Shown: positions 1 to 64,000, numbered from the stretch's first letter. The stretch: 64,000 nt of DNA from Alphaproteobacteria bacterium (GCA_017445475.1 JAFSUB010000025.1:1-64000), one strand, 5' to 3'. The notes: generated from the sequence alone by a model not told the origin. A program made the numbers and translations.

Positions 1-411
1 GTGTGTGTGTAGAAAATAAGGCTTTCCGGACGTTCTGCCGGTTGCAACTTTCAAAAATGTCAAGCCTCGATTTTGCATCTTTTTTCCTTTACATTTTGAC
101 TTTAACAAATAAAAGTTGTTTTGTCAAGATGTTTTTTGCATTTTTTTAGATTCTAAACGTCATGCCTGTTTTTTGCCGACAGGCAAAAAATTCAAGGCAT
201 CTTCGAATTAAGAAAAATTTACTTTGTCAATGTTTCAGACCTTTAGACAGGTCTATTTAAACGCTATCAATTAATTCCACCCTCTGATATTTGCTTATAA
301 GATGGATTTTATTCATAAAATAACATAAATTGTTGTGATGAACGGCAACAAAAAACTTGCTTATGGGCGTCATATTTTGTAATCTTCTTTCATATCAAAC
401 AGGATAAGAAA
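1..411. other. Intergenic region with palindromic repeat upstream of ruvA
   Basis: I see no coding sequence. The stretch is A+T rich. A two-step palindrome lies at 162-200: an outer arm ATGCCT (162-167) pairs with AGGCAT (195-200), and an inner 9-bp stem TTTTTTGCC (169-177) pairs with 182-190 around a GACA loop. The inner 22 bp recur in inverted orientation at 53884-53905. The text after it (TTCGAATTAA) also follows a different repeat near 54497. A smaller hairpin (AGACCT/AGGTCT) is at 237-254. The ruvA promoter is probably here, but I cannot place it. Confidence 0.6.
169..190. repeat. Palindromic repeat, copy 1
   Basis: A 9-bp stem (TTTTTTGCC and its complement) encloses a GACA loop. The 22 bp are an exact reverse complement of 53884-53905. 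With A and T runs on both sides it could work as a bidirectional terminator. It is also part of a larger palindrome (162-200), as in dispersed extragenic palindromes. Confidence 0.75.
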
Positions 412-1053
412 ATGATTGCAAAATTAAAAGGCATTGTTGACAGCATTTACGAAGATTGCTTAATTTTAGATGTCGGAGGTGTCGGATATTTGGTTGCCGC
501 ATCAAGCAAAACGCTCTCAAAACTTGCTAAAAATCAACCCGCCACTCTTTTAATTGAAACGGTTGTCAGGGAAGATGCCATTTCGCTTTTCGGCTTTTCC
601 GACGCCATGGAGAAAGAATGGTTCAATACCCTCACCAAAATTCAAGGCGTCGGCGCACGGGTTGCTTTGAGCATCTTATCGGTGTTGTCGCCCGCCTTGC
701 TTGCGCAGGCTGTTTCGGCACAAGATAAAGCCTCGTTTTCTTTAGCCGCCGGCGTTGGGCCGAAACTTGCCGCCCGTCTTGTTACCGAACTTAAAGGCAA
801 AATTGTAACGCCGCCGATGGGGGACATCAACTTGGAGGATTTACGCTCTGAATCGTTTTCAATAACCGAAGCCGAACCTCAAAAGGCCGAATCTGCCGCT
901 CTTGAAGACATTATTTCTGCACTTGTTCATTTAGGTTACCAACGTTTGGAAGCTTATCACGCAGCCTCAAAAGTTTGCGCCGAAAACAAAGATAAGCCCA
1001 CCGCCGAGCTCATTCGTTTGGCCTTAAAAGAATTTGCAAAGAAGGATTTGTAA
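412..1053 (+). CDS. ruvA: Holliday junction branch migration protein RuvA
   Basis: RuvA tetramers bind four-way DNA junctions and recruit the RuvB motor during recombinational repair. The 213-residue length is typical. Residues 1-62 form the OB-fold domain, with the usual GVGY near 23-26. Two helix-hairpin-helix motifs follow, around 73-90 (IQGVGARVA) and 108-125 (AAGVGPKLA). The C-terminal domain that contacts RuvB is at about 155-205. ruvB starts two bases after the stop, so the two are co-transcribed. No ruvC is visible; it may lie to the left of the window. Confidence 0.97.
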
Positions 1054-1054
1054 A

Positions 1055-2131
1055 ATGGTTCAAAACAAACGCATTGTCAGTCCCGAGGCTTTGCCCGAAG
1101 ATGGGCAAAAAGATTTTGAAACCCCCGTCAACATCCGCCCCGAAAGTTTGGCAGATTTTGTCGGGCAAGAAAATGTGTGTCAAAACCTGAAAGTTTTCAT
1201 TGAAGCGGCAAAAGCGCGGCATGAAGCGTTAGACCACGTTTTGCTTTTCGGTCCTCCGGGGCTCGGCAAAACAACGCTTGCCTCAATCATTGCCAAAGAG
1301 CTTAACGTCGGTTTCAAGGCAACCTCCGCCCCCATGATTACCAAGTCGGGCGATTTGGCCGCGATTTTAACCAATCTAGAACCCAATGACGTTTTGTTTA
1401 TTGACGAGATTCACCGCTTAAACCCCGCAATTGAGGAAGTTTTATATTCCGCGATGGAAGATTTTCAGCTTGATTTAATCATCGGCGAAGGTCCGTCGGC
1501 ACGCTCGGTTAAAATTGATCTGCAGCCGTTCACCCTTGTCGGCGCAACCACGCGTTCAGGCTTGCTTTCAACACCGCTTCGCGAGCGTTTCGGCATTCCT
1601 TTGAGGCTTGATTTTTACACACATGATGAGTTAAAACAAATTGTGTTAAGGGGCGCGAAACTGCTTCAAATGCCCATTTGCGACACAGGTGCTTTTGAAA
1701 TTGCCAAACGTTCACGCGGCACGCCTCGCGTTGCAGGCAGACTTCTTCGCCGCGTGCGTGATTTCGGATCTGTTGAGGGCGGCGCCAAAATTGACAGCAC
1801 GCTTGCGGATATGGCCTTAAAAAGGCTTGACGTTGACAACTACGGGCTTGATATGTTTGACAGGCGCTATTTAAATTGCATTGCGCAAAATTACGGCGGC
1901 GGACCGGTCGGTGTTGACACCATCGCCGCAGCTCTTTCCGAAGAGCGCGACACAATTGAGGAAGTTGTCGAGCCGTTTTTATTAAAGCTCGGGTTTATTG
2001 CGCGCACACCGCGCGGGCGCATTATTTCCGAAAGCGGTTGCCGCTATCTTGGCATCAACAAACCAAAACTAAAGCGCGATGACAACCAGTTTGACTTTTT
2101 GAAAAATCTTGAAAGCGATAACAATGACTAA
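1055..2131 (+). CDS. ruvB: Holliday junction helicase motor RuvB
   Basis: This AAA+ ATPase drives branch migration together with RuvA. The 358-residue form starts at the ATG one base after the ruvA stop; an upstream TTG in frame inside ruvA is less likely. Walker A is GPPGLGKT at residues 66-73, Walker B/DEIH is near 115-120, and the sensor GATTRSG follows. The winged-helix C-terminus carries the family signature [14 protein letters not shown] and ends in a typical RTPRGR segment. All catalytic motifs are intact. The gene overlaps ybgC by 8 bp. Confidence 0.97.
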
Positions 2132-2522
2132 AATTTTCAGCATTCCGGTCAGAGTTTACTATGAAGACACCGACGCCGAAGGCATTGTATATTATGCCAA
2201 CTACCTAAACTTTGCGGCACGTGCACGGTCTGAATTTTTGCGCAACAAAAACCTCAAAGTTGAAAACCTTAAAGACGGCGAACGTTGCGGTTTTGTGGTG
2301 CGCCATGTGTCGATTGACTACAAAAAATCGGCTTTTGTTGATGATTTGCTTGAGGTAACCTGTGAAATCAAAGAGCTCAAAAATTCGTCGGTTGTGATGA
2401 CTCAAAACATTTTAAAAGACGGCGAAATTTTGGCCTCTCTTGACATCACGCTTGTTTACATCAATCTTGGCCGCCACCGCCCGACCAGAATTTCCGATGA
2501 AATGCGCCAGGTTTTCGTTTAA
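2124..2522 (+). CDS. ybgC: YbgC-type acyl-CoA thioesterase
   Basis: This is a hot-dog-fold thioesterase of the YbgC/4-hydroxybenzoyl-CoA family, 132 residues. The signature [16 protein letters not shown] contains the catalytic aspartate (about D17). In proteobacteria YbgC is associated with the inner membrane and the Tol-Pal system and acts on acyl-CoA or acyl-ACP. I chose the ATG that overlaps the last 8 bases of ruvB; a TTG 15 bases upstream is possible. Position after ruvAB is the conserved one, but the tolQRAB genes that normally follow are absent. The 3' end overlaps the convergent amidase gene by 4 bp. Confidence 0.93.
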
Positions 2523-3769
2523 TAAAGCGCTGCAATTTCCGGATCGTTAAAATACTTATCGATGGCTGCTGCCGCAGAAGCAGCAAGCTTTTTGCGATAA
2601 CTTGATTGTTTTAAAAGCTGTTCTTCCTGCCTGTTTGACAGATAGCCCATTTCCAAGAGTGCCGACGGAATATCCGGTGCTTTCAAAACGGCAAACCCCG
2701 CAAAACGATGCGTATCATCAACAAGTTTCACCGATTTTCTCATTTCCGAAACCATATATCCCGCAAATTTGGAAGATTTATTACGGCAATCGGTTTGCGA
2801 CAGCGAAATTAAAATATCGTTGATTTCTTTTGAATTTTCCGAAAAATCAACCCCGCCGATAATATCCACTTTGTTTTCACGTTCTGCCAACGCGGCGGCT
2901 TCTTTGTCGGAAGCCGTTTCGGAAAGCGTATAAACCGACAATCCTTTGGCATTTCGGTTTTTGGCGCTGTCGGCATGAATTGATAAAAACAAATCCGCCT
3001 TATATTTTTGCGCAATACGAACCCTTTGGCGCAGCGGAATAAAAATATCGGTCGAACGCGTCAAATAAACCTTATACCCTTTCTTTTCAAGCAAACCCTT
3101 AAGCTCTTTTGCCGCCGCAAGCGTCACATTTTTTTCATACGTTTTGCTGTGTGCGCCGATTGCACCCGGATCTTTACCGCCGTGTCCGGGGTCTAAAACA
3201 ACAATTTTTTGCTTTGTTTTGGGCTTGGCCGATTTTTCCGCTGACGCAAACCAACTCTTTGAGGCAGGCGCTGATGCCGCCTTAACACCTGCGCCTTTTT
3301 TTGCACTTGAAAATGCATATTTCGTGCCGACTTTCGATTCGAAATCCCGCTCGGAAGCAAGCGCCAAATCAACAACCAAACGCCATTTTGTGTTTTGCTG
3401 CGGCGCAAGTGTGAAAACCTGCTTAATCAGCACCGGCTTTTTTAAATCAAACACAACCCGCTTATCCGAACCGGTAATTTTGCCGATTCTTGTAGAAGAA
3501 ACAATGTTGTTTTGACTTGTTTGCAGCGCTTTTTTGATGTCCGCGCCATACGCATCAACAACCAATCTTTTAGGTGTTGAAAGCAAAAAAACGTCATAAT
3601 CGAATTTTTGATCTGCATCAAAAACTATGCGCACACCCGAAACCTGCTGACCGATACGCATATTTTCAATCGTTGCCGCATTTGCCGATGAAAACAAAAC
3701 AAAAATCGAAAGCATTGTCCAAAACAACACTTTTGATTTGAAACGCATAATGTCAAAAAACTTTTTCAT
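2519..3769 (-). CDS. amiC: N-acetylmuramoyl-L-alanine amidase, AmiC type (AMIN + Amidase_3)
   Basis: This periplasmic zinc amidase cleaves the amide bond between muramic acid and the stem peptide, mainly during daughter-cell separation. The 416 residues include an N-terminal signal (hydrophobic 14-28, probable cleavage after ANA at 31), an AMIN domain at about 34-140 that targets septal peptidoglycan, a low-complexity Lys/Ala linker (150-187) and an Amidase_3 domain from 188. Probable zinc ligands are H196 (DPGHGGKDPG), E212 and H265 (SIHAD). The catalytic glutamate lies in ALLEMGYLSN near the C-terminus. The gene is monocistronic and convergent with ybgC. Confidence 0.93.
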   Translation of the reverse strand: MKKFFDIMRFKSKVLFWTMLSIFVLFSSANAATIENMRIGQQVSGVRIVFDADQKFDYDVFLLSTPKRLVVDAYGADIKKALQTSQNNIVSSTRIGKITGSDKRVVFDLKKPVLIKQVFTLAPQQNTKWRLVVDLALASERDFESKVGTKYAFSSAKKGAGVKAASAPASKSWFASAEKSAKPKTKQKIVVLDPGHGGKDPGAIGAHSKTYEKNVTLAAAKELKGLLEKKGYKVYLTRSTDIFIPLRQRVRIAQKYKADLFLSIHADSAKNRNAKGLSVYTLSETASDKEAAALAERENKVDIIGGVDFSENSKEINDILISLSQTDCRNKSSKFAGYMVSEMRKSVKLVDDTHRFAGFAVLKAPDIPSALLEMGYLSNRQEEQLLKQSSYRKKLAASAAAAIDKYFNDPEIAALY

Positions 3770-4124
3770 TTGCCTTCAGTTTAAAATCGATTTGTTACCA
3801 ATCTGTTAAAAAAATATTTGAACAAGAACAAATTTTGTTGTTGTAATTCGAAAACAAAACAGATATTGTAAAGAGGTCGGCTTTCCCGCGCACGGAAGAG
3901 AAGAACATAAGATGCGCTTGCCGGCAAAAAGATGCAGAGTTTTGTTTTTTTAAACCCCGTAAAGAACAAACAATAAAGAATGTCGGGTTTTAAAGATTGA
4001 AAGAAAAGGGCGAATTTCGCGCCTGGGTTGTTTGTTGAAAACCTTTTAATCGGGCGATTTATCCTTGATTTAAAAAATTCGTGCATCTTGGTGTGTGAAC
4101 AACAGATGTTATAAGGAAACGTTT
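3770..4124. other. Intergenic region between amiC and rne
   Basis: This 355-bp divergent intergenic region holds no convincing gene. It should contain the amiC promoter on the minus strand and the rne promoter and leader on the plus strand. The stretch before rne has a purine-rich ribosome-binding site (AAGGAAAC, about 4112-4120). RNase E leaders are often structured for autoregulation in other bacteria, but I could not identify a defined structure here. Confidence 0.5.
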
Positions 4125-6479
4125 ATGGTTAAAAGAATGTTAATTGACGACACGCAACCCGAAGAAACGCGCGTTGTCATTGTCGACGGAAACAAAGTCG
4201 AAGATGTCGAATTTGAATCAAGCTCAAGAAAACAACTCAAAGGCAACATATATACGGCGCGCGTTATTCGCGTTGAACCTTCGCTTCAGGCTGCCTTTAT
4301 TGATTACGGCGGAAATCGCCACGGTTTTTTAGCGTTCAGCGAAATTCACCCCGACTACTACAACTTAAGCGCACAAAAGATGGAAGAAATCGAACACGAA
4401 GTTGACACCATCATTGAAAAAAAAAAACAATATATCTTGCAGCGCGAAGCCGAACGTGCACGTATCAGAGCCGAAAAAAAGGCAAAATATGAAGCAAGAA
4501 AGGCAGAAGAAGAGCGCTTAAAAGAATATGCGATGGCGGGTTTGCCCGAGCAAACTCAAAATTCTTCAAATGAGGCCGAGCCAACTTTAAGCGAAGCTGA
4601 CGCACCTCAAGAGGAAGTTAAAGAAAGTTTGCCTCAAACAGAAGATGAAAAAAAGCCCGTTAAAAGCAAACGCCCTTATCGTCGCCGCGCCAAAAAAAGC
4701 GCAAATGCCGATGAACAAAACAACTCATCGGAAGAGGGCAACACCGAGCCGCTTAAAGTTTTGTCGGCACGCGCCAAAAGCAATGATGATGTCATAGAAG
4801 ATGAGGCCCAACCGAAATCTTTTGATGATGCTGAAATTGACGAAGCCGACGACGATATTGATTTTGAATTTTCGCCCGACACAACCGAAGCCGAATTTGA
4901 GCGCACCTTCGAAATTCAGCGAAAGCTTGTTCGGGCACGCAAGCTATACCACAGCGCCACCATTCAAGATGTCATCAAAGAGGGGCAAATTCTTCTGGTG
5001 CAGGTTGTCAAAGAAGAACGCGGCAACAAAGGTGCCTCCTTTACAACATATCTTTCGCTTGCGGGTCGATACGGCGTTTTAATGCCAAACCGCATCAAAA
5101 GCGGCGGCGTTTCACGCAAAATCACCGACGCGGCCGATAGAAAGCGCTTAAAAGACATCATCAAAGAACTGCCTCTTTCAATGGATATGTCGCTGATTAT
5201 CCGCACGGCCGGTGAAGACAAAACGCGTGAAGAAATATTAAAAGACTACAACTATCTGATCCGCACGTGGAATTTAATCCGCCAAGGCGCCTTAAAAAAC
5301 AAAGCACCGTGTTTAATTTATGAAGAGGGTGATTTAATCAAGCGTGCCCTTCGTGATATGTGCACAAACGACATTGCCGAAATCATTGTTGACGGTGATG
5401 ATGCCTTTAATGCGGCGCGCAATTTCATCAAAATCTTATCGCCGCAAAACCTGCGCAAGCTTAAATGCCGCAAAAAGAACGAACCTCCCGTTTTTCAGCG
5501 TTATCAAATCGAATCGCAGCTTGACAAACTTCACAGCCCGAATGTTCAGCTTGAATCCGGCGGTTATTTGGTAATTAACCCCACTGAAGCGCTGGTGGCC
5601 ATTGATGTCAACTCCGGCCGCGCCACAAAAGAGATGGACATTGAGGAAACAGCTCTTAAAACAAACTTGGAAGCCGCCGATGAAATTGCACGGCAGCTCA
5701 AAATGCGTGATTTGGCCGGTTTAATTGTTGTTGACTTCATTGATATGGACGATCCGAAAAACAATGCGGCTGTTGAAAAGCGCATGAAAGACGCATTAAA
5801 AAATGACCGCTCTCGTGTTCAAATTGCAAAAATGAGCTGTTTCGGCCTTTTGGAAATTTCGCGTCAACGTATGCATTCGTCCTTTGTTGAAAGCAATTAT
5901 GAACCCTGCCCGTTTTGTCATGGTCAGGGCGTTATGCGCACAAAAGAATCCGGCGCGGCGCTCATTTTGCGCGCCATTGAAGAAGAAGGCATTAAAAACA
6001 GATTTTCTGCTCTCACGATATGGCTTCCGAGCGACACGGCGGCATATCTTCTCAACCAAAAGCGCCAAATTTTAACAGAGCTTGAAAAGCGCTATAATAT
6101 GTCTGTGATGATATGCGCCGACAGCAATGTCAAGAATGTATCCGATTTCAGAATCGAGCGCCAGCGCAACACAAAAACGTTTGAGCAGACGCCCGAAACC
6201 GTTCCGGCAACGGCTTATGCCGAGCTTTTTGACGAGCAGAGCGATGAAAATGAGCCGATTGAAACATCAGAACAAACCGCCGACGAACAGTCAGACAGAC
6301 GTTACAAACGTCCGTTCAATCGCCGTCGCGGCCGTTTTGACAGACGCTCAAAAGCCTATCAAAACAAAAGAGAATCAGCCGCTTCATTTGGCGCTGAACA
6401 GCAGGATAAGCAAAAATCCGATTTAACAACCGATGAATCCAAAGGCAAAAGGGCATGGTGGCGAAGGTTAATCGGCTAA
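4125..6479 (+). CDS. rne: Ribonuclease E/G
   Basis: This endoribonuclease processes rRNA and tRNA and initiates mRNA decay. The 784-residue form begins at the ATG preceded by AAGGAAAC; a GTG 30 bases upstream is less likely. The S1 domain starts at about residue 35 (SSRKQLKGNIYTARV). It is interrupted by a long, charged, Glu/Lys-rich insertion of roughly 190 residues, as in alphaproteobacterial RNase E. It resumes at DVIKEGQILLVQV. The catalytic region includes AIDVNSGR and VVDFIDM. The zinc-link cysteines are in CPFCHGQG. The C-terminus is short and Arg-rich (RRYKRPFNRRRGRFDRR), an RNA-binding tail rather than a long degradosome scaffold. Confidence 0.95.
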   Translation: MVKRMLIDDTQPEETRVVIVDGNKVEDVEFESSSRKQLKGNIYTARVIRVEPSLQAAFIDYGGNRHGFLAFSEIHPDYYNLSAQKMEEIEHEVDTIIEKKKQYILQREAERARIRAEKKAKYEARKAEEERLKEYAMAGLPEQTQNSSNEAEPTLSEADAPQEEVKESLPQTEDEKKPVKSKRPYRRRAKKSANADEQNNSSEEGNTEPLKVLSARAKSNDDVIEDEAQPKSFDDAEIDEADDDIDFEFSPDTTEAEFERTFEIQRKLVRARKLYHSATIQDVIKEGQILLVQVVKEERGNKGASFTTYLSLAGRYGVLMPNRIKSGGVSRKITDAADRKRLKDIIKELPLSMDMSLIIRTAGEDKTREEILKDYNYLIRTWNLIRQGALKNKAPCLIYEEGDLIKRALRDMCTNDIAEIIVDGDDAFNAARNFIKILSPQNLRKLKCRKKNEPPVFQRYQIESQLDKLHSPNVQLESGGYLVINPTEALVAIDVNSGRATKEMDIEETALKTNLEAADEIARQLKMRDLAGLIVVDFIDMDDPKNNAAVEKRMKDALKNDRSRVQIAKMSCFGLLEISRQRMHSSFVESNYEPCPFCHGQGVMRTKESGAALILRAIEEEGIKNRFSALTIWLPSDTAAYLLNQKRQILTELEKRYNMSVMICADSNVKNVSDFRIERQRNTKTFEQTPETVPATAYAELFDEQSDENEPIETSEQTADEQSDRRYKRPFNRRRGRFDRRSKAYQNKRESAASFGAEQQDKQKSDLTTDESKGKRAWWRRLIG

Positions 6480-7804
6480 AAGCGAGATGTGCTTTCATAA
6501 TCGGCGTGTTTTTTGCACTTTTAAGCTTTTGTGCAAACGCGCAGATGCCCGACATCTTAATGGACGATGAAACCGAAACATTTGTTTGCAACATTGTCCG
6601 GCCGATTTTCAAAGTTGCGGGAATTTCTTATGATAAAAACAAAATTCACCTGCTCTCCGATTCGTCGCTTAACGCGTTTGTCAGCGACGGAAACCATCTG
6701 TTTGTGCACACCGGCACATTGATGGCGGCCAAAAATCCCAATGAAATTTCGGGCATTTTGGCACACGAAACGGGCCATATTGCCGGCGGACACATTCTGC
6801 GTCAAAAGCTCAAAATTCAAAATCTGCAAACGCTGGCTGCCGTTTCTTTGATTGCCGCCGGTGCATTCGGAGCCGCCTCCGGCAGAGGCGATGCGGCCTT
6901 GGCCGTTGCGCTCGGTTCGCAAGGCTCTATCTTGAACTCGCTTATTGCATATCAGCTTCAGGAAGAACGAAGCGCCGACGAAAGCGCAGTTAAATATTTA
7001 AAGGCACTCGGACAATCGCCCATAGGCTTAAAAAACTTTATGAAGACCATTCAAAAAACAAACCGCTTGAGCGGATATGAAGAAGTGGATTATTTCAGAA
7101 CACACCCCATGTCGGCCGAACGACTTTCCTTTTTTGAAAACAGCATCAAAAAAAACGGCGGAAGCACCAAATCGGCGTATGATGAAGACTTTTTGTTTAT
7201 TCAGGCAAAGCTTACGGCATTTTTGTTGCCCGTTGACAGGGTTTTGAAAAAATATCCCGCCACCGACAAAAGCGCACCGGCAAAATATGCCCATAGCATT
7301 GTCAAATTCAGGCAAAAAAAGTTTAATGAGGCTGTTTTGCTTGTTGACGAACTTATTGCGCAATTTCCTAAAAATCCTTATTTTTTGCAGCTCAAAGGTC
7401 AATTTTTGTTTGAAAGCGGCAAAATTGAACCGGCCCTTGAAGCTTATCAAAAAGCTCTTACCCTTAAACCCGATTCGGCCGAAACAACCATTTTATATGC
7501 CACAGCCGCATTCGAATCAAAAAACAAAGCGCATCTTTTGCAAGATGTCATCAACAGGCTTGTTAAACTTCAAAACGAACACGAACGTGCCGCCGTTTGG
7601 CAACTTTTGTCGCGCGCTTATTTTGAAAAAGGACAGCTTGCCGAAAGTTTTGACGCGCTTGCAAGGTATAATTTTGCCATCGGCAACATAGAACTTGCGC
7701 AAAAACAAATCAAAAAAGCCCTTGAATCAAACCCGAGTGCAAGCCTCAAATTAAGGCTCGGCGATCTAGAGCGTCAAATCAAACTCGAAAAAGAACAAAA
7801 CTAA
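6455..7804 (+). CDS. Periplasmic M48 metalloprotease with TPR repeats (BepA-like)
   Basis: The protein is a 449-residue zinc protease of the M48 family, in the style of BepA/YfgC, which handles outer-membrane protein assembly. A signal peptide covers about residues 11-29 with cleavage after ANA. The catalytic motif HETGH is at 104-108, and the third ligand lies in the EERSADESA segment. The C-terminal half (from about 280) is helical with tetratricopeptide repeats (PKNPYFLQLKGQFLFESGK and following). The start overlaps the end of rne by 25 bp, so the two are translationally linked. Whether its substrate is an outer-membrane assembly factor is inference. Confidence 0.88.
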   Translation: MVAKVNRLKARCAFIIGVFFALLSFCANAQMPDILMDDETETFVCNIVRPIFKVAGISYDKNKIHLLSDSSLNAFVSDGNHLFVHTGTLMAAKNPNEISGILAHETGHIAGGHILRQKLKIQNLQTLAAVSLIAAGAFGAASGRGDAALAVALGSQGSILNSLIAYQLQEERSADESAVKYLKALGQSPIGLKNFMKTIQKTNRLSGYEEVDYFRTHPMSAERLSFFENSIKKNGGSTKSAYDEDFLFIQAKLTAFLLPVDRVLKKYPATDKSAPAKYAHSIVKFRQKKFNEAVLLVDELIAQFPKNPYFLQLKGQFLFESGKIEPALEAYQKALTLKPDSAETTILYATAAFESKNKAHLLQDVINRLVKLQNEHERAAVWQLLSRAYFEKGQLAESFDALARYNFAIGNIELAQKQIKKALESNPSASLKLRLGDLERQIKLEKEQN

Positions 7805-7904
7805 ACAAATCTTCTGGGCTTTTTTTAAACATTTTTCTTGTCAAAGGTTTTGATATTGCGTATGTTTGAGATATTAACAAAAACATCGATAAAGGATAAA
7901 AGTT

Positions 7905-8801
7905 ATGACAGCACCTCTAATGCCCAAAGCAACTGCCGTTTGGCTTGTTGACAACACGACGCTCACATTTCGCCAAATTGCAAGGTTTTGCGAATTGCAC
8001 GAGCTTGAAATTCAAGCCATTGCCGACGGCGATGTTGCTTCAAACATCATCGGCTTAAGTCCGGTTGCAAACGGCCAGCTTTCAAAAGAAGAAATCAAAC
8101 GCTGCGAAGAAGATCCGTCGGCAGATTTGGTTGCCAACGTTTTAGAAAAGAACGTTAAAGAAATTAACGCACGCAACAAAAAAGTTTTGACACCGTCGCA
8201 AAGAATTGACAAGCCCTCTGCCATTTTGTGGCTCATCCACAATTGCCCCGAGCTGACCAATCCGCAAATCAGAAAGCTTATCGGCACGACAAACCCGACG
8301 ATTGACGCCATCAGAAACGGAACACGTGAAGATATGGCGATGCTTCGCGCAAAAAATCCGGTGGCTATCGGATTGTGTTCGGAAACAGCGCTTGATGAAG
8401 CAATTTCGGCGGCCAAATTAAAACTTGAAAAAGACGCAAAGAAAAAAGCGCCGAAGAAAAAGGCGGCCAAAAAAACACCGAAGAAAAAAACAGCTGCCAA
8501 GAAGACGGCTAAAAAAGCAACGGCTAAAAAAACCGTCGCGGCCAAGAAGAAGACGGCCGTAAAAAAGACGGCGACCAAGAAGACAGCCGCCAAAAAACCG
8601 GCCGCTAAAAAAGCTACGGCCAAAAAGGCTGTCAAAAAGACAACCGCGGCTACAAAAACCGCCGCAGCCAAGAAAAAAACAGCTGTGAAAAAAACCGCCG
8701 CAAAAAAGACTGTGGTGAAAAAAGCTGCTTCTAAAAAAGTTGCACCAAAGAAAGCAACGCTCAAAAAAGCGGCTCCGAAAAAGAAAACCTCAAAAAAATA
8801 A
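7905..8801 (+). CDS. trcR: TrcR/DUF1013 regulator with histone-H1-like Lys/Ala tail
   Basis: Residues 1-175 match the DUF1013 family, found in alphaproteobacteria and known in Caulobacter as the cell-cycle transcriptional regulator TrcR, which binds RNA polymerase. Visible family text includes MPKATAVWLVDNTTLTFRQI and PSAILWLIHNCPELTNPQI, two helix-turn-helix-like segments. From about 177 to 298 the protein is a tail of only Lys, Ala, Thr, Val, Pro and a few Ser, in AAKKTAKK-like repeats as in histone H1 and bacterial H1-like proteins. The family normally ends near the tail's start. Codons for Lys and Ala vary through the tail, so this is not a recent simple-repeat expansion. A good terminator follows. 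Confidence 0.85.
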   Translation: MTAPLMPKATAVWLVDNTTLTFRQIARFCELHELEIQAIADGDVASNIIGLSPVANGQLSKEEIKRCEEDPSADLVANVLEKNVKEINARNKKVLTPSQRIDKPSAILWLIHNCPELTNPQIRKLIGTTNPTIDAIRNGTREDMAMLRAKNPVAIGLCSETALDEAISAAKLKLEKDAKKKAPKKKAAKKTPKKKTAAKKTAKKATAKKTVAAKKKTAVKKTATKKTAAKKPAAKKATAKKAVKKTTAATKTAAAKKKTAVKKTAAKKTVVKKAASKKVAPKKATLKKAAPKKKTSKK

Positions 8802-8809
8802 CATAAAAA

Positions 8810-8842
8810 AAGAGCCTTTGACATTTTGTTAAAGGCTCTTTA
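8810..8842 (+). terminator. Intrinsic terminator after trcR
   Basis: An 11-bp perfect stem (AAAGAGCCTTT at 8810-8820 with its complement at 8832-8842) surrounds an 11-base loop, preceded by an A run. The plus-strand T tract is short. The stem lies 9 bp after the trcR stop and just before the YcgN-like gene. Confidence 0.75.
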
Positions 8843-8853
8843 AACAGTAAGAA

Positions 8854-9357
8854 ATGGCAAACGAAAAAAGCAACATTAAAAAAAACTATTCACCCCAAAG
8901 CCGGTTCAAAAACATAAGCGTTGAGCCAAACTTTTGGAAAACCAAAAAATTGGAAGAAATGAACCAAACCGAGTGGGAGCTTTTATGCGACGGTTGCGGC
9001 AAATGCTGCTTAAACAAGCTTGAGTGCAAGGGTAAAATATATTTTACAAATGTGCATTGCCGTTTTCTAAACCCAAAAAATTGCCTGTGCCGAATATATC
9101 AAAACCGCTTTGAAGCCGTCAAAGATTGCCGCAACATCGATCTTAAGGCCATACGCGAAAGCCCGAGATGGTTGCCTAAAACCTGCGCATACTGGCTTTT
9201 AGACAACGGCTATGACCTGCCTTCATGGCACCCTTTGATAACGGGCAAAGCATCAAGTGTTTTTGAGGCGGGCGTAACATTAAAAAACAGACCGATTGTC
9301 AGCGAATCCGAGGTTGAAGATTATGAAGATTACATTGTTAACTGGCAAGACCTTTGA
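8854..9357 (+). CDS. YcgN/UPF0260-type cysteine-cluster protein
   Basis: This 167-residue protein belongs to the YkgJ-type cysteine-cluster superfamily, YcgN/UPF0260 branch. It shows CDGCGKCCLNK, then CRFLNPKNCLCRIYQNR and CAYWLL; the Cys pattern suggests zinc or Fe-S binding. Family text such as SPRWLPKTCAYWLL and GYDLPSWHPLITG is nearly canonical. The biochemical function of the family is not established. The next gene begins inside its last 35 bp. Confidence 0.88.
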   Translation: MANEKSNIKKNYSPQSRFKNISVEPNFWKTKKLEEMNQTEWELLCDGCGKCCLNKLECKGKIYFTNVHCRFLNPKNCLCRIYQNRFEAVKDCRNIDLKAIRESPRWLPKTCAYWLLDNGYDLPSWHPLITGKASSVFEAGVTLKNRPIVSESEVEDYEDYIVNWQDL

Positions 9358-10030
9358 TTTGCAAAATGCGTTTGACTTTCCGCTAACGGTTAAATCTTCT
9401 CTAAAAATCAAACGTTTAAATTTGAGGATTGACCACAAAACGCGCTCTGCTGTTCTTTCAATGCCAAAGTGGTGCAACAAAAAGACAGCATTTGACTTTG
9501 TCAGTGCACATTTAAGTTGGATTGAAGAAAAACTTGCAAGCCTTCCCGCGCTTAAAAATTTTGAAGACGGCCAAAAACTTTGCCTGTTCGGCAAACCGCT
9601 CACCATTTGCCACCGACCAGATTTCGGCGCGCCACAGCGCGTTGGCGACACACTCTTTGTCGGCGGGCAAAAGGCTTTTTTGCATCGGCGCATCAAAGAC
9701 TACATCAAGCGCGAAGCTAAAAAAGAGTTTTTAAGCCGTTCACAACTTTTGGCTCAAAAACTCGGTTGCACCTTAAAAGGGGTAAGCATTAAAGACACAA
9801 AATCGCGCTGGGGCAGTTGTTCAAGCCGGCAACACATCAATTACAGTTGGCGAATTGCCTTGGCCCCAACAGAAACCATCGACTATCTGATGGCGCACGA
9901 AACCGCCCACTTAAAAAACCCCAATCACTCAAAAGTCTTTTGGGAAACGGTTCAATCTCTTTGCACCGATTTTACAAAAGGCAAAACATGGCTTGAAACA
10001 AACGCAAATCAGCTTTACGAATATCGATAA
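9323..10030 (+). CDS. YgjP-like metallopeptidase domain protein (DUF45)
   Basis: The protein (235 residues from the ATG at 9323; a TTG at 9296 would add 9) belongs to the YgjP/WLM-like zinc-peptidase family. Diagnostic features are KDTKSRWGSCSS around residue 160-170, then YLMAHETAHLKNPNHSKVFW with zinc ligands H192, H196 and probably H202. The family is predicted to be cytoplasmic. Its substrate is unknown; some members sit beside restriction genes, but this one does not. The start overlaps the preceding gene by 35 bp. Confidence 0.87.
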   Translation: MKITLLTGKTFDLQNAFDFPLTVKSSLKIKRLNLRIDHKTRSAVLSMPKWCNKKTAFDFVSAHLSWIEEKLASLPALKNFEDGQKLCLFGKPLTICHRPDFGAPQRVGDTLFVGGQKAFLHRRIKDYIKREAKKEFLSRSQLLAQKLGCTLKGVSIKDTKSRWGSCSSRQHINYSWRIALAPTETIDYLMAHETAHLKNPNHSKVFWETVQSLCTDFTKGKTWLETNANQLYEYR

Positions 10031-10040
10031 TTTTTCTGAC

Positions 10041-11267
10041 TTATTTTTTCATCATCTGCGCGGCTTTTTGTTTGAGTTCGTCAAAACTCATGTTAAAATC
10101 CGAATCAAGCCAAGCGCCCTTCAATTTTGCAAGAATTTCTTTAATGGGCAACCCTTCATTCATACCCATTTCAATTAAGTCTTTGCCATTAAGCGGAAAA
10201 ACGGGAATTTCAAATTCGTCGATTTGCTCAAACAAAGCCTTAACATCAAACGTTGTTTCATTTTGAAGAGCAAGTGCAAACAAAATCTTATCTTTCGCAA
10301 ATTCCTTACCGTGCAAAAAAACAACCTTTCTCACATAGGGCATATTATGAAACTGCAGCGCGTCGAACGAAAATTTTGCAAAAGCAATCAAACGTGCTTT
10401 TTGCACCTTGGTTAAATGCAGCCGAATCGCCAAATTTTCAGCCAAAGCTGCATCCGGCAAAAACAAAATAAAAAGCCTTCGCAATGCGTCAGAGGGCAGA
10501 TTATTCACATACACAAGCTGATCAAGTCTTTGCAAATTTTGTGTATTCATCTGTGAGGGCAGCAGAAAATCCAAAATATCATTTTCTTTCATAATCTGCA
10601 AAACCTTCGGCGCATTTTGCGTAACAAGAATTTTAAAAAATTCATCTCTTATCAGCTCAACGGCGACATTTTTGAGCAAATCTTTGTTTTCCACCGAAGC
10701 TTTAAGCGCTTTCAAATCCGGTTCTGTTTTTGAAAAAATGGAATAAAACCTGAAAAAACGCAAAATTCGAATGGGATATTCCTTAATTTTTTCATCAGCT
10801 TTGCCGACAAACCGCACAACGCCTTTTTCCAAATCGTCAATACCGTTGTAATAATCAAAAACGTTGCCTTCCTCATCGGCATAAACCGCATTGATGGTCA
10901 AATCGCGGCTTGCGGCGTCCGCGTTCCAATCGTCCGTAAAAGCAAAATCGGAAACCGATTCTTTAACGGGTTTATGAAGTGATGAAACTTCCAAAACGTT
11001 GTTGTTGATAATCACGCCGGTTTTCGCAAATTTAAGCCCGATGGAAACGGTTTTCAAACCCTTTTCCAAGCAAGCTTCAACAAGCTCATCGGGTGTCAAA
11101 TCCGTTGCCAAATCAATTTCAAAGCCCTCAATACCGGCAAGCGCATCTCTGACAGCCCCGCCGACAAATCTTAACGCGCCGCCATATTCGTGCACCGCCT
11201 CAAAAAGCTTTAAAATGGCTTTGTCTTTGATGATACGGTGTATGTTTAAATATTCCGGTCTAATCAT
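10041..11267 (-). CDS. cca: CCA-adding tRNA nucleotidyltransferase family protein
   Basis: This 408-residue class II nucleotidyltransferase of the poly(A) polymerase/CCA-adding family carries GGAVRDAL (36-43), the metal-binding EIDLATD (50-56), and RDLTINAVY with the following DYYNGIDDLEKG. These support CCA addition to tRNA 3' ends. Both tRNAs in this window already encode CCA, so a repair role is plausible. The alphaproteobacterial version lacks an HD domain, and none is obvious here. The gene is convergent with the YgjP-like gene, 10 bp apart. Confidence 0.9.
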   Translation of the reverse strand: MIRPEYLNIHRIIKDKAILKLFEAVHEYGGALRFVGGAVRDALAGIEGFEIDLATDLTPDELVEACLEKGLKTVSIGLKFAKTGVIINNNVLEVSSLHKPVKESVSDFAFTDDWNADAASRDLTINAVYADEEGNVFDYYNGIDDLEKGVVRFVGKADEKIKEYPIRILRFFRFYSIFSKTEPDLKALKASVENKDLLKNVAVELIRDEFFKILVTQNAPKVLQIMKENDILDFLLPSQMNTQNLQRLDQLVYVNNLPSDALRRLFILFLPDAALAENLAIRLHLTKVQKARLIAFAKFSFDALQFHNMPYVRKVVFLHGKEFAKDKILFALALQNETTFDVKALFEQIDEFEIPVFPLNGKDLIEMGMNEGLPIKEILAKLKGAWLDSDFNMSFDELKQKAAQMMKK

Positions 11268-11369
11268 TTTTGAGCTTTAAAAAAAACAAAATCTTTGCTT
11301 TCTTTTAACAGTTTCTCATTATAATTCAACCCATATTTTGTTTTGTTTGAATAAAAAAGGTGTTGTAAA

Positions 11370-11876
11370 ATGAAAAAAATCTTGTTTTTGGCGGTGCTAT
11401 TGTTTTCCGGCGCTGCGTTTTCGATGGAAGCGCCGAAACTAATCGGCGATTACGGCGACTGGTCGGCATACACGTTCAAAGAAGGCGGCGCAAATGTGTG
11501 TTACATTGCCTCCACCCCGAAAAAAGACGAGGGTGCATATAAAAAACGCGGCGATATATACGCTGTTGTTACTCACCGCCCGAAAGACAACAGTTTTGAT
11601 GTCGTAAATTTTGTTGCCGGCTACACGTTCAAATCAAACGCAAAATTCACGGTGAAAATCGGCAGAGAAACATTCACAAGCTTTTTTGTTGAAGATGACA
11701 AGGCGTGGACTTTAACCGATGAAGCCGACAAAGCACTTGTTAAAGCAATGGTCAGAGGCGAGCATATGATTGTCGAAGGCACATCAAGCCGCGGCACAAA
11801 AACCAAAGACACCTATTCCTTAAAGGGCTTTGCAAGAGCCTATAAAGCCATCAACGCTAAATGCGGAAAAAAATAA
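11370..11876 (+). CDS. IalB-like secreted protein
   Basis: The 168-residue product has a clear signal peptide (hydrophobic 4-17, cleavage near FSMEA) and one compact domain. Text such as GDWSAYTF, CYIASTPKKDEG and RGDIYAVVTHRP matches the invasion-associated locus B (IalB) family, which is widespread in alphaproteobacteria. Two Cys (near residue 45 and 165) could form a disulfide. The name comes from Bartonella erythrocyte invasion, but most homologues are in non-invasive bacteria, so a virulence role should not be assumed. A ribosome-binding site (AAAGGTG) precedes the ATG. rlmN begins directly after the stop. Confidence 0.82.
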   Translation: MKKILFLAVLLFSGAAFSMEAPKLIGDYGDWSAYTFKEGGANVCYIASTPKKDEGAYKKRGDIYAVVTHRPKDNSFDVVNFVAGYTFKSNAKFTVKIGRETFTSFFVEDDKAWTLTDEADKALVKAMVRGEHMIVEGTSSRGTKTKDTYSLKGFARAYKAINAKCGKK

Positions 11877-12941
11877 ATGACCGGCAAAGTTCAAATCATC
11901 GGCCTTGATAAAAGCGAACTTGAAGATGCCCTAAAAGATATGGGTGAAAAGCCTTTCAGAGCCAAACAAATCTGGCAATGGCTATATTTTAGGGGCGTTC
12001 AAAGCTTTGATGAAATGACAAACCTTTCAAAACCGTTGCGCATAAAACTCGATGAGCGTTTCGTTTTAGAGCGTCCGAAAATTATCGAAAGCCAAATTTC
12101 AAAAGACAAAACACACAAGTGGCTTTTAGAATTTGCCGACGGCGCACGTGTCGAAACGGTTTATATCCCCGAAGCCGACAGAGGTGCCGTATGCATTTCA
12201 ACACAAGTCGGGTGCGCAATGGGTTGCAAATTTTGCTTAACCGGCACACAAAAACTCACACGCAATTTAAGCGCCGGCGAAATCGTAAGCCAGTTTATGA
12301 TAGCCCGCGACGCATACGGCGAATGGCCGAGCCCCACAGAAACGACACGCTATCTTTCAAACATCGTCGTCATGGGCATGGGCGAGCCTTTGCAAAACAA
12401 AGAAAACGTCATCAAGGCATTAAACATCTTGTCCGATGGCGACGGCATCGCCATCTCACGGCGGCGGATAACCATGTCAACCTGCGGCATTGTGCCCGAA
12501 ATCAACGACGTGATGGAAAAAACGGGCGTCAGGCTTGCCGTTTCGCTTCACGCGCCAAACAATGAAATCCGCGCAAAGCTGATGCCGATCAACAAGGTAT
12601 ATCCGATAGAAGACATCTTAAAAGCCTGCGCTACATACCAAAAAAAAGACGGCAGCCGTTACATAACTTTCGAATATCTGATGATAGACGGCGTTAATGA
12701 TTCGCCGCAAAACGCACAAGAGCTTGTCAATCTTTTGAAAAAATACAAAATCAGGGCCACTTTCAACTTAATTGCCTTTAACGCATGGCAAGGTTCCGAT
12801 TTTCGGCCAAGCTCGCCGGAAAAAATTCAAACTTTTGCAACCGTTTTGCAAAAAGCCGGCTTTGCCTGCCCGTTAAGGACGGCGCGCGGACAAGACATTT
12901 CGGCGGCTTGCGGACAGCTTAAATCCGAAAAAATGTCTTGA
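11877..12941 (+). CDS. rlmN: Dual-specificity 23S rRNA/tRNA A2503/A37 methyltransferase RlmN
   Basis: RlmN is a radical SAM enzyme that makes 2-methyladenosine in 23S rRNA and in certain tRNAs. The 354-residue length is typical. The cluster-binding CX3CX2C is at C113, C117 and C120 (GCAMGCKFC), followed by LTGTQKLTRNLSAGEI. GMGEPLQN and the mechanistic C-terminal Cys (about C345 in DISAACGQL) are present. The gene starts on the base after the IalB-like stop, so translation is probably coupled. Confidence 0.97.
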   Translation: MTGKVQIIGLDKSELEDALKDMGEKPFRAKQIWQWLYFRGVQSFDEMTNLSKPLRIKLDERFVLERPKIIESQISKDKTHKWLLEFADGARVETVYIPEADRGAVCISTQVGCAMGCKFCLTGTQKLTRNLSAGEIVSQFMIARDAYGEWPSPTETTRYLSNIVVMGMGEPLQNKENVIKALNILSDGDGIAISRRRITMSTCGIVPEINDVMEKTGVRLAVSLHAPNNEIRAKLMPINKVYPIEDILKACATYQKKDGSRYITFEYLMIDGVNDSPQNAQELVNLLKKYKIRATFNLIAFNAWQGSDFRPSSPEKIQTFATVLQKAGFACPLRTARGQDISAACGQLKSEKMS

Positions 12942-13066
12942 AAAAATCTCTCTTTTGATTACATTTCCTCTTATAAGTGTATTTTTTTATTTGCTCTTTT
13001 ACATAAAATCCTTATTGTAAACTTGATAAACACATCTTCGTTTTAGACACTGTAAAAAGGACACCT

Positions 13067-14848
13067 TTGAAACATATTGTTCGCTTTTTTTGTTTGCTTT
13101 TTTTGCTCGGTCTTGCTTTTTTAAAAACGGCCGCTACGCAGCCTTTGTCTTTTGAAAACGACAAACTGAAACTAACCGTAAACGTCAAAACCGATGCGGA
13201 AAATATGCTGATTTTACCTGTTTTTGAAATGAAAAACGATTGGCATATTTCTTGGAAAAACCCCGGAGATGCGGGCGTTGCCCCAAAGTTTTATCTTGCA
13301 AACCGGCAAATTTTTTCCTTAGGTCAAAGCACACCCGAGCGTTTTTTATATGAAGATTTAATTGTTCAATATGCTTATCTGGATAAAGCCTATTTTCTTT
13401 TTGAAACAAAAAAACAGAACAAACCCGTAAACTTCAAGGTTTTCTGGACAGCCTGCCGCGAAGATTGCGTGCCCGAACAGGCTTCGTTTGAACTTTTGCC
13501 GAAAACCACGCTTTCCTTTGAAAAAAAATATGCGCGCGCCCTTAAAACTTTTCCTCAAAAAGCAAAGCTTCCGATTGAAACAAAAATCAGCGGCAATGAT
13601 TTAATTTTGAAAATTCGCGAGCCTTTTGAACTGCCGGTTTATTTTGCCGCTTCCGAAGAAGGACTTTTTGCAGCCGACAGTCCGCAAAATGCCGAATATA
13701 AGGACGGTGCGCTGGTTTTAACAATCAAAACCGACGGCCTTTCAAAAGCGCCTTCAAGCGGTGTTCTTTTCTCAAACAATAAAGCCTATGACGTTTTGAC
13801 GAGCACCGGCGAAAAATCGGTTTTAGGACTGTTGCTTCTTGCGTTTTTGGGCGGAATAATCCTCAACTTAATGCCATGTGTTTTTCCCGTATTAAGCCTT
13901 AAAGCCATTGCCATGGTGCAATCGACATATCAAAAAAGAGGGCACATTAAACGCGCCTTTGCATATCTTTTCGGTGTTCTTGCCTGCTTTTTTGTCATTG
14001 CAAGCGCTCTTTTTGCCTTAAAATCTGCGGGCAAAGCGGTCGGCTGGGGTTTTCAGCTTCAATCACCCCTGTTTGTTTTGGTGATGATTGTTCTTTTTGT
14101 GTTCATTTTGCTTTATCTTTTCGACATTTTCAAAATCAAAACGCCTTTTGTCGGCAAACTTTACAAAGTATCGCTTCTTAATTCGTTTTTAACGGGCTTT
14201 TTTGCCGTTTTAATTGCAAGCCCCTGCACCGGTCCGTTTATGGGTGCCGCGCTCGGTTATGCCCTTTTGGAAGAAAGCTTTGTTTATTTTCCGGTTTTTT
14301 TAAGCTTGGGTTTGGGATATGCACTGCCATTCACGCTTTTGGAAATATTCCCGAAAACCTTTAAAAAACTTTTGCCTGCCCCCGGACATTGGATGGTAAA
14401 GCTTAAATACATTCTTTCAATTCCGATTTTCTTAACCGTGCTTTGGCTCTGCTGGGTTTTGTTTCATCAAATTCAAAACCCGTTTCAAACGGATGCGTTT
14501 GAACCATACAGTTTCAAAAAAGTTGAAAAAGCGCTTGAAAAAGGCGAACCTGTGTTCATCGATTTCACGGCCAAGTGGTGCTTAACCTGTCTTTTTAACG
14601 AGCGCACGGTTTTATATTCCGACGCGTTTTTAGACAAGGCAAAACAGAAAGGTGTTCGGCTTTTTAAGGCCGATTGGACGCGTTACGACGCGCAAATCTT
14701 AAAAAACCTGAAAACATACGGCAGAAGCAGTGTGCCGCTTTATGTTTTTTATCAAAAAAGCAGCGATGAACACATCGTCTTGCCCCAAATTTTAACCTTA
14801 GATGCAACGCTGTCAGTTTTGGACGGCCAAAACCAAAACAATGATTGA
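13067..14848 (+). CDS. DsbD/ScsB-type thiol:disulfide reductase
   Basis: This 593-residue inner-membrane protein moves electrons from cytoplasmic thioredoxin to the periplasm. It has a signal peptide (about 5-22) and a periplasmic N-terminal domain with a Cys pair in TACREDCVPEQ. A membrane region of about eight helices holds the paired-Cys motifs MPCVFPVLSLKA and ASPCTGPFMG. A C-terminal thioredoxin domain follows with CLTC in KWCLTCLF. The N-domain resembles the ScsB/alphaproteobacterial form more than E. coli DsbD. It starts with TTG, supported by AAAAAGGA upstream and the immediate signal peptide. Its end overlaps the convergent permease gene by 36 bp. Confidence 0.88.
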   Translation: MKHIVRFFCLLFLLGLAFLKTAATQPLSFENDKLKLTVNVKTDAENMLILPVFEMKNDWHISWKNPGDAGVAPKFYLANRQIFSLGQSTPERFLYEDLIVQYAYLDKAYFLFETKKQNKPVNFKVFWTACREDCVPEQASFELLPKTTLSFEKKYARALKTFPQKAKLPIETKISGNDLILKIREPFELPVYFAASEEGLFAADSPQNAEYKDGALVLTIKTDGLSKAPSSGVLFSNNKAYDVLTSTGEKSVLGLLLLAFLGGIILNLMPCVFPVLSLKAIAMVQSTYQKRGHIKRAFAYLFGVLACFFVIASALFALKSAGKAVGWGFQLQSPLFVLVMIVLFVFILLYLFDIFKIKTPFVGKLYKVSLLNSFLTGFFAVLIASPCTGPFMGAALGYALLEESFVYFPVFLSLGLGYALPFTLLEIFPKTFKKLLPAPGHWMVKLKYILSIPIFLTVLWLCWVLFHQIQNPFQTDAFEPYSFKKVEKALEKGEPVFIDFTAKWCLTCLFNERTVLYSDAFLDKAKQKGVRLFKADWTRYDAQILKNLKTYGRSSVPLYVFYQKSSDEHIVLPQILTLDATLSVLDGQNQNND

Positions 14849-15712
14849 GCACACCATTGCAAAAATCGTCTTTTTGCTCGGCAACATATAGATTTTTTTG
14901 TTTGTGTAGCGTGCATAAAGGTTATTTGCAAGCAAAACCCACACGGGATACGCATAAATAATGGCCATCACATAAGCCGGATTTGTACCCAAAAACAAAC
15001 TGTAATTTTTCAAGAAATACATTGAAATGATAATGCAGATAATCGGCAAACCCGCATAGCGAATGTTTTTAAAACTGACAACTTCTCTAAAACTGTTGCC
15101 GCCTTTCATAAATGCCACCAAATTAATCAACCCCGCCACAAACGACGTGATGAGCGAATAATAAAAAATTGCACCGAGCAAATTGTCTTTGCCAATAGTC
15201 ATCAAAATTTTGCACAAAATATCAATCACCGTAACCGACAGCATTGCAGGCAACAAATAAAGCAGCGCATACCGGCTGAATTTGTTTTTCTTCAAATTTA
15301 AAACCGAGAAAACCACACCTAAAATTGCAAGCGTAATCACCAAAAAGCGCACAGGCTCACCCAAAAGCTCAGAGAAAAGATTGGGGTGAATAATAAACCA
15401 CATCACATAGCCGAAAAAAACGCTGATAGGCTGAATAACGCTTGTTGTTTCCGCGCCGAAACGATTGGCGGCATTAAAAAGCCGATTGTCCAAATAGGCA
15501 ATCAAGAACCCTTGAAAAAACGAAATAAAATAAAAAACCGCACTGCCTACGGGGGGAATAAAAAAACAAAAAGGAAGCAAAACGAGCGTCGTCCCGACGC
15601 CGCGATAAACCATAATGTGCGAACCTTTAAGCTTAAAAATCTGGTTTGCAAAAATATACATCGCAAACACAATGCTTGCAAAAACAGATGTAAGCCACCA
15701 TAAATGATACAT
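14813..15712 (-). CDS. DMT-superfamily permease-like membrane protein
   Basis: The 299-residue protein is almost entirely hydrophobic, with about ten predicted helices in two halves, as in EamA/DMT-superfamily transporters. The first half includes FANQIFKLKG and an internal NRFGAETTSVIQP segment. The second half includes TSFVAGLINL and GTNPAYVMAIIYAYPVWVLL, typical of the second DMT repeat. The substrate cannot be told. The 3' end overlaps the DsbD-like gene. It lies just downstream of the phosphoethanolamine transferase gene on the same strand. Confidence 0.7.
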   Translation of the reverse strand: MYHLWWLTSVFASIVFAMYIFANQIFKLKGSHIMVYRGVGTTLVLLPFCFFIPPVGSAVFYFISFFQGFLIAYLDNRLFNAANRFGAETTSVIQPISVFFGYVMWFIIHPNLFSELLGEPVRFLVITLAILGVVFSVLNLKKNKFSRYALLYLLPAMLSVTVIDILCKILMTIGKDNLLGAIFYYSLITSFVAGLINLVAFMKGGNSFREVVSFKNIRYAGLPIICIIISMYFLKNYSLFLGTNPAYVMAIIYAYPVWVLLANNLYARYTNKKIYMLPSKKTIFAMVCSIIVLVLAVQN

Positions 15713-15786
15713 TCTATCCCCCTGTTTTGTGGTAAAACACAGCCTTAAAACTAAAGCAAAAAAATAAAAATTTCATTAAAAAAAGC

Positions 15787-17571
15787 TCATTCGTCTTTCA
15801 AGTGCTTTTGCCCGTGAAGCGTTAAAGCTTCTTCTTTGCTCAAGCCATATCGGGTGCTTGCCAAATTGAAATATGCCTGATATTCCGCCAAGCCTTCAAT
15901 ACCAAGCAAATCTGCCAATAAGTTGTCCAGCAAATCATTTGTAAAAACGGCATTGGAATTTTTTTTCAAAGCTTCAAAAACTTGCGGCCGGCTTGCCTTA
16001 AAGGCATTTGAAACCTTCACAAACAAAGGAACACGCGCCATTTTATACGTAAATCTCGAGCTTTCATGACCCAAACTGTTGTCCGGATCTTCGCCGTGAT
16101 CCGACAAATAGACCAGCGCCATAAACTTTGGATTTTTCACGGCAACCTCATCAATTTTTTGCAAAACATAATCGGTATAAAAAACACTGTTGTCATACGT
16201 ATCCACACGCTTTGAGGGGCCATTTACAAAGCGCTCGAAAACTTTGGGATATCTGTCGCGATAAGCCCCGTGACACCCCATCAAATGCAAAACCACGAAA
16301 GCCTTATTTGAAAGCTCTAAATTTTGAAGTGTATCCGCCAGTTTTTCGTCATAATAAGCCGTTGAAAGTTTGTCCCCCACGCTGTTGTTGAGCCAAATCT
16401 GCTTATCGGCCGCCCCGGCCATAATCGCCACGGGATTTTTAAAAACACTTTCTTTGGGCTGATTTGAAATCCAATATGTTTCAAACCCCGCCGCCCGCGC
16501 AACTTCAATAATCGAATACGCACTTGCAAAATCAACATCGTGATATTGATCCATCGTGCTTAAAGCAAAGCTCAAAACAGGCACCGTGTGCGTATGGTTT
16601 GAATAAGCGTTTGAAAAAAACACCACATCTTGCGAATTTTTCACACTCTCAAGCCATGGCGTCGTTTGCCTTTCATAACCGTATGCACTCATATGATCGC
16701 GCGTTTCAGACTCGCCGATAACCAAAATGTAAACACCATCATAATGAGCAGACACACCCTCCTTTAAGAGTGCCTTAACCCGTTTGAGACGCACATCTTT
16801 GCTTTCTTCATATTTTTCAAAATTCTGCAGGGTTTCAAAAGTGTTGGCCGCAACGTTAAAAACAAAATGAACATTTGTCTTGGGCAAAATTTTGAAACCG
16901 GCCCATAAAAGCGCAATCGTAGTTGCCGCAAGCAACATTTTTTTGAAACCATCGCGCGGCCTGATTTTGCAAAAAAACCAACCCATATAAAGAATACAAC
17001 TCAAAATAACAAGGCTCAAAAAGCCCCAAAGCCAAAGATTTTGGTCAACCAAATACGCCAAAACCTCCTCTTTGTTTGTTTGAAAAAGTGTAAGCAAAAT
17101 TTCTGCCGAGAACACGGCATGATTAACCAAAAAATAACCGATCATCACAAACGCCGGAAAAACGCCGACACATGCCAAAAACAAAACAAAAAACGCCTTA
17201 AAACGCCCAAAAACTTTGAAACCGCTCAAAGCATATTGCAGCAAAAGCAAAAAACAGCCGATAAAACTTGCAAAACAGAGTGTGTGCACAATTTCACGCT
17301 CTGATAAAATCATACCGTCAAAACGCTTTACAAAGGCGCTCAAAAAATACAACAGCGCGATGGTCCAAAAAAACAAAAAAGACTTTTTGTTAAAATCAAA
17401 AAGTGCCTGAACCAAAGCAAAAACAAGCCCAAAAAAAGCAACATAACCCCAATCTTCGCGCAAAGCGATTTGCTCGGTTGTTAAAAACCTCAAACCAAAA
17501 ACCGTAAGCACGTATTGTGCAAAACAGACAACACTTGCCACCATTTGCCGACGGGAAAAACCTAAAAACAT
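15787..17571 (-). CDS. Phosphoethanolamine transferase (EptA/CptA family)
   Basis: This 594-residue enzyme has an N-terminal membrane part (about 5 helices to residue 220) and a periplasmic sulfatase-fold domain. Such enzymes transfer phosphoethanolamine from phosphatidylethanolamine to lipid A or core sugars. The domain begins with VLVIGESETRDHMSAYGYERQ-like text, with the nucleophilic Thr in GESETR. Other motifs are FSNAYSNHTHTVPVLSFALS, LHLMGCHGAY and YLSDHGEDP (metal-binding DHGE). The exact acceptor is unknown. The sensor kinase gene lies upstream on the same strand, 100 bp away, so envelope-stress control is possible but unproven. Confidence 0.85.
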   Translation of the reverse strand: MFLGFSRRQMVASVVCFAQYVLTVFGLRFLTTEQIALREDWGYVAFFGLVFALVQALFDFNKKSFLFFWTIALLYFLSAFVKRFDGMILSEREIVHTLCFASFIGCFLLLLQYALSGFKVFGRFKAFFVLFLACVGVFPAFVMIGYFLVNHAVFSAEILLTLFQTNKEEVLAYLVDQNLWLWGFLSLVILSCILYMGWFFCKIRPRDGFKKMLLAATTIALLWAGFKILPKTNVHFVFNVAANTFETLQNFEKYEESKDVRLKRVKALLKEGVSAHYDGVYILVIGESETRDHMSAYGYERQTTPWLESVKNSQDVVFFSNAYSNHTHTVPVLSFALSTMDQYHDVDFASAYSIIEVARAAGFETYWISNQPKESVFKNPVAIMAGAADKQIWLNNSVGDKLSTAYYDEKLADTLQNLELSNKAFVVLHLMGCHGAYRDRYPKVFERFVNGPSKRVDTYDNSVFYTDYVLQKIDEVAVKNPKFMALVYLSDHGEDPDNSLGHESSRFTYKMARVPLFVKVSNAFKASRPQVFEALKKNSNAVFTNDLLDNLLADLLGIEGLAEYQAYFNLASTRYGLSKEEALTLHGQKHLKDE

Positions 17572-17670
17572 TTACCTTCTCTTTTTTTTAAACCTCATTT
17601 CTTATATAAAACCCGCCATTAAAAGTAAAGGTAAATATTTATTTTTTGAAAATCTCCGTCAAGAAAACTT

Positions 17671-19095
17671 CTAATCTTTCAATTCAACGGGCAAATAAAC
17701 CGTAAATGTTGTCCCCTCATACAGGCTTGACGACACAGTCAGATTGCCCCTGTGTCGCATAATAATCTGTTTAGCAATTGAAAGCCCCAAACCGGTTCCT
17801 TTAATGTTTAAATTTTTATGCTCCTGCATACGGTAAAAGCGCTCGGTCAAACGCGTCAACTCTTCCGTGCTGATTTTCGGCCCTTTGTTATTAACCGAAA
17901 TTGCAACCGCCGCCCCTTTTGCCACATGAAAGGCCTTCGAGGGTATAATCTCTTCTGTTTTTTTAAGCCTGATGACAACATCACCGTTACTCAACCCATA
18001 TTTAATGGCATTGTCCGTTAAATTCTGCAAAAGCTGCCTGATTTGCCCCTCATCTGCCGTAATTTTTGGCAGCTTATCCTGCTTTTCAACCACAATATGC
18101 ATACCGCGTTCAGAGGCCTTGTGCTCAAATGCACCAGCCACATCATCAACAATTTTTGCAACATTGATTTTACCTTTCGGCTTCTCGTCCTGCGACATTT
18201 CAATTTTTGAAAGCGAGAGCAAATTTTCAATCAGCGATGACATAAACGAAGCTTGTTCGGCCATAATTTTCAAAAACTGTTCTCTTGCGTCCTTGTCGTC
18301 TTTTGCACTTGTCTGCAACGTTTCAATAAAGCCTGAAATCACGGAAAGCGGCGTTCGAAGCTCGTGGCTTGCGTTTGCCACAAAATCGGCTTGCATTTTT
18401 TCAACGGTTAAGGCTTTTGAAAGGTCATAAAGCGAAATAACGGCAACGGCTCTGCCTTTTGAAAACCATGGAAGCTGTTTAATGTGCGCATAAATTTTTC
18501 TGTTTAATGGTTCTTTTGCAAACAAAAACAAATCTTCCGACTCGCTTTCTTTTTTCAAAATTTTTGAAACAGCGCGAATAAAATTGTTTGAATCAAACAC
18601 ATTTTCAATGTTTTTATCTGTTACATTTTCGCCAAGCATCTTGCGTGCCGACAGGTTTGCCCCCAAAATATTGCCCGAGCGATCAATCATCAAAATCGGA
18701 TCGGGCAGCGTGTCCAAAACAGCCGCATCCGACATAACCTGTGCCTGCAGTTCGTCCGTTTTTGCAACCCAAAAGCTGTGCATTGAATTAACCGCCTCGG
18801 CAATATCATGCGCTTCATCCTCGCTCAAATCAACATCATCAAGTGTTTTTCCCTCGGCAAGCGTGTTGATATATCGCCTCAAGTGTTCCAAATCAATGGT
18901 AATCGGCGACAAAAAAATCATATTAAAAACAACGATAACGGCATATGACAACACGGCCGACATCGGCGAAAGCATTGATAGAAAAACTAAAAGCACAAAA
19001 ACAATGGCCGACGGCAGCGAAAGCATCAACACACGCGCCGAAAAACTTGAGTTTTGCTTGCCTCTCAAATCGCCGATTTTCTTTAAAAGCATCAC
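17671..19095 (-). CDS. PhoR-like sensor histidine kinase
   Basis: The 474-residue kinase has two N-terminal transmembrane helices (about 21-42 and 47-66) with almost no periplasmic loop. A short HAMP-like linker and a PAS domain (about 122-225) follow. The HisKA domain has the phosphoacceptor H244 in ASHELRTPLSVISGF. The HATPase domain has an N-box LLQNLTDNAIKYG and a G-box GTGLGLSIAKQI. The architecture is that of PhoR. No response-regulator gene is adjacent, and mutS is divergent on the other side, so the partner must be encoded elsewhere. Start: MM, either Met possible. Confidence 0.88.
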   Translation of the reverse strand: MMLLKKIGDLRGKQNSSFSARVLMLSLPSAIVFVLLVFLSMLSPMSAVLSYAVIVVFNMIFLSPITIDLEHLRRYINTLAEGKTLDDVDLSEDEAHDIAEAVNSMHSFWVAKTDELQAQVMSDAAVLDTLPDPILMIDRSGNILGANLSARKMLGENVTDKNIENVFDSNNFIRAVSKILKKESESEDLFLFAKEPLNRKIYAHIKQLPWFSKGRAVAVISLYDLSKALTVEKMQADFVANASHELRTPLSVISGFIETLQTSAKDDKDAREQFLKIMAEQASFMSSLIENLLSLSKIEMSQDEKPKGKINVAKIVDDVAGAFEHKASERGMHIVVEKQDKLPKITADEGQIRQLLQNLTDNAIKYGLSNGDVVIRLKKTEEIIPSKAFHVAKGAAVAISVNNKGPKISTEELTRLTERFYRMQEHKNLNIKGTGLGLSIAKQIIMRHRGNLTVSSSLYEGTTFTVYLPVELKD

Positions 19096-19197
19096 ATTCT
19101 CCGTTTGTTAAAGCAAAAAAAGGTGGACTTTGAATAAAAACAGGTTAAAATGCAATAGGTTTAAATTCACTTAAGAAAAGCTAGAACGAAATAAAAA

Positions 19198-21888
19198 ATG
19201 GCCAAACAACAATCTGACGCAACACCTTCCGTAAAACAATATCTCGACATAAAAAAGGAATATGAACAATACCTTCTTTTTTATCGTATGGGCGATTTTT
19301 ACGAGCTTTTTTTTGAAGACGCCTTTGCTGCTTCAAAGGCTTTAGATTTGGTTCTCACAAAGCGCGGCACATATATGGGCAAAGACATTCCGATGTGCGG
19401 TGTGCCGTTTCATGCTTATGAAAACTATCTGGCGCGCCTCATACACCAAGGCTTCAAAGTTGCCATTTGCGAACAGATGGAAACCCCCGATGAGGCCAAA
19501 AAACGCGGCAAATCCTTGGTTTCAAGAGAGGTTGTGCGCATTGTAACTGCCGGAACTTTAACCGAAGACAATATGCTAAACCCTCGCGAAAACAACTATC
19601 TTTTAAGCATTTTCAAAAAAGAAAATATGCTCGGCTTTGCGTGGATAGACATCTCGACAGGTCAATTTTGCACAAAATCGGTCAACTCCGATTTTTATTC
19701 GTTTGCCGCCGATATTTATAACGTGCTTTCAAAAATTGAGCCGAGCGAAATTATTGTTTCTGACGAGTTGCTCACGCTTTCCGAAATTTTTCGTGTTTTA
19801 AACATTTATCAAGACAGGCGAACCGTTTTGCCCAAAGAGCGTTTCAACACGCAAAACGCCGCTTTGCTGATTAAAAAAGTTTTCGGTATTGACAGTTTAG
19901 ATTCGTTCGGTGCGTTTGAAGATGTTGAAATTTCAGCTGCCGGCATTGTTTTGGAATACATCGAAAACACCCAAAAGGGGCAAATGCCGCGCATCAATCC
20001 TCCCGTGCGTCAAAACAGCAACAACAGCCTTGAAATAGACGTTGCAACGCGCAAAAATTTAGAGCTTTTGGTCGGTGCGGACGGCAGCAAAAAAAATTCG
20101 CTTCTCGGCACAATCGATGAAACCATCACATCTTCCGGCGCAAGGCTTTTCAAACAGCGCCTGATATATCCGTCGATTGATGAAAAAGAAATCAACAGCC
20201 GCTTAAATTGTGTTGAATTTTTTATCTCGTGTGATGATTTGGGGGCAGATTTTCGCGCGCTCTTAAAAGATGTCAGCGATATGCAACGCATCATAACGCG
20301 CTTATCTGCTTCAAGAGGCGGCCCGAAAGATATGCTGGCCCTTAAAATTTCTTTGTCGTGCGTGCCGAAAATCAAAAATATGATATACAATGCCGCCGCT
20401 TCAAATTCTTTAATCACCGGCCTTGTGCAAGACGTTAAAAACATTTTAGATAAAATGGCTGATTTTTCCGCATTGGTTGACAATTTGGAAAATGCCATCA
20501 TCGACAATCCGCTCACCTTGCCTTCAAATCCGAAAGACGGCGGTTTCGTCAAATATGGTTACAGCGCCGTGCTTGATTCATATCGCGACATCGGCCAAAA
20601 CCACGCGCAAACCATCAAACAAATGGAAGCGCAATACACCAAAGAGCTCAACATTTCAAGCCTTAAAATTAAATACAACAACATGATAGGCTATTACATC
20701 GAAGTTCCGAACAAGTTTGTTGACACGGTTGTTCAAAACAACAAATTCATACATCGGCAAACGGTTTTAAACGCGATGCGTTTCACAACCGTTGAACTTT
20801 CCGAACTTGAGCAACAAATCAATGTTTCGCAAAACAAAATTTTAGAAACCGAACTTCAAATATATCAAGACTTAACACGCCAGATTTTAAGTGCGGCAAC
20901 CGAAATTTCTCAAACAGCGATGTGCATCGGTGAGCTTGACATTGCCGCCGCCGGCGCCCACATCGCGCTTTCAAAAAATTACACACGCCCGATTGTCGAT
21001 TCATCTCTTGAATTCGAAATCAAAGAAGGACGCCACCCTGTTGTGGAAGCGGCACTCAAAAAGAATAACGAGGCTTCTTTTGTCAGCAATGATTGCCTGC
21101 TCAACGTCAAGACAAACCGACTTTGGCTCTTAACCGGTCCGAACATGGCCGGAAAATCGACCTTTTTGCGCCAAAACGCCATCATCGCCATCATGGCGCA
21201 GATGGGTTTTTATGTGCCGGCCGCAGCGGCGCGCATCGGCATCATCGACAAGCTTTTTTCGCGCGTCGGCGCCTCCGACGATTTGTCGCAAGGACGCTCA
21301 ACGTTTATGGTTGAAATGGTCGAAACCGCCGCTATTTTAAACCAATCCACACCAAAATCGTTTGTCATTTTAGATGAAATCGGACGCGGCACGGCAACCT
21401 ACGACGGCTTGTCGATTGCATGGTCTGTGGTTGAATATTTGCACGAGGTCAACAAATGCCGCGCACTTTTTGCAACCCACTATCACGAGCTCACGGTTTT
21501 AAGCCAAAAACTCAAAGCGCTCACGTTGCACGCCATGAAAATTAAAGAATATCAGGGCAGTGTCGTGTTTATGCACGAAGTGGTGGACGGCACGGCAGAT
21601 CGCTCATACGGCATACACGTTGCCGAACTTGCCGGCCTGCCGAAAGTTGTCATCAAACGTGCCGAACAGGTTTTAAAAACGCTCGAAAAAAATCCGAACA
21701 GTCAAAAAATAACGTCTATTGAAAATGATTTACCGCTTTTTGCAAATCTGCAACAAAGCCTTAACAAGCAGGAAGACGAACCGCTCATTAAAGCCTTAAA
21801 AGACCTCAATCCCGACAACCTCACCCCGCGTGAAGCTTTAGACAAGCTCTACGAGCTTAAACTTTTGTCCAAGGGTTATAAAGATTGA
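19198..21888 (+). CDS. mutS: DNA mismatch repair protein MutS
   Basis: MutS recognises mismatches and starts repair. The 896-residue product is complete. The mismatch-binding F-x-E is in YRMGDFYELFFEDA near residue 38, and connector, core and clamp domains follow. The ATPase has GPNMAGKSTFLRQ, FMVEMVETAAIL, FVILDEIGRGT and ATHYHEL. The C-terminal helix-turn-helix dimerisation region ends with LTPREALDKLYELKLLSKG. The last 152 bp (21737-21888) are repeated with about 10 % divergence at 26196-26347, beyond a minus-strand island, so this copy's 3' end may have been exchanged. Confidence 0.97.
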   Translation: MAKQQSDATPSVKQYLDIKKEYEQYLLFYRMGDFYELFFEDAFAASKALDLVLTKRGTYMGKDIPMCGVPFHAYENYLARLIHQGFKVAICEQMETPDEAKKRGKSLVSREVVRIVTAGTLTEDNMLNPRENNYLLSIFKKENMLGFAWIDISTGQFCTKSVNSDFYSFAADIYNVLSKIEPSEIIVSDELLTLSEIFRVLNIYQDRRTVLPKERFNTQNAALLIKKVFGIDSLDSFGAFEDVEISAAGIVLEYIENTQKGQMPRINPPVRQNSNNSLEIDVATRKNLELLVGADGSKKNSLLGTIDETITSSGARLFKQRLIYPSIDEKEINSRLNCVEFFISCDDLGADFRALLKDVSDMQRIITRLSASRGGPKDMLALKISLSCVPKIKNMIYNAAASNSLITGLVQDVKNILDKMADFSALVDNLENAIIDNPLTLPSNPKDGGFVKYGYSAVLDSYRDIGQNHAQTIKQMEAQYTKELNISSLKIKYNNMIGYYIEVPNKFVDTVVQNNKFIHRQTVLNAMRFTTVELSELEQQINVSQNKILETELQIYQDLTRQILSAATEISQTAMCIGELDIAAAGAHIALSKNYTRPIVDSSLEFEIKEGRHPVVEAALKKNNEASFVSNDCLLNVKTNRLWLLTGPNMAGKSTFLRQNAIIAIMAQMGFYVPAAAARIGIIDKLFSRVGASDDLSQGRSTFMVEMVETAAILNQSTPKSFVILDEIGRGTATYDGLSIAWSVVEYLHEVNKCRALFATHYHELTVLSQKLKALTLHAMKIKEYQGSVVFMHEVVDGTADRSYGIHVAELAGLPKVVIKRAEQVLKTLEKNPNSQKITSIENDLPLFANLQQSLNKQEDEPLIKALKDLNPDNLTPREALDKLYELKLLSKGYKD
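21737..21888 (+). repeat. Direct repeat left copy (mutS 3' end)
   Basis: The last 152 bp of mutS, stop included, align without gaps to 26196-26347 with a constant offset of 4459 bp. I counted about 15 differences by eye, many at third codon positions. The homology starts abruptly at the TTTTTGCAAAT stretch on both sides. This direct repeat frames the island. Confidence 0.9.
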
Positions 21889-21906
21889 TCCCTCACATCG
21901 CCTTTT

Positions 21907-23538
21907 TCACCGATGTTCGGATATGTTTTTTTGTTCTTCTTGATAATAACGATTGACAATATCTCTGTCATAAGCCTGTATGCGTCCGGAAGGAAGCATT
22001 AACATCCTGTCTATTTTAAAATCGCTTAAAAAATCCAAATCATGAGACACCATCAAAATTGTGCCTTTATAATCTTTTAAGGCATCGGCCAATATTTTTT
22101 TTGTAACTAAGTCTAAATGGTTTGTCGGTTCATCAAGCAACATCAGATTAGGCTTTTTGACACATAACTTTAAAAGAGCAAGACGCCTTCTTTCTCCGGG
22201 TGATAATGTTTTAACTTCCTGAAAGACCTTGTCTCCCGAAAAATTAAACCGCCCCAAAATGCTTCGAATTTGTTTTTCGGTATATTGCGGATTAGCAACT
22301 TCATCGATAACACGGTTAAAATCTGAGATGTTTTCCTGCTCTTGCGCATAATAGCCGATAATTGCTTTATTCCAAATATTTATACTGCCTCTTTGAGGCG
22401 TGAGTATACCGTTAATAAGTTTTAAAAGCGTGGTTTTTCCGGCACCGTTTTTACCCACAATAATAAATCTCTCATTCGGATAAACAGAAAAATCTATATT
22501 TTTTAAAACAGCATGGTTCCCATACGAAAAAAACAAACCGGAAACATTCAACGGAGATTTTTCCGTCTGAATTTGAACGTCAAATGAAATTTTTGCTTTT
22601 TTAGATTTTTGAGGCACGACAACCATATCGGCTTTCATTTTTTCCAGCATTTTTTCACGACTTTGCGCCTGTTTTTTCCTTTTGCCCGAAGAACCTTCCG
22701 CTTTTTGAATAAAAGCTTCTGCTTTTTCAATTTTTTTCATCTGATTTCGAAATGTTTTTAATAAATATTCATCTCTCAGCGCGATAATATCCAAAAATTC
22801 CTCATACGTATTTGAAAACAGTTCTGCCGTTTTATCTTGATCGTTAATCAATAAAATTTTATTTGCCGTTTTCCGTAAATATTCTTCATCGTGTGAAACG
22901 GAAATGACAGCACCTTTATAGCTGTTAATATATCCCATAATCCAATCTTTGGTTGCCCTATCAAGGTGATTTGTCGGCTCATCAAGCAAAAGCACATCTG
23001 GATTAGCGTATAATAATTGCGCAAAAGCAACGCGTGATTTTTGACCTCCGGATAATTCTTTTAATTGAGAATCCAATACTTCGTCAAGACCACAACCTTG
23101 CGCCAATTTGCTAATATCCGCCTCAATGGTATATCCGCCCTGTTGCTCAAAAAGACTTTGAAACTCCTCTATCTTGGCATATAAAACTTCCTTTTCTTTA
23201 TCCGATATATTCGGTTGAGATAACATTTCATAAGCTTGGGTTGTTTTATTTTCAATATCTTTAAGATGGCGGCCTCTTGCAATAAATTCAAAGACGGTAT
23301 CTTCCGAAAATTGCATATCTATTTCCTGCTTCAACCAGCCTGTGTTTTTAAAACCGCCGACCAGCTCTATACTTCCTTCATAGTCAGTTTCACCAAGGAT
23401 AGCCTTCAGAAGGGTGGTCTTTCCGGCGCCGTTGTTCCCGATAATTGCCAAATGATCCTTTTCTCCCACGGAAAAAGAGACGTCCTTAAAAATTAAATCA
23501 GCGCCATAATATTTAGTTAAATCTGTTACAATTAACAT
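21907..23538 (-). CDS. ABC-F family ATPase
   Basis: The 543-residue protein has two ABC cassettes and no membrane segment, the ABC-F plan (EttA, Uup, and antibiotic-resistance types). Cassette 1 has Walker A GNNGAGKTT (34-42), signature LSGGQKSR and LLLDEPTNHLD. A charged linker of roughly 80 residues follows (including KKIEKAEAFIQKAEGSSGKRKKQ), the P-site-reaching element. Cassette 2 has GKNGAGKTT, LSPGERRR and LLDEPTNHLD. ABC-F proteins act on the ribosome; some displace antibiotics. The ATG overlaps the upstream maturase gene by 26 bp, with GAGG ahead of it, so it is co-expressed. A self-protection role is inferred from this context. It could also be a housekeeping translation factor. Confidence 0.9.
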   Translation of the reverse strand: MLIVTDLTKYYGADLIFKDVSFSVGEKDHLAIIGNNGAGKTTLLKAILGETDYEGSIELVGGFKNTGWLKQEIDMQFSEDTVFEFIARGRHLKDIENKTTQAYEMLSQPNISDKEKEVLYAKIEEFQSLFEQQGGYTIEADISKLAQGCGLDEVLDSQLKELSGGQKSRVAFAQLLYANPDVLLLDEPTNHLDRATKDWIMGYINSYKGAVISVSHDEEYLRKTANKILLINDQDKTAELFSNTYEEFLDIIALRDEYLLKTFRNQMKKIEKAEAFIQKAEGSSGKRKKQAQSREKMLEKMKADMVVVPQKSKKAKISFDVQIQTEKSPLNVSGLFFSYGNHAVLKNIDFSVYPNERFIIVGKNGAGKTTLLKLINGILTPQRGSINIWNKAIIGYYAQEQENISDFNRVIDEVANPQYTEKQIRSILGRFNFSGDKVFQEVKTLSPGERRRLALLKLCVKKPNLMLLDEPTNHLDLVTKKILADALKDYKGTILMVSHDLDFLSDFKIDRMLMLPSGRIQAYDRDIVNRYYQEEQKNISEHR

Positions 23539-24850
23539 CGCTTTTTTCCTCTAGATAATTTCTGGGATTAAAATATTTCTTCATAATGTTTTTCAGCCAC
23601 TTGCAGTAATGCAAATCAATGGTTTCGAATTTTTGATGTCTGAACCAAGCGCTCGCGACACATCCGGCACCACAAAACGCGATGTATTTGCATTTTAAAC
23701 ATTTTTCATGATTAAATCTGCTGTAATTTTTCCAATACCGGATATTGTTTAATCGACTCAACCCTGTCGATACGCTCCCTATCACAGCCCTGTCACAATC
23801 CGAAATGGCTTGACACGCCAATATTTTTCCGTCAGGAAACACCGTCATTTTTCGTGAAATTCCGCAAGATTGTTTGACAATGCTGAAATTTTTAATTGTC
23901 TTGAAAAGAGCGTCTATCGCATCATCTGAAGCACCCAGCGCGGATGTTTTATGATTACATTCAATCATTTGTTTTGCGGCATCTTTCGGATAATTGCTGA
24001 TTGGTTGTTTGCCTAAGTCAATCAACAAATTCATGCCATAGTGCTTTAGTTTATATTTTTTGCACAGTTGGGAAATTAGCTTGGGTAATTGCGGCAAATT
24101 ATCATTCGTAACGGTGATAAGAGGCAAAACGTCTATATCGTTTTTAATCAGATTGTTTAATCCCTTTATTGTTTTTGCATAACTTCCTTGCCCTGTAGCA
24201 AAAACACGGTTTTTATCGTGAATATTTTTGTTGCCGTCAATAGAAAGCTGCACCTGCACATGATTCTCTTTTGCCCAGTTTATAACAGCCTGATTAATCA
24301 AAACGCCGTTTGTATTGATAACTAATTGCGTTTTGGGCGATAGTTTATTTTCCGATTTTAGTTTCTGAATATAATCTGTCGTTTTTTGAATGCAATCAAA
24401 ATTAATTAAAGGTTCTCCCCCGTAAAAAGTTATCTGAGAAAACCAATCTTGCGATTGTTCATTTTTATTCTGTTTTTCCACAAAGAGATCCAAGGCTTTT
24501 TGGGCGGTATCAAAAGACATTTTTGTATGTTGTAAGTGTTGGGTATTTTGGTAAAAACAATATTTACAAGCCAAATTACAACGATTTGTCATAATTAAAA
24601 ATAAGTTGTTAAAGCCATCATCGGATATTTCATTTTTTGTTTTTAACAACAGTTGATTATCTTGTGCTTCGGTTGTCATAAAATGCGATTTAATTAACTC
24701 GAGCATTTCAGGATTGTTTGTTTTTTCTATGGCCGGATTTTCTTTCAGTTGCCGATATAAATCATCGGACACCTTTACTGATTTTCCCAGTAAAGAATGC
24801 CAAAGAAAATTATTTTTCAACAAAAACACAAATCTTGATTTGTGCAACAT
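23513..24850 (-). CDS. Radical SAM/SPASM peptide maturase
   Basis: The 445-residue enzyme has an N-terminal part of about 85 residues (LKNNFLWHSLLGKSVKVSDDLY) like that of peptide-modifying radical SAM enzymes. The radical SAM core has CX3CX2C at C91, C95 and C98 (RCNLACKYCFY), plus FYGGEPLIN and INTNGVL. A complete SPASM domain follows for two auxiliary 4Fe-4S clusters: C329-x16-C346, then C384, C387, C393, C397 (CX2CX5CX3C) and C416. I start it at ATG 24850; an in-frame TTG at 24880 would sit in a hairpin. It follows a 24-codon cationic peptide gene by 50 bp and overlaps ABC-F. It probably modifies that peptide; the bond formed cannot be predicted. Confidence 0.88.
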   Translation of the reverse strand: MLHKSRFVFLLKNNFLWHSLLGKSVKVSDDLYRQLKENPAIEKTNNPEMLELIKSHFMTTEAQDNQLLLKTKNEISDDGFNNLFLIMTNRCNLACKYCFYQNTQHLQHTKMSFDTAQKALDLFVEKQNKNEQSQDWFSQITFYGGEPLINFDCIQKTTDYIQKLKSENKLSPKTQLVINTNGVLINQAVINWAKENHVQVQLSIDGNKNIHDKNRVFATGQGSYAKTIKGLNNLIKNDIDVLPLITVTNDNLPQLPKLISQLCKKYKLKHYGMNLLIDLGKQPISNYPKDAAKQMIECNHKTSALGASDDAIDALFKTIKNFSIVKQSCGISRKMTVFPDGKILACQAISDCDRAVIGSVSTGLSRLNNIRYWKNYSRFNHEKCLKCKYIAFCGAGCVASAWFRHQKFETIDLHYCKWLKNIMKKYFNPRNYLEEKSDVNCNRFN

Positions 24851-24869
24851 AACAGACTCACAGAAGAAT

Positions 24870-24892
24870 GTCTGGCACAAAATGTGCCAGAC
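24870..24892 (-). promoter_or_regulatory. Hairpin between peptide gene and maturase gene
   Basis: A perfect 10-bp inverted repeat (GTCTGGCACA and its complement) encloses three bases. It lies 8 bp after the peptide stop and 19 bp before the maturase ATG. On the minus strand it is followed by ATTCTTCTG, a weak T-rich tail. It could be a leaky terminator or an RNA-stabilising hairpin that lets the peptide be made in excess over the enzymes, as is common in RiPP operons. Confidence 0.65.
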
Positions 24893-24900
24893 ACATTAAT

Positions 24901-24975
24901 TTAACCCTTTCTGCAGTTATATCTGATACTACTCTTAGAAATAGCTGCTATTCTTTTTTTAAATAACTTTTTCAT
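24901..24975 (-). CDS. Candidate precursor peptide of a radical SAM RiPP (24 aa)
   Basis: This short reading frame sits between the two radical SAM genes on the same strand. A strong ribosome-binding site, GGAAAGGG at 24983-24990, lies 7 bases before the ATG. The peptide has six Lys, three Arg and no acidic residue, so about +9 net charge. Its N-terminal part is amphipathic-looking (MKKLFKKRIAAI). The C-terminal part has Ser13, Ser15, Ser16, Tyr19, Asn20 and one Cys21, ending Arg-Lys-Gly. I do not recognise a known RiPP family. Coding status rests on the ribosome-binding site, position and the following hairpin. It would be small enough to be active without leader removal, or the leader may be the Lys-rich part. 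It may also be a chance frame. Confidence 0.62.
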   Translation of the reverse strand: MKKLFKKRIAAISKSSIRYNCRKG

Positions 24976-25008
24976 ACAATAACCCTTTCCACATTTAAAT
25001 TTAAAACA

Positions 25009-25025
25009 ACTTGGCATAACCAAGT
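25009..25025 (-). terminator. Weak hairpin between radical SAM gene 1 and peptide gene
   Basis: A 6-bp stem (ACTTGG/CCAAGT) with a 5-base loop is followed on the minus strand by TTGTTTT. It lies 3 bp after the stop of the upstream radical SAM gene and about 34 bp before the peptide start. It could partly terminate or mark an RNA-processing point. Readthrough to the peptide is still expected because no clear promoter lies between. Confidence 0.4.
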
Positions 25026-25028
25026 ATC

Positions 25029-26108
25029 CTACTCACCCTGAGCAGAATCTCTTAAAGCATACTCCGGAAATTTCCCCAACTCGTAAACTTTCTGACAAAA
25101 CGGATCCGGAGCATATATATCGCCGTAAGCCGCCATCGCATGAACGCGGCAACCGCCACGGCAAATCTTTTTAGCAAGACATTTGGCACAGACACCTTTT
25201 AATTTGTTACAATTATAATTTTTGAAGAATTTAGCTTGTTCACTGTTACACCATATATCTTTAAGCGACTGATTCTTTAGATTTCCGAAGGTAAAAATTT
25301 CGTTTCCGGAACGATTATGGCAAAGGCTGACAAGACCGTCATAACTAATTCCAAGGCTGTTTTTTCCCCAAGGGCACAGCATAAAATTTTCAATATCAAA
25401 AGGAACCAAAGCAACATTAACGCTAACAGAAATATCCTTATCTTTATGCTTTCTCATAAAATCATACATAAAATTTTGCAATACGTCATCAATGTCGGCA
25501 TAAGGAACTTCCAGCTTGATACAATTACAACTATCTTTTGTTTCCTGCTCCAAAATCGAGGGTAACAATCTAAATCCGACACCCAATTCCTCAACAAAAT
25601 ATCTCGCCATCGCCGGAATCTGATCTTTGTTAAATTGCTGCATAACCGTATTCACTCTGACTCTGAGGTCAGATTTAATCAAAGCTTTAAGCGCCAACAT
25701 GGTTTTATCAAAAGTTCCTTTGCCTCTGATTTTTTCATGGGTTTCTTTGTTTATTCCATCAACACTGAAAGCAACTCTGAGTTTTGAACCATATTGTTTC
25801 AGTTTTTCTATGTCTTTTTGTGTCAGCAAAACACCGTTTGTTTCAATGTTGATTTTATATCCCAAATCAAAGGCGCCGTCTAGTAGCTCGAAACAATCTT
25901 TACGAACAAATATTTCCCCACCCGTAATGTTCACAGAAGTAGCACCCAACTCTCTGGCCTCTTCTAGGGCCTTTATAAAACAAGAAACCGGCAATTCATC
26001 TTTCTGGGTATTATTGCTAAAACCATAACCGCAATGAATGCAATTTAAATTACACCTACTGCAAAAAAATATGGAAACAAAGTCCAATCTATCTTTTAAT
26101 GGAATCAT
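25029..26108 (-). CDS. Radical SAM/SPASM enzyme (PqqE/AlbA-like)
   Basis: The 359-residue enzyme has the radical SAM motif at C19, C23 and C26 (CNLNCIHC), then TGGEIFVRKDC and NIETNGVL. The SPASM domain is complete: C245-x17-C263 (PWGKNSLGISYDGLVSL between), C307, C310, C316 and C320 (CX2CX5CX3C), and C338. It has no N-terminal recognition domain, unlike the second enzyme of the cluster. It is the first gene of the operon, with a ribosome-binding site AGGCGGA ahead of the ATG. Two different SPASM enzymes in one short operon suggest two successive modifications or an enzyme and its helper. The substrate is inferred to be the small peptide. Confidence 0.88.
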   Translation of the reverse strand: MIPLKDRLDFVSIFFCSRCNLNCIHCGYGFSNNTQKDELPVSCFIKALEEARELGATSVNITGGEIFVRKDCFELLDGAFDLGYKINIETNGVLLTQKDIEKLKQYGSKLRVAFSVDGINKETHEKIRGKGTFDKTMLALKALIKSDLRVRVNTVMQQFNKDQIPAMARYFVEELGVGFRLLPSILEQETKDSCNCIKLEVPYADIDDVLQNFMYDFMRKHKDKDISVSVNVALVPFDIENFMLCPWGKNSLGISYDGLVSLCHNRSGNEIFTFGNLKNQSLKDIWCNSEQAKFFKNYNCNKLKGVCAKCLAKKICRGGCRVHAMAAYGDIYAPDPFCQKVYELGKFPEYALRDSAQGE

Positions 26109-26130
26109 CGTCCGCCTTCTTTCTTGCTTA

Positions 26131-26158
26131 AGTGTATTTTAAAAAATACAAATGTCAA
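26131..26158 (-). promoter_or_regulatory. Promoter of the radical SAM/ABC-F operon
   Basis: On the minus strand a perfect -35 TTGACA (26153-26158) is followed after 16 bp by TACACT (26131-26136, four of six matches to the -10 consensus). Transcription would start near 26124, about 16 bp upstream of the first radical SAM ATG. The promoter lies inside the island, so the cargo carries its own expression signal. Confidence 0.65.
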
Positions 26159-26195
26159 GCACTTTTGTTTTTCAATATTGTTTCGACATCTCCGG

Positions 26196-26347
26196 TTTTT
26201 GCAAATTTGCAACAAAGCCTCAACAAGCAGGAAGACGAACCGCTCATTAAAGCCTTAAAAGACCTCAATCCCGACAATCTGACCCCGCGTGAAGCTCTGG
26301 ACAAGCTATACGAGCTTAAAGTTCTGGCCAAAGGCTATAAAAACTAA
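26196..26347 (+). pseudogene. Duplicated 3' fragment of mutS (direct repeat right copy)
   Basis: These 152 bp encode the last residues of MutS (ANLQQSLNKQEDEPLIKALK and on to the stop) in the same orientation as mutS. They are about 90 % identical to 21737-21888. No promoter, ribosome-binding site or MutS domain accompanies them, so this is a remnant and not a gene. It marks the right end of the island and overlaps the TRL-like gene's stop by 4 bp. It may be the original chromosomal end of mutS displaced by the incoming DNA. Confidence 0.88.
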
Positions 26348-26628
26348 TATCCGTATACATTAAGACAACGTCTGCGATATAAAATATAATTTTTGGAGGT
26401 TATGTCGTAATACGTAACTTTTGTCACGCCGCCGACAGTTGCCGCTTCGGGAATAGACAGATTTCCGAACGGGCCAAAAATCCCTAAAATATACAAAGCG
26501 CATTGCGTGCCCGATTTATTACCCATTTCAATCGGGTTTTTGGCTTTTGTTCTCATCGGTGGAATAGAGCTTGTCGCGCACGAAGAAAGAACAAAAACAA
26601 GCAAACAAACGGAAAAACATTTTTTCAC
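26344..26628 (-). CDS. TRL-like lipoprotein
   Basis: The 94-residue form starts at GTG with GGAGA 8 bases upstream; a longer frame would run into the tRNA gene and is not real. It begins VKKCFSVCLLVFVLSSCATS, a lipoprotein signal with lipobox LSSC. The mature part contains GTQCALYILGIFGPFGNLSIPEAA and GGVTKVTYYDI in shortened view, typical of the TRL-like family of small envelope proteins. TRL was named for a tRNA-linked locus, and this gene indeed lies next to tRNA-Pro. Function is unknown. Confidence 0.75.
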   Translation of the reverse strand: MKKCFSVCLLVFVLSSCATSSIPPMRTKAKNPIEMGNKSGTQCALYILGIFGPFGNLSIPEAATVGGVTKVTYYDITSKNYILYRRRCLNVYGY

Positions 26629-26682
26629 GAAAAAATCTCCATTTTTTTCAATCACATACAAGCCGCATATTATGTTATGAAA

Positions 26683-26759
26683 TGGTCGGGACAAGAGGAC
26701 TTGAACCTCCGACATCTTGCTCCCAAAGCAAGCGCTCTACCAGGCTGAGCTATGTCCCG
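26683..26759 (-). tRNA. tRNA-Pro (TGG)
   Basis: The minus strand folds into a 77-nt cloverleaf. Acceptor CGGGACA pairs with the 3' end TGTCCCG, and a D-arm AGCTCAGCCTGGTAGAGC is present. The anticodon stem CTTGC/GCAAG encloses TTTGGGA (anticodon TGG). The T-arm is GGAGGTTCAAGTCCTCT. The CCA end is encoded. It is separate from map by 67 bp. Confidence 0.95.
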
Positions 26760-26826
26760 ACATCATAACCTCTTTTCTTATATACAATTGCCTTAAAAAA
26801 GCAAGTTTTTTTTCACATAAAAATTA

Positions 26827-27624
26827 TTAAAGCTGATAAGGCGGCTTATCCAGTCCTTTCGGTGAATACGTAAACACCTCGCACCCGTCTTTGGTAACAC
26901 CGAGCGAATGCTCAAACTGTGCAGATAAGCTCTTGTCGCGCGTAACGGCCGTCCACCCGTTTGAAAGTATCAGTCCGTCTTTTTTTCCGATATTAATCAT
27001 CGGCTCAATGGTAAAAAACATCCCTTCTTCCACCACAGGGCCTGTTCCCTTAACCCCACAGTGCATCACATTCGGCTCATCGTGAAAAACCCTGCCAAGC
27101 CCGTGTCCGCAAAACATATCCACAACCGAATATCCGTAACGGTGCGCATATTCTTCAATCACGGAACCGATATCCCCGAAATGCGCACCGGGTTTAACAA
27201 CATCAATTGCGCGCATCAAACATTCATACGTAACCTCGCACAATCGTTTTGCTTTAATTTTCGGCTCACCGACATAATACATGCGGCTTGTATCGCCGTG
27301 AAATCCGTCAACAATCACCGTAACGTCAATATTTGCAATATCCCCGTTTTCAAGCTTGTGCGAAGCGTCCGGAATGCCGTGGCAAATCACATGGTTTGTT
27401 GAAATGCAAACCGTTTTCGGATAGCCGTGATAGCCCAAACACGCCGGAATCGCATTATGGTCAACAATAAAATCGTGGCAAAGCCTGTCAAGTTCTTCGG
27501 TTGAAACACCGACATCAACAAAGCCCGTAATATAGTCCAAACATTCGGCCGCCAATTTGCCTGCCTTGCGCATCGGCTCAAAATCCGCCTTTTCATATAT
27601 CTTGATTTCGTTTCTTTTTGGCAT
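26827..27624 (-). CDS. map: Type I methionine aminopeptidase
   Basis: This enzyme removes the N-terminal Met from nascent proteins. The 265-residue length and motifs fit type I. They include CHGIPDASHKLENGDIANIDVTV with the first metal Asp pair (D and D in IDVTV/GDTSRMY), GHGLGRVFHDEPNV with the metal His, and FFTIEPMI with the Glu ligands. The C-terminal AQFEHSLGVTKDGCEVFTYS supplies the last Glu. It is on the same strand as the helicase gene, 70 bp downstream of it. Confidence 0.96.
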   Translation of the reverse strand: MPKRNEIKIYEKADFEPMRKAGKLAAECLDYITGFVDVGVSTEELDRLCHDFIVDHNAIPACLGYHGYPKTVCISTNHVICHGIPDASHKLENGDIANIDVTVIVDGFHGDTSRMYYVGEPKIKAKRLCEVTYECLMRAIDVVKPGAHFGDIGSVIEEYAHRYGYSVVDMFCGHGLGRVFHDEPNVMHCGVKGTGPVVEEGMFFTIEPMINIGKKDGLILSNGWTAVTRDKSLSAQFEHSLGVTKDGCEVFTYSPKGLDKPPYQL

Positions 27625-27694
27625 TTAAAACTCCTTTGAATTGTTTGCTGTTTTAGCACCATCAACAGAAAATGTCAAATCATTAAAAGCGCTT

Positions 27695-29947
27695 TTAAGC
27701 GCGCCTTAAATATGAGGCATAGATTTTCTTGCGTCCGAGTTTATCAAAATAAACCACACACTTATCGTCGTCTTCAACACTCATCAACGTTCCATAGCCG
27801 AAACTTGCATGATAAACCCTCATACCTTTATAGTTTTGTTTTTGCCGCGCACCATAGGTTTCATCAGGTTCATAATAAACGTTTTGACACGAATGGCTTA
27901 TATGTTTTTCAAAATTTGCTTTAGGCTTTTGATAGGTCGCATACGCCATATTTGAAATTTGCAAACAGTCGCTCGGAATCTCATTTAAAAAGCGCGAGGG
28001 TTGGTTGTTTTGCCATTGTCCGAAAACTTTGCGCGAATATGCGCTTAAAATATAAAGCTTCTGCTTGGCGCGCGTAATGGCAACATATGCAAGCCTTCTC
28101 TCTTCTTCCAAAGCCGCGCTTCCACCTTCGTTCAACGCGCGCTCATGCGGAAACAGTCCTTCTTCCCAGCCGGCCAGAAAAACCGTTTCAAACTCCAAAC
28201 CCTTTGCCGAGTGAAGCGTCATAAGCATAACCTTGTTTGTGCGCACGGCATCGTCCGCTTCCATCACCAAACTCACATGCTCTAAAAAGGCTTCAAGCGA
28301 AGGATAATTTTCCTCATCACTCATCACATTAATAAGTTCTTGCAAGTTTTCGATTCTTCCCTCAGCCTCAATAGAGCCGTCATTTTTAAGCATTTCAAAA
28401 TAGCCCGATTCTTCTAAAATCCGCTCGGCCAAAACATCAAGCTTAACTTCCTTTGAAGCCTTTTGCCAGCTTTCAAACTTTGCAACAAGCGCGCCAACTG
28501 CCGACAACAACTGTCCGGAAATAAGCTGATTTTTCACCATCTCCTTTAAGGCTTCCAAAAGACTTAAATGGTTTTCATAGGCATAATCTCTGAATTTTTG
28601 AACACTTTTATCGCCGATTTTACGTGCCGGCTTGTTGATAATGCGCTCTAAAGCCAAATCATCATTTGGTTGTGCAACAACACGAAAATATGCAAGGGCG
28701 TCCCTAATTTCAAGCCGTTCATAAAACTTCGGCCCGCCGACAACCTGATAAGAAATCGCCTCTTTGATAAATCGTTCTTCAAATTCGCGCATTTGCGCGG
28801 CCGTGCGCACCAAAACCGCCATATCGGCATAATGCTGTTCCGTGCGATGCAAATTTTCAATTTCTCGCGCAACATAAGCCGCTTCCTCCTGACCGCTGTA
28901 TACGCTGACAACCCTAATTTTTTCGTTTTCACGCCCGCCTGCCGGCGAGTTTTGCGCAACCTTTAACGTTTTGCCGAGGCGTCCTTCGTTGTGTGCAATT
29001 AAATTTGAAGCAGCGCGCAGAATATTTCCCGTTGAGCGATAATTTTGCTCAAGGCGAATCACTTGCGCGTCCGAAAAATCTTTTTCAAAACGCAAGATAT
29101 TTTCAATTTCTGCACCCCGCCACGAATATATTGATTGGTCATCATCACCCACACAACACAAATTCCGGTTTTTTTGCGCAAGCAGCCTTAAAAACAAATA
29201 TTGCGTAACGTTTGTATCTTGATACTCATCAACCATAATATATTTGAATTGTTCTTGATAATGCGCCAAAACATCTTCGTTTTTCATCAAAATTTCGAGG
29301 GTTAAAAGCAAAATATCACCGAAATCAACGGCGTTCAACTCTTTTAAGCGCGCCTGATATTGCCGATAAACGCCAATCAAAACATTGTCTTTAAATTCTT
29401 GCGTTATTTTATCGGGAGTTATGTTTTTATCTTTAAGACGCGATATTTTTTCAACCAACCCCTGCGGCGGATACTTTTTTTCATCAACACCTTCCGCCTG
29501 CAAAATTTGCCTGATTAACCGCCTTTGGTCGTCCTCGTCCAAAATCGTAAAATTCGCTTTTAAGCCGGCAAGCTCGGCGTGTTTTCGCAAAATTTTAACA
29601 CACATACTGTGAAATGTCCCAAGCCAAACCGCACTTGCCACCCCCCCAATCATTTCTTCGACACGCGCTTTCATCTCTTTGGCGGCGCGATTCGTAAATG
29701 TAACAACCAAACAATTCCACGGATTTGCTTTGCCCTGCGACAAAATGTAGGCAAGCCTTGTGGTTAAAACGCGGGTTTTGCCCGTTCCTGCGCCCGACAA
29801 AACAAGCAGCGGCCCTTCGGTTGCCTCAACCGCTTGGCGCTGCTCAACATTCAATGTGTCCAAAAAATCAAAGCGCGGCTTTAAGGCGCTCGTATTGTCA
29901 TACATGTTTGAAACGCTTGTTTCCTCTAAATCAAATATGTTGCTCAT
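27695..29947 (-). CDS. uvrD: UvrD/PcrA-type superfamily 1 DNA helicase
   Basis: The 750-residue helicase unwinds DNA 3' to 5' in excision and mismatch repair. Motif I is LSGAGTGKTRVL, motif Ia VVTFTNRAAKEMK, motif II VDEYQDTN, motif III VGDDDQSIYSWRGAE, motif IV RLEQNYRST, motif V LMTLHSAKGLEFETVFLAGWEEGLFP and motif VI RLAYVAITRAKQKL; all are intact. The C-terminus has the Tudor-like HASFGYGTLMSVEDDDKCVVYF segment of PcrA/UvrD. Presence of mutS in the window fits a mismatch-repair context but they are not an operon. Confidence 0.95.
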   Translation of the reverse strand: MSNIFDLEETSVSNMYDNTSALKPRFDFLDTLNVEQRQAVEATEGPLLVLSGAGTGKTRVLTTRLAYILSQGKANPWNCLVVTFTNRAAKEMKARVEEMIGGVASAVWLGTFHSMCVKILRKHAELAGLKANFTILDEDDQRRLIRQILQAEGVDEKKYPPQGLVEKISRLKDKNITPDKITQEFKDNVLIGVYRQYQARLKELNAVDFGDILLLTLEILMKNEDVLAHYQEQFKYIMVDEYQDTNVTQYLFLRLLAQKNRNLCCVGDDDQSIYSWRGAEIENILRFEKDFSDAQVIRLEQNYRSTGNILRAASNLIAHNEGRLGKTLKVAQNSPAGGRENEKIRVVSVYSGQEEAAYVAREIENLHRTEQHYADMAVLVRTAAQMREFEERFIKEAISYQVVGGPKFYERLEIRDALAYFRVVAQPNDDLALERIINKPARKIGDKSVQKFRDYAYENHLSLLEALKEMVKNQLISGQLLSAVGALVAKFESWQKASKEVKLDVLAERILEESGYFEMLKNDGSIEAEGRIENLQELINVMSDEENYPSLEAFLEHVSLVMEADDAVRTNKVMLMTLHSAKGLEFETVFLAGWEEGLFPHERALNEGGSAALEEERRLAYVAITRAKQKLYILSAYSRKVFGQWQNNQPSRFLNEIPSDCLQISNMAYATYQKPKANFEKHISHSCQNVYYEPDETYGARQKQNYKGMRVYHASFGYGTLMSVEDDDKCVVYFDKLGRKKIYASYLRRA

Positions 29948-30050
29948 TAATAGAATACTTCTTGTATTTTTTTTGCGTTTGACCTATATAATAAAACAGA
30001 AAATAAAAAAAAGTTTTTAAAATTTGCGTTGTTAACAAGGGAAAAACAAA

Positions 30051-31040
30051 ATGGCTGATTTAAGAGAAAAAGTGCTTGCTTTAAAACAACATCTTGAAAG
30101 CGTCATTGTGGGGCAAGACGATTTAATCAAAAAAATGCTCATCACACTTCTTGCCGGCGGACATGCGCTTTTGGAAGGCGCACCCGGACTTGCCAAAACA
30201 AAAGCGATTAAAACGCTTGCCTCAAGCATTAAAGCAACGTTTAATCGCATTCAGTTCACACCTGATTTGCTTCCCTCCGACATCACCGGAAGCGACATAT
30301 ATCTTGCCTCGACAGGTGCTTTTGAGTTTCGCAAAGGCCCTGTTTTTGCCAATTTGGTTTTAGCCGACGAAATCAACCGCGCACCGGCAAAAGTTCAATC
30401 CGCGCTTTTAGAGGCTATGGGCGAAAGACAGGTCAGTGTCGGCGGAAAAATTTACCCGTTGCCTGATTTATTTATGGTGATGGCAACCCAAAACCCGATT
30501 GAACACGAGGGCACATATCATCTGCCCGAAGCACAGCTTGACAGGTTTTTGATGCACATCAAAATCGACCAGCCCGACAGATTCACCGAAAAGAAAATCT
30601 TAAAATTGGTGCGTCGTGAAGATTTAGCGTCTATCAAAAACAAAAGCGGCATGGCCGAACATGAAACAAACCTTGAAAAAATAACGGTTGAAAATGTTTT
30701 GGCCGCATCAATGGAAGCTTTGCAGCTTTACACATCAGAGGAAATGGAAGATTATATCGTCGCGCTGATTATGGCAACAAGACAACCTCAAAAATATGAT
30801 GAGAGTCTTCAAAACGCCGTTATGTTCGGAGCAAGTCCGCGCGCCACAATCGCGCTTGACAAGTGCGCCAAAATCAACGCGTGGCTTGAGGGCCGAGAAT
30901 ACGTTACGCCTGAAGATGTGCACGCCGTCATTTTTGATGTCATGCGCCACCGAATCGTTTTAAGTTTTGAGGCGATGGCCGAAGGTTTAACACCCGATGA
31001 TGTCATCACAAAGCTCTTAAAAGTTGTGCCCCTGCCTTAA
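30051..31040 (+). CDS. MoxR-family AAA+ ATPase
   Basis: The 329-residue MoxR ATPase has Walker A EGAPGLAKT, family text FTPDLLPSDITGSDIY, Walker B LADEINRAPAKVQSALLEAM and sensor ATQNPIEHEGTYHLPEAQLDRF. MoxR proteins act as chaperones that assemble metal enzymes or envelope complexes with partner proteins of the vWA/DUF58 type. The DUF58 gene follows immediately, supporting a functional pair. No vWA or BatA/BatB genes are in the window. Confidence 0.93.
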   Translation: MADLREKVLALKQHLESVIVGQDDLIKKMLITLLAGGHALLEGAPGLAKTKAIKTLASSIKATFNRIQFTPDLLPSDITGSDIYLASTGAFEFRKGPVFANLVLADEINRAPAKVQSALLEAMGERQVSVGGKIYPLPDLFMVMATQNPIEHEGTYHLPEAQLDRFLMHIKIDQPDRFTEKKILKLVRREDLASIKNKSGMAEHETNLEKITVENVLAASMEALQLYTSEEMEDYIVALIMATRQPQKYDESLQNAVMFGASPRATIALDKCAKINAWLEGREYVTPEDVHAVIFDVMRHRIVLSFEAMAEGLTPDDVITKLLKVVPLP

Positions 31041-31056
31041 AAAGGTTGAAAAAAAA

Positions 31057-32001
31057 TTGGTGTTAGAAAACGTAAAAAATTTTTTAAGCTTAAAAAAAAG
31101 CGACCTTTCAAACGAGGCTTTGACGCCGAGTTTTAAAACCCTGCTTGAAATGAAGCGCGAGGTTTTAAGGCTTAAAGACTTTTCTTTTAAAAACACAACT
31201 TTGCTTTCCGGCGATGCAAAATCATCATTTAAGGGCAGAGGAATCGAGTTTGAAGAAATCCGAACCTATCAGTTCGGTGATGATTTGCGCGACATTGATT
31301 GGCGCGTTACTGCCCGCAAAAACACACCGTTTACAAAGCTGTATATCGAAGAGAAAGACCGAAAAGTATATATTTTTCTCGACCTTTCGGATAAGATGTA
31401 TTTCGGAACAAACAAAGAATTAAAGTCTGTTACGGCTGCAAAAATCGCGGCACTTTTGGGTTTTTATGCCCTGTCATATAAAGACCGCATCGGCTTTGCA
31501 ATTTACACAGGCACGCAAACATACATTTTCGAGCCGCGTCGCCAATCGGCCTACTTTTTATCGATTTTAAAAAAAATCGAACAAATCTGCAAACAAAACT
31601 TATTTCAAAGCCCGAAACCTTCTCAATCTTTAACGCAAGCCTTGCGGCTTTTTGAAAAAAAAGTCGGCTCAAATGCGGTGCTTTTCATCATCGGCAGTTT
31701 TGACGCAAACGATGAACAACTTAACCGCGAACTCAAAACGCTGATGGCCTTGCGTGAAGTTTATCTTGTTGATGTTTTTGACCGTTTAGAAGCCGTTTGT
31801 CCGCCCAAAGGCGAATACACGGCCGAATATAACGGCCTTCACACAATGATTAAAAATTTTTCCGAAACGTTTGAAAAAGATTACGCCGCTTATTTTGCCG
31901 CCAAACGCAAAAAACTGCGCAATTTGTGCTTAAAGCACAATGCCCGTTATCGTCCCGTTCAAACCGACCTGCCCCTTGCCAAACAAATCCAACCCGTATA
32001 A
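31057..32001 (+). CDS. DUF58 domain protein (MoxR partner)
   Basis: The protein of about 314 residues carries the DUF58 hallmark FKGRGIEFEEIRTYQFGDDLRDIDWRVTARKNTPFTKLYIEEKDRKVYIFLDLS in shortened view: the GRGIEFEE, DIDWR and LYIEEKDR segments, then a vWA-like fold. DUF58 proteins work with MoxR ATPases. I place the start at TTG 31057, with AAAGG 11 bases upstream; GTG 31060 and GTG 31024 (overlapping moxR) are alternatives. No membrane segment is evident. Confidence 0.85.
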   Translation: MVLENVKNFLSLKKSDLSNEALTPSFKTLLEMKREVLRLKDFSFKNTTLLSGDAKSSFKGRGIEFEEIRTYQFGDDLRDIDWRVTARKNTPFTKLYIEEKDRKVYIFLDLSDKMYFGTNKELKSVTAAKIAALLGFYALSYKDRIGFAIYTGTQTYIFEPRRQSAYFLSILKKIEQICKQNLFQSPKPSQSLTQALRLFEKKVGSNAVLFIIGSFDANDEQLNRELKTLMALREVYLVDVFDRLEAVCPPKGEYTAEYNGLHTMIKNFSETFEKDYAAYFAAKRKKLRNLCLKHNARYRPVQTDLPLAKQIQPV

Positions 32002-32039
32002 CACTCTCTTTCCATTATCCCCCTTTTCACCCCTTATTT

Positions 32040-32270
32040 GACGTCATCCTAGGCCTTGTGCCTAGGATCCCCCCTTTCCTGTCATCCCTTGCACTGTGCG
32101 GTGCGTCCTCTTTTTATTGTCATCCCTTGCGCTGTGCGGCGCATCAGCGCATCAAGGGATCTCATCTTCAGCGCCGCGACTGTGTCGCACAAGCGCTGCT
32201 TCTTTATTATCATAATCCGAAGATGCCTGACCTCGCGATTTCCAATCGCTCAGGGCATGACGTGTGGTGC
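32040..32270. repeat. Cluster of extragenic palindromes
   Basis: At least three imperfect palindromes lie in this gap. ATCCTAGGC (32046-32054) pairs with 32060-32068. ATCCCTTG (32122-32129) pairs with CAAGGGAT (32153-32160), with a related start GTCATCCCTTG at 32081. ATGCCTGA at 32223-32230 pairs with TCAGGGCAT, around an inner GCGATT/AATCGC stem (32235-32249). They share a GTCAT-CC...GG-ATGAC outline, and other copies may be at 162-200 and 54419-54507. They resemble dispersed repeats of alphaproteobacterial genomes. No gene is seen in 32002-32538. Confidence 0.7.
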
Positions 32271-32358
32271 GGATGCCTTGAATTTTTTGAGCGCGCTCAA
32301 AAAATAGGCATAACATTAAGTATTTATTTGAAATAACGATGTTTTTTAGCTGTTAGAC

Positions 32359-32390
32359 TGGTCAATTTAAACCACCGTTTAAATTGACCA
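32359..32390. repeat. Perfect 14-bp palindrome (possible insertion-element end)
   Basis: TGGTCAATTTAAAC (32359-32372) and its complement (32377-32390) surround CACC and are followed by a run of seven T. It could end transcription. The segment 32368-32391 is repeated in inverted orientation, 24 of 24 bases, at 32465-32488. The sequence is reminiscent of IS21-type terminal repeats, but no transposase is present. This could be an insertion-element or MITE remnant. Confidence 0.7.
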
Positions 32391-32464
32391 CTTTTTTTAA
32401 AAAAATTAAAAATTTTTTTCTTTGAAATTTCAATAACTTAAAATTTTCACTTTTCTTTTCAAGG

Positions 32465-32488
32465 GTGGTCAATTTAAACGGTGGTTTA
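32465..32488. repeat. Inverted copy of the 32368-32391 repeat
   Basis: These 24 bp match the reverse complement of 32368-32391 exactly. The intervening 73 bp are almost pure A/T. The second copy lies 50 bp upstream of the next ATG, so it may also affect that gene's transcription. Confidence 0.75.
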
Positions 32489-32538
32489 TGTTACACTTAG
32501 ACAAAATACTGGAATAACTTTTTAGAAAGGACAAGACA

Positions 32539-33558
32539 ATGAAAAATTCAAACTCACTGAAAGAACGAATTAAACAATCAAAAATCCATGCGAAGGTCAA
32601 GGAGTTTATTTTAACAACAGCAACTTTAATGGCGGTTTGCACCGGTGTTCAAGCTCAGACAAAGGAAAAGGAACAAAAAGACGACAGAGAAGGCTTTAAA
32701 ACAGAAGTTAATGTCGGTTTTTCCAACATTTCAGCACTTGAAGTTCAAAAAAATAAGGCTGTTTTTTATAATGATTTGATGCCAACTCTGAATGCTGGTA
32801 TCGAAAAAGACGGATTTTATGGTAACATAACGGCAGCAGAATTGCTTGTTATGAACAATGGTGAGTGGTCTGCCATGAATAACAAGTGTCTTTTAGAAAT
32901 CGGCAAACATTTTGGAAATGATACGAAATTGTTTTTGAAAGCCGGTCGTGAACCAACCGAAGTCGGATCTGTCTTTTTCAATGGTGTTGAAAATATGAAA
33001 TATGACACCAATGCAAAATCAATTCCGTTTTTTGGAAACTTAAATGAACGTGTTGTTTTAGGCGTTCAAAAAAATGGCACAATGATTGAACTTGGTATGG
33101 TAGGCTCTTATGGAAATGGTATATTTATTATACCAAATCCAAAGCAGGCTGATTTTTGGGCAAAAGTTACTCAATCTTTCAAAAACAACGGATGGACTGT
33201 TACTTTAACCGCAGCAACCGAACTTGGTCATACAAATAAGGTCTTAGGAAGCGTTACGGCAACTAATGGGCAAATCGGCATTACCGGCGGCGGTAATTAT
33301 GATTTTAATGACAAAGGCTTTAACGCTTTTATCCGTGGAGCCTACACCTCTATAAATACAGGTTTAACTTATGTCGCGCAAGGCTTAAAGAAAGGTGAAA
33401 CATATTCTGCTCAGCTGGGTGTTGGTAAAAATGGCGTTCAGGGTTTCGTTGCGGTTGAAAATATTACGCCATCGCAAAATAAAGCGCCTGAATTTACTTC
33501 AACACCAACGGTTAACTTCGGCGTATCATACAGCTTCGGCGGTTCAAGAAAACTTTAG
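32539..33558 (+). CDS. Predicted outer-membrane beta-barrel protein
   Basis: I do not recognise this 339-residue protein. A signal-like segment (hydrophobic about 23-38, ending GVQAQ) follows a long charged N-terminus. The rest alternates short hydrophobic/aromatic stretches with turns rich in Gly and Asn (GFYGNITAAELLV, GMVGSYGNGIFI, VNFGVSYSFGG), as in small porin-like barrels. The last strand ends in F-G-G-S-R-K-L, not a classical terminal Phe. A ribosome-binding site AAAGGACAAG precedes the ATG. The gene is A+T rich with T-ending codons, unlike its neighbours, and follows the palindromes, so transfer is likely. Confidence 0.65.
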   Translation: MKNSNSLKERIKQSKIHAKVKEFILTTATLMAVCTGVQAQTKEKEQKDDREGFKTEVNVGFSNISALEVQKNKAVFYNDLMPTLNAGIEKDGFYGNITAAELLVMNNGEWSAMNNKCLLEIGKHFGNDTKLFLKAGREPTEVGSVFFNGVENMKYDTNAKSIPFFGNLNERVVLGVQKNGTMIELGMVGSYGNGIFIIPNPKQADFWAKVTQSFKNNGWTVTLTAATELGHTNKVLGSVTATNGQIGITGGGNYDFNDKGFNAFIRGAYTSINTGLTYVAQGLKKGETYSAQLGVGKNGVQGFVAVENITPSQNKAPEFTSTPTVNFGVSYSFGGSRKL

Positions 33559-33612
33559 CCTCCAAACAAGCTCGTCCCGAGAATCAAAAAAAAATGCGGC
33601 CATAAAAGCCCG

Positions 33613-34251
33613 CTATCCCGCCCGTTTATCACCGCTCTTGCAATAGCTTTTGACGGGACAGTTCACACAATCGGGCCTAAGAGCTTTGCACGTGTAGCGC
33701 CCGAAAAGAACAAACCAGTGATTGGCTTTTTTAACATATTTTTCAGGCAAAACTTTCATCAAATCGGTTTCAACTTCCAAAGGCGTTTTGCCTTCAGACA
33801 AACCCAGACGATGAGATATGCGAAAAACGTGCGTATCAACGGCCAAAGTCGGCTCGTCAAACCACACATTCAAAACAACGTTTGCCGTTTTTCTGCCCAC
33901 ACCGGCCAAACTTTCCAAATCTTCGCGATTTTGCGGAACTTGCCCGCCGTATTTTTGAACAAGCTCCTCCGAAAGCTTAATAATGTTTTTGGCTTTGTTA
34001 TTATACAACCCGATGGTCTTGATGTGGCTTTTTAAGCCTTCCAGCCCCAATTCCAACATTTTTTGAGGCGTGTCGGCAATTTCAAAAAGAGCTTTTGTTG
34101 CCTTGTTCACCCCCTTATCCGTGCTTTGTGCCGAAAGCACAACCGCCACAAGCAATGTATAAGCATTTTTATAATCAAGCTCGCATTTCGGATTTTCATT
34201 AAGCTTTTCAAAAACGCGCATCATTTCCAAAATTTCAGATTGTTTTCTCAC
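33613..34251 (-). CDS. nth: Endonuclease III
   Basis: This base-excision repair glycosylase/AP-lyase removes oxidised pyrimidines. The 212-residue product has the HhH motif LESLAGVGRKTANVV with the catalytic Lys, then VDTHVFRISHRLGL with the catalytic Asp. The Fe-S loop CX6CX2CX5C (CKALRPDCVNCPVKSYC) is intact. The start overlaps the stop of tsaD by 4 bp on the same strand, so the two form an operon. Confidence 0.95.
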   Translation of the reverse strand: MRKQSEILEMMRVFEKLNENPKCELDYKNAYTLLVAVVLSAQSTDKGVNKATKALFEIADTPQKMLELGLEGLKSHIKTIGLYNNKAKNIIKLSEELVQKYGGQVPQNREDLESLAGVGRKTANVVLNVWFDEPTLAVDTHVFRISHRLGLSEGKTPLEVETDLMKVLPEKYVKKANHWFVLFGRYTCKALRPDCVNCPVKSYCKSGDKRAG

Positions 34252-35324
34252 GCCTTAACACCTCCGGCACCTGCGGCTTTGGGCGCATTTTCATCAAGCG
34301 GCCAGCGCGGTCTTGGCTTAAAATCCAAAGTTGAAACATAACCTTTTTGAAATCTTTCCAAACCTGCCCACGCAATCATCACACCGTTGTCGGTGCAAAA
34401 ACGAACAGGCGGCGCGGCAAAAAGCAAATTTTCCTTTTTGGCGACATTTTCGAGTTTTCGGCGCAAATACGAATTTGCGGCAACCCCGCCCGAAACAACG
34501 ATATGCTTGCCTTGAGGATATTTTGACTTAAAAATTTTAACGGCTTTTTGAAGTTTTTTAATCAGGCAATCCGTCAAAGCCTTTTGAAAAGAGGCCGCAA
34601 TATCGCAAACATCTTGCTGCGGTATTTGAACATGTGAAATATCGCCGTTTTTTGCATAATTTTCAACGATTCGCCGCACGGCCGTTTTAAGCCCCGAAAA
34701 CGAAAGGTTGCAATCGCCCGAAAAAATCAAAGGACGCGGCAAATCAAAGCGGTTTTCATCGCCGCTTAAAGCTGCCTTTTCAATAAGCGGTCCGCCGGGA
34801 TACCCCAACCCCAGCATTTTTGAAACCTTGTCAAAAGCTTCGCCGGCCGCATCATCAATTGTTGTGCCGAGTCTTTCATATTGGCCCACATCTTTAACAA
34901 TCAAAATCTGACAATGCCCGCCCGAAACAAGAAGCAACAAATAAGGATAATCCACATCGTTGGTTAATCTCGCACAAAGCGCATGACCTTCCAAATGGTT
35001 TACGGCAATAAAAGGCTTATTCAAAGCAAGCGCAATCGCTTTTGCCGCCATCACACCCACAACAACCCCGCCGATTAAACCAGGGCCGGAAGCTGCAGCA
35101 ACGGCATCAATTTCATCAAGTTTCACACCGGCCTGAAGGCACGCAGCATCAACAATGGCGTCAATATGCTCAAGATGCGATCTTGCCGCAATTTCAGGCA
35201 CAACGCCACCAAACGCAATGTGTTCTTTTTGCGACAAAAGGGCTTGTCCCAAAATTTTTCGCTCATCGCTGACAAGCGCGGCAGCCGTTTCATCACAGCT
35301 GCTTTCAATCCCGAGTATAATCAT
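34248..35324 (-). CDS. tsaD: tRNA N6-threonylcarbamoyladenosine transferase TsaD
   Basis: TsaD makes the t6A37 modification of ANN-decoding tRNAs. The 358-residue form starts at ATG 35324 (MIILGIESSCDETAAALV); a TTG 15 bases upstream is possible. The metal-binding HLEGH and the ATP-binding LLVSGGHCQIL are present, as are DDAAGEAFDKVSKMLGLGYPGGP and the C-terminal FCTDNGVMIAWAG. The gene is divergent from the mic60-hemY pair, as in many alphaproteobacteria. Confidence 0.96.
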   Translation of the reverse strand: MIILGIESSCDETAAALVSDERKILGQALLSQKEHIAFGGVVPEIAARSHLEHIDAIVDAACLQAGVKLDEIDAVAAASGPGLIGGVVVGVMAAKAIALALNKPFIAVNHLEGHALCARLTNDVDYPYLLLLVSGGHCQILIVKDVGQYERLGTTIDDAAGEAFDKVSKMLGLGYPGGPLIEKAALSGDENRFDLPRPLIFSGDCNLSFSGLKTAVRRIVENYAKNGDISHVQIPQQDVCDIAASFQKALTDCLIKKLQKAVKIFKSKYPQGKHIVVSGGVAANSYLRRKLENVAKKENLLFAAPPVRFCTDNGVMIAWAGLERFQKGYVSTLDFKPRPRWPLDENAPKAAGAGGVKA

Positions 35325-35423
35325 CTTTGCATAATCCAACTATTTTATTGCCATTTTTTTATAATTATATAAACTAGAAAAATGAACTTGCCAAGAATTA
35401 TCATCAAAAAAGGAAAAAAGAAA

Positions 35424-36365
35424 ATGACAGACCAGACCGACAAGAAAAAATCAAACCTCAAATACGCCTTTATTGTTGTGCTCATAGCCGTTCTGGCCGG
35501 TGCCGGTTTTTGGCTTTATCAAAACGCTTCAATATTTAATACCGAAAATGATGCGCAACAAAATTTAGTAAAGCTTGAGGGCAAACTCAAAACCCTTGAA
35601 CAACGCATATCCGTTCTTGAAAAGCAAACGCCCGTTTTATCACGCGAAGATGTTGCGGTTCTCTCCGAAAAAATTGATGATATGCAAAAAATCAATGTCG
35701 AAATTTTAAATTCAAAAGCAAGCATCGCCTCAATGATGGGTGTGGTTGAAAGACTTGACGCTTTGGAGGGCAACGTCAAAAAACTCGGCACCTTAAGCTC
35801 TCACGGCGCGCTTGTTTTGGTTGCGGCAACGCTTGTTGACGAGGCCGCAAAAAACGGCAAACCTTTCGTTTACGAAGCTTCCGTTTTGCAAAATTTAAGC
35901 CAAAATTTGCCAATGGAAAAAAGCGCATATATCATTGCCTCATACGCCCCGACAGGCATTGCCACACAAAAAGCTTTAATTCAAAATTTTGAGGCAATTT
36001 TTAAGGCAAGGCAAAAAAGCATCAACTCAAAAAAAGAAAATGAAAATGCCAAAACCACCGAGCCCGCAAGTTGGAAAGAAAAAATAATAAGCAAGCTTGC
36101 AAAGCTCGTTCAATTTAAAAAAATTGAAGAAAAAACGCAACCTCAAAATGCGCAAAACACCGTTTTGGCGCTTGTTCAAAAAGCAGATTTCGATTTAGCG
36201 ATTTTGAAAATGGAAACCGATTCGTTTTTTCAAACCGAGGCATTTGAAATTTGGAAAGAAGAGGTGCGCGCCAAAAAAATTTTTAACGCGGAAATTTCAA
36301 AAATCAAAGCCTTAACACTCGGCCAGATGAAAGCCGAGCAAATAAAAAAGGCAAACAGTGAGTAA
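35424..36365 (+). CDS. Mic60/mitofilin-like inner-membrane protein (COG4223)
   Basis: The 313-residue product has an N-terminal membrane anchor (about 15-35) followed by a coiled coil (about 45-100) and a C-terminal helical domain. The C-terminal text (ASVLQNLSQNLPMEKSAYIIASYAPTGIATQKAL in part) resembles alphaproteobacterial Mic60, the relative of mitochondrial mitofilin that shapes membranes. The start is chosen by AAGGA 9 bases upstream; an ATG at 35382 would add 14 residues. It overlaps hemY by 8 bp. In other alphaproteobacteria hemC and hemD precede it; here they are missing. Confidence 0.75.
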   Translation: MTDQTDKKKSNLKYAFIVVLIAVLAGAGFWLYQNASIFNTENDAQQNLVKLEGKLKTLEQRISVLEKQTPVLSREDVAVLSEKIDDMQKINVEILNSKASIASMMGVVERLDALEGNVKKLGTLSSHGALVLVAATLVDEAAKNGKPFVYEASVLQNLSQNLPMEKSAYIIASYAPTGIATQKALIQNFEAIFKARQKSINSKKENENAKTTEPASWKEKIISKLAKLVQFKKIEEKTQPQNAQNTVLALVQKADFDLAILKMETDSFFQTEAFEIWKEEVRAKKIFNAEISKIKALTLGQMKAEQIKKANSE

Positions 36366-37698
36366 AAAAATGAAAAAGAACGTCAGCTTTGTTTTGTTTT
36401 CTTTGATATGCGTTTTTTGCCTTTGGGCTTTAGATAAAAACGCAATGGTGCAGGTGCACTTTTGGCGTGCATCGTTTGGTTTGCCGGCGTTTGTTTTGCT
36501 TGCCGCTTTTTTTGTTTTTTCAATTTTGCTTCTTTTATGTGTTGACCTTGTTTTCTGGCATATCAAAAAGCAACACCGTGTCTGTTTTCGAAAAAATTTT
36601 GAAGAAGGAAGGCCACAAAACATTAAAAGAGGCGATGCGGAAGAAGCAATGTTTGCCCTTATCAAAACAATGACGTCAACAACCGAAGGCGACTTAAAAA
36701 ATGCCCGAAAAAACTTGGCCCATCTTCAAACAAAAATCGGCAATCACGTCATTATTGATTTGCTCGAACTCAAAATCCTCAAAGGCGAAAAAAATTTTTC
36801 AAAACTTGAAAAATTGTCGCAAAAGCTTTTAAAAAGCGAAGATTCGGCACTTGTCGGCCTCAAGGCTTTAACCGAAAGTTTTGCAAACCAAAACGATTTT
36901 TCCAAAGCGCTTTCTTCGGCAAACAGGGCCTTTAAGGTTCGCCAAGACCTTTATTGGGTTATAAAATATGCCTTTGAGTTGCGGGCAAAATCTAAAGATT
37001 GGCAAGGCGCGTTAGAGGTTTTGCACGCCGGCTTAAAGAAAAAACTGCTTTCAAAAGAGCAATATACCGAATTTAAGAGCGTTTGCCTTTATGAGCTTGC
37101 TTTAACCGAAAAAAGAAAAGGCGAAAATTTGCTTTTTGCCAAACATTTAACCGAAGCGCACAATCTTTCGCCCGATTTTGTGCCTGCCGCGCTTGATTTG
37201 TCCGAATATTGCGCTCAAACCGACCAAAAAAGAAGAGCCGCAAAAATTTTAAAAGAAATTTGGCGCATCAATCCAACGTTTTCCGTCGCCGAAAGTTATT
37301 TAAAGCTTTTTGACGAAGACACACCGCTTATGCGAGTTCAAAGAATGGAAAATTTTGCCCTTTATCAGGCCAAAAATCAGGCACTCAACAACTTCATCTT
37401 GGCAGATTTAGACATGAAGGCAAAGCTCTGGGACAAAGCAAAAGCCGAATTTGAGTTGTTTTTAATTCAAAATCCCGCAACAAAAAAAATCGCAAGGCTC
37501 ATTGCAAAATATGAAAGATGTGTCAACCACAACCTTAAGGCCGCACAAAACTGGGAAAAGCGCGAAAAAGACTGTGTTGATGATTGTCTGTGGGTATGCA
37601 CTTCATGCGGCCAAAGCTCCCCTTCATGGAAGCCTTTTTGCAACAAATGCACAGAGTTTAACCCCTTCAAGTGGCATCTTTACCACCACAAAAAATAG
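36358..37698 (+). CDS. hemY: HemY-like membrane TPR protein
   Basis: The 446-residue product starts at GTG (AAGG 6 bases upstream) and has two N-terminal helices (about 8-25 and 35-62) typical of HemY. The TPR-like helices then fill most of the protein (for example HLTEAHNLSPDFVPAALDLSEYCA). At the C-terminus four Cys form a rubredoxin-like zinc ribbon (CTSCGQ and CNKC), as in alphaproteobacterial HemY. HemY is linked to haem synthesis by genome context; its function is poorly defined. Keeping it beside Mic60 without hemC/hemD suggests a role not tied to haem synthesis here. Confidence 0.83.
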   Translation: MSKKMKKNVSFVLFSLICVFCLWALDKNAMVQVHFWRASFGLPAFVLLAAFFVFSILLLLCVDLVFWHIKKQHRVCFRKNFEEGRPQNIKRGDAEEAMFALIKTMTSTTEGDLKNARKNLAHLQTKIGNHVIIDLLELKILKGEKNFSKLEKLSQKLLKSEDSALVGLKALTESFANQNDFSKALSSANRAFKVRQDLYWVIKYAFELRAKSKDWQGALEVLHAGLKKKLLSKEQYTEFKSVCLYELALTEKRKGENLLFAKHLTEAHNLSPDFVPAALDLSEYCAQTDQKRRAAKILKEIWRINPTFSVAESYLKLFDEDTPLMRVQRMENFALYQAKNQALNNFILADLDMKAKLWDKAKAEFELFLIQNPATKKIARLIAKYERCVNHNLKAAQNWEKREKDCVDDCLWVCTSCGQSSPSWKPFCNKCTEFNPFKWHLYHHKK

Positions 37699-37721
37699 CT
37701 TAAAACAACGGAAAAAAGAAG

Positions 37722-39122
37722 ATGGATACAACGGTTTTAAAAAAAATATGGAAAGAAAAATATCAAATCGCCGCGCCCCAATTTGAAAAAATTTCAAACG
37801 TGCAAGCGGTTGCAACGGGTTTCAACGCCAACATAGACGCCATTTGTCAGATGTCGGGCGAATCTCTTTCAAAGCTTATCGCCGCCGAAAATTTGAGCTT
37901 AAATGAGCTTGAAAACATTGATCATACGGCCATTTTAACACTCAAAGATTTCATCAAAGGCATTTTCAAAGCTTTTCGGCTTGGAATCGCCGAAGAATGG
38001 ATTTGCGAAGACGAAAAGGTTTATGAGCTTTTAAAATCAAACATTGAATGCAGCCATCTTCAAATCGGCGGACAGGGCGGCATTATGGCAAACGCGCTTT
38101 CAACCGTCGGCGTTCAAAAAGTTTTCGTTCACACAAATTCGCTTCCGAAACTTCAAGCCGATCAATTTGTAAAATGCAATAATTTGATTTCGTTTGATGA
38201 AAAAGGCAAAGCCAAACCGGCTTATAAAATCAACCGAAAAAATGACTTGCCGCTCATACATTTTATCATTGAGTTCAAACGCGGTGATATGGTCATCGTT
38301 GAGGGTAAAAAATTTCGTTGTCCGCGCGCCAATCGGTTTATTGCAACCTATGATCCTTTGAACTTAAATCTTGTATTAGACGAATCTTTTATGAAAAATA
38401 TGCTTCAAACCAAGCTTGATTTTGTTTTTTTATCGGGTTTTCACGCTTTGCTTTCCAAAAAAGGCGGCGTCAAGCTCATCAAAACGATTGCAAAAAAAAT
38501 TAAATCTTGGAAAAAAGAAAATCCCGAAACCGTTTTTCATCTTGAGATTGCCTCCACACAAGATGTTTCAATTCGCCGTGCAATTGCCGAAGAGCTTGTT
38601 CCTTTGGCAGATTCCATCGGCATCAACGAAAGAGAAACCATTGATTTGCTCCATGTTTTAGATTTTCCGGCGCTTGCGAAACGTTGTGATGAAAACACAA
38701 CGGCCGAAAATTTGCTCAAAGCGCTTGCAAAAATCAAAGAAAAGACCGGCGTCAAACGCATTCAGCTTCACATTTTTGGCCTTTATATGACACTTCAAGA
38801 TAAAAATTTTCCCATCACGGCGAAACAAAATTTGGCCGGAATGTTAACTGCTGCGGTTGTCGGTGCTTCAAAAGCCAAAACGGGAAGTTTGGAAAAACAC
38901 GATGTGCTTGAAATCAAACCCGACGTTTCCGATGTCGGTTTGATAGAGCTTGAAAGTTTGGCCATTTTGCTTGATCAACCCAATTTAATCACCGAAGGCA
39001 TCGGTCGCTACATTTCGTGGGATTTAATTGCTGTCCCGACAATTTTAATTGAAAACCCGATTTCTCTTGTCGGCATGGGCGACACAATTTCCAGTGTTTC
39101 GCTTGTCGCCGCGCGTTCATAA
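37722..39122 (+). CDS. ADP-dependent phosphofructokinase/glucokinase family protein
   Basis: The 466-residue protein belongs to the ADP-dependent sugar kinase family (ribokinase-like fold), best known from Thermococcales archaea and metazoan ADP-glucokinase. Matching segments are VATGFNANIDAICQ near the start, LQIGGQGGIMANAL, FLSGFHALLSKKGG, SIGINERE and the C-terminal VGMGDTISS with the catalytic Asp (about D454). All motifs look intact. It would use ADP, not ATP, to phosphorylate fructose-6-phosphate or glucose. The family is uncommon in bacteria. It follows hemY by 23 bp and is convergent with sucD. Confidence 0.82.
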   Translation: MDTTVLKKIWKEKYQIAAPQFEKISNVQAVATGFNANIDAICQMSGESLSKLIAAENLSLNELENIDHTAILTLKDFIKGIFKAFRLGIAEEWICEDEKVYELLKSNIECSHLQIGGQGGIMANALSTVGVQKVFVHTNSLPKLQADQFVKCNNLISFDEKGKAKPAYKINRKNDLPLIHFIIEFKRGDMVIVEGKKFRCPRANRFIATYDPLNLNLVLDESFMKNMLQTKLDFVFLSGFHALLSKKGGVKLIKTIAKKIKSWKKENPETVFHLEIASTQDVSIRRAIAEELVPLADSIGINERETIDLLHVLDFPALAKRCDENTTAENLLKALAKIKEKTGVKRIQLHIFGLYMTLQDKNFPITAKQNLAGMLTAAVVGASKAKTGSLEKHDVLEIKPDVSDVGLIELESLAILLDQPNLITEGIGRYISWDLIAVPTILIENPISLVGMGDTISSVSLVAARS

Positions 39123-39124
39123 AC

Positions 39125-39994
39125 TTATTTTTTAAAACGCAACAAAGCCTTATGCAGGTCGGTGATGTTGTCAAGAACAATTGCGCCGACTTGTCTGAAA
39201 GCCTGCTTCTTGTCTTCAACCGTAACTTTACCATGCGTCAAAATGTCGCTTGCATACCCGATATCATCTTCCAAATTTTCCAAACCTGTAATATAAACAA
39301 TCAATGGTTTTTTAATTTTCAAATTCTGATAGCAGAACGCCGCCTCTTCCTCATATGTTCCACCTAAAGCGCCGATTAGAACAACAATATCCGTATCTTC
39401 ATCCTTTTCAAAAAGCGCAAGCATTTTCTCAAACGAAGCGCCGGCAATCATATCGTCGCCCAAACCGACAACGGTAGATTGGCCTAAACCTGCCAGATTT
39501 GTTTCAAGAATAGCCTCATAGGTCAGTGTTGATGAGCGCGAAACAATACCCACACGCCCTTTTTTTAACATGTTTTGATCAAAAATACCCAGATAAGCCT
39601 CATCGCATGAAGCAATCCCCGGTGTATTCGGACCAAGAAAAACAGCACCGGCGGCTTTCACCTTTTGCTGAATTTCCATCACATCAAGAATCGGCACCCC
39701 GTATGCAATCGAAACAATCAGCTTAATACCGGCATCAATTGCCTCAAAAACAGCTTCTTTAACATTCGGTGCCGGCACAAAAAGCAAACTTGCATTCGCG
39801 CCTGTTGCCTCAACCGCAGCCTTAACACTCTCATAAAGCGCAACACCCAAATGGCTTGATTCGGTTGTGTTTTTTGTAACACCGGCAACAACATTGGTCG
39901 GTGTCGATAAGATGTGGCGCAAATGAAAAGAGGCTTGTCTGCCGGTAATACCCTGAATCACAACGCGTGTGTTTTGATTGGCTAAAATAGACAT
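39125..39994 (-). CDS. Succinyl-CoA synthetase alpha subunit homologue with altered active site
   Basis: The 289-residue protein aligns over its length with SucD (N-terminal CoA-binding Rossmann domain, then flavodoxin-like domain). Conserved text includes VVIQGITGRQASFH, GPNTPGIAS and VSRSSTLTYEA. In the catalytic loop where SucD has GHAGAI, this protein has GYASDI: Tyr247 in place of the phosphorylated His. The Glu of the GEIGG segment, which stabilises the phosphohistidine, is Ala (IGALGG, near 209). The canonical reaction should therefore fail or change. It is followed upstream by the beta subunit gene, one base apart. It may be a related acyl-CoA ligase or a CoA-binding relic. Confidence 0.85.
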   Translation of the reverse strand: MSILANQNTRVVIQGITGRQASFHLRHILSTPTNVVAGVTKNTTESSHLGVALYESVKAAVEATGANASLLFVPAPNVKEAVFEAIDAGIKLIVSIAYGVPILDVMEIQQKVKAAGAVFLGPNTPGIASCDEAYLGIFDQNMLKKGRVGIVSRSSTLTYEAILETNLAGLGQSTVVGLGDDMIAGASFEKMLALFEKDEDTDIVVLIGALGGTYEEEAAFCYQNLKIKKPLIVYITGLENLEDDIGYASDILTHGKVTVEDKKQAFRQVGAIVLDNITDLHKALLRFKK

Positions 39995-39995
39995 T

Positions 39996-41198
39996 TTAGG
40001 CGTCCTCCTTCATTTTTTGAATCAATTTTTCAACCGATTGTGAAAGCAAATCCGCCATCAAAAGCCCAAGTCCACTCTGCTCAATAATTTTTATGGCGGC
40101 TTGTTTGTTTGTGCCTTCAAAACGCACCGCAACCGGAATATTCAAGCCGATTTCCGAGATGGCCGAAACAATACCGTCCGCCACCAAATCACACCGTAAA
40201 AAACCACCCAAAATATCAATCAAAATGCCTTCAATTTTCGGATTTGTCATCATCAGCTTAATGCTCTGAGCAATTTTATCTTCATCAGTCCCGCCGCGAA
40301 TGTTTAAATAACACGCCGGCGCACAGCCCAAATGCGTCAAATAATCATAAAGGCAAAGCGCCAAACCTTCACCGTTGACAATCAGCCCGATGTTGCCGTT
40401 TTTGAAGTTTTTATACTTAAAACCATATTGTGCTGCCTTCAATGTTGTTTCCGATGTTTCATAATCGTCCATCAAATTCAAAATATCTTTGTGGCGGTAT
40501 AACGCATTGTCATCAAAAGATATTTTCGCATCAAGCGCCTTAAGACAATCATTTTCATCAATCCCGACAGGGTTAATTTCAAGCATTGTTGCGTCCAAAT
40601 CAACAAAGGCCTTATACAAATTTTGAATAAAGTTTTTAAGCGCCTGAAAATACAACGCATCAAGCCTTAAAAACTTTAAGACATTCAAAACGTCCTGCCT
40701 TTTGATTCTTTGGTGCAAATTAAGGTTAACCCGCAAAATCGACTGTGGTTTTTTTTGCGCAAGCTCCACAATATTGTCCGTCGCATTGGCAACAAGCAGC
40801 GTCATGCAAGAGCCGATTCTGTTCACAATCAGGCTCAAATAGAATGTTTTTTTTGTTTTGATATGCTCTTCAACATAAATTTTACTGACAAGTTTGCCTT
40901 TTTTATCCGTTTGCGACGTGATAAGCGTCGAACCAATCATCTTATCGGCCGTTTGTCCGACAGCCTCAAGGCTTGACACAACTTCAACACCCGAAACTTT
41001 TTTTGCTTTTTGTTCTGCAAAATGCCCTTTGGCGCGCGCACCCGCCTGAATTTGAGCTTTGAGCACCCACGGACCGTTTTCGCTCACAACAGCTGCCGCT
41101 TTCCGCGCTTCATTTTTTGTATAAGCGATGCGGCCTTGCGGGACACTGATTTTAAATTTTTTTAAGAGTTTTTTGGCCTGATATTCGTGAATGTTCAT
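39996..41198 (-). CDS. Succinyl-CoA synthetase beta subunit homologue (divergent)
   Basis: The 400-residue protein has the SucC plan: ATP-grasp domain from MNIHEYQAKKLLKKF, with LKAQIQAGARAKG where SucC has a KAQVHAGGRGKAGG-like loop, EINPVGI at the metal site, and a CoA-ligase domain with NGEGLAL, DILGGFLRCD and VRFEGTNKQAA. It is more diverged than usual, in line with its altered alpha partner. The pair lacks other TCA genes nearby. sufE ends 6 bp upstream on the same strand. Confidence 0.85.
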   Translation of the reverse strand: MNIHEYQAKKLLKKFKISVPQGRIAYTKNEARKAAAVVSENGPWVLKAQIQAGARAKGHFAEQKAKKVSGVEVVSSLEAVGQTADKMIGSTLITSQTDKKGKLVSKIYVEEHIKTKKTFYLSLIVNRIGSCMTLLVANATDNIVELAQKKPQSILRVNLNLHQRIKRQDVLNVLKFLRLDALYFQALKNFIQNLYKAFVDLDATMLEINPVGIDENDCLKALDAKISFDDNALYRHKDILNLMDDYETSETTLKAAQYGFKYKNFKNGNIGLIVNGEGLALCLYDYLTHLGCAPACYLNIRGGTDEDKIAQSIKLMMTNPKIEGILIDILGGFLRCDLVADGIVSAISEIGLNIPVAVRFEGTNKQAAIKIIEQSGLGLLMADLLSQSVEKLIQKMKEDA

Positions 41199-41204
41199 CT
41201 TTTT

Positions 41205-41612
41205 TTACTTTTTCATACTGTCCGCATAAAAACGAATTTTTTCAACCATGGACATCATACCGTTTCGCCTGCTCGGACTTAAATGTTCTTGTAGTCCGAG
41301 TTTAGCAAAAATTTTTTCAACTTCAATGTTTTTTATTTGTTGTGGTGTTTTTCCCGAATATATACTCATCAAAATAAAGATAATCCCTTTAACCATAATA
41401 GCATCGCTGTCAGCCTTAAAAAAGAGTTTACCGTTTTCAAAAGAAGCAATAAGCCAAACCTCCGACTGGCAACCCGCAACCTTAAAACAATCTTTTTTAT
41501 ATTCTGCTTTAAGCGCCGGTAAGTTTTCGCCCAAATCAATCAAATATTGATATTTGTCTTCCCACGTTTCCAAAAACGAAAAATTATCAATCAGTGTTTG
41601 CAAATCTTCCAT
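41205..41612 (-). CDS. sufE: Cysteine desulfuration protein SufE
   Basis: SufE takes persulfide sulfur from SufS and passes it on to the SufBCD scaffold. The 135-residue length and text (SFLETWEDKYQYLIDLGENLP, VAGCQSEVWL with the acceptor Cys48, RRNGMMSMVEKIR) are typical. It is part of a minus-strand run sufS-sufT-sufE-sucC-sucD. The scaffold genes sufBCD are not in the window. Confidence 0.95.
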   Translation of the reverse strand: MEDLQTLIDNFSFLETWEDKYQYLIDLGENLPALKAEYKKDCFKVAGCQSEVWLIASFENGKLFFKADSDAIMVKGIIFILMSIYSGKTPQQIKNIEVEKIFAKLGLQEHLSPSRRNGMMSMVEKIRFYADSMKK

Positions 41613-41624
41613 TGATTATATTCC

Positions 41625-42041
41625 TCAAAACAAATCGAGTATGGCCTTAGCCTCATCAGTTAAACGTTCAATGCTCCAAAGCGGTTCAAAAACGAGCCTC
41701 ACTTCAACAACCCCAGCGCCCTCAATGCTTGCAACCGCCTTTGCAACTTCTGCCGGCAAAACGCCCGCAACCGGACACGTCGGCGCCGTTAAGGTCATAT
41801 CAATTGCCACATCACCGTTTGCTTGCTGATTGATGTTATAAATCAGCCCCATATCATAAACATTGATAGGAATTTCCGGATCCGAAACGCCGCGAATTGC
41901 CTCAATAATTTCTTCTTTGCTCGCTTTTTTCGCGCCTTCTGCCAAAGGCTCTCCGAAACTTGTTTGATAACCGTCAAGCTTTTCATCAACACTCATTGCC
42001 GCAAGCAAAGCCGCCTCATTTTCATCTATTTCTTCACTCAT
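41625..42041 (-). CDS. sufT: SufT-like Fe-S assembly protein (DUF59/MIP18)
   Basis: The 138-residue product has a MIP18/DUF59 domain at about 40-138 (EEIIEAIRGVSDPEIPINVYDMGLIY in shortened view, then TLTAPTCPVAGVLP with the conserved Cys). SufT helps mature Fe-S proteins when demand is high. The first 35 residues are acidic and variable. It lies between sufS and sufE. Confidence 0.9.
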   Translation of the reverse strand: MSEEIDENEAALLAAMSVDEKLDGYQTSFGEPLAEGAKKASKEEIIEAIRGVSDPEIPINVYDMGLIYNINQQANGDVAIDMTLTAPTCPVAGVLPAEVAKAVASIEGAGVVEVRLVFEPLWSIERLTDEAKAILDLF

Positions 42042-42088
42042 TTTTTTGCCTTTTTTTGCTTTTATATATCAACAATTTAAGATGTCAA

Positions 42089-43303
42089 TCAAAAGAAACG
42101 TCGCACTTTTTCCAAAGCCTGAAAAAAAGCATCGATGTCTTCAGCCAAGCTGTAAAGCCCAATGGAGGCACGGGCAAGCGAAGCATACCCCAAACGGTTC
42201 ACAAACGGTTCGGCACAGTGATGCCCAACTCTGATTGACACACCCTCGTGCGCCAACACAAAAGCAAGATCTTGCGGATGAACACCGTTCAATTCAAAAG
42301 CAAAAATGCCGCCTTGGTTGCCGCTTTGCGACAAAAGCTTAAACCCTTTTGTGTGTTTTGCATGTGCTGAAAAATAATCCACCAAATTTTGCTCGTGTTG
42401 TTCAATGTTTTCAAAACCGAGCTTTAAGACATATTCCACGGCGCTTGCCAAACCGGCCGCTTCAACAAAAGCGGGGGTTCCTGCCTCAAATCGCGCAGGA
42501 GGCTCGGCAAACGTCGTTTTTTGATATGTAACGCGATCAACCATATCACCACCCGTCTGATAGGGGGGCATATCTTTCAAAATTTCCGTTTTACCGTATA
42601 AAACACCAATGCCCGTCGGCCCGTATAATTTGTGTCCGGAAAAAGCCAAAAAGTCGCAGTCAAGAGATTGAACATCAATTTGTTTGTGAGCGGCAAGCTG
42701 GCACGCATCAATCAAAACGACCGCTCCTTTTTTGTGCGCGGCAGATATAATCTCTTTGATGGGGTAAATCGTGCCCAAAACATTTGACATACCCGTCATA
42801 GAAACCAGTTTAACACGACTGCTTAAACACTTTTCAAATTCTTCAGGCACAAAATCGCCATTATCCTTAAGCTTAAAAATTTTCAGCACCGCGCCCGTTT
42901 TTTCGGCTGCTATTTGCCACGGAATAAGGTTTGCGTGATGTTCGGCTTCAGAAATAAGAATCTCATCGCCGGTTTTCAAATTTTTCTGTCCCCAAGAGCT
43001 TGCCACCAAATTAATCGATTCGGTTGCATTGCGCGTAAACACAATTTCGCGAACATCTTTTGCCCCGACAAAGTTTTGCAAAACTCGACGCGCATTTTCA
43101 AATTCCGAAGTAGCGCTTTGGGATAAAGCATAATCTCCCCTGTGAACATTGGCATAAGCTTTTTTGTAAATCTCGCACATCTTATCAATCACGCACTGCG
43201 GCTTTTGCGCAGACGCTGCCGTATCAAGATACGTGTTTTTTTTGCCGTTTATCTTCTCCGAAAAAATCGGAAAATCTTTTCGTATGTTGCTCACATCATA
43301 CAT
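42089..43303 (-). CDS. sufS: Cysteine desulfurase SufS
   Basis: This PLP enzyme removes sulfur from cysteine for Fe-S cluster assembly. The 404-residue product has YLDTAASAQKP, NVHRGDYALS, TRNATESINLV and the PLP Lys225 in FSGHKLYGPTG. The catalytic Cys363 is in IRVGHHCAEPF. It is the first gene of the suf run, so its promoter lies in 43304-43379. Confidence 0.95.
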   Translation of the reverse strand: MYDVSNIRKDFPIFSEKINGKKNTYLDTAASAQKPQCVIDKMCEIYKKAYANVHRGDYALSQSATSEFENARRVLQNFVGAKDVREIVFTRNATESINLVASSWGQKNLKTGDEILISEAEHHANLIPWQIAAEKTGAVLKIFKLKDNGDFVPEEFEKCLSSRVKLVSMTGMSNVLGTIYPIKEIISAAHKKGAVVLIDACQLAAHKQIDVQSLDCDFLAFSGHKLYGPTGIGVLYGKTEILKDMPPYQTGGDMVDRVTYQKTTFAEPPARFEAGTPAFVEAAGLASAVEYVLKLGFENIEQHEQNLVDYFSAHAKHTKGFKLLSQSGNQGGIFAFELNGVHPQDLAFVLAHEGVSIRVGHHCAEPFVNRLGYASLARASIGLYSLAEDIDAFFQALEKVRRFF

Positions 43304-43379
43304 CTTGCTCCTCTCCTTATGAGGGCTAATTTAGCAAATTTGATTCAAAATTCAAGCTAAAACAGTGGGCAATATTTTT

Positions 43380-43940
43380 TTATTCAAACGTCAACACAAC
43401 AGTGTTTTTATTTTGGCAGAATTTAAGTGCGCTCGGCTCCGAAACGGGCAACGTAAATTCCCCGCCATAAGAAAACTCGCGCTCACTCTGTGCTGTTAAA
43501 AGGCGAATCGAAACGAGCCCGAGCGAAACATCAAAAGGCTCCGAAATAAGCCCTGCACATTTTTTTTGATTGATACCCGTATAAGAAACCGAAAAAAACG
43601 TGCCGGCGGGTGCGACGGTCGTCCCTTTTTCATCAGCGCCGATCACAATTTCGTTTTTCAAACGGCTGTAAATTTTTCCTTTCCGAACCATTTGCGCCGG
43701 TATCAAATCTTTCTCAAGCGCAACGCTTGTATTAAGACCACGATAATCAACGCTTTTTTGGTAGTGCTTACGAATATTTTGCGCAATAAGACGCAACTCC
43801 TCTAAAGCACTCTCGTCTTTTTTTGAGGCGGCAGAAAAAATCAAGGCCGAGCAAACAACAATCCCAAACACAACCGCCAAAACAACCCACAACGTCATTT
43901 TTGAAGGCAACAGCTTTTCTTTTAACAAACATCTTGCCAT
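43380..43940 (-). CDS. pilS: PilS-like type IVb pilin
   Basis: This 186-residue protein matches the N-terminal PilS family of R64-type thin pili: IAQNIRKHYQKSVDYRGLNT (53-72) then ALEKDLIPAQMV (75-85), after a hydrophobic helix (16-38). Two Cys (128 and 175) could form the C-terminal disulfide of type IVb pilins. A typical prepilin cleavage site (Gly just before the hydrophobic stretch) is not visible; the sequence there is PSKMTLW. The ribosome-binding site GGGAGG is strong. It is the last gene of the operon, 2 bp after pilR, consistent with it being the major product. Confidence 0.75.
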   Translation of the reverse strand: MARCLLKEKLLPSKMTLWVVLAVVFGIVVCSALIFSAASKKDESALEELRLIAQNIRKHYQKSVDYRGLNTSVALEKDLIPAQMVRKGKIYSRLKNEIVIGADEKGTTVAPAGTFFSVSYTGINQKKCAGLISEPFDVSLGLVSIRLLTAQSEREFSYGGEFTLPVSEPSALKFCQNKNTVVLTFE

Positions 43941-43942
43941 TT

Positions 43943-45061
43943 CTAGCCTCCCATGGCAGAGGTAATTTGGTCTTGCATATCAAACACACCGAACACCGAC
44001 CAAGCAATAATGGCTGCCACACACAAAATGGCGACGGCGTTCAAAACTTCGGCTTTTTGCTCAATCATATAAACCGACTCCTCAAGCCAATTGTTCGCCA
44101 AACTTTCAAGCGCCTCTTCAAAATTATCCAATTCCGCATAAATCTTCAAATCGGCAATAATTTCTTTATCCGGAAATTCAAAACCCGTTTTGTTAAGCGA
44201 TTGTCCCAAGTTTTCACCGTTTTTAATAAACTTCAACGTATGGTCGATACGCTCTTTTAAGTAGGGGCTTGCATCTTTTTTTAATGATTGCAGTGCAACC
44301 GAAACGGGGAGTCCTCCCTTAATAAGTGCGGATAAAGCCAACAGCCACGTGATACCCACAAAAATTTTATAAAGCGACCACGGCGGAATCCTGTCAAAAT
44401 AAACCCGCACGCGTCCGGTCCAAAAACTGATGGTAGCATATATCAAAAGGGCAACGCACGGAAAAATGGAAAACGCGAGAACCCAGTTTTTCTGAATCCA
44501 CTCCGAAAGGTCAACAAGCGTTTTTGCCGTTCCAACCCAATTAATTCCCGGAACGGCGTCAACCATCGGCGGAATCATATAAACACCGATTGCCCAAATA
44601 ATCACAACGGACATCATAAACAAAAACGACGGATACGAAATGGCGCTCACAATCGGCCTAATCATCTTCGTTGAACCTTCCGCCACTTTAATCAGATTCA
44701 ACAGCGCGCTTTCAAGGTTTGAAACATCACCAACCGACAACATCAACCGCTCGCGATCCGGCGCCCAACCTTTCAAAGCGTCCGAAAAAGGCACACCGTT
44801 TTGAAGCGCCCTTCCCCAGCTTGCAAGCGCAATGGCCATCGGTTCGCCCGGATTTTTTCCGCCGTTTGTAATACCATCATGAAGCATATCAAGCGAATCC
44901 ATCAAAGAAAATCTGTTTCGAAGCAGTGAGGCCAGTTTGCGATATATCTTTAAACGGCCGGCGTTTGAAAAATTACACACCATTCTGGCATAATAAACCT
45001 CAATGGAACTTAAAGAACGCATTGCTTTTTTGAAACGATTATTGTTTTTTACCTCTGGCAT
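43943..45061 (-). CDS. pilR: Type IVb pilus inner-membrane platform protein PilR (GspF family)
   Basis: The 372-residue product has the GspF double-domain structure: two cytoplasmic helical domains (about 35-155 and 240-345) and three transmembrane helices near 160-180, 205-225 and 345-365. Text such as IYRKLASLLRNRFSLMDSLDML and LIKGGLPVSVALQSLK is GspF-like. It forms the membrane platform on which the PilQ ATPase acts. It is between pilQ and pilS, the order of the R64 pil cluster. Confidence 0.88.
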   Translation of the reverse strand: MPEVKNNNRFKKAMRSLSSIEVYYARMVCNFSNAGRLKIYRKLASLLRNRFSLMDSLDMLHDGITNGGKNPGEPMAIALASWGRALQNGVPFSDALKGWAPDRERLMLSVGDVSNLESALLNLIKVAEGSTKMIRPIVSAISYPSFLFMMSVVIIWAIGVYMIPPMVDAVPGINWVGTAKTLVDLSEWIQKNWVLAFSIFPCVALLIYATISFWTGRVRVYFDRIPPWSLYKIFVGITWLLALSALIKGGLPVSVALQSLKKDASPYLKERIDHTLKFIKNGENLGQSLNKTGFEFPDKEIIADLKIYAELDNFEEALESLANNWLEESVYMIEQKAEVLNAVAILCVAAIIAWSVFGVFDMQDQITSAMGG

Positions 45062-45072
45062 TTGATTTCATC

Positions 45073-46722
45073 CTAATATATCGGTCGTTGATCCAGCAAA
45101 CCGCACCAACGCTCCAGTTCATCTAAGTCAATATAACCCTTAAGCATACGTTCAATTGCCGCATCTCTTAAAGTCCGACCATCAAGCTCGCTGATCCAAT
45201 AATCAATCGCGCGCTTTGTATCGCCGTTAATCATCAATTGCAAAAACATCGCATCAGGCAAAATAATCTCCGGAACGCTCATACGCCCGCTAAAGCCCTT
45301 ATGCCCGCAACGTTTACAACCCTCGCCCCTAATATATGTGTTTTCAACACCATATTCACCCAAAGCCATTTGCAGACGCTCAAACGAAAGGTCTTGCTGG
45401 CGTTCTTTAACCGATTTTCGGCAATACGGGCACAACCTTCTGAACAAACGTTGAGAAATAAGCCCTTTCATCAATTCCGGATCACCCAATAAATAAGGCT
45501 GCATACCCATATCGCGCAAACGCGTAATAATGGCCGGTGCCGAGTTGGCGTGAAGCGTTGTCCAAACGCCGTGTCCGGAAAGCGCACCCTTAAATGTCAA
45601 CTCCGCCGCCGAGAGCGAACGAATCTCACCGACCATCAAAACATCTGGGTCTGAACGAAGTGCCGCGTTTAAGGCTTTTGTAAACTCAATTTCCTTGCTT
45701 TCTTCATCGTTTGCGTTTGTAACGGGCATTTGCCGTGCACCCGGAATAGGATACTCCGGCGGATCTTCCACGGTAATGAGGTTCAACTCAAAATTCTTTT
45801 CCTGCAACAGCTTAATCATATTTCTCTGCAAGGTTGTCGATTTTCCGGAACCCGTCGGACCGGCAATAATGTTCAGCCCAACCGGCGTTGCACGTAAGCG
45901 ATAAAACAACTTTTCTTCTCGTTCGCCAAAACCGAGCGCTCTCAAATCAGAGCTACCGTTCGGATTGTCATCGGCATACAAAAGACGCATAACCAAATAT
46001 TGCGAACCGAACGCAATTGGGTTAAACTGCAAACGAATGGCCAAAACGTTGTGCGGAAGCATCAGTTTTCCGTTTGAACCGCGAAGCGGCGTTTCGCCAA
46101 GTTTTTGCGCGCCCTGAAATTCGTTTTGTGCATAGTTTGAATCGGAAATATCAGATGAAGCAAAAACCGCACGGACAAACGACTCGCCCCACTCCCTGTT
46201 ATATTCCATCTGCCGCACCATCATACCGTTGATACGGAACATCACAATCGTTGAATCGGCAACCACAACGTGCACATCAGAAACTTTTTGCATAGCGGCG
46301 CGCGAAACAATGTTGATGAAATCAATCTGAATTTGCATCAAATCGCGGTCTTCATCGCTGACTTTTGCAAAGCCGGAACCACGCTCGGCATAAGCATATA
46401 TGGCATTTATTTCGTTCTGACTGACATATTGAGGCGGATTGATTTTAATTTTGCGGCGCTTAATGGTTTTTTCAAAGTTGTAAACCAAGCCATCAAACCG
46501 GTGATCTTGCGAAACAAAATATGTCCCGTCCGAAAACAGGGCCAAAAGTCGTCTTGTTTCGTCCGTGATGGAAAGTTCGGAGCCGTGCGCGGTTATAAGC
46601 TTGTTATCGCCCGAAAACAAGCGTTCCAGAATGTTAACGTCCTGCTTCTGATCCAAAGAGCTTTCGGCCAGATAAGAATTGCTTTGTTCCTTAACGTCTG
46701 TGTCCCCCTTGTTTTCAACCAT
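45073..46722 (-). CDS. pilQ: Type IVb pilus assembly ATPase PilQ (GspE family)
   Basis: The 549-residue ATPase has an N-domain (about 130-240) and a RecA-like domain with Walker A GPTGSGKST (288-296), Asp box ITVEDPPEYP, Walker B VLMVGEIRSLSAAEL and His box HANSAP. Four Cys in CPYC and CKRCG mark the zinc-binding C-terminal part typical of GspE/PilB. It powers pilin assembly. No separate retraction ATPase (PilT) is in the window. Confidence 0.92.
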   Translation of the reverse strand: MVENKGDTDVKEQSNSYLAESSLDQKQDVNILERLFSGDNKLITAHGSELSITDETRRLLALFSDGTYFVSQDHRFDGLVYNFEKTIKRRKIKINPPQYVSQNEINAIYAYAERGSGFAKVSDEDRDLMQIQIDFINIVSRAAMQKVSDVHVVVADSTIVMFRINGMMVRQMEYNREWGESFVRAVFASSDISDSNYAQNEFQGAQKLGETPLRGSNGKLMLPHNVLAIRLQFNPIAFGSQYLVMRLLYADDNPNGSSDLRALGFGEREEKLFYRLRATPVGLNIIAGPTGSGKSTTLQRNMIKLLQEKNFELNLITVEDPPEYPIPGARQMPVTNANDEESKEIEFTKALNAALRSDPDVLMVGEIRSLSAAELTFKGALSGHGVWTTLHANSAPAIITRLRDMGMQPYLLGDPELMKGLISQRLFRRLCPYCRKSVKERQQDLSFERLQMALGEYGVENTYIRGEGCKRCGHKGFSGRMSVPEIILPDAMFLQLMINGDTKRAIDYWISELDGRTLRDAAIERMLKGYIDLDELERWCGLLDQRPIY

Positions 46723-46746
46723 TTCCTCTTCACATAACCTTTCAAG

Positions 46747-48339
46747 TTATTTAACAAACATCGAGTTGCTCAGCGACGGCATCTGCTGGTCGCCGACAAG
46801 ATTAGCCCTCGGTTTAACAGCCGTTGTCTCGTTTCTGCCGCTTCTTCTTCTTGAAGCGGTCGCAGCATTATCTGCTTCAGGTTCCGTGCCTAATTTATCA
46901 GGCTCTGCCGCCAAAGCAGCCGTTGCCGTATATAAGAAATCTTTCAAACCGTTGCGGTCAAACTGAACATAGTTTTGTTGAATGTCCTCAATCGTATGTC
47001 CCGTTTGCAAAACGGTGCCTTTTTTGGCAATAAACGAATCACCTTGTTTGTTAATCAGCCTAACAAGCAAATTGTCCCCTTTGCCGATAATTTCCATAAT
47101 GGCATATTCTCGCGCAATGCTAACCGGCTTAATCAAATTGTCAGAAGCCGACTCCAAACCTTCAGGACCACCGGCAAACGGATTGCCCTGTCCCAAACGA
47201 AGCGCTGCTGCGTCTGCTTCAATTCGATTTTTAAGCTGCTCGTTTTGAATCATCATATTTTCAACAATACGATCGTGATTGCTTTTGGCCATTTCGGCAT
47301 TATGGAAAAGCTTTTCCGACTCAAGCGAAATATTTTCCAAATCGGCCGCATAGGCTTTTCTGATGGTGCGATTTGTTGTCTTAAGACCTTCAATCTCTTC
47401 ATAAAGCTTGGCATTTTCGTTTATCCATGCCTGCTTCTGTTCAAGCATTTGGTTCATATAAGCCGTCAACGCCTTGCGCTGTTTTAATTTTTCCAGCTCA
47501 ATTTCCTTTTGTTTCAAAGCAACCTGCTCTCTGATAACTTTTGCCTCCTGCTCTTTGCGCCATTCTTCCTGCTCGCGCAATCTGGCTTCTTCAGCCAAAC
47601 GCTTTTCCAAAGCTGCTTTTTCACGCACGGCCTTTGCCGCTTCAATCTCGTTGCGGATTTTCTCGCGCTTTAACTGCAATGTAAGCAACGTTGTCTGCTT
47701 TTCAATATCCGACATCTGTGTGAACAGATCATTGTTTGATTGAACCAACACGGCATCGCCAAACTTCAACTCCGGACTGATGTTTGCCACAGGATTATTT
47801 TCAATTTCCGGCACAACGTCCTGTGTGCCTTCTTCTTTTTTGTCCTGATTTCCGAAAAGCTCTGCAGAAAGCGGTTGAACCGCATCAAGCTTAGCATCTT
47901 CTGCCGGCAACGCGGCTTCACCCGTTTGCTCAAAGTTTTCCATAAAAGCCTCTACATTTTCGGCCGACGGTGCACTGACTGTTTCAAAATCAAGCCCCAC
48001 ATCTAAAGAGTTTTCCATAGATGTTTTCATTTCCTCATCAATTTGCCCGGCCGTATTGGGCACATCTTGCACGTTTTCTTTTGCCTTTTGCGCGGCCTCA
48101 TCAATGTTCTCCACTAAACTCTTTTGCGGAACAATGACACCTGTGTTTTCAAGGGGAATAACATCTTGTTCTTCGTTCAAACCGACAACAGCTTCCGCCT
48201 CCAAGGCGTCCGTCGGCAGAGAAATATCAACTTCATCTTCTAAAACAAGCTCTTGAGCCTTTGCTTGCGGAACACTCGCGCAAATCAAAGAAACCAAAGC
48301 GCTTGTGAGAATAGTTTTGTGTAAAAGTTTATAATACAT
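46747..48339 (-). CDS. pilP: PilP-like pilus biogenesis protein with long coiled coil
   Basis: The 530-residue product starts at the ATG with AAGGAG 7 bases upstream; a longer frame is possible. It has a signal peptide (cleavage about QAKAQ), an acidic region, a long coiled coil (about 205-390, rich in Glu/Lys/Gln) and a C-terminal PilP domain. PilP motifs are AREYAIMEIIGKGDNLLVRL, KKGTVLQTGHTIEDI and FDRNGLKDFL. PilP of R64 is about 150 residues; here the coiled-coil extension is unusual. PilP links the inner-membrane components to the secretin. Its start overlaps the pilO end by 11 bp. Confidence 0.78.
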   Translation of the reverse strand: MYYKLLHKTILTSALVSLICASVPQAKAQELVLEDEVDISLPTDALEAEAVVGLNEEQDVIPLENTGVIVPQKSLVENIDEAAQKAKENVQDVPNTAGQIDEEMKTSMENSLDVGLDFETVSAPSAENVEAFMENFEQTGEAALPAEDAKLDAVQPLSAELFGNQDKKEEGTQDVVPEIENNPVANISPELKFGDAVLVQSNNDLFTQMSDIEKQTTLLTLQLKREKIRNEIEAAKAVREKAALEKRLAEEARLREQEEWRKEQEAKVIREQVALKQKEIELEKLKQRKALTAYMNQMLEQKQAWINENAKLYEEIEGLKTTNRTIRKAYAADLENISLESEKLFHNAEMAKSNHDRIVENMMIQNEQLKNRIEADAAALRLGQGNPFAGGPEGLESASDNLIKPVSIAREYAIMEIIGKGDNLLVRLINKQGDSFIAKKGTVLQTGHTIEDIQQNYVQFDRNGLKDFLYTATAALAAEPDKLGTEPEADNAATASRRRSGRNETTAVKPRANLVGDQQMPSLSNSMFVK

Positions 48340-49612
48340 AGATTGCTCCTTCGTAATGCCAGCTGTTGCTGTGTGCGTCATATTTTATAACATTAAGTGT
48401 AAGTCCTGAAAATTTGGTTAATATATCAAACCACTCTTTCGGATCGTGTTTTGATGAAAACGAAAATTTAACGGATCTGTAAATGTTTTTCTGCGGCGAT
48501 GTCCACGTCTGCGTGCTCAAAGAAACGTGCATTTGCAAACCTTGGAAAAGGTCGTTTAACGTGTTCACGATTTCCACCGCATTTTTTGTCGGCGGAGAGT
48601 TAAATGTCCTAACCTTTTCAATGGGCACCGAAACCACAATTTCTCTACCGTTTGCCGAAATGGACTTGTTTGAAAACGTAACGCCCGATTCGTTTAAGGC
48701 CTTATCTATCCAAGAAAGTCTTCCGATTTGCATATGCCAAGACGTAACCAAACCTTCCGATGTGCACGTTATACCGCCGATACGCCATCCCGGCGTAGGT
48801 ATGGAAACAACATCTTGAACCGCTTTGAAACAATAGCTCAAAACCTGAACCGGATCCTCGGTCGACTCCCAAGGCTTCGGCTCGGGCGGCGGCGGTGCCG
48901 GTTGAATTTTTTTAATTGTTTTCGGCGGCACAACCGGTTTAATGGGTTCTTGCATGAAAAACAGCGAAAACATCGTATATAAAAACCAAACCAAAACAAG
49001 CGCCGCGGCAGCTACAACCGCAAAAAGTTTCGGTCCGCGCAAGGCGTGAATCTTTTTAAGCGTTTGTCTGGGTGCACCGTCTAAAAGTGTTTCAACCGGA
49101 ATTTCCTTTGCGTCTTCAATCTGCCATTCATCGGGAGCAATTTTATATCCCCAATCCGGAACGGCAAGCATAGACGTAAACTGTTCTTTGGCTTCCTGTT
49201 CGCTGTAAAAAAGCATATCGCCGTCAGATAAGATAACATCATTTCTAACGCAAACATACCACCAACCCTGATCAACCTTAAAAACAGCCAAAAACGAAGA
49301 AGTGTCGGAAAGCGCCCCAATCACACCGATGGCTGCGGCCGGCATACCTTTCTGATAGCCTTGCTCGGAAATACACATACCAAATTGCGGCGACCTGCCT
49401 TTTTTAAGGCAGAACAAATCGGCGCCTTCCAAAACATTTTCAGCCGCTTCAATAATTTCGGTATACGGATCGTCGCTGTTGCGCAAGGGTTGCCAAAACA
49501 GAGAAGTCGCATACGTTGTGCCGTTGACTTTGAAATTTGTTCCCAAAATCTTTTCCGACTCGTCCCCGTAGGGCGAAGTGTTTGTGTTTTCAAAATTAGC
49601 GTCTTCTAGCAC
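48329..49612 (-). CDS. pilO: Type IVb pilus protein PilO2
   Basis: The 427-residue protein matches the PilO protein of R64-type pili (PilO2), distinct from PilO of type IVa pili. It has an N-terminal cytoplasmic domain (about 25-190: TYATSLFWQPLRN, WWYVCVRNDVIL), one transmembrane helix (about 196-218), a Pro-rich linker (PAPPPPEPKP) and a periplasmic domain with WRIGGITC and the long amphipathic C-terminus. It starts with GTG preceded by AAGGA. It probably forms part of the assembly platform. Confidence 0.82.
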   Translation of the reverse strand: MLEDANFENTNTSPYGDESEKILGTNFKVNGTTYATSLFWQPLRNSDDPYTEIIEAAENVLEGADLFCLKKGRSPQFGMCISEQGYQKGMPAAAIGVIGALSDTSSFLAVFKVDQGWWYVCVRNDVILSDGDMLFYSEQEAKEQFTSMLAVPDWGYKIAPDEWQIEDAKEIPVETLLDGAPRQTLKKIHALRGPKLFAVVAAAALVLVWFLYTMFSLFFMQEPIKPVVPPKTIKKIQPAPPPPEPKPWESTEDPVQVLSYCFKAVQDVVSIPTPGWRIGGITCTSEGLVTSWHMQIGRLSWIDKALNESGVTFSNKSISANGREIVVSVPIEKVRTFNSPPTKNAVEIVNTLNDLFQGLQMHVSLSTQTWTSPQKNIYRSVKFSFSSKHDPKEWFDILTKFSGLTLNVIKYDAHSNSWHYEGAIYVL

Positions 49613-49631
49613 TTCTTTATTCCTTTGCTGA

Positions 49632-51236
49632 CTATTTCATTCTTGATTCCGGAACCAAAGGTGAATCCAAAACAACAGGCGTTAACATAATCACCAAAAT
49701 GCTTCGATTTTGATTTGCCGAAACAGTCCCGCCCAACAACGAATTTTCTGCCGAGCCCACACCGGCTTTCTGGGTAAAACTTTCAACACGTTCATAACCG
49801 GTCAAAATAAGCGTTTCTCCCGTTTTCATGGCCACTTCCTGCGTAAATCCGCGCGTCTCGATAATCGGGTTTTGAATAAACTCACCGCCACTCGGATTGC
49901 TTGTTAAGCTCACCTTTTGAAGCTCAATCAAATCGGAAAGCGTTAAGTTGAACATCAGCAGTAAGCGACCGTGCTCTAAAATACGCGGCAAAATATCAAG
50001 CGTGAAACCCGTTTCAATTTCTTTGGTTTCGGTTGACAGATCATAATAGTTGCCGTCGCTTCCGGAGTTTGTTTTTGTAATTTCCGAAATATAGTTTTGC
50101 GTTTTCACAACCTGAAGCGGTGCCGGCTTATTGTTAAGCGTCGTAACCGTTCCGCTTGTAACCAAGCTTGCTTTGCCGATTTCCGACAGGGCCTGAATTG
50201 CGCTATCAATACTCCAAGAACCTGCCAAAACAGTCATGTGTAAATTGTTGAACAAACCATCTTGTCCGCCTGCGCCTGCAATATCAACACCTTTGATATG
50301 GTCGTTATTACCGCCCAAAAATACAGCGTTCAAATCCAAACCGTATTTATCCGAATCTGTAACACTAACCTGCAAAACCTTAACGCTGATGGCCACCTGA
50401 CGCGACAAGCGCACGTTTTGCTCATGAACAAACTTTGCAACTTTTCTAATGTCATTAGGCGTTCCGGTTAAAGTGATGATACCGCTTGATTGATCAGTTG
50501 TCATCTGTGCGCCCTGCGAAATCATCGACTTAATAGAGTTTTCAATCGTTGACCATAAATCAATATTTGCCGAATTTGAAAGCGAAACAGAAGATGAACC
50601 CGTGCCACTGCTTTGCGAAGAACCGCCGATTGAAACGGACAAACTCGGTTTTGTCGGCAATGTATAAAGCGTAAACGACTTTGTAATGTATTTATAGAAA
50701 TAAATCTGTTTCTTGTCATACTTCCACCAAATGCCGAAACGGTTGCAAACTTCGTCAAGCAAACCGCTCAAAGGCCCTTTGTAAGACACAAGCATTTTGC
50801 TTGAATCGGTCCATTGTGCACCAATATCTTTCAGGTTCGGCTTGTTGCTATCGGCCTGTTGCTGAACAGCACCGTCAAGCTCTTGCTCATAACGCACCGA
50901 AATTGAGGTTATCTTATGAATCATCGACCCGATTTCATACAACGTAATCGGCCTGTTGCTGATAAGCGTAATTCCGTCAGGCGTTTCAAGATATGAAGGA
51001 ATGGGATCACCCTCATATTCAACCTCGCTGGAATCGCCAAGCCAAATATCATCATTAACCCGCACCACATCTGTGTTTGCCAAATCCGTCGGACGTTGTG
51101 CTTCGTGTTTTAAGGCGGCCGTATTCTCAATCTCGCGGTCAAGTGTGGCGTCCATATCGGTTGTAAGCGAGCAGGCAACCAAAGCCGCTGTTGCAACCAG
51201 AGCCAGTGTCAGGCTTAATTTTTTAGTTATACGCAT
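49632..51236 (-). CDS. pilN: Type IVb pilus secretin PilN
   Basis: The 534-residue outer-membrane secretin has a lipoprotein signal (hydrophobic 6-22, lipobox near LVACS). N-domains extend from about 60 to 260 (IWLGDSSEV, a VRYEQEL STN-like segment, and a Ser/Gly-rich linker). The secretin core runs from about 280 to 520, with VAISVKVLQVSVTDSDKYGLDL, GFTLDILPRI and IILTGYERV-like text near GETLILTGYE. The start ATG at 51236 has GGAGG 6 bases upstream. It overlaps the TcpQ-like gene by 14 bp. Confidence 0.9.
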   Translation of the reverse strand: MRITKKLSLTLALVATAALVACSLTTDMDATLDREIENTAALKHEAQRPTDLANTDVVRVNDDIWLGDSSEVEYEGDPIPSYLETPDGITLISNRPITLYEIGSMIHKITSISVRYEQELDGAVQQQADSNKPNLKDIGAQWTDSSKMLVSYKGPLSGLLDEVCNRFGIWWKYDKKQIYFYKYITKSFTLYTLPTKPSLSVSIGGSSQSSGTGSSSVSLSNSANIDLWSTIENSIKSMISQGAQMTTDQSSGIITLTGTPNDIRKVAKFVHEQNVRLSRQVAISVKVLQVSVTDSDKYGLDLNAVFLGGNNDHIKGVDIAGAGGQDGLFNNLHMTVLAGSWSIDSAIQALSEIGKASLVTSGTVTTLNNKPAPLQVVKTQNYISEITKTNSGSDGNYYDLSTETKEIETGFTLDILPRILEHGRLLLMFNLTLSDLIELQKVSLTSNPSGGEFIQNPIIETRGFTQEVAMKTGETLILTGYERVESFTQKAGVGSAENSLLGGTVSANQNRSILVIMLTPVVLDSPLVPESRMK

Positions 51237-51924
51237 TTTCATCCTCCATTGTTTCAACGACTAACACGCGATTTCCTTTATAAAATGTGGCGACAGGCGC
51301 CGGTCTTGCTCTTGCAAAAGCTCTGATTAAAGCCGAGCTCACATCGGCAAAGCGTCCTCTGAACATAGCGCCCGCACTCAAAACATAATTTCTGTTTGTG
51401 TTCCAAACCAAACGCCAGCCTGATTGTTCGCTCCACTCAGTCAAAAGAGCTTTAAGATTTTGCCCTTCCTCGGCATACCAGTCTTGAACAGGGTCTTCAA
51501 CAGAAGTTTTTTCAGTTTCAGTTTCGGTTTCCGCTTCCACAACTTCCGCAACCACAATTTCGTCTGTTTGCTCTAAAGCAACATTTTCTTCCAAAGGCTG
51601 CTCGGCAGCTTTTTGCTCACTTTCTTCAACATATTGCTCGTAGGTGATAACCTCATTGTCAATTGAGGGCGGAACGGCCGCAGACAAATTGTTGCCGGCA
51701 CCCGACTGCGAAACACGCTGATCTCGGGGCGAAAGTTCGCCGTATTGCCTAAAATCGGCACGTGTTTGCGTATAGTTCACAAACGGATCTTTCTGGCAAT
51801 CGACACAAAGCTGTTGCGGCTTTTCTTCGGTAGCTCCCTCAGGTTTTGCCGTTTGGTGTAAAGCACAGGCCGATAAGGCCAAAAGCGCCGTTATACAAGC
51901 AAGGGTGGTTTTTTTATCGTTCAT
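51223..51924 (-). CDS. pilL: PilL/TcpQ-like pilus lipoprotein
   Basis: The 233-residue product starts at MNDKKTTLACITALLALSACA, a lipoprotein signal with lipobox LSAC; AAAGGA precedes the ATG. A low-complexity Glu-rich linker covers about 80-155. The C-terminal domain (about 160-225: LKALLTEWSEQSGWRLVWNTNRNY and FADVSSALIRAFA in short) is a TcpQ/PilL domain that binds secretins. It would chaperone or stabilise PilN, and the two overlap. The name is by domain and position; R64 PilL is longer. Confidence 0.78.
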   Translation of the reverse strand: MNDKKTTLACITALLALSACALHQTAKPEGATEEKPQQLCVDCQKDPFVNYTQTRADFRQYGELSPRDQRVSQSGAGNNLSAAVPPSIDNEVITYEQYVEESEQKAAEQPLEENVALEQTDEIVVAEVVEAETETETEKTSVEDPVQDWYAEEGQNLKALLTEWSEQSGWRLVWNTNRNYVLSAGAMFRGRFADVSSALIRAFARARPAPVATFYKGNRVLVVETMEDENAYN

Positions 51925-52046
51925 CTTAAAATCCTTTAAAATTTTGACCATTTTGTTTTTCCAATCATACAAACTCTGTTTTAAATAATCAAGTGATTTG
52001 GCTGACTTATTATCACGAATGCAAATAATTTAGCGTCAAATCAACC

Positions 52047-53699
52047 TCATTTTAATGCTGCGTCCTTCTCTTTGTTGTTAAAACGAATATTCCTAATAAT
52101 AAATGAATTCGGCTCGCGAGACGTGAAAATCGTATTGATTTTGCGATAATCGACACCGCGCGCACTGAATATACTCGCAAGAAGATTAAGCCTTTTTTGC
52201 TGTAAAGCATACGAGCTTGTGCCGTCAATTCGAACCTCAATGTAAACATCATCATTGTCCCGAGCATTATCGGCAAACGCATATATCCATCTTAATGTTT
52301 GTCCCGATATCTCGGCACGGTTCGGCGCAAATGAAAGCCGAAGCTCTGCCGGCATAATCGGCATCGTCTGAACAGTCGAATAGTCCTCATCGCCGCCCAA
52401 AGCCGAAAAGATTTTATCTTTGAAAGATTTTTGACCGGTTTTCTTTGCTTGAGAGACTTTAGCCTTGTCCTTCTTGTCTTTGCCTTCATCATCTGTTTCT
52501 TGTTTGTTTTTGTCTTTTGAAAACCAAGAGCGAATGCTTTTAAACAAACCCGTATTTTCATCATCGTTTTCCAATCGAGACGAGGCTTTCTTTTTCTTTT
52601 CAACAAGCGCCTTTTCTTTCGGCGACGACGTCAAATCGGGCGTTAAATCCGCATCGTTTGCAATATCTTCCGGAATTGGAATCAAGATGTTTTGTATCAT
52701 CTGATAAGCCAAATTTTTTTCATCGTCTTTCTTTTTAAGCAAGGGCTCCGAAAACGCCTGCTCAATGTTTTTTTCGTCGTCTGTTTGCGGCAAAACGGAA
52801 ACCACGTTTTGTTCATCTTTAGCCGCATATTCTTCAACAACGGCCTGATTTTTGGCATGTTTGTTGCCTTTTGCAACCACCCACGGACTATCGGTTGAAA
52901 CATCGGCTGCTGTTTGTGCAAAATCCTGCGTCGCCTCGGCCGCATTCGAAACAACCCACGCACTTTCATCAACTTCCGAAACATCGTTTTGCGCGGATAT
53001 GTCAAACATATCGGCCAATTCGCTTTTTTTCACATCGGCATCGGCAATCGTTTTGTCCGGTGCCAAAATGTCCGGTTCTTCCATCGCGGCCACCAAAACA
53101 TTCGGCTCGAGCATCGCAATATTCGAAGCTGACGCATTTTGAGAAACTTCAATATTCTGATACAAAACCTCTCCGCTTTCTGTTAAGGGAATTTCATCGT
53201 CAGATGAAAGCAACGCAACATCAACATTTTCCGCCTCAATCGAACTCTCGGCTGTTTCAAGCGGCGCATAAACCACACCGCTTGCAAGATGCTCCGGAAT
53301 ATCAATCGGCGTGGCTGCCGTGTCTTCCGCATCAAGCTCAACTTCCGTTGCTAAGGCAAAATCAACATTAAGAGAACTTTCTTTTTCTTTTGCTTCAAGC
53401 CTGTTTTGATTTTCTGTAACACTCGGCTCAACCTCCATGGGCGCCGGCTCCGATGCCACCAAATCACCGAGAGCGGAAACATCAATTGTCTCACTGCCCG
53501 CAAGCTTGCCTGAAAGTTGACTTTCTAAATCAACCACCGGTTCAGCAAAAAGAGAAATATTTTTAGTCTTGTTTTTTTGGTTTGATGAAGATTCCGGCTC
53601 AGCTGCGGGCGCGCGCAAAACCGCTTTTTGAACAAGTCCCACCGCCAAAATTGAAAAAATAAAACTGCAAACAAAATTTCTGATGTTATTTTTTTGCAT
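52047..53699 (-). CDS. Acidic membrane protein with C-terminal OmpA-like domain
   Basis: This 550-residue protein is the first gene of the pilus operon. It has an N-terminal membrane anchor (about 10-28), then a highly acidic, low-complexity region of nearly 400 residues (rich in Glu, Asp, Ala, Val). A C-terminal domain (about 440-545) resembles an OmpA/MotB peptidoglycan-binding fold: LRLSFAPNRAEISGQTLRWI, EVRIDGTSS and QQKRLNLLASIFSARGV. It may anchor the pilus machine to the cell wall. I do not know a close named homologue, and the pilus link is inferred from the operon. Confidence 0.65.
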   Translation of the reverse strand: MQKNNIRNFVCSFIFSILAVGLVQKAVLRAPAAEPESSSNQKNKTKNISLFAEPVVDLESQLSGKLAGSETIDVSALGDLVASEPAPMEVEPSVTENQNRLEAKEKESSLNVDFALATEVELDAEDTAATPIDIPEHLASGVVYAPLETAESSIEAENVDVALLSSDDEIPLTESGEVLYQNIEVSQNASASNIAMLEPNVLVAAMEEPDILAPDKTIADADVKKSELADMFDISAQNDVSEVDESAWVVSNAAEATQDFAQTAADVSTDSPWVVAKGNKHAKNQAVVEEYAAKDEQNVVSVLPQTDDEKNIEQAFSEPLLKKKDDEKNLAYQMIQNILIPIPEDIANDADLTPDLTSSPKEKALVEKKKKASSRLENDDENTGLFKSIRSWFSKDKNKQETDDEGKDKKDKAKVSQAKKTGQKSFKDKIFSALGGDEDYSTVQTMPIMPAELRLSFAPNRAEISGQTLRWIYAFADNARDNDDVYIEVRIDGTSSYALQQKRLNLLASIFSARGVDYRKINTIFTSREPNSFIIRNIRFNNKEKDAALK

Positions 53700-53883
53700 C
53701 GTTTTTGTTGTTACTCCAGAATCTCAAAAGTCCGCCAAACAGGCATTTATAAAGCCTTTTTGCGGTGCTTTTACGGGTTTACCTTTTCTAAATCTAGCAT
53801 AGAGTGTGTTAAAATTTGTTTAATAAGCCCCTTTGCTTATTTATCAAAACAAACAACTTTTCAAATTTTATAATGTCATGCTT

Positions 53884-53905
53884 TTTTTTGCCTGTCGGCA
53901 AAAAA
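53884..53905. repeat. Palindromic repeat, copy 2
   Basis: A 9-bp stem TTTTTTGCC with its complement encloses TGTC. The 22 bp are the exact reverse complement of 169-190, 53.7 kb away. It is preceded by GTCATGC as in copy 1. It separates the pilus operon from the small-RNA promoter and could stop transcription both ways. Confidence 0.75.
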
Positions 53906-53923
53906 GGGTTACAGTTTTTTTTC

Positions 53924-53952
53924 TTTACATTTAAAACAAATCTTTGCATAAT
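53924..53952 (+). promoter_or_regulatory. Sigma70-type promoter of a small RNA
   Basis: TTTACA (53924-53929) and CATAAT (53947-53952) are 17 bp apart, each five of six to consensus. Transcription would start near 53959, just before the structured segment. Confidence 0.7.
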
Positions 53953-53958
53953 AAACCT

Positions 53959-54111
53959 GTAGCCGGTTGGCTATGGTGTTTAGTAGACATCTTCGTAATA
54001 TCAACTCCACATTGGGGAGTGGGCGATATAAGGCATTGCGCGAATCAGTCCATCTGTGTTACGACAGTTTACTAGCTCCCCGTTTTGAGATTTTTTTCAA
54101 AACGGTTTTTT
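53959..54111 (+). ncRNA. Structured small RNA of about 150 nt (6S-like candidate)
   Basis: The segment has a near-consensus promoter and ends in an intrinsic terminator, with no reading frame. It can fold into a long rod. TAGTAGAC (53981-53988) pairs with GTTTACTA (54067-54074, one G-U). CGTAA just after it pairs with TTACG. Inside is a local hairpin ACTCC/GGAGT. A 5' hairpin TAGCC/GGCTA is also present. Size and rod shape recall 6S RNA, but I do not recognise a 6S core sequence, so this is a candidate and not an identification. It does not match tmRNA, SRP RNA or RNase P RNA. Confidence 0.6.
54080..54111 (+). terminator. Intrinsic terminator of the small RNA
   Basis: A 9-bp stem CCGTTTTGA (54080-54088) pairs with TCAAAACGG (54097-54105), followed by six T. 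It ends the small RNA and lies 30 bp before the next gene. Confidence 0.85.
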
Positions 54112-54140
54112 CATTAAAATAAAAACAGGAGTTAAAAAAA

Positions 54141-54440
54141 ATGATAACCAAAGCAGACAGAAAAAAGATTTTCAAAAAACTTTATCAAGACCTTAACGAA
54201 AAAATTTGGGCGATACAAAAACAAAGCGGGCTTGCGTCTCAAGAATTTTTCAAAAAACACGGTTTTTCTGAAAAGACATTTCGTAAACGCAAGCGAATAC
54301 ATTTTACAATCGGCATCTTACAGCAAATTGAAGACTTGCTTTTGTGTTATGACCTTTGCCTTAAAATCGAGTTTGTGCCCCTTGACATCATGCAAGAAGA
54401 GGCTGAAAAACAACAACCGTCACCCCTCGCTGAGCCGTAG
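54141..54440 (+). CDS. Small basic helical protein, function unknown
   Basis: I do not recognise this 99-residue product. The first 60 residues are helical and basic (ADRKKIFKKLYQDLNEKIW, then KTFRKRKRIHF), compatible with a small DNA-binding protein of the Cro/C1-like type, but no clear HTH can be assigned. AGGAG lies upstream of the ATG (54127-54131). The last codons (SPLAEP and stop) are read from a repeat unit at 54419-54442, so a repeat has been inserted into the end of the gene and provides the stop. Confidence 0.55.
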   Translation: MITKADRKKIFKKLYQDLNEKIWAIQKQSGLASQEFFKKHGFSEKTFRKRKRIHFTIGILQQIEDLLLCYDLCLKIEFVPLDIMQEEAEKQQPSPLAEP

Positions 54441-54442
54441 GC
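54419..54442. repeat. 24-bp repeat, copy A (inside the small gene's end)
   Basis: This unit differs from 54456-54479 at one base of 24. It starts GTCACCCCTCGCTGAGCCG. It encodes the C-terminus and stop of the preceding gene. Copy B continues into a palindrome whose other arm is AAGGGGCC near 54489-54496. Confidence 0.8.
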
Positions 54443-54455
54443 AAAAATTTAAACT

Positions 54456-54479
54456 GTCACCCCTCGCTGAGCCGCAGGC
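54456..54479. repeat. 24-bp repeat, copy B
   Basis: The second unit lies 37 bp downstream. CACCCCT here and AGGGG at 54490-54494 form an outer stem. The flank ends in TTCGAATTAA, also found after the palindrome at 162-200, so both belong to one family of extragenic palindromes. Confidence 0.75.
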
Positions 54480-54527
54480 GAATGCGTCAAGGGGCCTTCG
54501 AATTAACTTTAACACCCCCATCAAACA

Positions 54528-54553
54528 AAAAAGCACCTTTTGAGGTGCTTTTT
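54528..54553. terminator. Bidirectional hairpin terminator
   Basis: An 11-bp stem AAAAAGCACCT with its complement encloses TTTG. T runs are on both strands. It follows the small gene and stands in the same position relative to the partial tRNA-Gly copy as the 54722-54749 hairpin does to the full tRNA. Confidence 0.75.
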
Positions 54554-54559
54554 CAAAAA

Positions 54560-54579
54560 TGGAGCAGATAACGGGAATG
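54560..54579 (-). repeat. Partial duplicate of the tRNA-Gly 3' end
   Basis: Nineteen of these 20 bases, including CCA, match the 3' end of tRNA-Gly (54756-54775). The copy then diverges. Such partial tRNA ends are left by site-specific integration or by unequal tandem tRNA deletion. The spacing is 196 bp with no integrase between. Confidence 0.75.
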
Positions 54580-54721
54580 ACCTTCGTTTTTTTTTAAAAA
54601 AAACTCGGTCGCACCGGCGCTCATCGGCTAACCGCCGACCGCCATACTTCCGTCTGGCTTTCGCTTGATGTCAAACCCGCCCCTGCGGGTTCGATTCAAA
54701 TTATTTAACCTCAAATTACAA

Positions 54722-54749
54722 AAAACGACACCCTCTCAGGTGTCGTTTT
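54722..54749 (-). terminator. Terminator downstream of tRNA-Gly
   Basis: An 11-bp perfect stem AAAACGACACC and its complement surround CTCTCA. On the minus strand it lies 7 bases after the tRNA 3' end and ends in a T run. Confidence 0.8.
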
Positions 54750-54755
54750 GTAATT

Positions 54756-54829
54756 TGGAGCAGATAACGGGAATCGAACCCGCATTAAAAGCTTGGGAAG
54801 CTCTCATTCTACCATTGAATTATATCTGC
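54756..54829 (-). tRNA. tRNA-Gly (CCC)
   Basis: A 74-nt cloverleaf on the minus strand. Acceptor GCAGATA pairs with TATCTGC, the D-arm is ATTCAATGGTAGAAT, and the anticodon stem AGAGC/GCTTT encloses TTCCCAA (anticodon CCC, for GGG codons). The T-arm is CGGGTTCGATTCCCG. The CCA end is encoded. Confidence 0.93.
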
Positions 54830-54929
54830 ATCAACGCCCTTTATTGTATCACCTTAAAAAAATAAAATCAAGCTTTTTTTAAACCTCATTTTAACACAAT
54901 TTTAAGCCGATAGACGTATCCTTGCCGCC

Positions 54930-56204
54930 ATGAAACAAAAATTAAACGAAATTTACCGCACATATTGCAACAAAAAAATGCTTATCTTAACCGTTTTGGG
55001 GTTTGCAAGCGGTTTTCCGTTTTTGCTTGTTTTCAACACCTTGAGCCTGTGGCTTAAAGATGTCCACTTCAGCTACACGGCCATCGGCGCGTTTTCGCTT
55101 GTCAAAATTCCGTATGCCTTCAAATTTTTATGGTCGCCCATGGTTGACGGCCTCAAAATTCCGTTTCTGTGGCGTTTGGGCAGACGCAAAAGTTTGGGCA
55201 TCACAACGCAGATTTTTCTGTTTTTTGCCATTTTTCTGATATCTCGATGGAAACCCGAAATGGGCGCGCTTTATTTAATTTTCAGTGCCGTTTTTGTCAG
55301 TTTTTGTTCAGCCACACTTGACATTGTTTTAGACGCTTTCCGCGTGGAAATGTTCAGCGACAATCAAAATGCGCAAGCTTCCGGCGCGGCAATTTTTGTT
55401 TTAGGCTATCGCTTAGGCCTGTTGTTTTCGGGCGCCGGCGCTTTAGCCCTTGCAAGTTTTATGAGCTGGAACAGTGTATATGTCATTATGTCGCTCGGCA
55501 CAATTTTTGGCATTTTCACATTGCTTTTTGCCGATGAGCCCGTCAAATTTTCATACCAATCCCACCAAACGCAAAATTTTCAAAAATTTATAAGCGAGCG
55601 CATTGTCAAGCCCTTGAAAGATTTTTTACAAAACAGGGAATGGAAACTGATTTTGCTTTTAATTTTCATATATCGCCTGTCAGACGCTTACATCGGTCCG
55701 ATGGCCTATCCTTTTTACGACGACATGGGTTTTTCCAAGCTCGAAATTGCGTATGTCATCAAAATTTACGGTATGGCCGCAACAATTTTGGGCGGACTAT
55801 ACGGCGGGCTGTTCTTAAAAAAACACGGCCTATACACGGGGCTATATATTTTGGCCTTCGGACAAGGCTTCACAACGGCCGTTTACGCCCTCCAAGCACT
55901 TGTCGGGCACAATTTGCCGATGCTGGTACTCACCATTTCGCTTGAAAATTTTGTTTCCGGTATGGCCACTGCCGCTCTTGTTGCTTATATGTCATCGCTG
56001 TGCAATGTTTTATACACGGCAACGCAATACGCGCTTCTGTCGTCGCTTTTAAGTTTGGCACGTGATTTTTTTGCGGCCACATCCGGCTTTGTTTTAGAAC
56101 ACACTTCGTGGCCGGTCTTTTTTATCATTGCGGCATTGATGTGCCTGCCTTCTGCATTTTTGGTGCGTTATCTTATGCTAAAAAATAAAGAAAATTTGAA
56201 ATGA
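54930..56204 (+). CDS. ampG: AmpG-type MFS transporter (muropeptide permease)
   Basis: The 424-residue, 12-helix MFS protein belongs to the AmpG/PAT family, which imports anhydro-muropeptides for cell-wall recycling. Diagnostic text is LGFASGFPFLLVFNTLSLWL, FLWSPMVDGLKIPF, GRRKSLGI and CSATLDIVLDAFRVE. The window encodes an amidase but no other recycling gene. It lies downstream of tRNA-Gly on the opposite strand. Confidence 0.87.
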   Translation: MKQKLNEIYRTYCNKKMLILTVLGFASGFPFLLVFNTLSLWLKDVHFSYTAIGAFSLVKIPYAFKFLWSPMVDGLKIPFLWRLGRRKSLGITTQIFLFFAIFLISRWKPEMGALYLIFSAVFVSFCSATLDIVLDAFRVEMFSDNQNAQASGAAIFVLGYRLGLLFSGAGALALASFMSWNSVYVIMSLGTIFGIFTLLFADEPVKFSYQSHQTQNFQKFISERIVKPLKDFLQNREWKLILLLIFIYRLSDAYIGPMAYPFYDDMGFSKLEIAYVIKIYGMAATILGGLYGGLFLKKHGLYTGLYILAFGQGFTTAVYALQALVGHNLPMLVLTISLENFVSGMATAALVAYMSSLCNVLYTATQYALLSSLLSLARDFFAATSGFVLEHTSWPVFFIIAALMCLPSAFLVRYLMLKNKENLK

Positions 56205-56272
56205 TTTGCTTGTCTTTTGAAATAAAATGAGATAAGCTTAAACCATCTGTTTTTGATTGGAGTGCCTTTTTT

Positions 56273-57478
56273 ATGTCGGATGAAAGCAAAAAAACATCAG
56301 ATCATCTCAACGCTTTGCGCGACAAAGTGCGCTCATCGCGCCAAAACGATTTTGACGTTGACAAACTCTATGAAAACAATTTTTCATGGACAGCCATTTC
56401 CGAGCTCACTTCCCGTGGCGATAATCCCGGCAAACAAACGATGCAAAGCCATCAAGCACCCAAACAAAGATCGCACAGCAATCAAAGCCTATATGGCGCA
56501 AATCTTTCCGGTGAAAATTTCAAAAACACCGATTTTTCAAATGCCGACCTGCGCGATGTCAATTTTTCCAAAGCCAATCTCGAAGGTGCGGATTTTTCGT
56601 CTGCCGATTTGTCGGGTGCCGATTTGTCAGGCGCAAACTTAAATCAGGCGATTTTTTCGGGCGCAAAACTTCACGGCACAAACTTCACCGGCGCCAAAAT
56701 GCACGGCGTCAAACTTGTCGAAGCCGACATTCAAGACGCCATTTTGCTTGATGTTGACATGGATGAAATCGCCTTGCAGGAATTGCAAGATTTAATTGAA
56801 TTTTTAGCCGTTTATTATCCGCACAAACTCAATTTACGGCGCATCAACTTAACGCTTCTTGACCTTTCAAAAATTGACTTGAGCCGCGTCAACTTGCGCG
56901 GGGTTGATTTCACGGGTTGTAATTTTACGGGGGTGAATATCTATGAGCTTGATTTGAGCGAATGCATCATTTCACAAGCGCAAATAGAGCAGGCCTTGGG
57001 GCGTCCGGTAACGCCGAAAGAACTCAAAGAAATTTTGGCGCCGAAAGCGAAAAAGAAAAAATTTAAAGGCATAGACTTAACCCAGTTTTTCTTCTCGGTC
57101 GGGCCGGCGGGCGTTTGGGACGCCCGAAAACACCCCGGTGTGAGGATTGAAGACATCATGCGTGCCGGCAAAAAACTGTATGACGCCTTCTTAAAAAGAC
57201 AAGATTCCGACGAAGAAATCATCGAAAAATTCCAAAACCGCGGCGCCAAAGACGAAATTATGATTCAAAAAGAACGCCATGAGCGCATGCGTCGCTCTTT
57301 GGAAGAAAAAAAATACGAGCTCCGAAAAGAGCGTGAAGAGCGCGAATATGAAAAAGAGCTGATTGAAAGCCAGAAAAAAGAATACGAAATGCAAAAAAAA
57401 CAGCAGCTCAAAGATGCGCAGAAAAAACAACAAAATGTGCTTGAAGGCGGCTATGCCAAAGGCAGAGAAAGCAGGTAA
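56273..57478 (+). CDS. Pentapeptide-repeat protein with C-terminal coiled coil
   Basis: The 401-residue protein has two blocks of A(D/N)LxX pentapeptides, at about 78-150 (LYGANLSGENFKNTDFSNAD and on) and about 195-225 (LSRVNLRGVDFTGCNFTGVN), which form a right-handed beta-helix. A basic linker (PKAKKKKFKGIDL) and a charged coiled coil (about 310-395) follow. The function is unknown; pentapeptide proteins range from DNA mimics to scaffolds. rarA begins 4 bp after the stop, so the two are co-transcribed. A DNA-repair link is only suggested by that. Confidence 0.8.
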   Translation: MSDESKKTSDHLNALRDKVRSSRQNDFDVDKLYENNFSWTAISELTSRGDNPGKQTMQSHQAPKQRSHSNQSLYGANLSGENFKNTDFSNADLRDVNFSKANLEGADFSSADLSGADLSGANLNQAIFSGAKLHGTNFTGAKMHGVKLVEADIQDAILLDVDMDEIALQELQDLIEFLAVYYPHKLNLRRINLTLLDLSKIDLSRVNLRGVDFTGCNFTGVNIYELDLSECIISQAQIEQALGRPVTPKELKEILAPKAKKKKFKGIDLTQFFFSVGPAGVWDARKHPGVRIEDIMRAGKKLYDAFLKRQDSDEEIIEKFQNRGAKDEIMIQKERHERMRRSLEEKKYELRKEREEREYEKELIESQKKEYEMQKKQQLKDAQKKQQNVLEGGYAKGRESR

Positions 57479-57482
57479 AGAC

Positions 57483-58787
57483 ATGGAAGAAACGCTTTTT
57501 TCAGCGCAAGTTAAAAGGCCGCTTGCAGACAGACTTCGCCCGAAAACACTCGCAGAGGTTGTCGGTCAAGATGAGCTCACGGGCGATAATGCACCTTTAA
57601 GACGAATGTTAGAGACGGGCAAAGTTTCTTCGTTTATTTTGTGGGGCCCTCCAGGGTGTGGTAAAACAACCATCGCACGCTTGATGGCCGAACACACAAA
57701 TCTTTATTTCGAGCAAATTTCGGCTGTTTTTTCGGGTGTGGCCGATTTGAAGCGTGTTTTTCAATATGCCATCGACAGACGTGCTTCTCAAGGCAAAGGC
57801 ACACTTTTGTTTGTCGATGAAATTCATCGGTTCAACAAATCGCAGCAAGACGGCTTTTTGCCTTATGTTGAAGACGGCACAATCATTTTAGTCGGCGCCA
57901 CAACCGAAAACCCCTCTTTTGAACTCAATGCCGCACTTTTATCGCGTTGTCAGGTTTTTGTGCTCAATCGCCTAAATGCCGATGACTTTGAGGTTCTGCT
58001 CAAACGTGCCGAAAAAGAAATGGGGCAAAAATTGCCGATTGATGATGAGGCGCGCACTTTTTTGAAACAAATTGCCGACGGCGACGGCAGATATGTTTTG
58101 AATTTGGCTGAAAGCATTTTTGCCTATGCTAAAGATGGTGAAATTTTTGATAAAGAAGCGGTGATGAACATTGTGCGTTCGCGCGCACCGGTTTATGACA
58201 AGGGCCGCGACGGACATTACAACTTAATCTCCGCCGTTCATAAATCTTTACGCGGTTCTGACGTGGATGCCGCACTTTATTGGGTCGCCAGAATGCTCAC
58301 TTCGGGCGAAGATCCGCGCTATATTTTGCGCCGTTTGGTGCGTTTTGCGATTGAAGATGTGTCACTTGCCGACCCGAATGCGGTTGTTCAAGCAATCGCA
58401 TGCGCCGAAACTTATGAGCGGCTCGGTTCTCCCGAAGGCGATTTAGCCGTCATGCAACTGACGGCTTACCTTGCAACAGCGCCTAAGTCTGCCGCCGTGT
58501 ATAAAGCTATGGATAAAGCTTATGGTTTGGCTCGGCAAACCGGTTCTTTAATGCCGCCGAAACACATCTTAAACGCCCCGACAAAACTGATGAAAAATTT
58601 GGGCTATCATGAGGGCTATGTTTATGATCAAGATTTAGACGACGGTTTTTCTGGGCAAAATTATTTTCCGGACGGCATGAAACGCACCAAAATTTACGAA
58701 CCGGTTGAACGCGGTTTTGAGCGTGAAATCAAAAAACGCATTGAATATTTTGATAATTTAAGAAAACAAAAACAAGGAAAAAAATAA
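57483..58787 (+). CDS. rarA: Replication-associated recombination protein RarA (MgsA)
   Basis: The 434-residue AAA+ ATPase acts at stalled replication forks. It has RLRPKTLAEVVGQDEL, Walker A WGPPGCGKTT, LFVDEIHRFNKSQQD and GATTENPSFELNAALLSRC. The C-terminal tetramerisation part includes HYNLISAVHKSLRGSDVDAALYWVARML (in part) and YLATAPKSAAVYKA. I chose the ATG at 57483 after AGG; longer frames run into the pentapeptide gene. rluC follows on the next base. Confidence 0.95.
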   Translation: MEETLFSAQVKRPLADRLRPKTLAEVVGQDELTGDNAPLRRMLETGKVSSFILWGPPGCGKTTIARLMAEHTNLYFEQISAVFSGVADLKRVFQYAIDRRASQGKGTLLFVDEIHRFNKSQQDGFLPYVEDGTIILVGATTENPSFELNAALLSRCQVFVLNRLNADDFEVLLKRAEKEMGQKLPIDDEARTFLKQIADGDGRYVLNLAESIFAYAKDGEIFDKEAVMNIVRSRAPVYDKGRDGHYNLISAVHKSLRGSDVDAALYWVARMLTSGEDPRYILRRLVRFAIEDVSLADPNAVVQAIACAETYERLGSPEGDLAVMQLTAYLATAPKSAAVYKAMDKAYGLARQTGSLMPPKHILNAPTKLMKNLGYHEGYVYDQDLDDGFSGQNYFPDGMKRTKIYEPVERGFEREIKKRIEYFDNLRKQKQGKK

Positions 58788-59720
58788 ATGTCGGGTGTTT
58801 CAATCGTTAAGGTCAAAAAAGATGATGATGGCATCAGGCTTAACCGTTGGTTTTTGAAAGAATATCCCTCTTTAAGCCTTTCGCATCTTCAAAAACTTTT
58901 ACGCACAAAGCAAATCAAGGTTGACGGCAAGCGCGCCGAAACGTCAACACGTCTTCTTGCCGGCCAAGAAATAAGGCTTCCGCCGCTTGACGCTCAAAAA
59001 GCCCCGTTAAAAGACAATTTTGTTTCAAAGGCAGATGAAAAATTGATGCGCTCGCTGGTGGTTTATCAAGACGAAAATGTGATTGTCATCAATAAACCCT
59101 CCGGCCTTGCCGTTCAAGGCGGCACAGGTCAGACAAAACACATCGACGGGCTTTTGGACGCCTTAAAATATGAAAAGGACGAACGCCCCAAGCTCACACA
59201 TCGCATTGACAAAGAAACTTCCGGCTTGCTTGTTTTGGCTCGAAACAGAAAATCCGCACTCACCTTAACAAAAGCCTTCAAAGAACATTTAATCAAAAAA
59301 ACATATCTGGCGCTTTGCGCGGGCAGACCCAAGAAAGACAACGGCGAAATTAAGGCCAATCTTGAAAAAATCGGTGAAAAAATGGAAATTGTCGAAAGCG
59401 GCCAAAAAGCCGTTACAAACTATCAGGTTTTAGACAGCGCCGCCGATAAATTCAGCCTCATTGAAGCCGAGCCTCTAACCGGCAGAACACATCAAATCAG
59501 GGCTCATTTGGCCCACATCGGCGCGCCTATTTTGGGTGATACGAAATACGGCCGCAAAGAAGACGTGAAAAAAGCAAACATTTCGCCAAAACTTCATTTG
59601 CACGCATGGAAAATTGACTTATCCGCCGCTATGGCAAAAAAACTTGTTGTCAAAGCGCCGATTCCGGATTATTTAAATAACGATATTCATTTTTTGGGTT
59701 TGAACTTTAAGGAGAAATAA
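58788..59720 (+). CDS. rluC: 23S rRNA pseudouridine synthase, RluC/RluD family
   Basis: The 310-residue enzyme has an S4 RNA-binding domain (about 15-65), then the RluA-type catalytic domain. The catalytic Asp141 is in LTHRIDKETSGLLVLAR, and TGRTHQIRAHLAHIGAPILGD is the typical C-terminal motif. RluC is the most likely member because the S4 domain and the location beside rarA fit the alphaproteobacterial arrangement; RluD cannot be fully excluded. The start is directly after the rarA stop. Confidence 0.88.
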   Translation: MSGVSIVKVKKDDDGIRLNRWFLKEYPSLSLSHLQKLLRTKQIKVDGKRAETSTRLLAGQEIRLPPLDAQKAPLKDNFVSKADEKLMRSLVVYQDENVIVINKPSGLAVQGGTGQTKHIDGLLDALKYEKDERPKLTHRIDKETSGLLVLARNRKSALTLTKAFKEHLIKKTYLALCAGRPKKDNGEIKANLEKIGEKMEIVESGQKAVTNYQVLDSAADKFSLIEAEPLTGRTHQIRAHLAHIGAPILGDTKYGRKEDVKKANISPKLHLHAWKIDLSAAMAKKLVVKAPIPDYLNNDIHFLGLNFKEK

Positions 59721-59723
59721 ACA

Positions 59724-61871
59724 ATGGCTAAAGCTTTGAAAATAACTTTCGGTATTCTCTCGTTTTTAATTTTCGCAACCATTATCGGTCTTGTGATTTT
59801 TATTCAAAATTTCGATTTGAACACATATAAAGCAAAAATCGAAAAACTCGTTTTCGAGCAAACCGGCAGAACTTTGGCCATCAAGGGCAACGCCGACATC
59901 AAACTTTCGCTCATTCCCACCATTGAGCTTTCCGAGCTCAGCCTTTCAAACGCTTCATGGGCAACCGATGAAGATATGCTTCAAATCAAACGGGCGGAGG
60001 TGTCGCTCGGCCTTTTACCGCTTTTAAGAAAAGACATTGAAATTGAAGAAATTGTTTTGCTTGAACCGGTTGTCAATCTTGCCGTCAACGCGCAAGGTCA
60101 AGGCAATTGGGTTTTTGAAAGCCCTCAAGATGAAACAACCGTTTCAGATAAAAAACAAAATGATGAACAACAAACAGCTCAAGCAGCCGGTGCACCTTTA
60201 GCATTTAGCATTGTGGCAAAACAGCTATACATCGAAAACGGTGCCGTGCGTTATGTCGATTTGAAGTCAAAAACAACAACAAAAGTCAACATCAAAAATT
60301 TAGATCTTACGGCCCAAGATATGGATTCACAAATAAATCTCAAATATGATGTTTCCTACAACGGCGATGAAATCAAGGGAAATATCACTGCCGATTCGAT
60401 TAACACTCTTTTGAAAAACGAACCTTATCATATAAACTTAAATGCCAATGCCTTCGGCACAACCTTAAAAGTCGGCGGTATTCTTTCCGATTTGATGGGC
60501 GATTTAAGTTTTGATTTAAGCACTTTTGTTTCAAGCCCGCAAGGCAATTTTGACTTGCCTAAAATTGACCTCAAAGCCAAAGCGGCAGGCAATTTGAATC
60601 TTATCAATATAGCTCTTGAAAAGCTTGATATGGGCGGAAATGTCATCACCGCCAAAATCAAAGCCGATATATCGGGCAAAAAACCGTTCGTTTCAGCAAA
60701 CATCTCAAGCAAAGTTTTTGATTTAACACTTTTAAGCACACCAAAAAAGACCGCATCAATAAACCTTATCACCTCCGCACACGCGGCCACTTTTGTGCCT
60801 GATGAAAAGCTTGATTTGTCGGTTTTAAACGCCTTAAATGCAAACATCAAATTAAACATCGACCAGCTTATCTTAACTGAAGATATTGACCTGCAAAATC
60901 TTCAAACCACCATCGCCCTTCAAAGCGGAATCTTAAACCTCAATCCGCTTTCGGCAGTTGCAGGCGGCGGCGAGATAACGGGCAATTTAAGCCTCAACGC
61001 TTCAAACAATGATATGTCCTTAAATCTTAACGGACAAAACATCATTGTGCAAGATTTTATCAAGTCGCTCCAGCCCAAAAAAGACAATTTTTCCATTGTA
61101 AGCGGCGGCCAAACAGATCTGCATGTTGCCTTAAAATCGAGCGGTGCAACATATCAAAACATTGTCCAAAATTTAAGCGGTCAGGTTTTGCTTGTTGTCG
61201 GCCAGTCGCGGCTTCAGGCGGGCGCACTCAAATATCTGCGCGGCAATTTCATCACGCAACTTTTAAGCACTCTTCAGCTTCAGGCCAAAGATCCGAAGAT
61301 GTCTATGAAATGCGCGGTTTTAAGAGGCGATTTTGATAATGGCAAAATCACTCTGCCCAAGGGCATTGCGTTTGATTCGAAAAAAATGACCATTGTGGGC
61401 GACGGCACAATCAATCTCAAAAACGACAAGCTTGATATTGCCATCAAACCGTTTAACGGCAGCTTAACAGATGTTAATGTTGCCCAAGCTTTGTCCTCGC
61501 TTGTTAAAATCGGCGGCACGATTGAAAATCCGGCCATCAAGCTTGACAACGCCTCGGTTGTCAAAAATGTGGTCGGCGTTGCAATGACGGGGCCGGTTTT
61601 CATCGGTTCACAACTTCTGCTCGATGCAGATCCCGCACCTTGTTACACAGCGCTCAAAGACACCAAGTTTTCAAACATGTTTGAAGCGCCGAAAGGCGTT
61701 AAATCCACCACGCAAAACGTTTATCAAGGCACATCGGATGTGGTTGAAAACGGCGTTGACTTAATCACCGGAACGGCCGGCAACGTTGTTGAGGGCGGAG
61801 CAGATTTAATCGGCGGCACGGCAAAAGGTGTTTTCAATTTAATCACCGGTTCTTCCAAAAAGAAAAAGTAA
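59724..61871 (+). CDS. AsmA family protein
   Basis: The 715-residue protein has one N-terminal membrane anchor (about 5-29) and a large periplasmic AsmA/TamB-like body. Text near the start (YKAKIEKLVFEQTGRTLAIKGN and LSLIPTIELSELSLSNASWA in part) is the AsmA N-domain. The C-terminal AsmA_2 region includes VLRGDFDNGKITLPKGIAF and KLDIAIKPFNGSLTDV. AsmA-like proteins are implicated in moving phospholipids between membranes. The stop overlaps the acylphosphatase ATG by one base. A Gly-rich tail precedes the Lys-rich end. Confidence 0.87.
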   Translation: MAKALKITFGILSFLIFATIIGLVIFIQNFDLNTYKAKIEKLVFEQTGRTLAIKGNADIKLSLIPTIELSELSLSNASWATDEDMLQIKRAEVSLGLLPLLRKDIEIEEIVLLEPVVNLAVNAQGQGNWVFESPQDETTVSDKKQNDEQQTAQAAGAPLAFSIVAKQLYIENGAVRYVDLKSKTTTKVNIKNLDLTAQDMDSQINLKYDVSYNGDEIKGNITADSINTLLKNEPYHINLNANAFGTTLKVGGILSDLMGDLSFDLSTFVSSPQGNFDLPKIDLKAKAAGNLNLINIALEKLDMGGNVITAKIKADISGKKPFVSANISSKVFDLTLLSTPKKTASINLITSAHAATFVPDEKLDLSVLNALNANIKLNIDQLILTEDIDLQNLQTTIALQSGILNLNPLSAVAGGGEITGNLSLNASNNDMSLNLNGQNIIVQDFIKSLQPKKDNFSIVSGGQTDLHVALKSSGATYQNIVQNLSGQVLLVVGQSRLQAGALKYLRGNFITQLLSTLQLQAKDPKMSMKCAVLRGDFDNGKITLPKGIAFDSKKMTIVGDGTINLKNDKLDIAIKPFNGSLTDVNVAQALSSLVKIGGTIENPAIKLDNASVVKNVVGVAMTGPVFIGSQLLLDADPAPCYTALKDTKFSNMFEAPKGVKSTTQNVYQGTSDVVENGVDLITGTAGNVVEGGADLIGGTAKGVFNLITGSSKKKK

Positions 61872-62158
61872 TGCGTGAGGTCTACATCAAAATTTCAGGG
61901 CGCGTGCAGGGAGTCGGGTTTCGGCGTTGGGCCGAAAAAACGGCAAACCGCAAAGGCTCTTTGTCAGGCTGGGTGCGAAATGCCGAAGACGGCAGCGTCG
62001 AAATTTTGATGCGCGGCAAAAAAAACGAAGTTGAAGAAATGATATCAGCCTGTCAAAGGGGGCCTCTTTGGGCGCGCGTTGACAACATCACTTTTTTGCC
62101 CGCGGTTACAAATCACTTTTTGCCTCAAATCATCGACGGTGTTTTTAAGCGCATTTAG
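61871..62158 (+). CDS. Acylphosphatase
   Basis: The 95-residue acylphosphatase has the typical GRVQGVGFRRWAEKTA motif with the phosphate-binding Arg, and GSLSGWVRNAEDGSVEIL with the catalytic Asn. The fold matches the whole length. The ATG overlaps the last base of the asmA stop. The physiological substrate is unclear, as for most bacterial members. Confidence 0.93.
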   Translation: MREVYIKISGRVQGVGFRRWAEKTANRKGSLSGWVRNAEDGSVEILMRGKKNEVEEMISACQRGPLWARVDNITFLPAVTNHFLPQIIDGVFKRI

Positions 62159-62217
62159 CTTTTTATTTTTGACAACATCAAATCTAAAGCGTATAATGCC
62201 GCCTTGAAAGGTAAAGT

Positions 62218-63951
62218 ATGGTTTGGCGGTTTTTATATAAATACATTAAACAGGCAAAATATTTAACGCTCGGTCTTTTTATACTTTTGGCATTCGAAAG
62301 TGTTTTGTCGCGTTATCAAAATTATCTCGTGGCAAATATGATCGGCGCATTAAGCGCGGTTTCAAAAAACGACATTACCAGCGTTTTGTTTCAATATCTT
62401 TTGTTGTTTGTGTTTGCACTGTTGTCCGCAAGTGCTTTGCATGGACTGCGCCAATTTTTGGAAGCGCGATTTCTTCCTTTTATATACACGCGCACGGCAA
62501 AAGATTTGTTTTCAATGGTTCACAAACACGCCATGCGTTTTTTTGAAGAAGAGATGTCGGGCAACATCTCCGGCAAAGTGTCAAATGTTTTAAGCCAAAT
62601 TCAAAATATGTATGGCAACATTTTGTTTGGGATGTTTATGCCGCTGATGGCCATTGCCACCAGCCTTTTCTTTATTGCTTTGGAAGATAAAAGGCTGGCG
62701 CTGATTTTGGGGTTGCTCAACCTGATTTTTTTGTTTATCACGATTTACTTTCGAAAACAGATTGCTCCGCTTTCGGCCGAACGTTCAAAAATGTATTCCG
62801 CAGCAAACGGTGTTTTTGTTGACGGAGTGGCAAACGCCAGTTTGGTTAAGAGCTTTGCCAATTATTTTTACGAAAAACATCTTTATTTCAAGGCTGTTCG
62901 AAAAGCGGCGAAGGCCGAAAAAAAAGAGATGATGAAAACCGTTTTTGTTGATTTGATTGCCCAAAGCATTTTTGACATCATGACACTTGCCTCATTTGCG
63001 CTTGTTTTTTGGTGGTGGCATCATTTCGGTCTTTCACTTGCGGGCGTTGTGCTGGTAACATCACTCGTGCAAACATTTATCAATGCCATTCGCCATATGG
63101 GGTGGATGGCAACTTCCGTTGTTCAGTTATACGGCAACATCAAAGATTGTTTGTCGCTTTTAGAGCTTGACTGCTACGTTCAAGATAAAGAAAACGCAAA
63201 AAAGCTTAAAATTAAAACAAATGACGTTGTTTTTGATAAAGTTTGCTTTGCCTACCCGAACGGAAAAAATGTTTTTAAGAATTTTAACCTTCATATTGCG
63301 CCGAATAAAAAAATCGGTTTGGTTGGTGTGTCGGGTAGTGGAAAATCAACTTTAATTAAACTTTTGGTTCGTTATTATGATGTTTTAAGCGGAAAAATTT
63401 TGGTCGGCGGAAAGGACATTTCAGATGTCAGCCAAGAAAGCCTGCGCGCACAGATTGCAATGATTCCCCAAGAAAGCACGCTTTTTAACAGAACGCTGAT
63501 GGAAAATATTCGCTACGGCAACCCCAAAGCAACAGACCGTCAAGTGATTGCGGCGGCTAAAAAAGCCCATATTCACGATTTTATTGAAAGTTTGCCGCTA
63601 AAATATGAAAGCAAAGTCGGTGAAAGAGGCGTGATGCTGTCGGGCGGAGAGCGTCAGCGTGTGGCAATCGCAAGAGCAATCTTAAAAAATGCGCCGATTC
63701 TGATTTTGGACGAAGCAACATCCGCACTTGACAGCCAAAGTGAGCGTTATATTCAACAATCTCTTGCGCAATTAATGGTCGGCAAAACCGTTATTGCCAT
63801 TGCTCATAGGTTGTCAACACTTCATGAAATGGATGAGATTATTGTTTTTGAAAAAGGTAAAATCGTTGAACGCGGCAGCCACAACAAGCTTTATCAAAAA
63901 GACGGAAAATACGCCCAATTTTATAAAATCCAAGCAAATCTCGAACGCTGA
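62218..63951 (+). CDS. ABC exporter, fused permease and ATPase
   Basis: The 577-residue half-transporter has six transmembrane helices (to about 310) and a C-terminal ABC ATPase. The ATPase shows Walker A GVSGSGKST, Q-loop MIPQESTLF, signature LSGGERQRVAIARA and Walker B ILILDEATSALDSQ. It belongs to the MsbA/lipid- and drug-export branch and would dimerise. The substrate cannot be told. It is separate from the mutS island; it does not look like a dedicated peptide exporter with a peptidase domain. Confidence 0.9.
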   Translation: MVWRFLYKYIKQAKYLTLGLFILLAFESVLSRYQNYLVANMIGALSAVSKNDITSVLFQYLLLFVFALLSASALHGLRQFLEARFLPFIYTRTAKDLFSMVHKHAMRFFEEEMSGNISGKVSNVLSQIQNMYGNILFGMFMPLMAIATSLFFIALEDKRLALILGLLNLIFLFITIYFRKQIAPLSAERSKMYSAANGVFVDGVANASLVKSFANYFYEKHLYFKAVRKAAKAEKKEMMKTVFVDLIAQSIFDIMTLASFALVFWWWHHFGLSLAGVVLVTSLVQTFINAIRHMGWMATSVVQLYGNIKDCLSLLELDCYVQDKENAKKLKIKTNDVVFDKVCFAYPNGKNVFKNFNLHIAPNKKIGLVGVSGSGKSTLIKLLVRYYDVLSGKILVGGKDISDVSQESLRAQIAMIPQESTLFNRTLMENIRYGNPKATDRQVIAAAKKAHIHDFIESLPLKYESKVGERGVMLSGGERQRVAIARAILKNAPILILDEATSALDSQSERYIQQSLAQLMVGKTVIAIAHRLSTLHEMDEIIVFEKGKIVERGSHNKLYQKDGKYAQFYKIQANLER

Positions 63952-63957
63952 AAAACC

Positions 63958-64000
63958 TTATTTTTCAAGCATAAAAGTTACGGGGCCGTCGTTTAAGAGC
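63958..64000 (-). CDS. dtd: D-aminoacyl-tRNA deacylase, 3' end only
   Basis: The last 13 codons and stop read LLNDGPVTFMLEK on the minus strand, matching the conserved C-terminal NDGPVTF motif of D-aminoacyl-tRNA deacylase. The rest is beyond the right edge. It converges on the ABC exporter gene. Confidence 0.7.
   Translation of the reverse strand, partial: LLNDGPVTFMLEK

Follow-up and report, generated by a model that had tools for sequence, protein, structure and literature searches.

The PapB-type ranthipeptide and SCIFF (CteB) maturases combine an N-terminal extension, a radical SAM (rSAM) core and a seven-cysteine SPASM spacing, and rSAM B of the locus described here is built in the same way. 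A precedent for the joint maturation of RiPP precursors by a pair of rSAM enzymes is thuricin CD (PMC12093266). Two different rSAM enzymes serve each peptide unit in thuricin CD (TrnC/TrnD), the His-Xaa-Ser system (HxsB/C) and SynChlorMet (ScmE/F), as they would here. To our knowledge, none of these two-maturase RiPPs is associated with an ABC-F protein, and no described rSAM RiPP with an ABC-F was found in the open-access literature that we searched. Among ABC-F proteins, PoxtA is a phenicol and oxazolidinone resistance factor. Unlike the PapB and SCIFF systems, the present cassette adds a second, dissimilar rSAM enzyme and an ABC-F to its ranthipeptide-like maturase, and its candidate precursor is not of the SCIFF type.

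The cassette belongs to a bacterium with a small genome, and the window, the whole 64,000-nucleotide stretch of DNA that was analysed, includes both of its flanks (Table 1). Four genes form one minus-strand operon of ~4.2 kb in the order rSAM A, short basic frame, rSAM B and ABC-F; all four frames were found at the position, on the strand and in the order that an earlier note on this DNA had given. That note had also described two different SPASM enzymes, an insertion at mutS and the absence of exporter, protease and regulator genes. Both enzymes indeed carry a CxxxCxxC motif and a seven-cysteine SPASM pattern, the 3′ end of the DNA-repair gene mutS is present on both sides of the cassette, and no gene of those three kinds lies within it. 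Our analysis adds four features: the duplicated mutS tail, the low GC, a hairpin behind the stop codon of the peptide and the relation of the ABC-F to PoxtA. The operon is tight except for a gap of 178 nt between rSAM A and rSAM B. rSAM B and the ABC-F have an overlap of 26 nt, lie on one strand and share a low GC, and they therefore look like one unit. The self-contained promoter of the earlier note exists as a site that agrees with the consensus at 10 of 12 positions, although chance alone accounts for about as many sites of this kind (17 observed, 14.8 ± 3.9 in shuffles). An Rfam search over the sequence gave only the tRNA-Pro described below above threshold. A role in anti-phage defence was rejected, as the PADLOC matches (viperin at 75 bits, ABC ATPases) are of a generic kind.

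Table 1. Features of the cassette and its flanks, in window coordinates
Feature	Position	Strand	Description
mutS 3′ end, proximal copy	21733..21889	+	completes intact mutS; direct repeat
ABC-F ATPase	21907..23538	-	543 aa; PoxtA-like
rSAM B	23513..24850	-	445 aa from ATG; ranthipeptide/SCIFF-type radical SAM/SPASM maturase
Hairpin	24868..24894	-	perfect 12-bp GTGTCTGGCACA-TTT-TGTGCCAGACAT, directly past peptide stop
Candidate precursor peptide	~24902-25017	-	38 aa, MPSCFKFKCGKGYCMKKLFKKRIAAISKSSIRYNCRKG, or 24 aa from inner ATG near 24975
rSAM A	25029..26108	-	359 aa; radical SAM/SPASM enzyme; no N-terminal extension ahead of core
Sigma-70-like promoter TTGACA-16-TACACT	26131..26158	-	~22 nt ahead of rSAM A; consensus scan
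mutS 3′ end, distal orphan copy	26192..26348	+	~51 codons; 90% identical to proximal copy

rSAM A matches the Pfam models Radical_SAM (PF04055, 86.5 bits) and SPASM (PF13186, 44.7 bits), and holds the radical SAM motif C19NLNC23IHC26 and seven SPASM cysteines (C245..C263..C307-x2-C310-x5-C316-x3-C320-x17-C338). Its best NCBIfam matches are AhbD (142.3 bits), ScmF (133.1), PqqE (128.5) and NirJ (125), and none of the cut-offs of its matches, which span 381-515 (AhbD 500, ScmF 400, PqqE 381), is reached. The best PDB match is PqqE (6c8v, E=4e-18). rSAM B matches Radical_SAM at 54.3 bits with the motif C91NLAC95KYC98. It has no match to the SPASM model, and its SPASM region is recognised by cysteine spacing alone (C329-x16-C346...C384-x2-C387-x5-C393-x3-C397-x18-C416). 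The best NCBIfam matches of rSAM B, mostly peptide maturases and chiefly thioether-forming, are PapB (178.2 bits; NF047865, cut-off 340), CcpM (154), FibroRumin (142.8; TIGR04136, cut-off 400), SCIFF (132; cut-off 425), HxsB (122; cut-off 370) and CefB (122; NF038107, cut-off 600), while 5wgg is the best PDB match (E=2.5e-27). rSAM B thus stays below the PapB, FibroRumin and CefB cut-offs, although it aligns with the FibroRumin and CefB maturases over nearly its whole length; the cassette peptide matches none of the NCBIfam models, those of these systems included. The kinship to known two-maturase systems is likewise weak, both between ScmF and rSAM A (133 of 400 bits) and between HxsB and rSAM B. 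Because each enzyme falls below the cut-off of every NCBIfam model listed, both are orphans of a known superfamily. Since the CxxxCxxC motif and the seven-cysteine SPASM spacing, which belongs to a domain for two auxiliary clusters, are kept, both look catalytically intact.

rSAM B has ~80 residues N-terminal to its radical SAM core. A clostridial-maturase profile aligns with the enzyme over residues 1-444 (E 3e-65), while the match of residues 15-42 to the N-terminal part of those maturases is weak (E 0.001, probability 21%). Because the N-terminal part alone matches weakly, an RRE in rSAM B is plausible only, and the extension may be called RRE-like in a weak sense. A single-sequence structure prediction of rSAM B (pLDDT 39.6) was set aside.

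The earlier note had placed a tiny cationic peptide between the two enzymes. A basic frame does lie in the gap between them and is plausible as a peptide gene, but its occurrence is only modestly above chance in shuffles. The 38-aa frame has cysteines at positions 4, 9, 14 and 35; the first three are spaced by five as in Cys-every-fifth (CefB) peptides, which may be chance. The 24-aa frame from the inner ATG, MKKLFKKRIAAISKSSIRYNCRKG, has a charge of +9. Ribosome-binding-site-like motifs (AGGA/AAGG-like) stand upstream of both candidate starts. When the 178-nt gap was shuffled 2000 times with its dinucleotide composition kept, 17% of the shuffles contained an ATG frame of 24 aa or longer, 3.4% contained one that also had a ribosome-binding-site-like motif, and 1.7% contained a frame of 38 aa or longer; no shuffle gave a frame with both such a motif and a charge of +9. 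The peptide matches no NCBIfam or Pfam model, RiPP family models included. The hairpin past its stop is terminator-like (-19.5 kcal/mol, z = -6.9) and is possibly an attenuator or a processing site. A mobile REP-like hairpin family is ruled out, since the hairpin core occurs once in the genome. Taken together, the motif, the rarity in shuffles, the charge and the hairpin make it likely, judging from sequence, that the short frame is a real gene. The precursor peptide is nevertheless the weak link of a RiPP reading, with no homologue to support it.

The ABC-F consists of two ABC domains (ABC_tran, PF00005, 187.9 bits, two stretches) joined by an ABC_tran_Xtn linker (PF12848, 46.7 bits), and has no membrane domain. 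It passes the 'ribosomal protection-like ABC-F' model NF000355 with 398.6 bits (cut-off 380), the type that the earlier note had assigned to it. Among solved structures, PoxtA (7p7q, 336 bits) is the nearest by a wide margin (YbiT 245), and it is also the nearest plasmid protein, at 38% identity. In a 28-row tree with one PoxtA row, where both branches are long, the cassette ABC-F and PoxtA2 are sisters (support 100/97), and they stay so (100/99) in a smaller set without the other long rows. Like PoxtA, it has no long C-terminal extension, and the two are nearly equal in length (544 aa in PoxtA), while clostridial relatives reach ~640 aa through that extension. Its linker of 144 residues is 4 residues shorter than that of PoxtA (148) and differs by 2-7 residues from the forms that are not resistance factors (137-142; EttA 137, YbiT 140). 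The linker of PoxtA itself is short but able to perturb the P-site tRNA, and linker length is therefore not decisive for the role of the ABC-F (PMC8987054). Unlike PoxtA, the cassette protein has no linked drug and stands in an rSAM operon instead of on a resistance plasmid. The genome has two other ABC-F matches (30-32% identity) that are common to its genus, and the cassette ABC-F is extra to them.

The cassette has a GC of 36% and a GC3 of 33-36%, low against the nearby genes (GC 41-47%, GC3 41-52%), a composition that sets it apart as foreign. On either side lies one copy of a direct repeat made up of the final 157 nt of mutS. A similar arrangement, an intact target with an orphan 3′ tail on the far side, is left by integrative elements that rebuild the 3′ end of the gene they enter. 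Unlike such elements, the cassette holds no integrase or relaxase, nor a transposase, and tails of 157 nt with 90% identity point to homologous recombination. The duplication of the mutS 3′ end on both flanks thus suggests a homology-assisted insertion in which no integrase was involved. The likely route of entry would be homologous recombination through this mutS 3′-end homology, with the cassette coming from a close relative in which it was already present. Between the two tails, 10 of the 15 listed codon changes are synonymous and 13 of the 16 differences inside the repeat sit in the last 24 codons, a pattern which, in a small sample and with a breakpoint picked post hoc, would suit another functional mutS allele with a mid-tail crossover more than the decay of an idle copy.

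Two candidate explanations of the site were rejected. The mutS tail does not appear to be a recurrent integration site of the family: in a search of 126 family genomes, a second mutS tail turned up in none of the 125 others, aside from two (G001 and G027) whose second tails look like contig breaks within mutS. A tRNA as the insertion target was set aside as well, because the tRNA-Pro (TGG, 26683-26759) lies ~0.3 kb past the distal tail and a search of 16 mutS loci in relatives gave no tRNA. Directly past the distal tail is a gene for a TRL-like small protein (26344-26715; PF13146, 39 bits). The tRNA-Pro, on the same strand, overlaps its listed start, and the true start is therefore probably further in. 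Upstream of mutS lies a gene for a sulfatase-family protein (PF00884, 15787-17571), and a genus relative has a second sulfatase-family copy, 34% identical, directly downstream of mutS (L041:6872-8590).

We tentatively favour, at somewhat less than an even chance, the reading that this is a horizontally acquired minimal RiPP cassette whose ABC-F would provide ribosome-protecting immunity against the peptide product. The RiPP pathway is suggested by the intact radical SAM motifs and complete SPASM cysteines of both enzymes, by the peptide maturases that prevail among the best matches of rSAM B, and by the basic frame, ribosome-binding-site-like motif and unique hairpin within the gap. The immunity role is suggested by the ribosomal-protection match of the ABC-F, its sister position to PoxtA and its presence in addition to the genus-shared ABC-Fs, and horizontal acquisition by the low GC and the flanking duplication. 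Against this reading stand the lack of a homologous cluster, and hence of any peptide conservation, in our searches, the peptide without a RiPP family match, a cassette without exporter or protease, the linker shorter than that of PoxtA and the long branches of both PoxtA and the ABC-F. It is credible though doubtful that the cassette represents a novel type of RiPP, with a ribosome-targeting peptide that would be built by two SPASM enzymes unrelated to each other and a PoxtA-like ABC-F that would serve in self-protection. The earlier note had found no known RiPP type to fit, which agrees with neither enzyme reaching any listed family model.

According to the favoured RiPP reading, a short precursor rich in Cys and Lys/Arg would be translated between the maturase genes from its own ribosome-binding site, and the strong hairpin past its stop may set the expression of the precursor against that of the genes downstream. 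rSAM B, from the thioether-forming ranthipeptide/SCIFF lineage, might dock the precursor through its N-terminal RRE-like region and join precursor cysteines to neighbouring residues, and rSAM A would add a second modification. The peptide product would act on or close to the peptidyl-transferase centre or the exit tunnel of the ribosome, and the PoxtA-like ABC-F would free the producer's stalled ribosomes. Host proteins encoded outside the cassette would remove the leader and export the peptide.

The product of the enzymes could instead be a small cofactor, or their substrate a host protein, with the short frame arising by chance or as a regulatory leader around the hairpin. rSAM A is about equally close to the cofactor enzymes AhbD, PqqE and NirJ, the rarity of the frame by length and motif is only ~2-3%, and no conservation was seen. 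However, rSAM B falls among the peptide maturases, no other cofactor gene is present and no shuffle yields a motif-bearing frame of such charge, so that we regard this alternative as rather unlikely. If the RiPP pathway is real, the ABC-F might still be a translation helper for a very basic precursor (KKLFKKR) or other hard stretches, not an immunity protein. This would suit the +9 held in the 24 residues of the inner frame and a linker near housekeeping length, and the housekeeping ABC-F YkpA/YbiT aids B. subtilis in translating charged stretches (PMC11381351). That study used runs of ten residues, next to which the short pairs of basic residues here give a weak signal for stalling, and the nearest kin of the ABC-F is the resistance factor PoxtA, not YbiT; a helper role is therefore quite unlikely.

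The overlap, common strand and shared low GC of rSAM B and the ABC-F also argue against an arrival in which a PoxtA-type antibiotic-resistance ABC-F merely rides with an unrelated two-rSAM pathway, and PoxtA itself is only 38% identical to the cassette protein. We consider such a double arrival improbable, although the mobility of PoxtA genes is evident (matches at E<=1e-60 in 557 plasmid records, including 246 from Enterococcus, with the best annotated poxtA) and the ABC-F, being the last gene, could be an add-on. Cargo that arrived in one transfer and is decaying or without function would agree with the presence of the cassette in one genome only among those searched. Its three long frames are intact, however, and the catalytic motifs are kept, which makes this explanation very improbable.

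If the reading of a RiPP cassette with ABC-F immunity is true, a peptide built by rSAM enzymes would act on the ribosome with an ABC-F as protection, both maturases would belong to undescribed families, and RiPP self-immunity would be indicated as one possible source of PoxtA-like resistance factors. If the cassette is in addition a new RiPP type, PoxtA-type resistance factors would gain a natural role as RiPP immunity proteins. Should the tie of a PoxtA-like ABC-F to an operon for an rSAM peptide prove functional, it would be striking, and the cassette is small enough to be tested whole in a laboratory strain.

No second cassette was found in the sampled genomes (152 of the family, ~400 of the class, ~400 of the phylum and 391 Clostridia) or in the plasmid, phage, IMG/VR and GTDB collections. 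Three pattern-scan matches on GTDB contigs were rejected, each being an unrelated gene or a remote rSAM enzyme. Because the pattern scans detect close relatives only and the genome searches are samples, the results establish that the cassette is rare rather than unique, and with no second copy found we infer its function. rSAM B is absent from the other 151 family genomes at E<=1e-30. In the 391 Clostridia it meets remote maturases only, the best at 24-30% identity along most of the protein or at 43% across 166 residues, and its nearest clostridial relatives share 22-43% identity. At 16 clostridial rSAM B loci, no A-like partner separate from B was found. rSAM A has three matches at E<=1e-30 in 399 phylum genomes, one being itself and the others at 32% identity. 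In 231 Clostridia it has one match at E<=1e-33 (33%), with an ordinary ABC transporter gene adjoining and no separate B. Plasmids, phages and IMG/VR gave no close relatives; the best plasmid match of rSAM A, an rSAM of R. etli p42d (29%), was discarded, having no second rSAM or ABC-F alongside. At one of the 16 clostridial loci (L100:335-3490), a SCIFF peptide and its maturase are followed on the same strand by a full-length ABC-F after a gap of ~90 nt, an adjacency compatible with chance. In L089 (6176-6561), two Cys-rich short frames stand just ahead of the best-scoring clostridial relative of rSAM B and are possibly precursors of another undescribed system.
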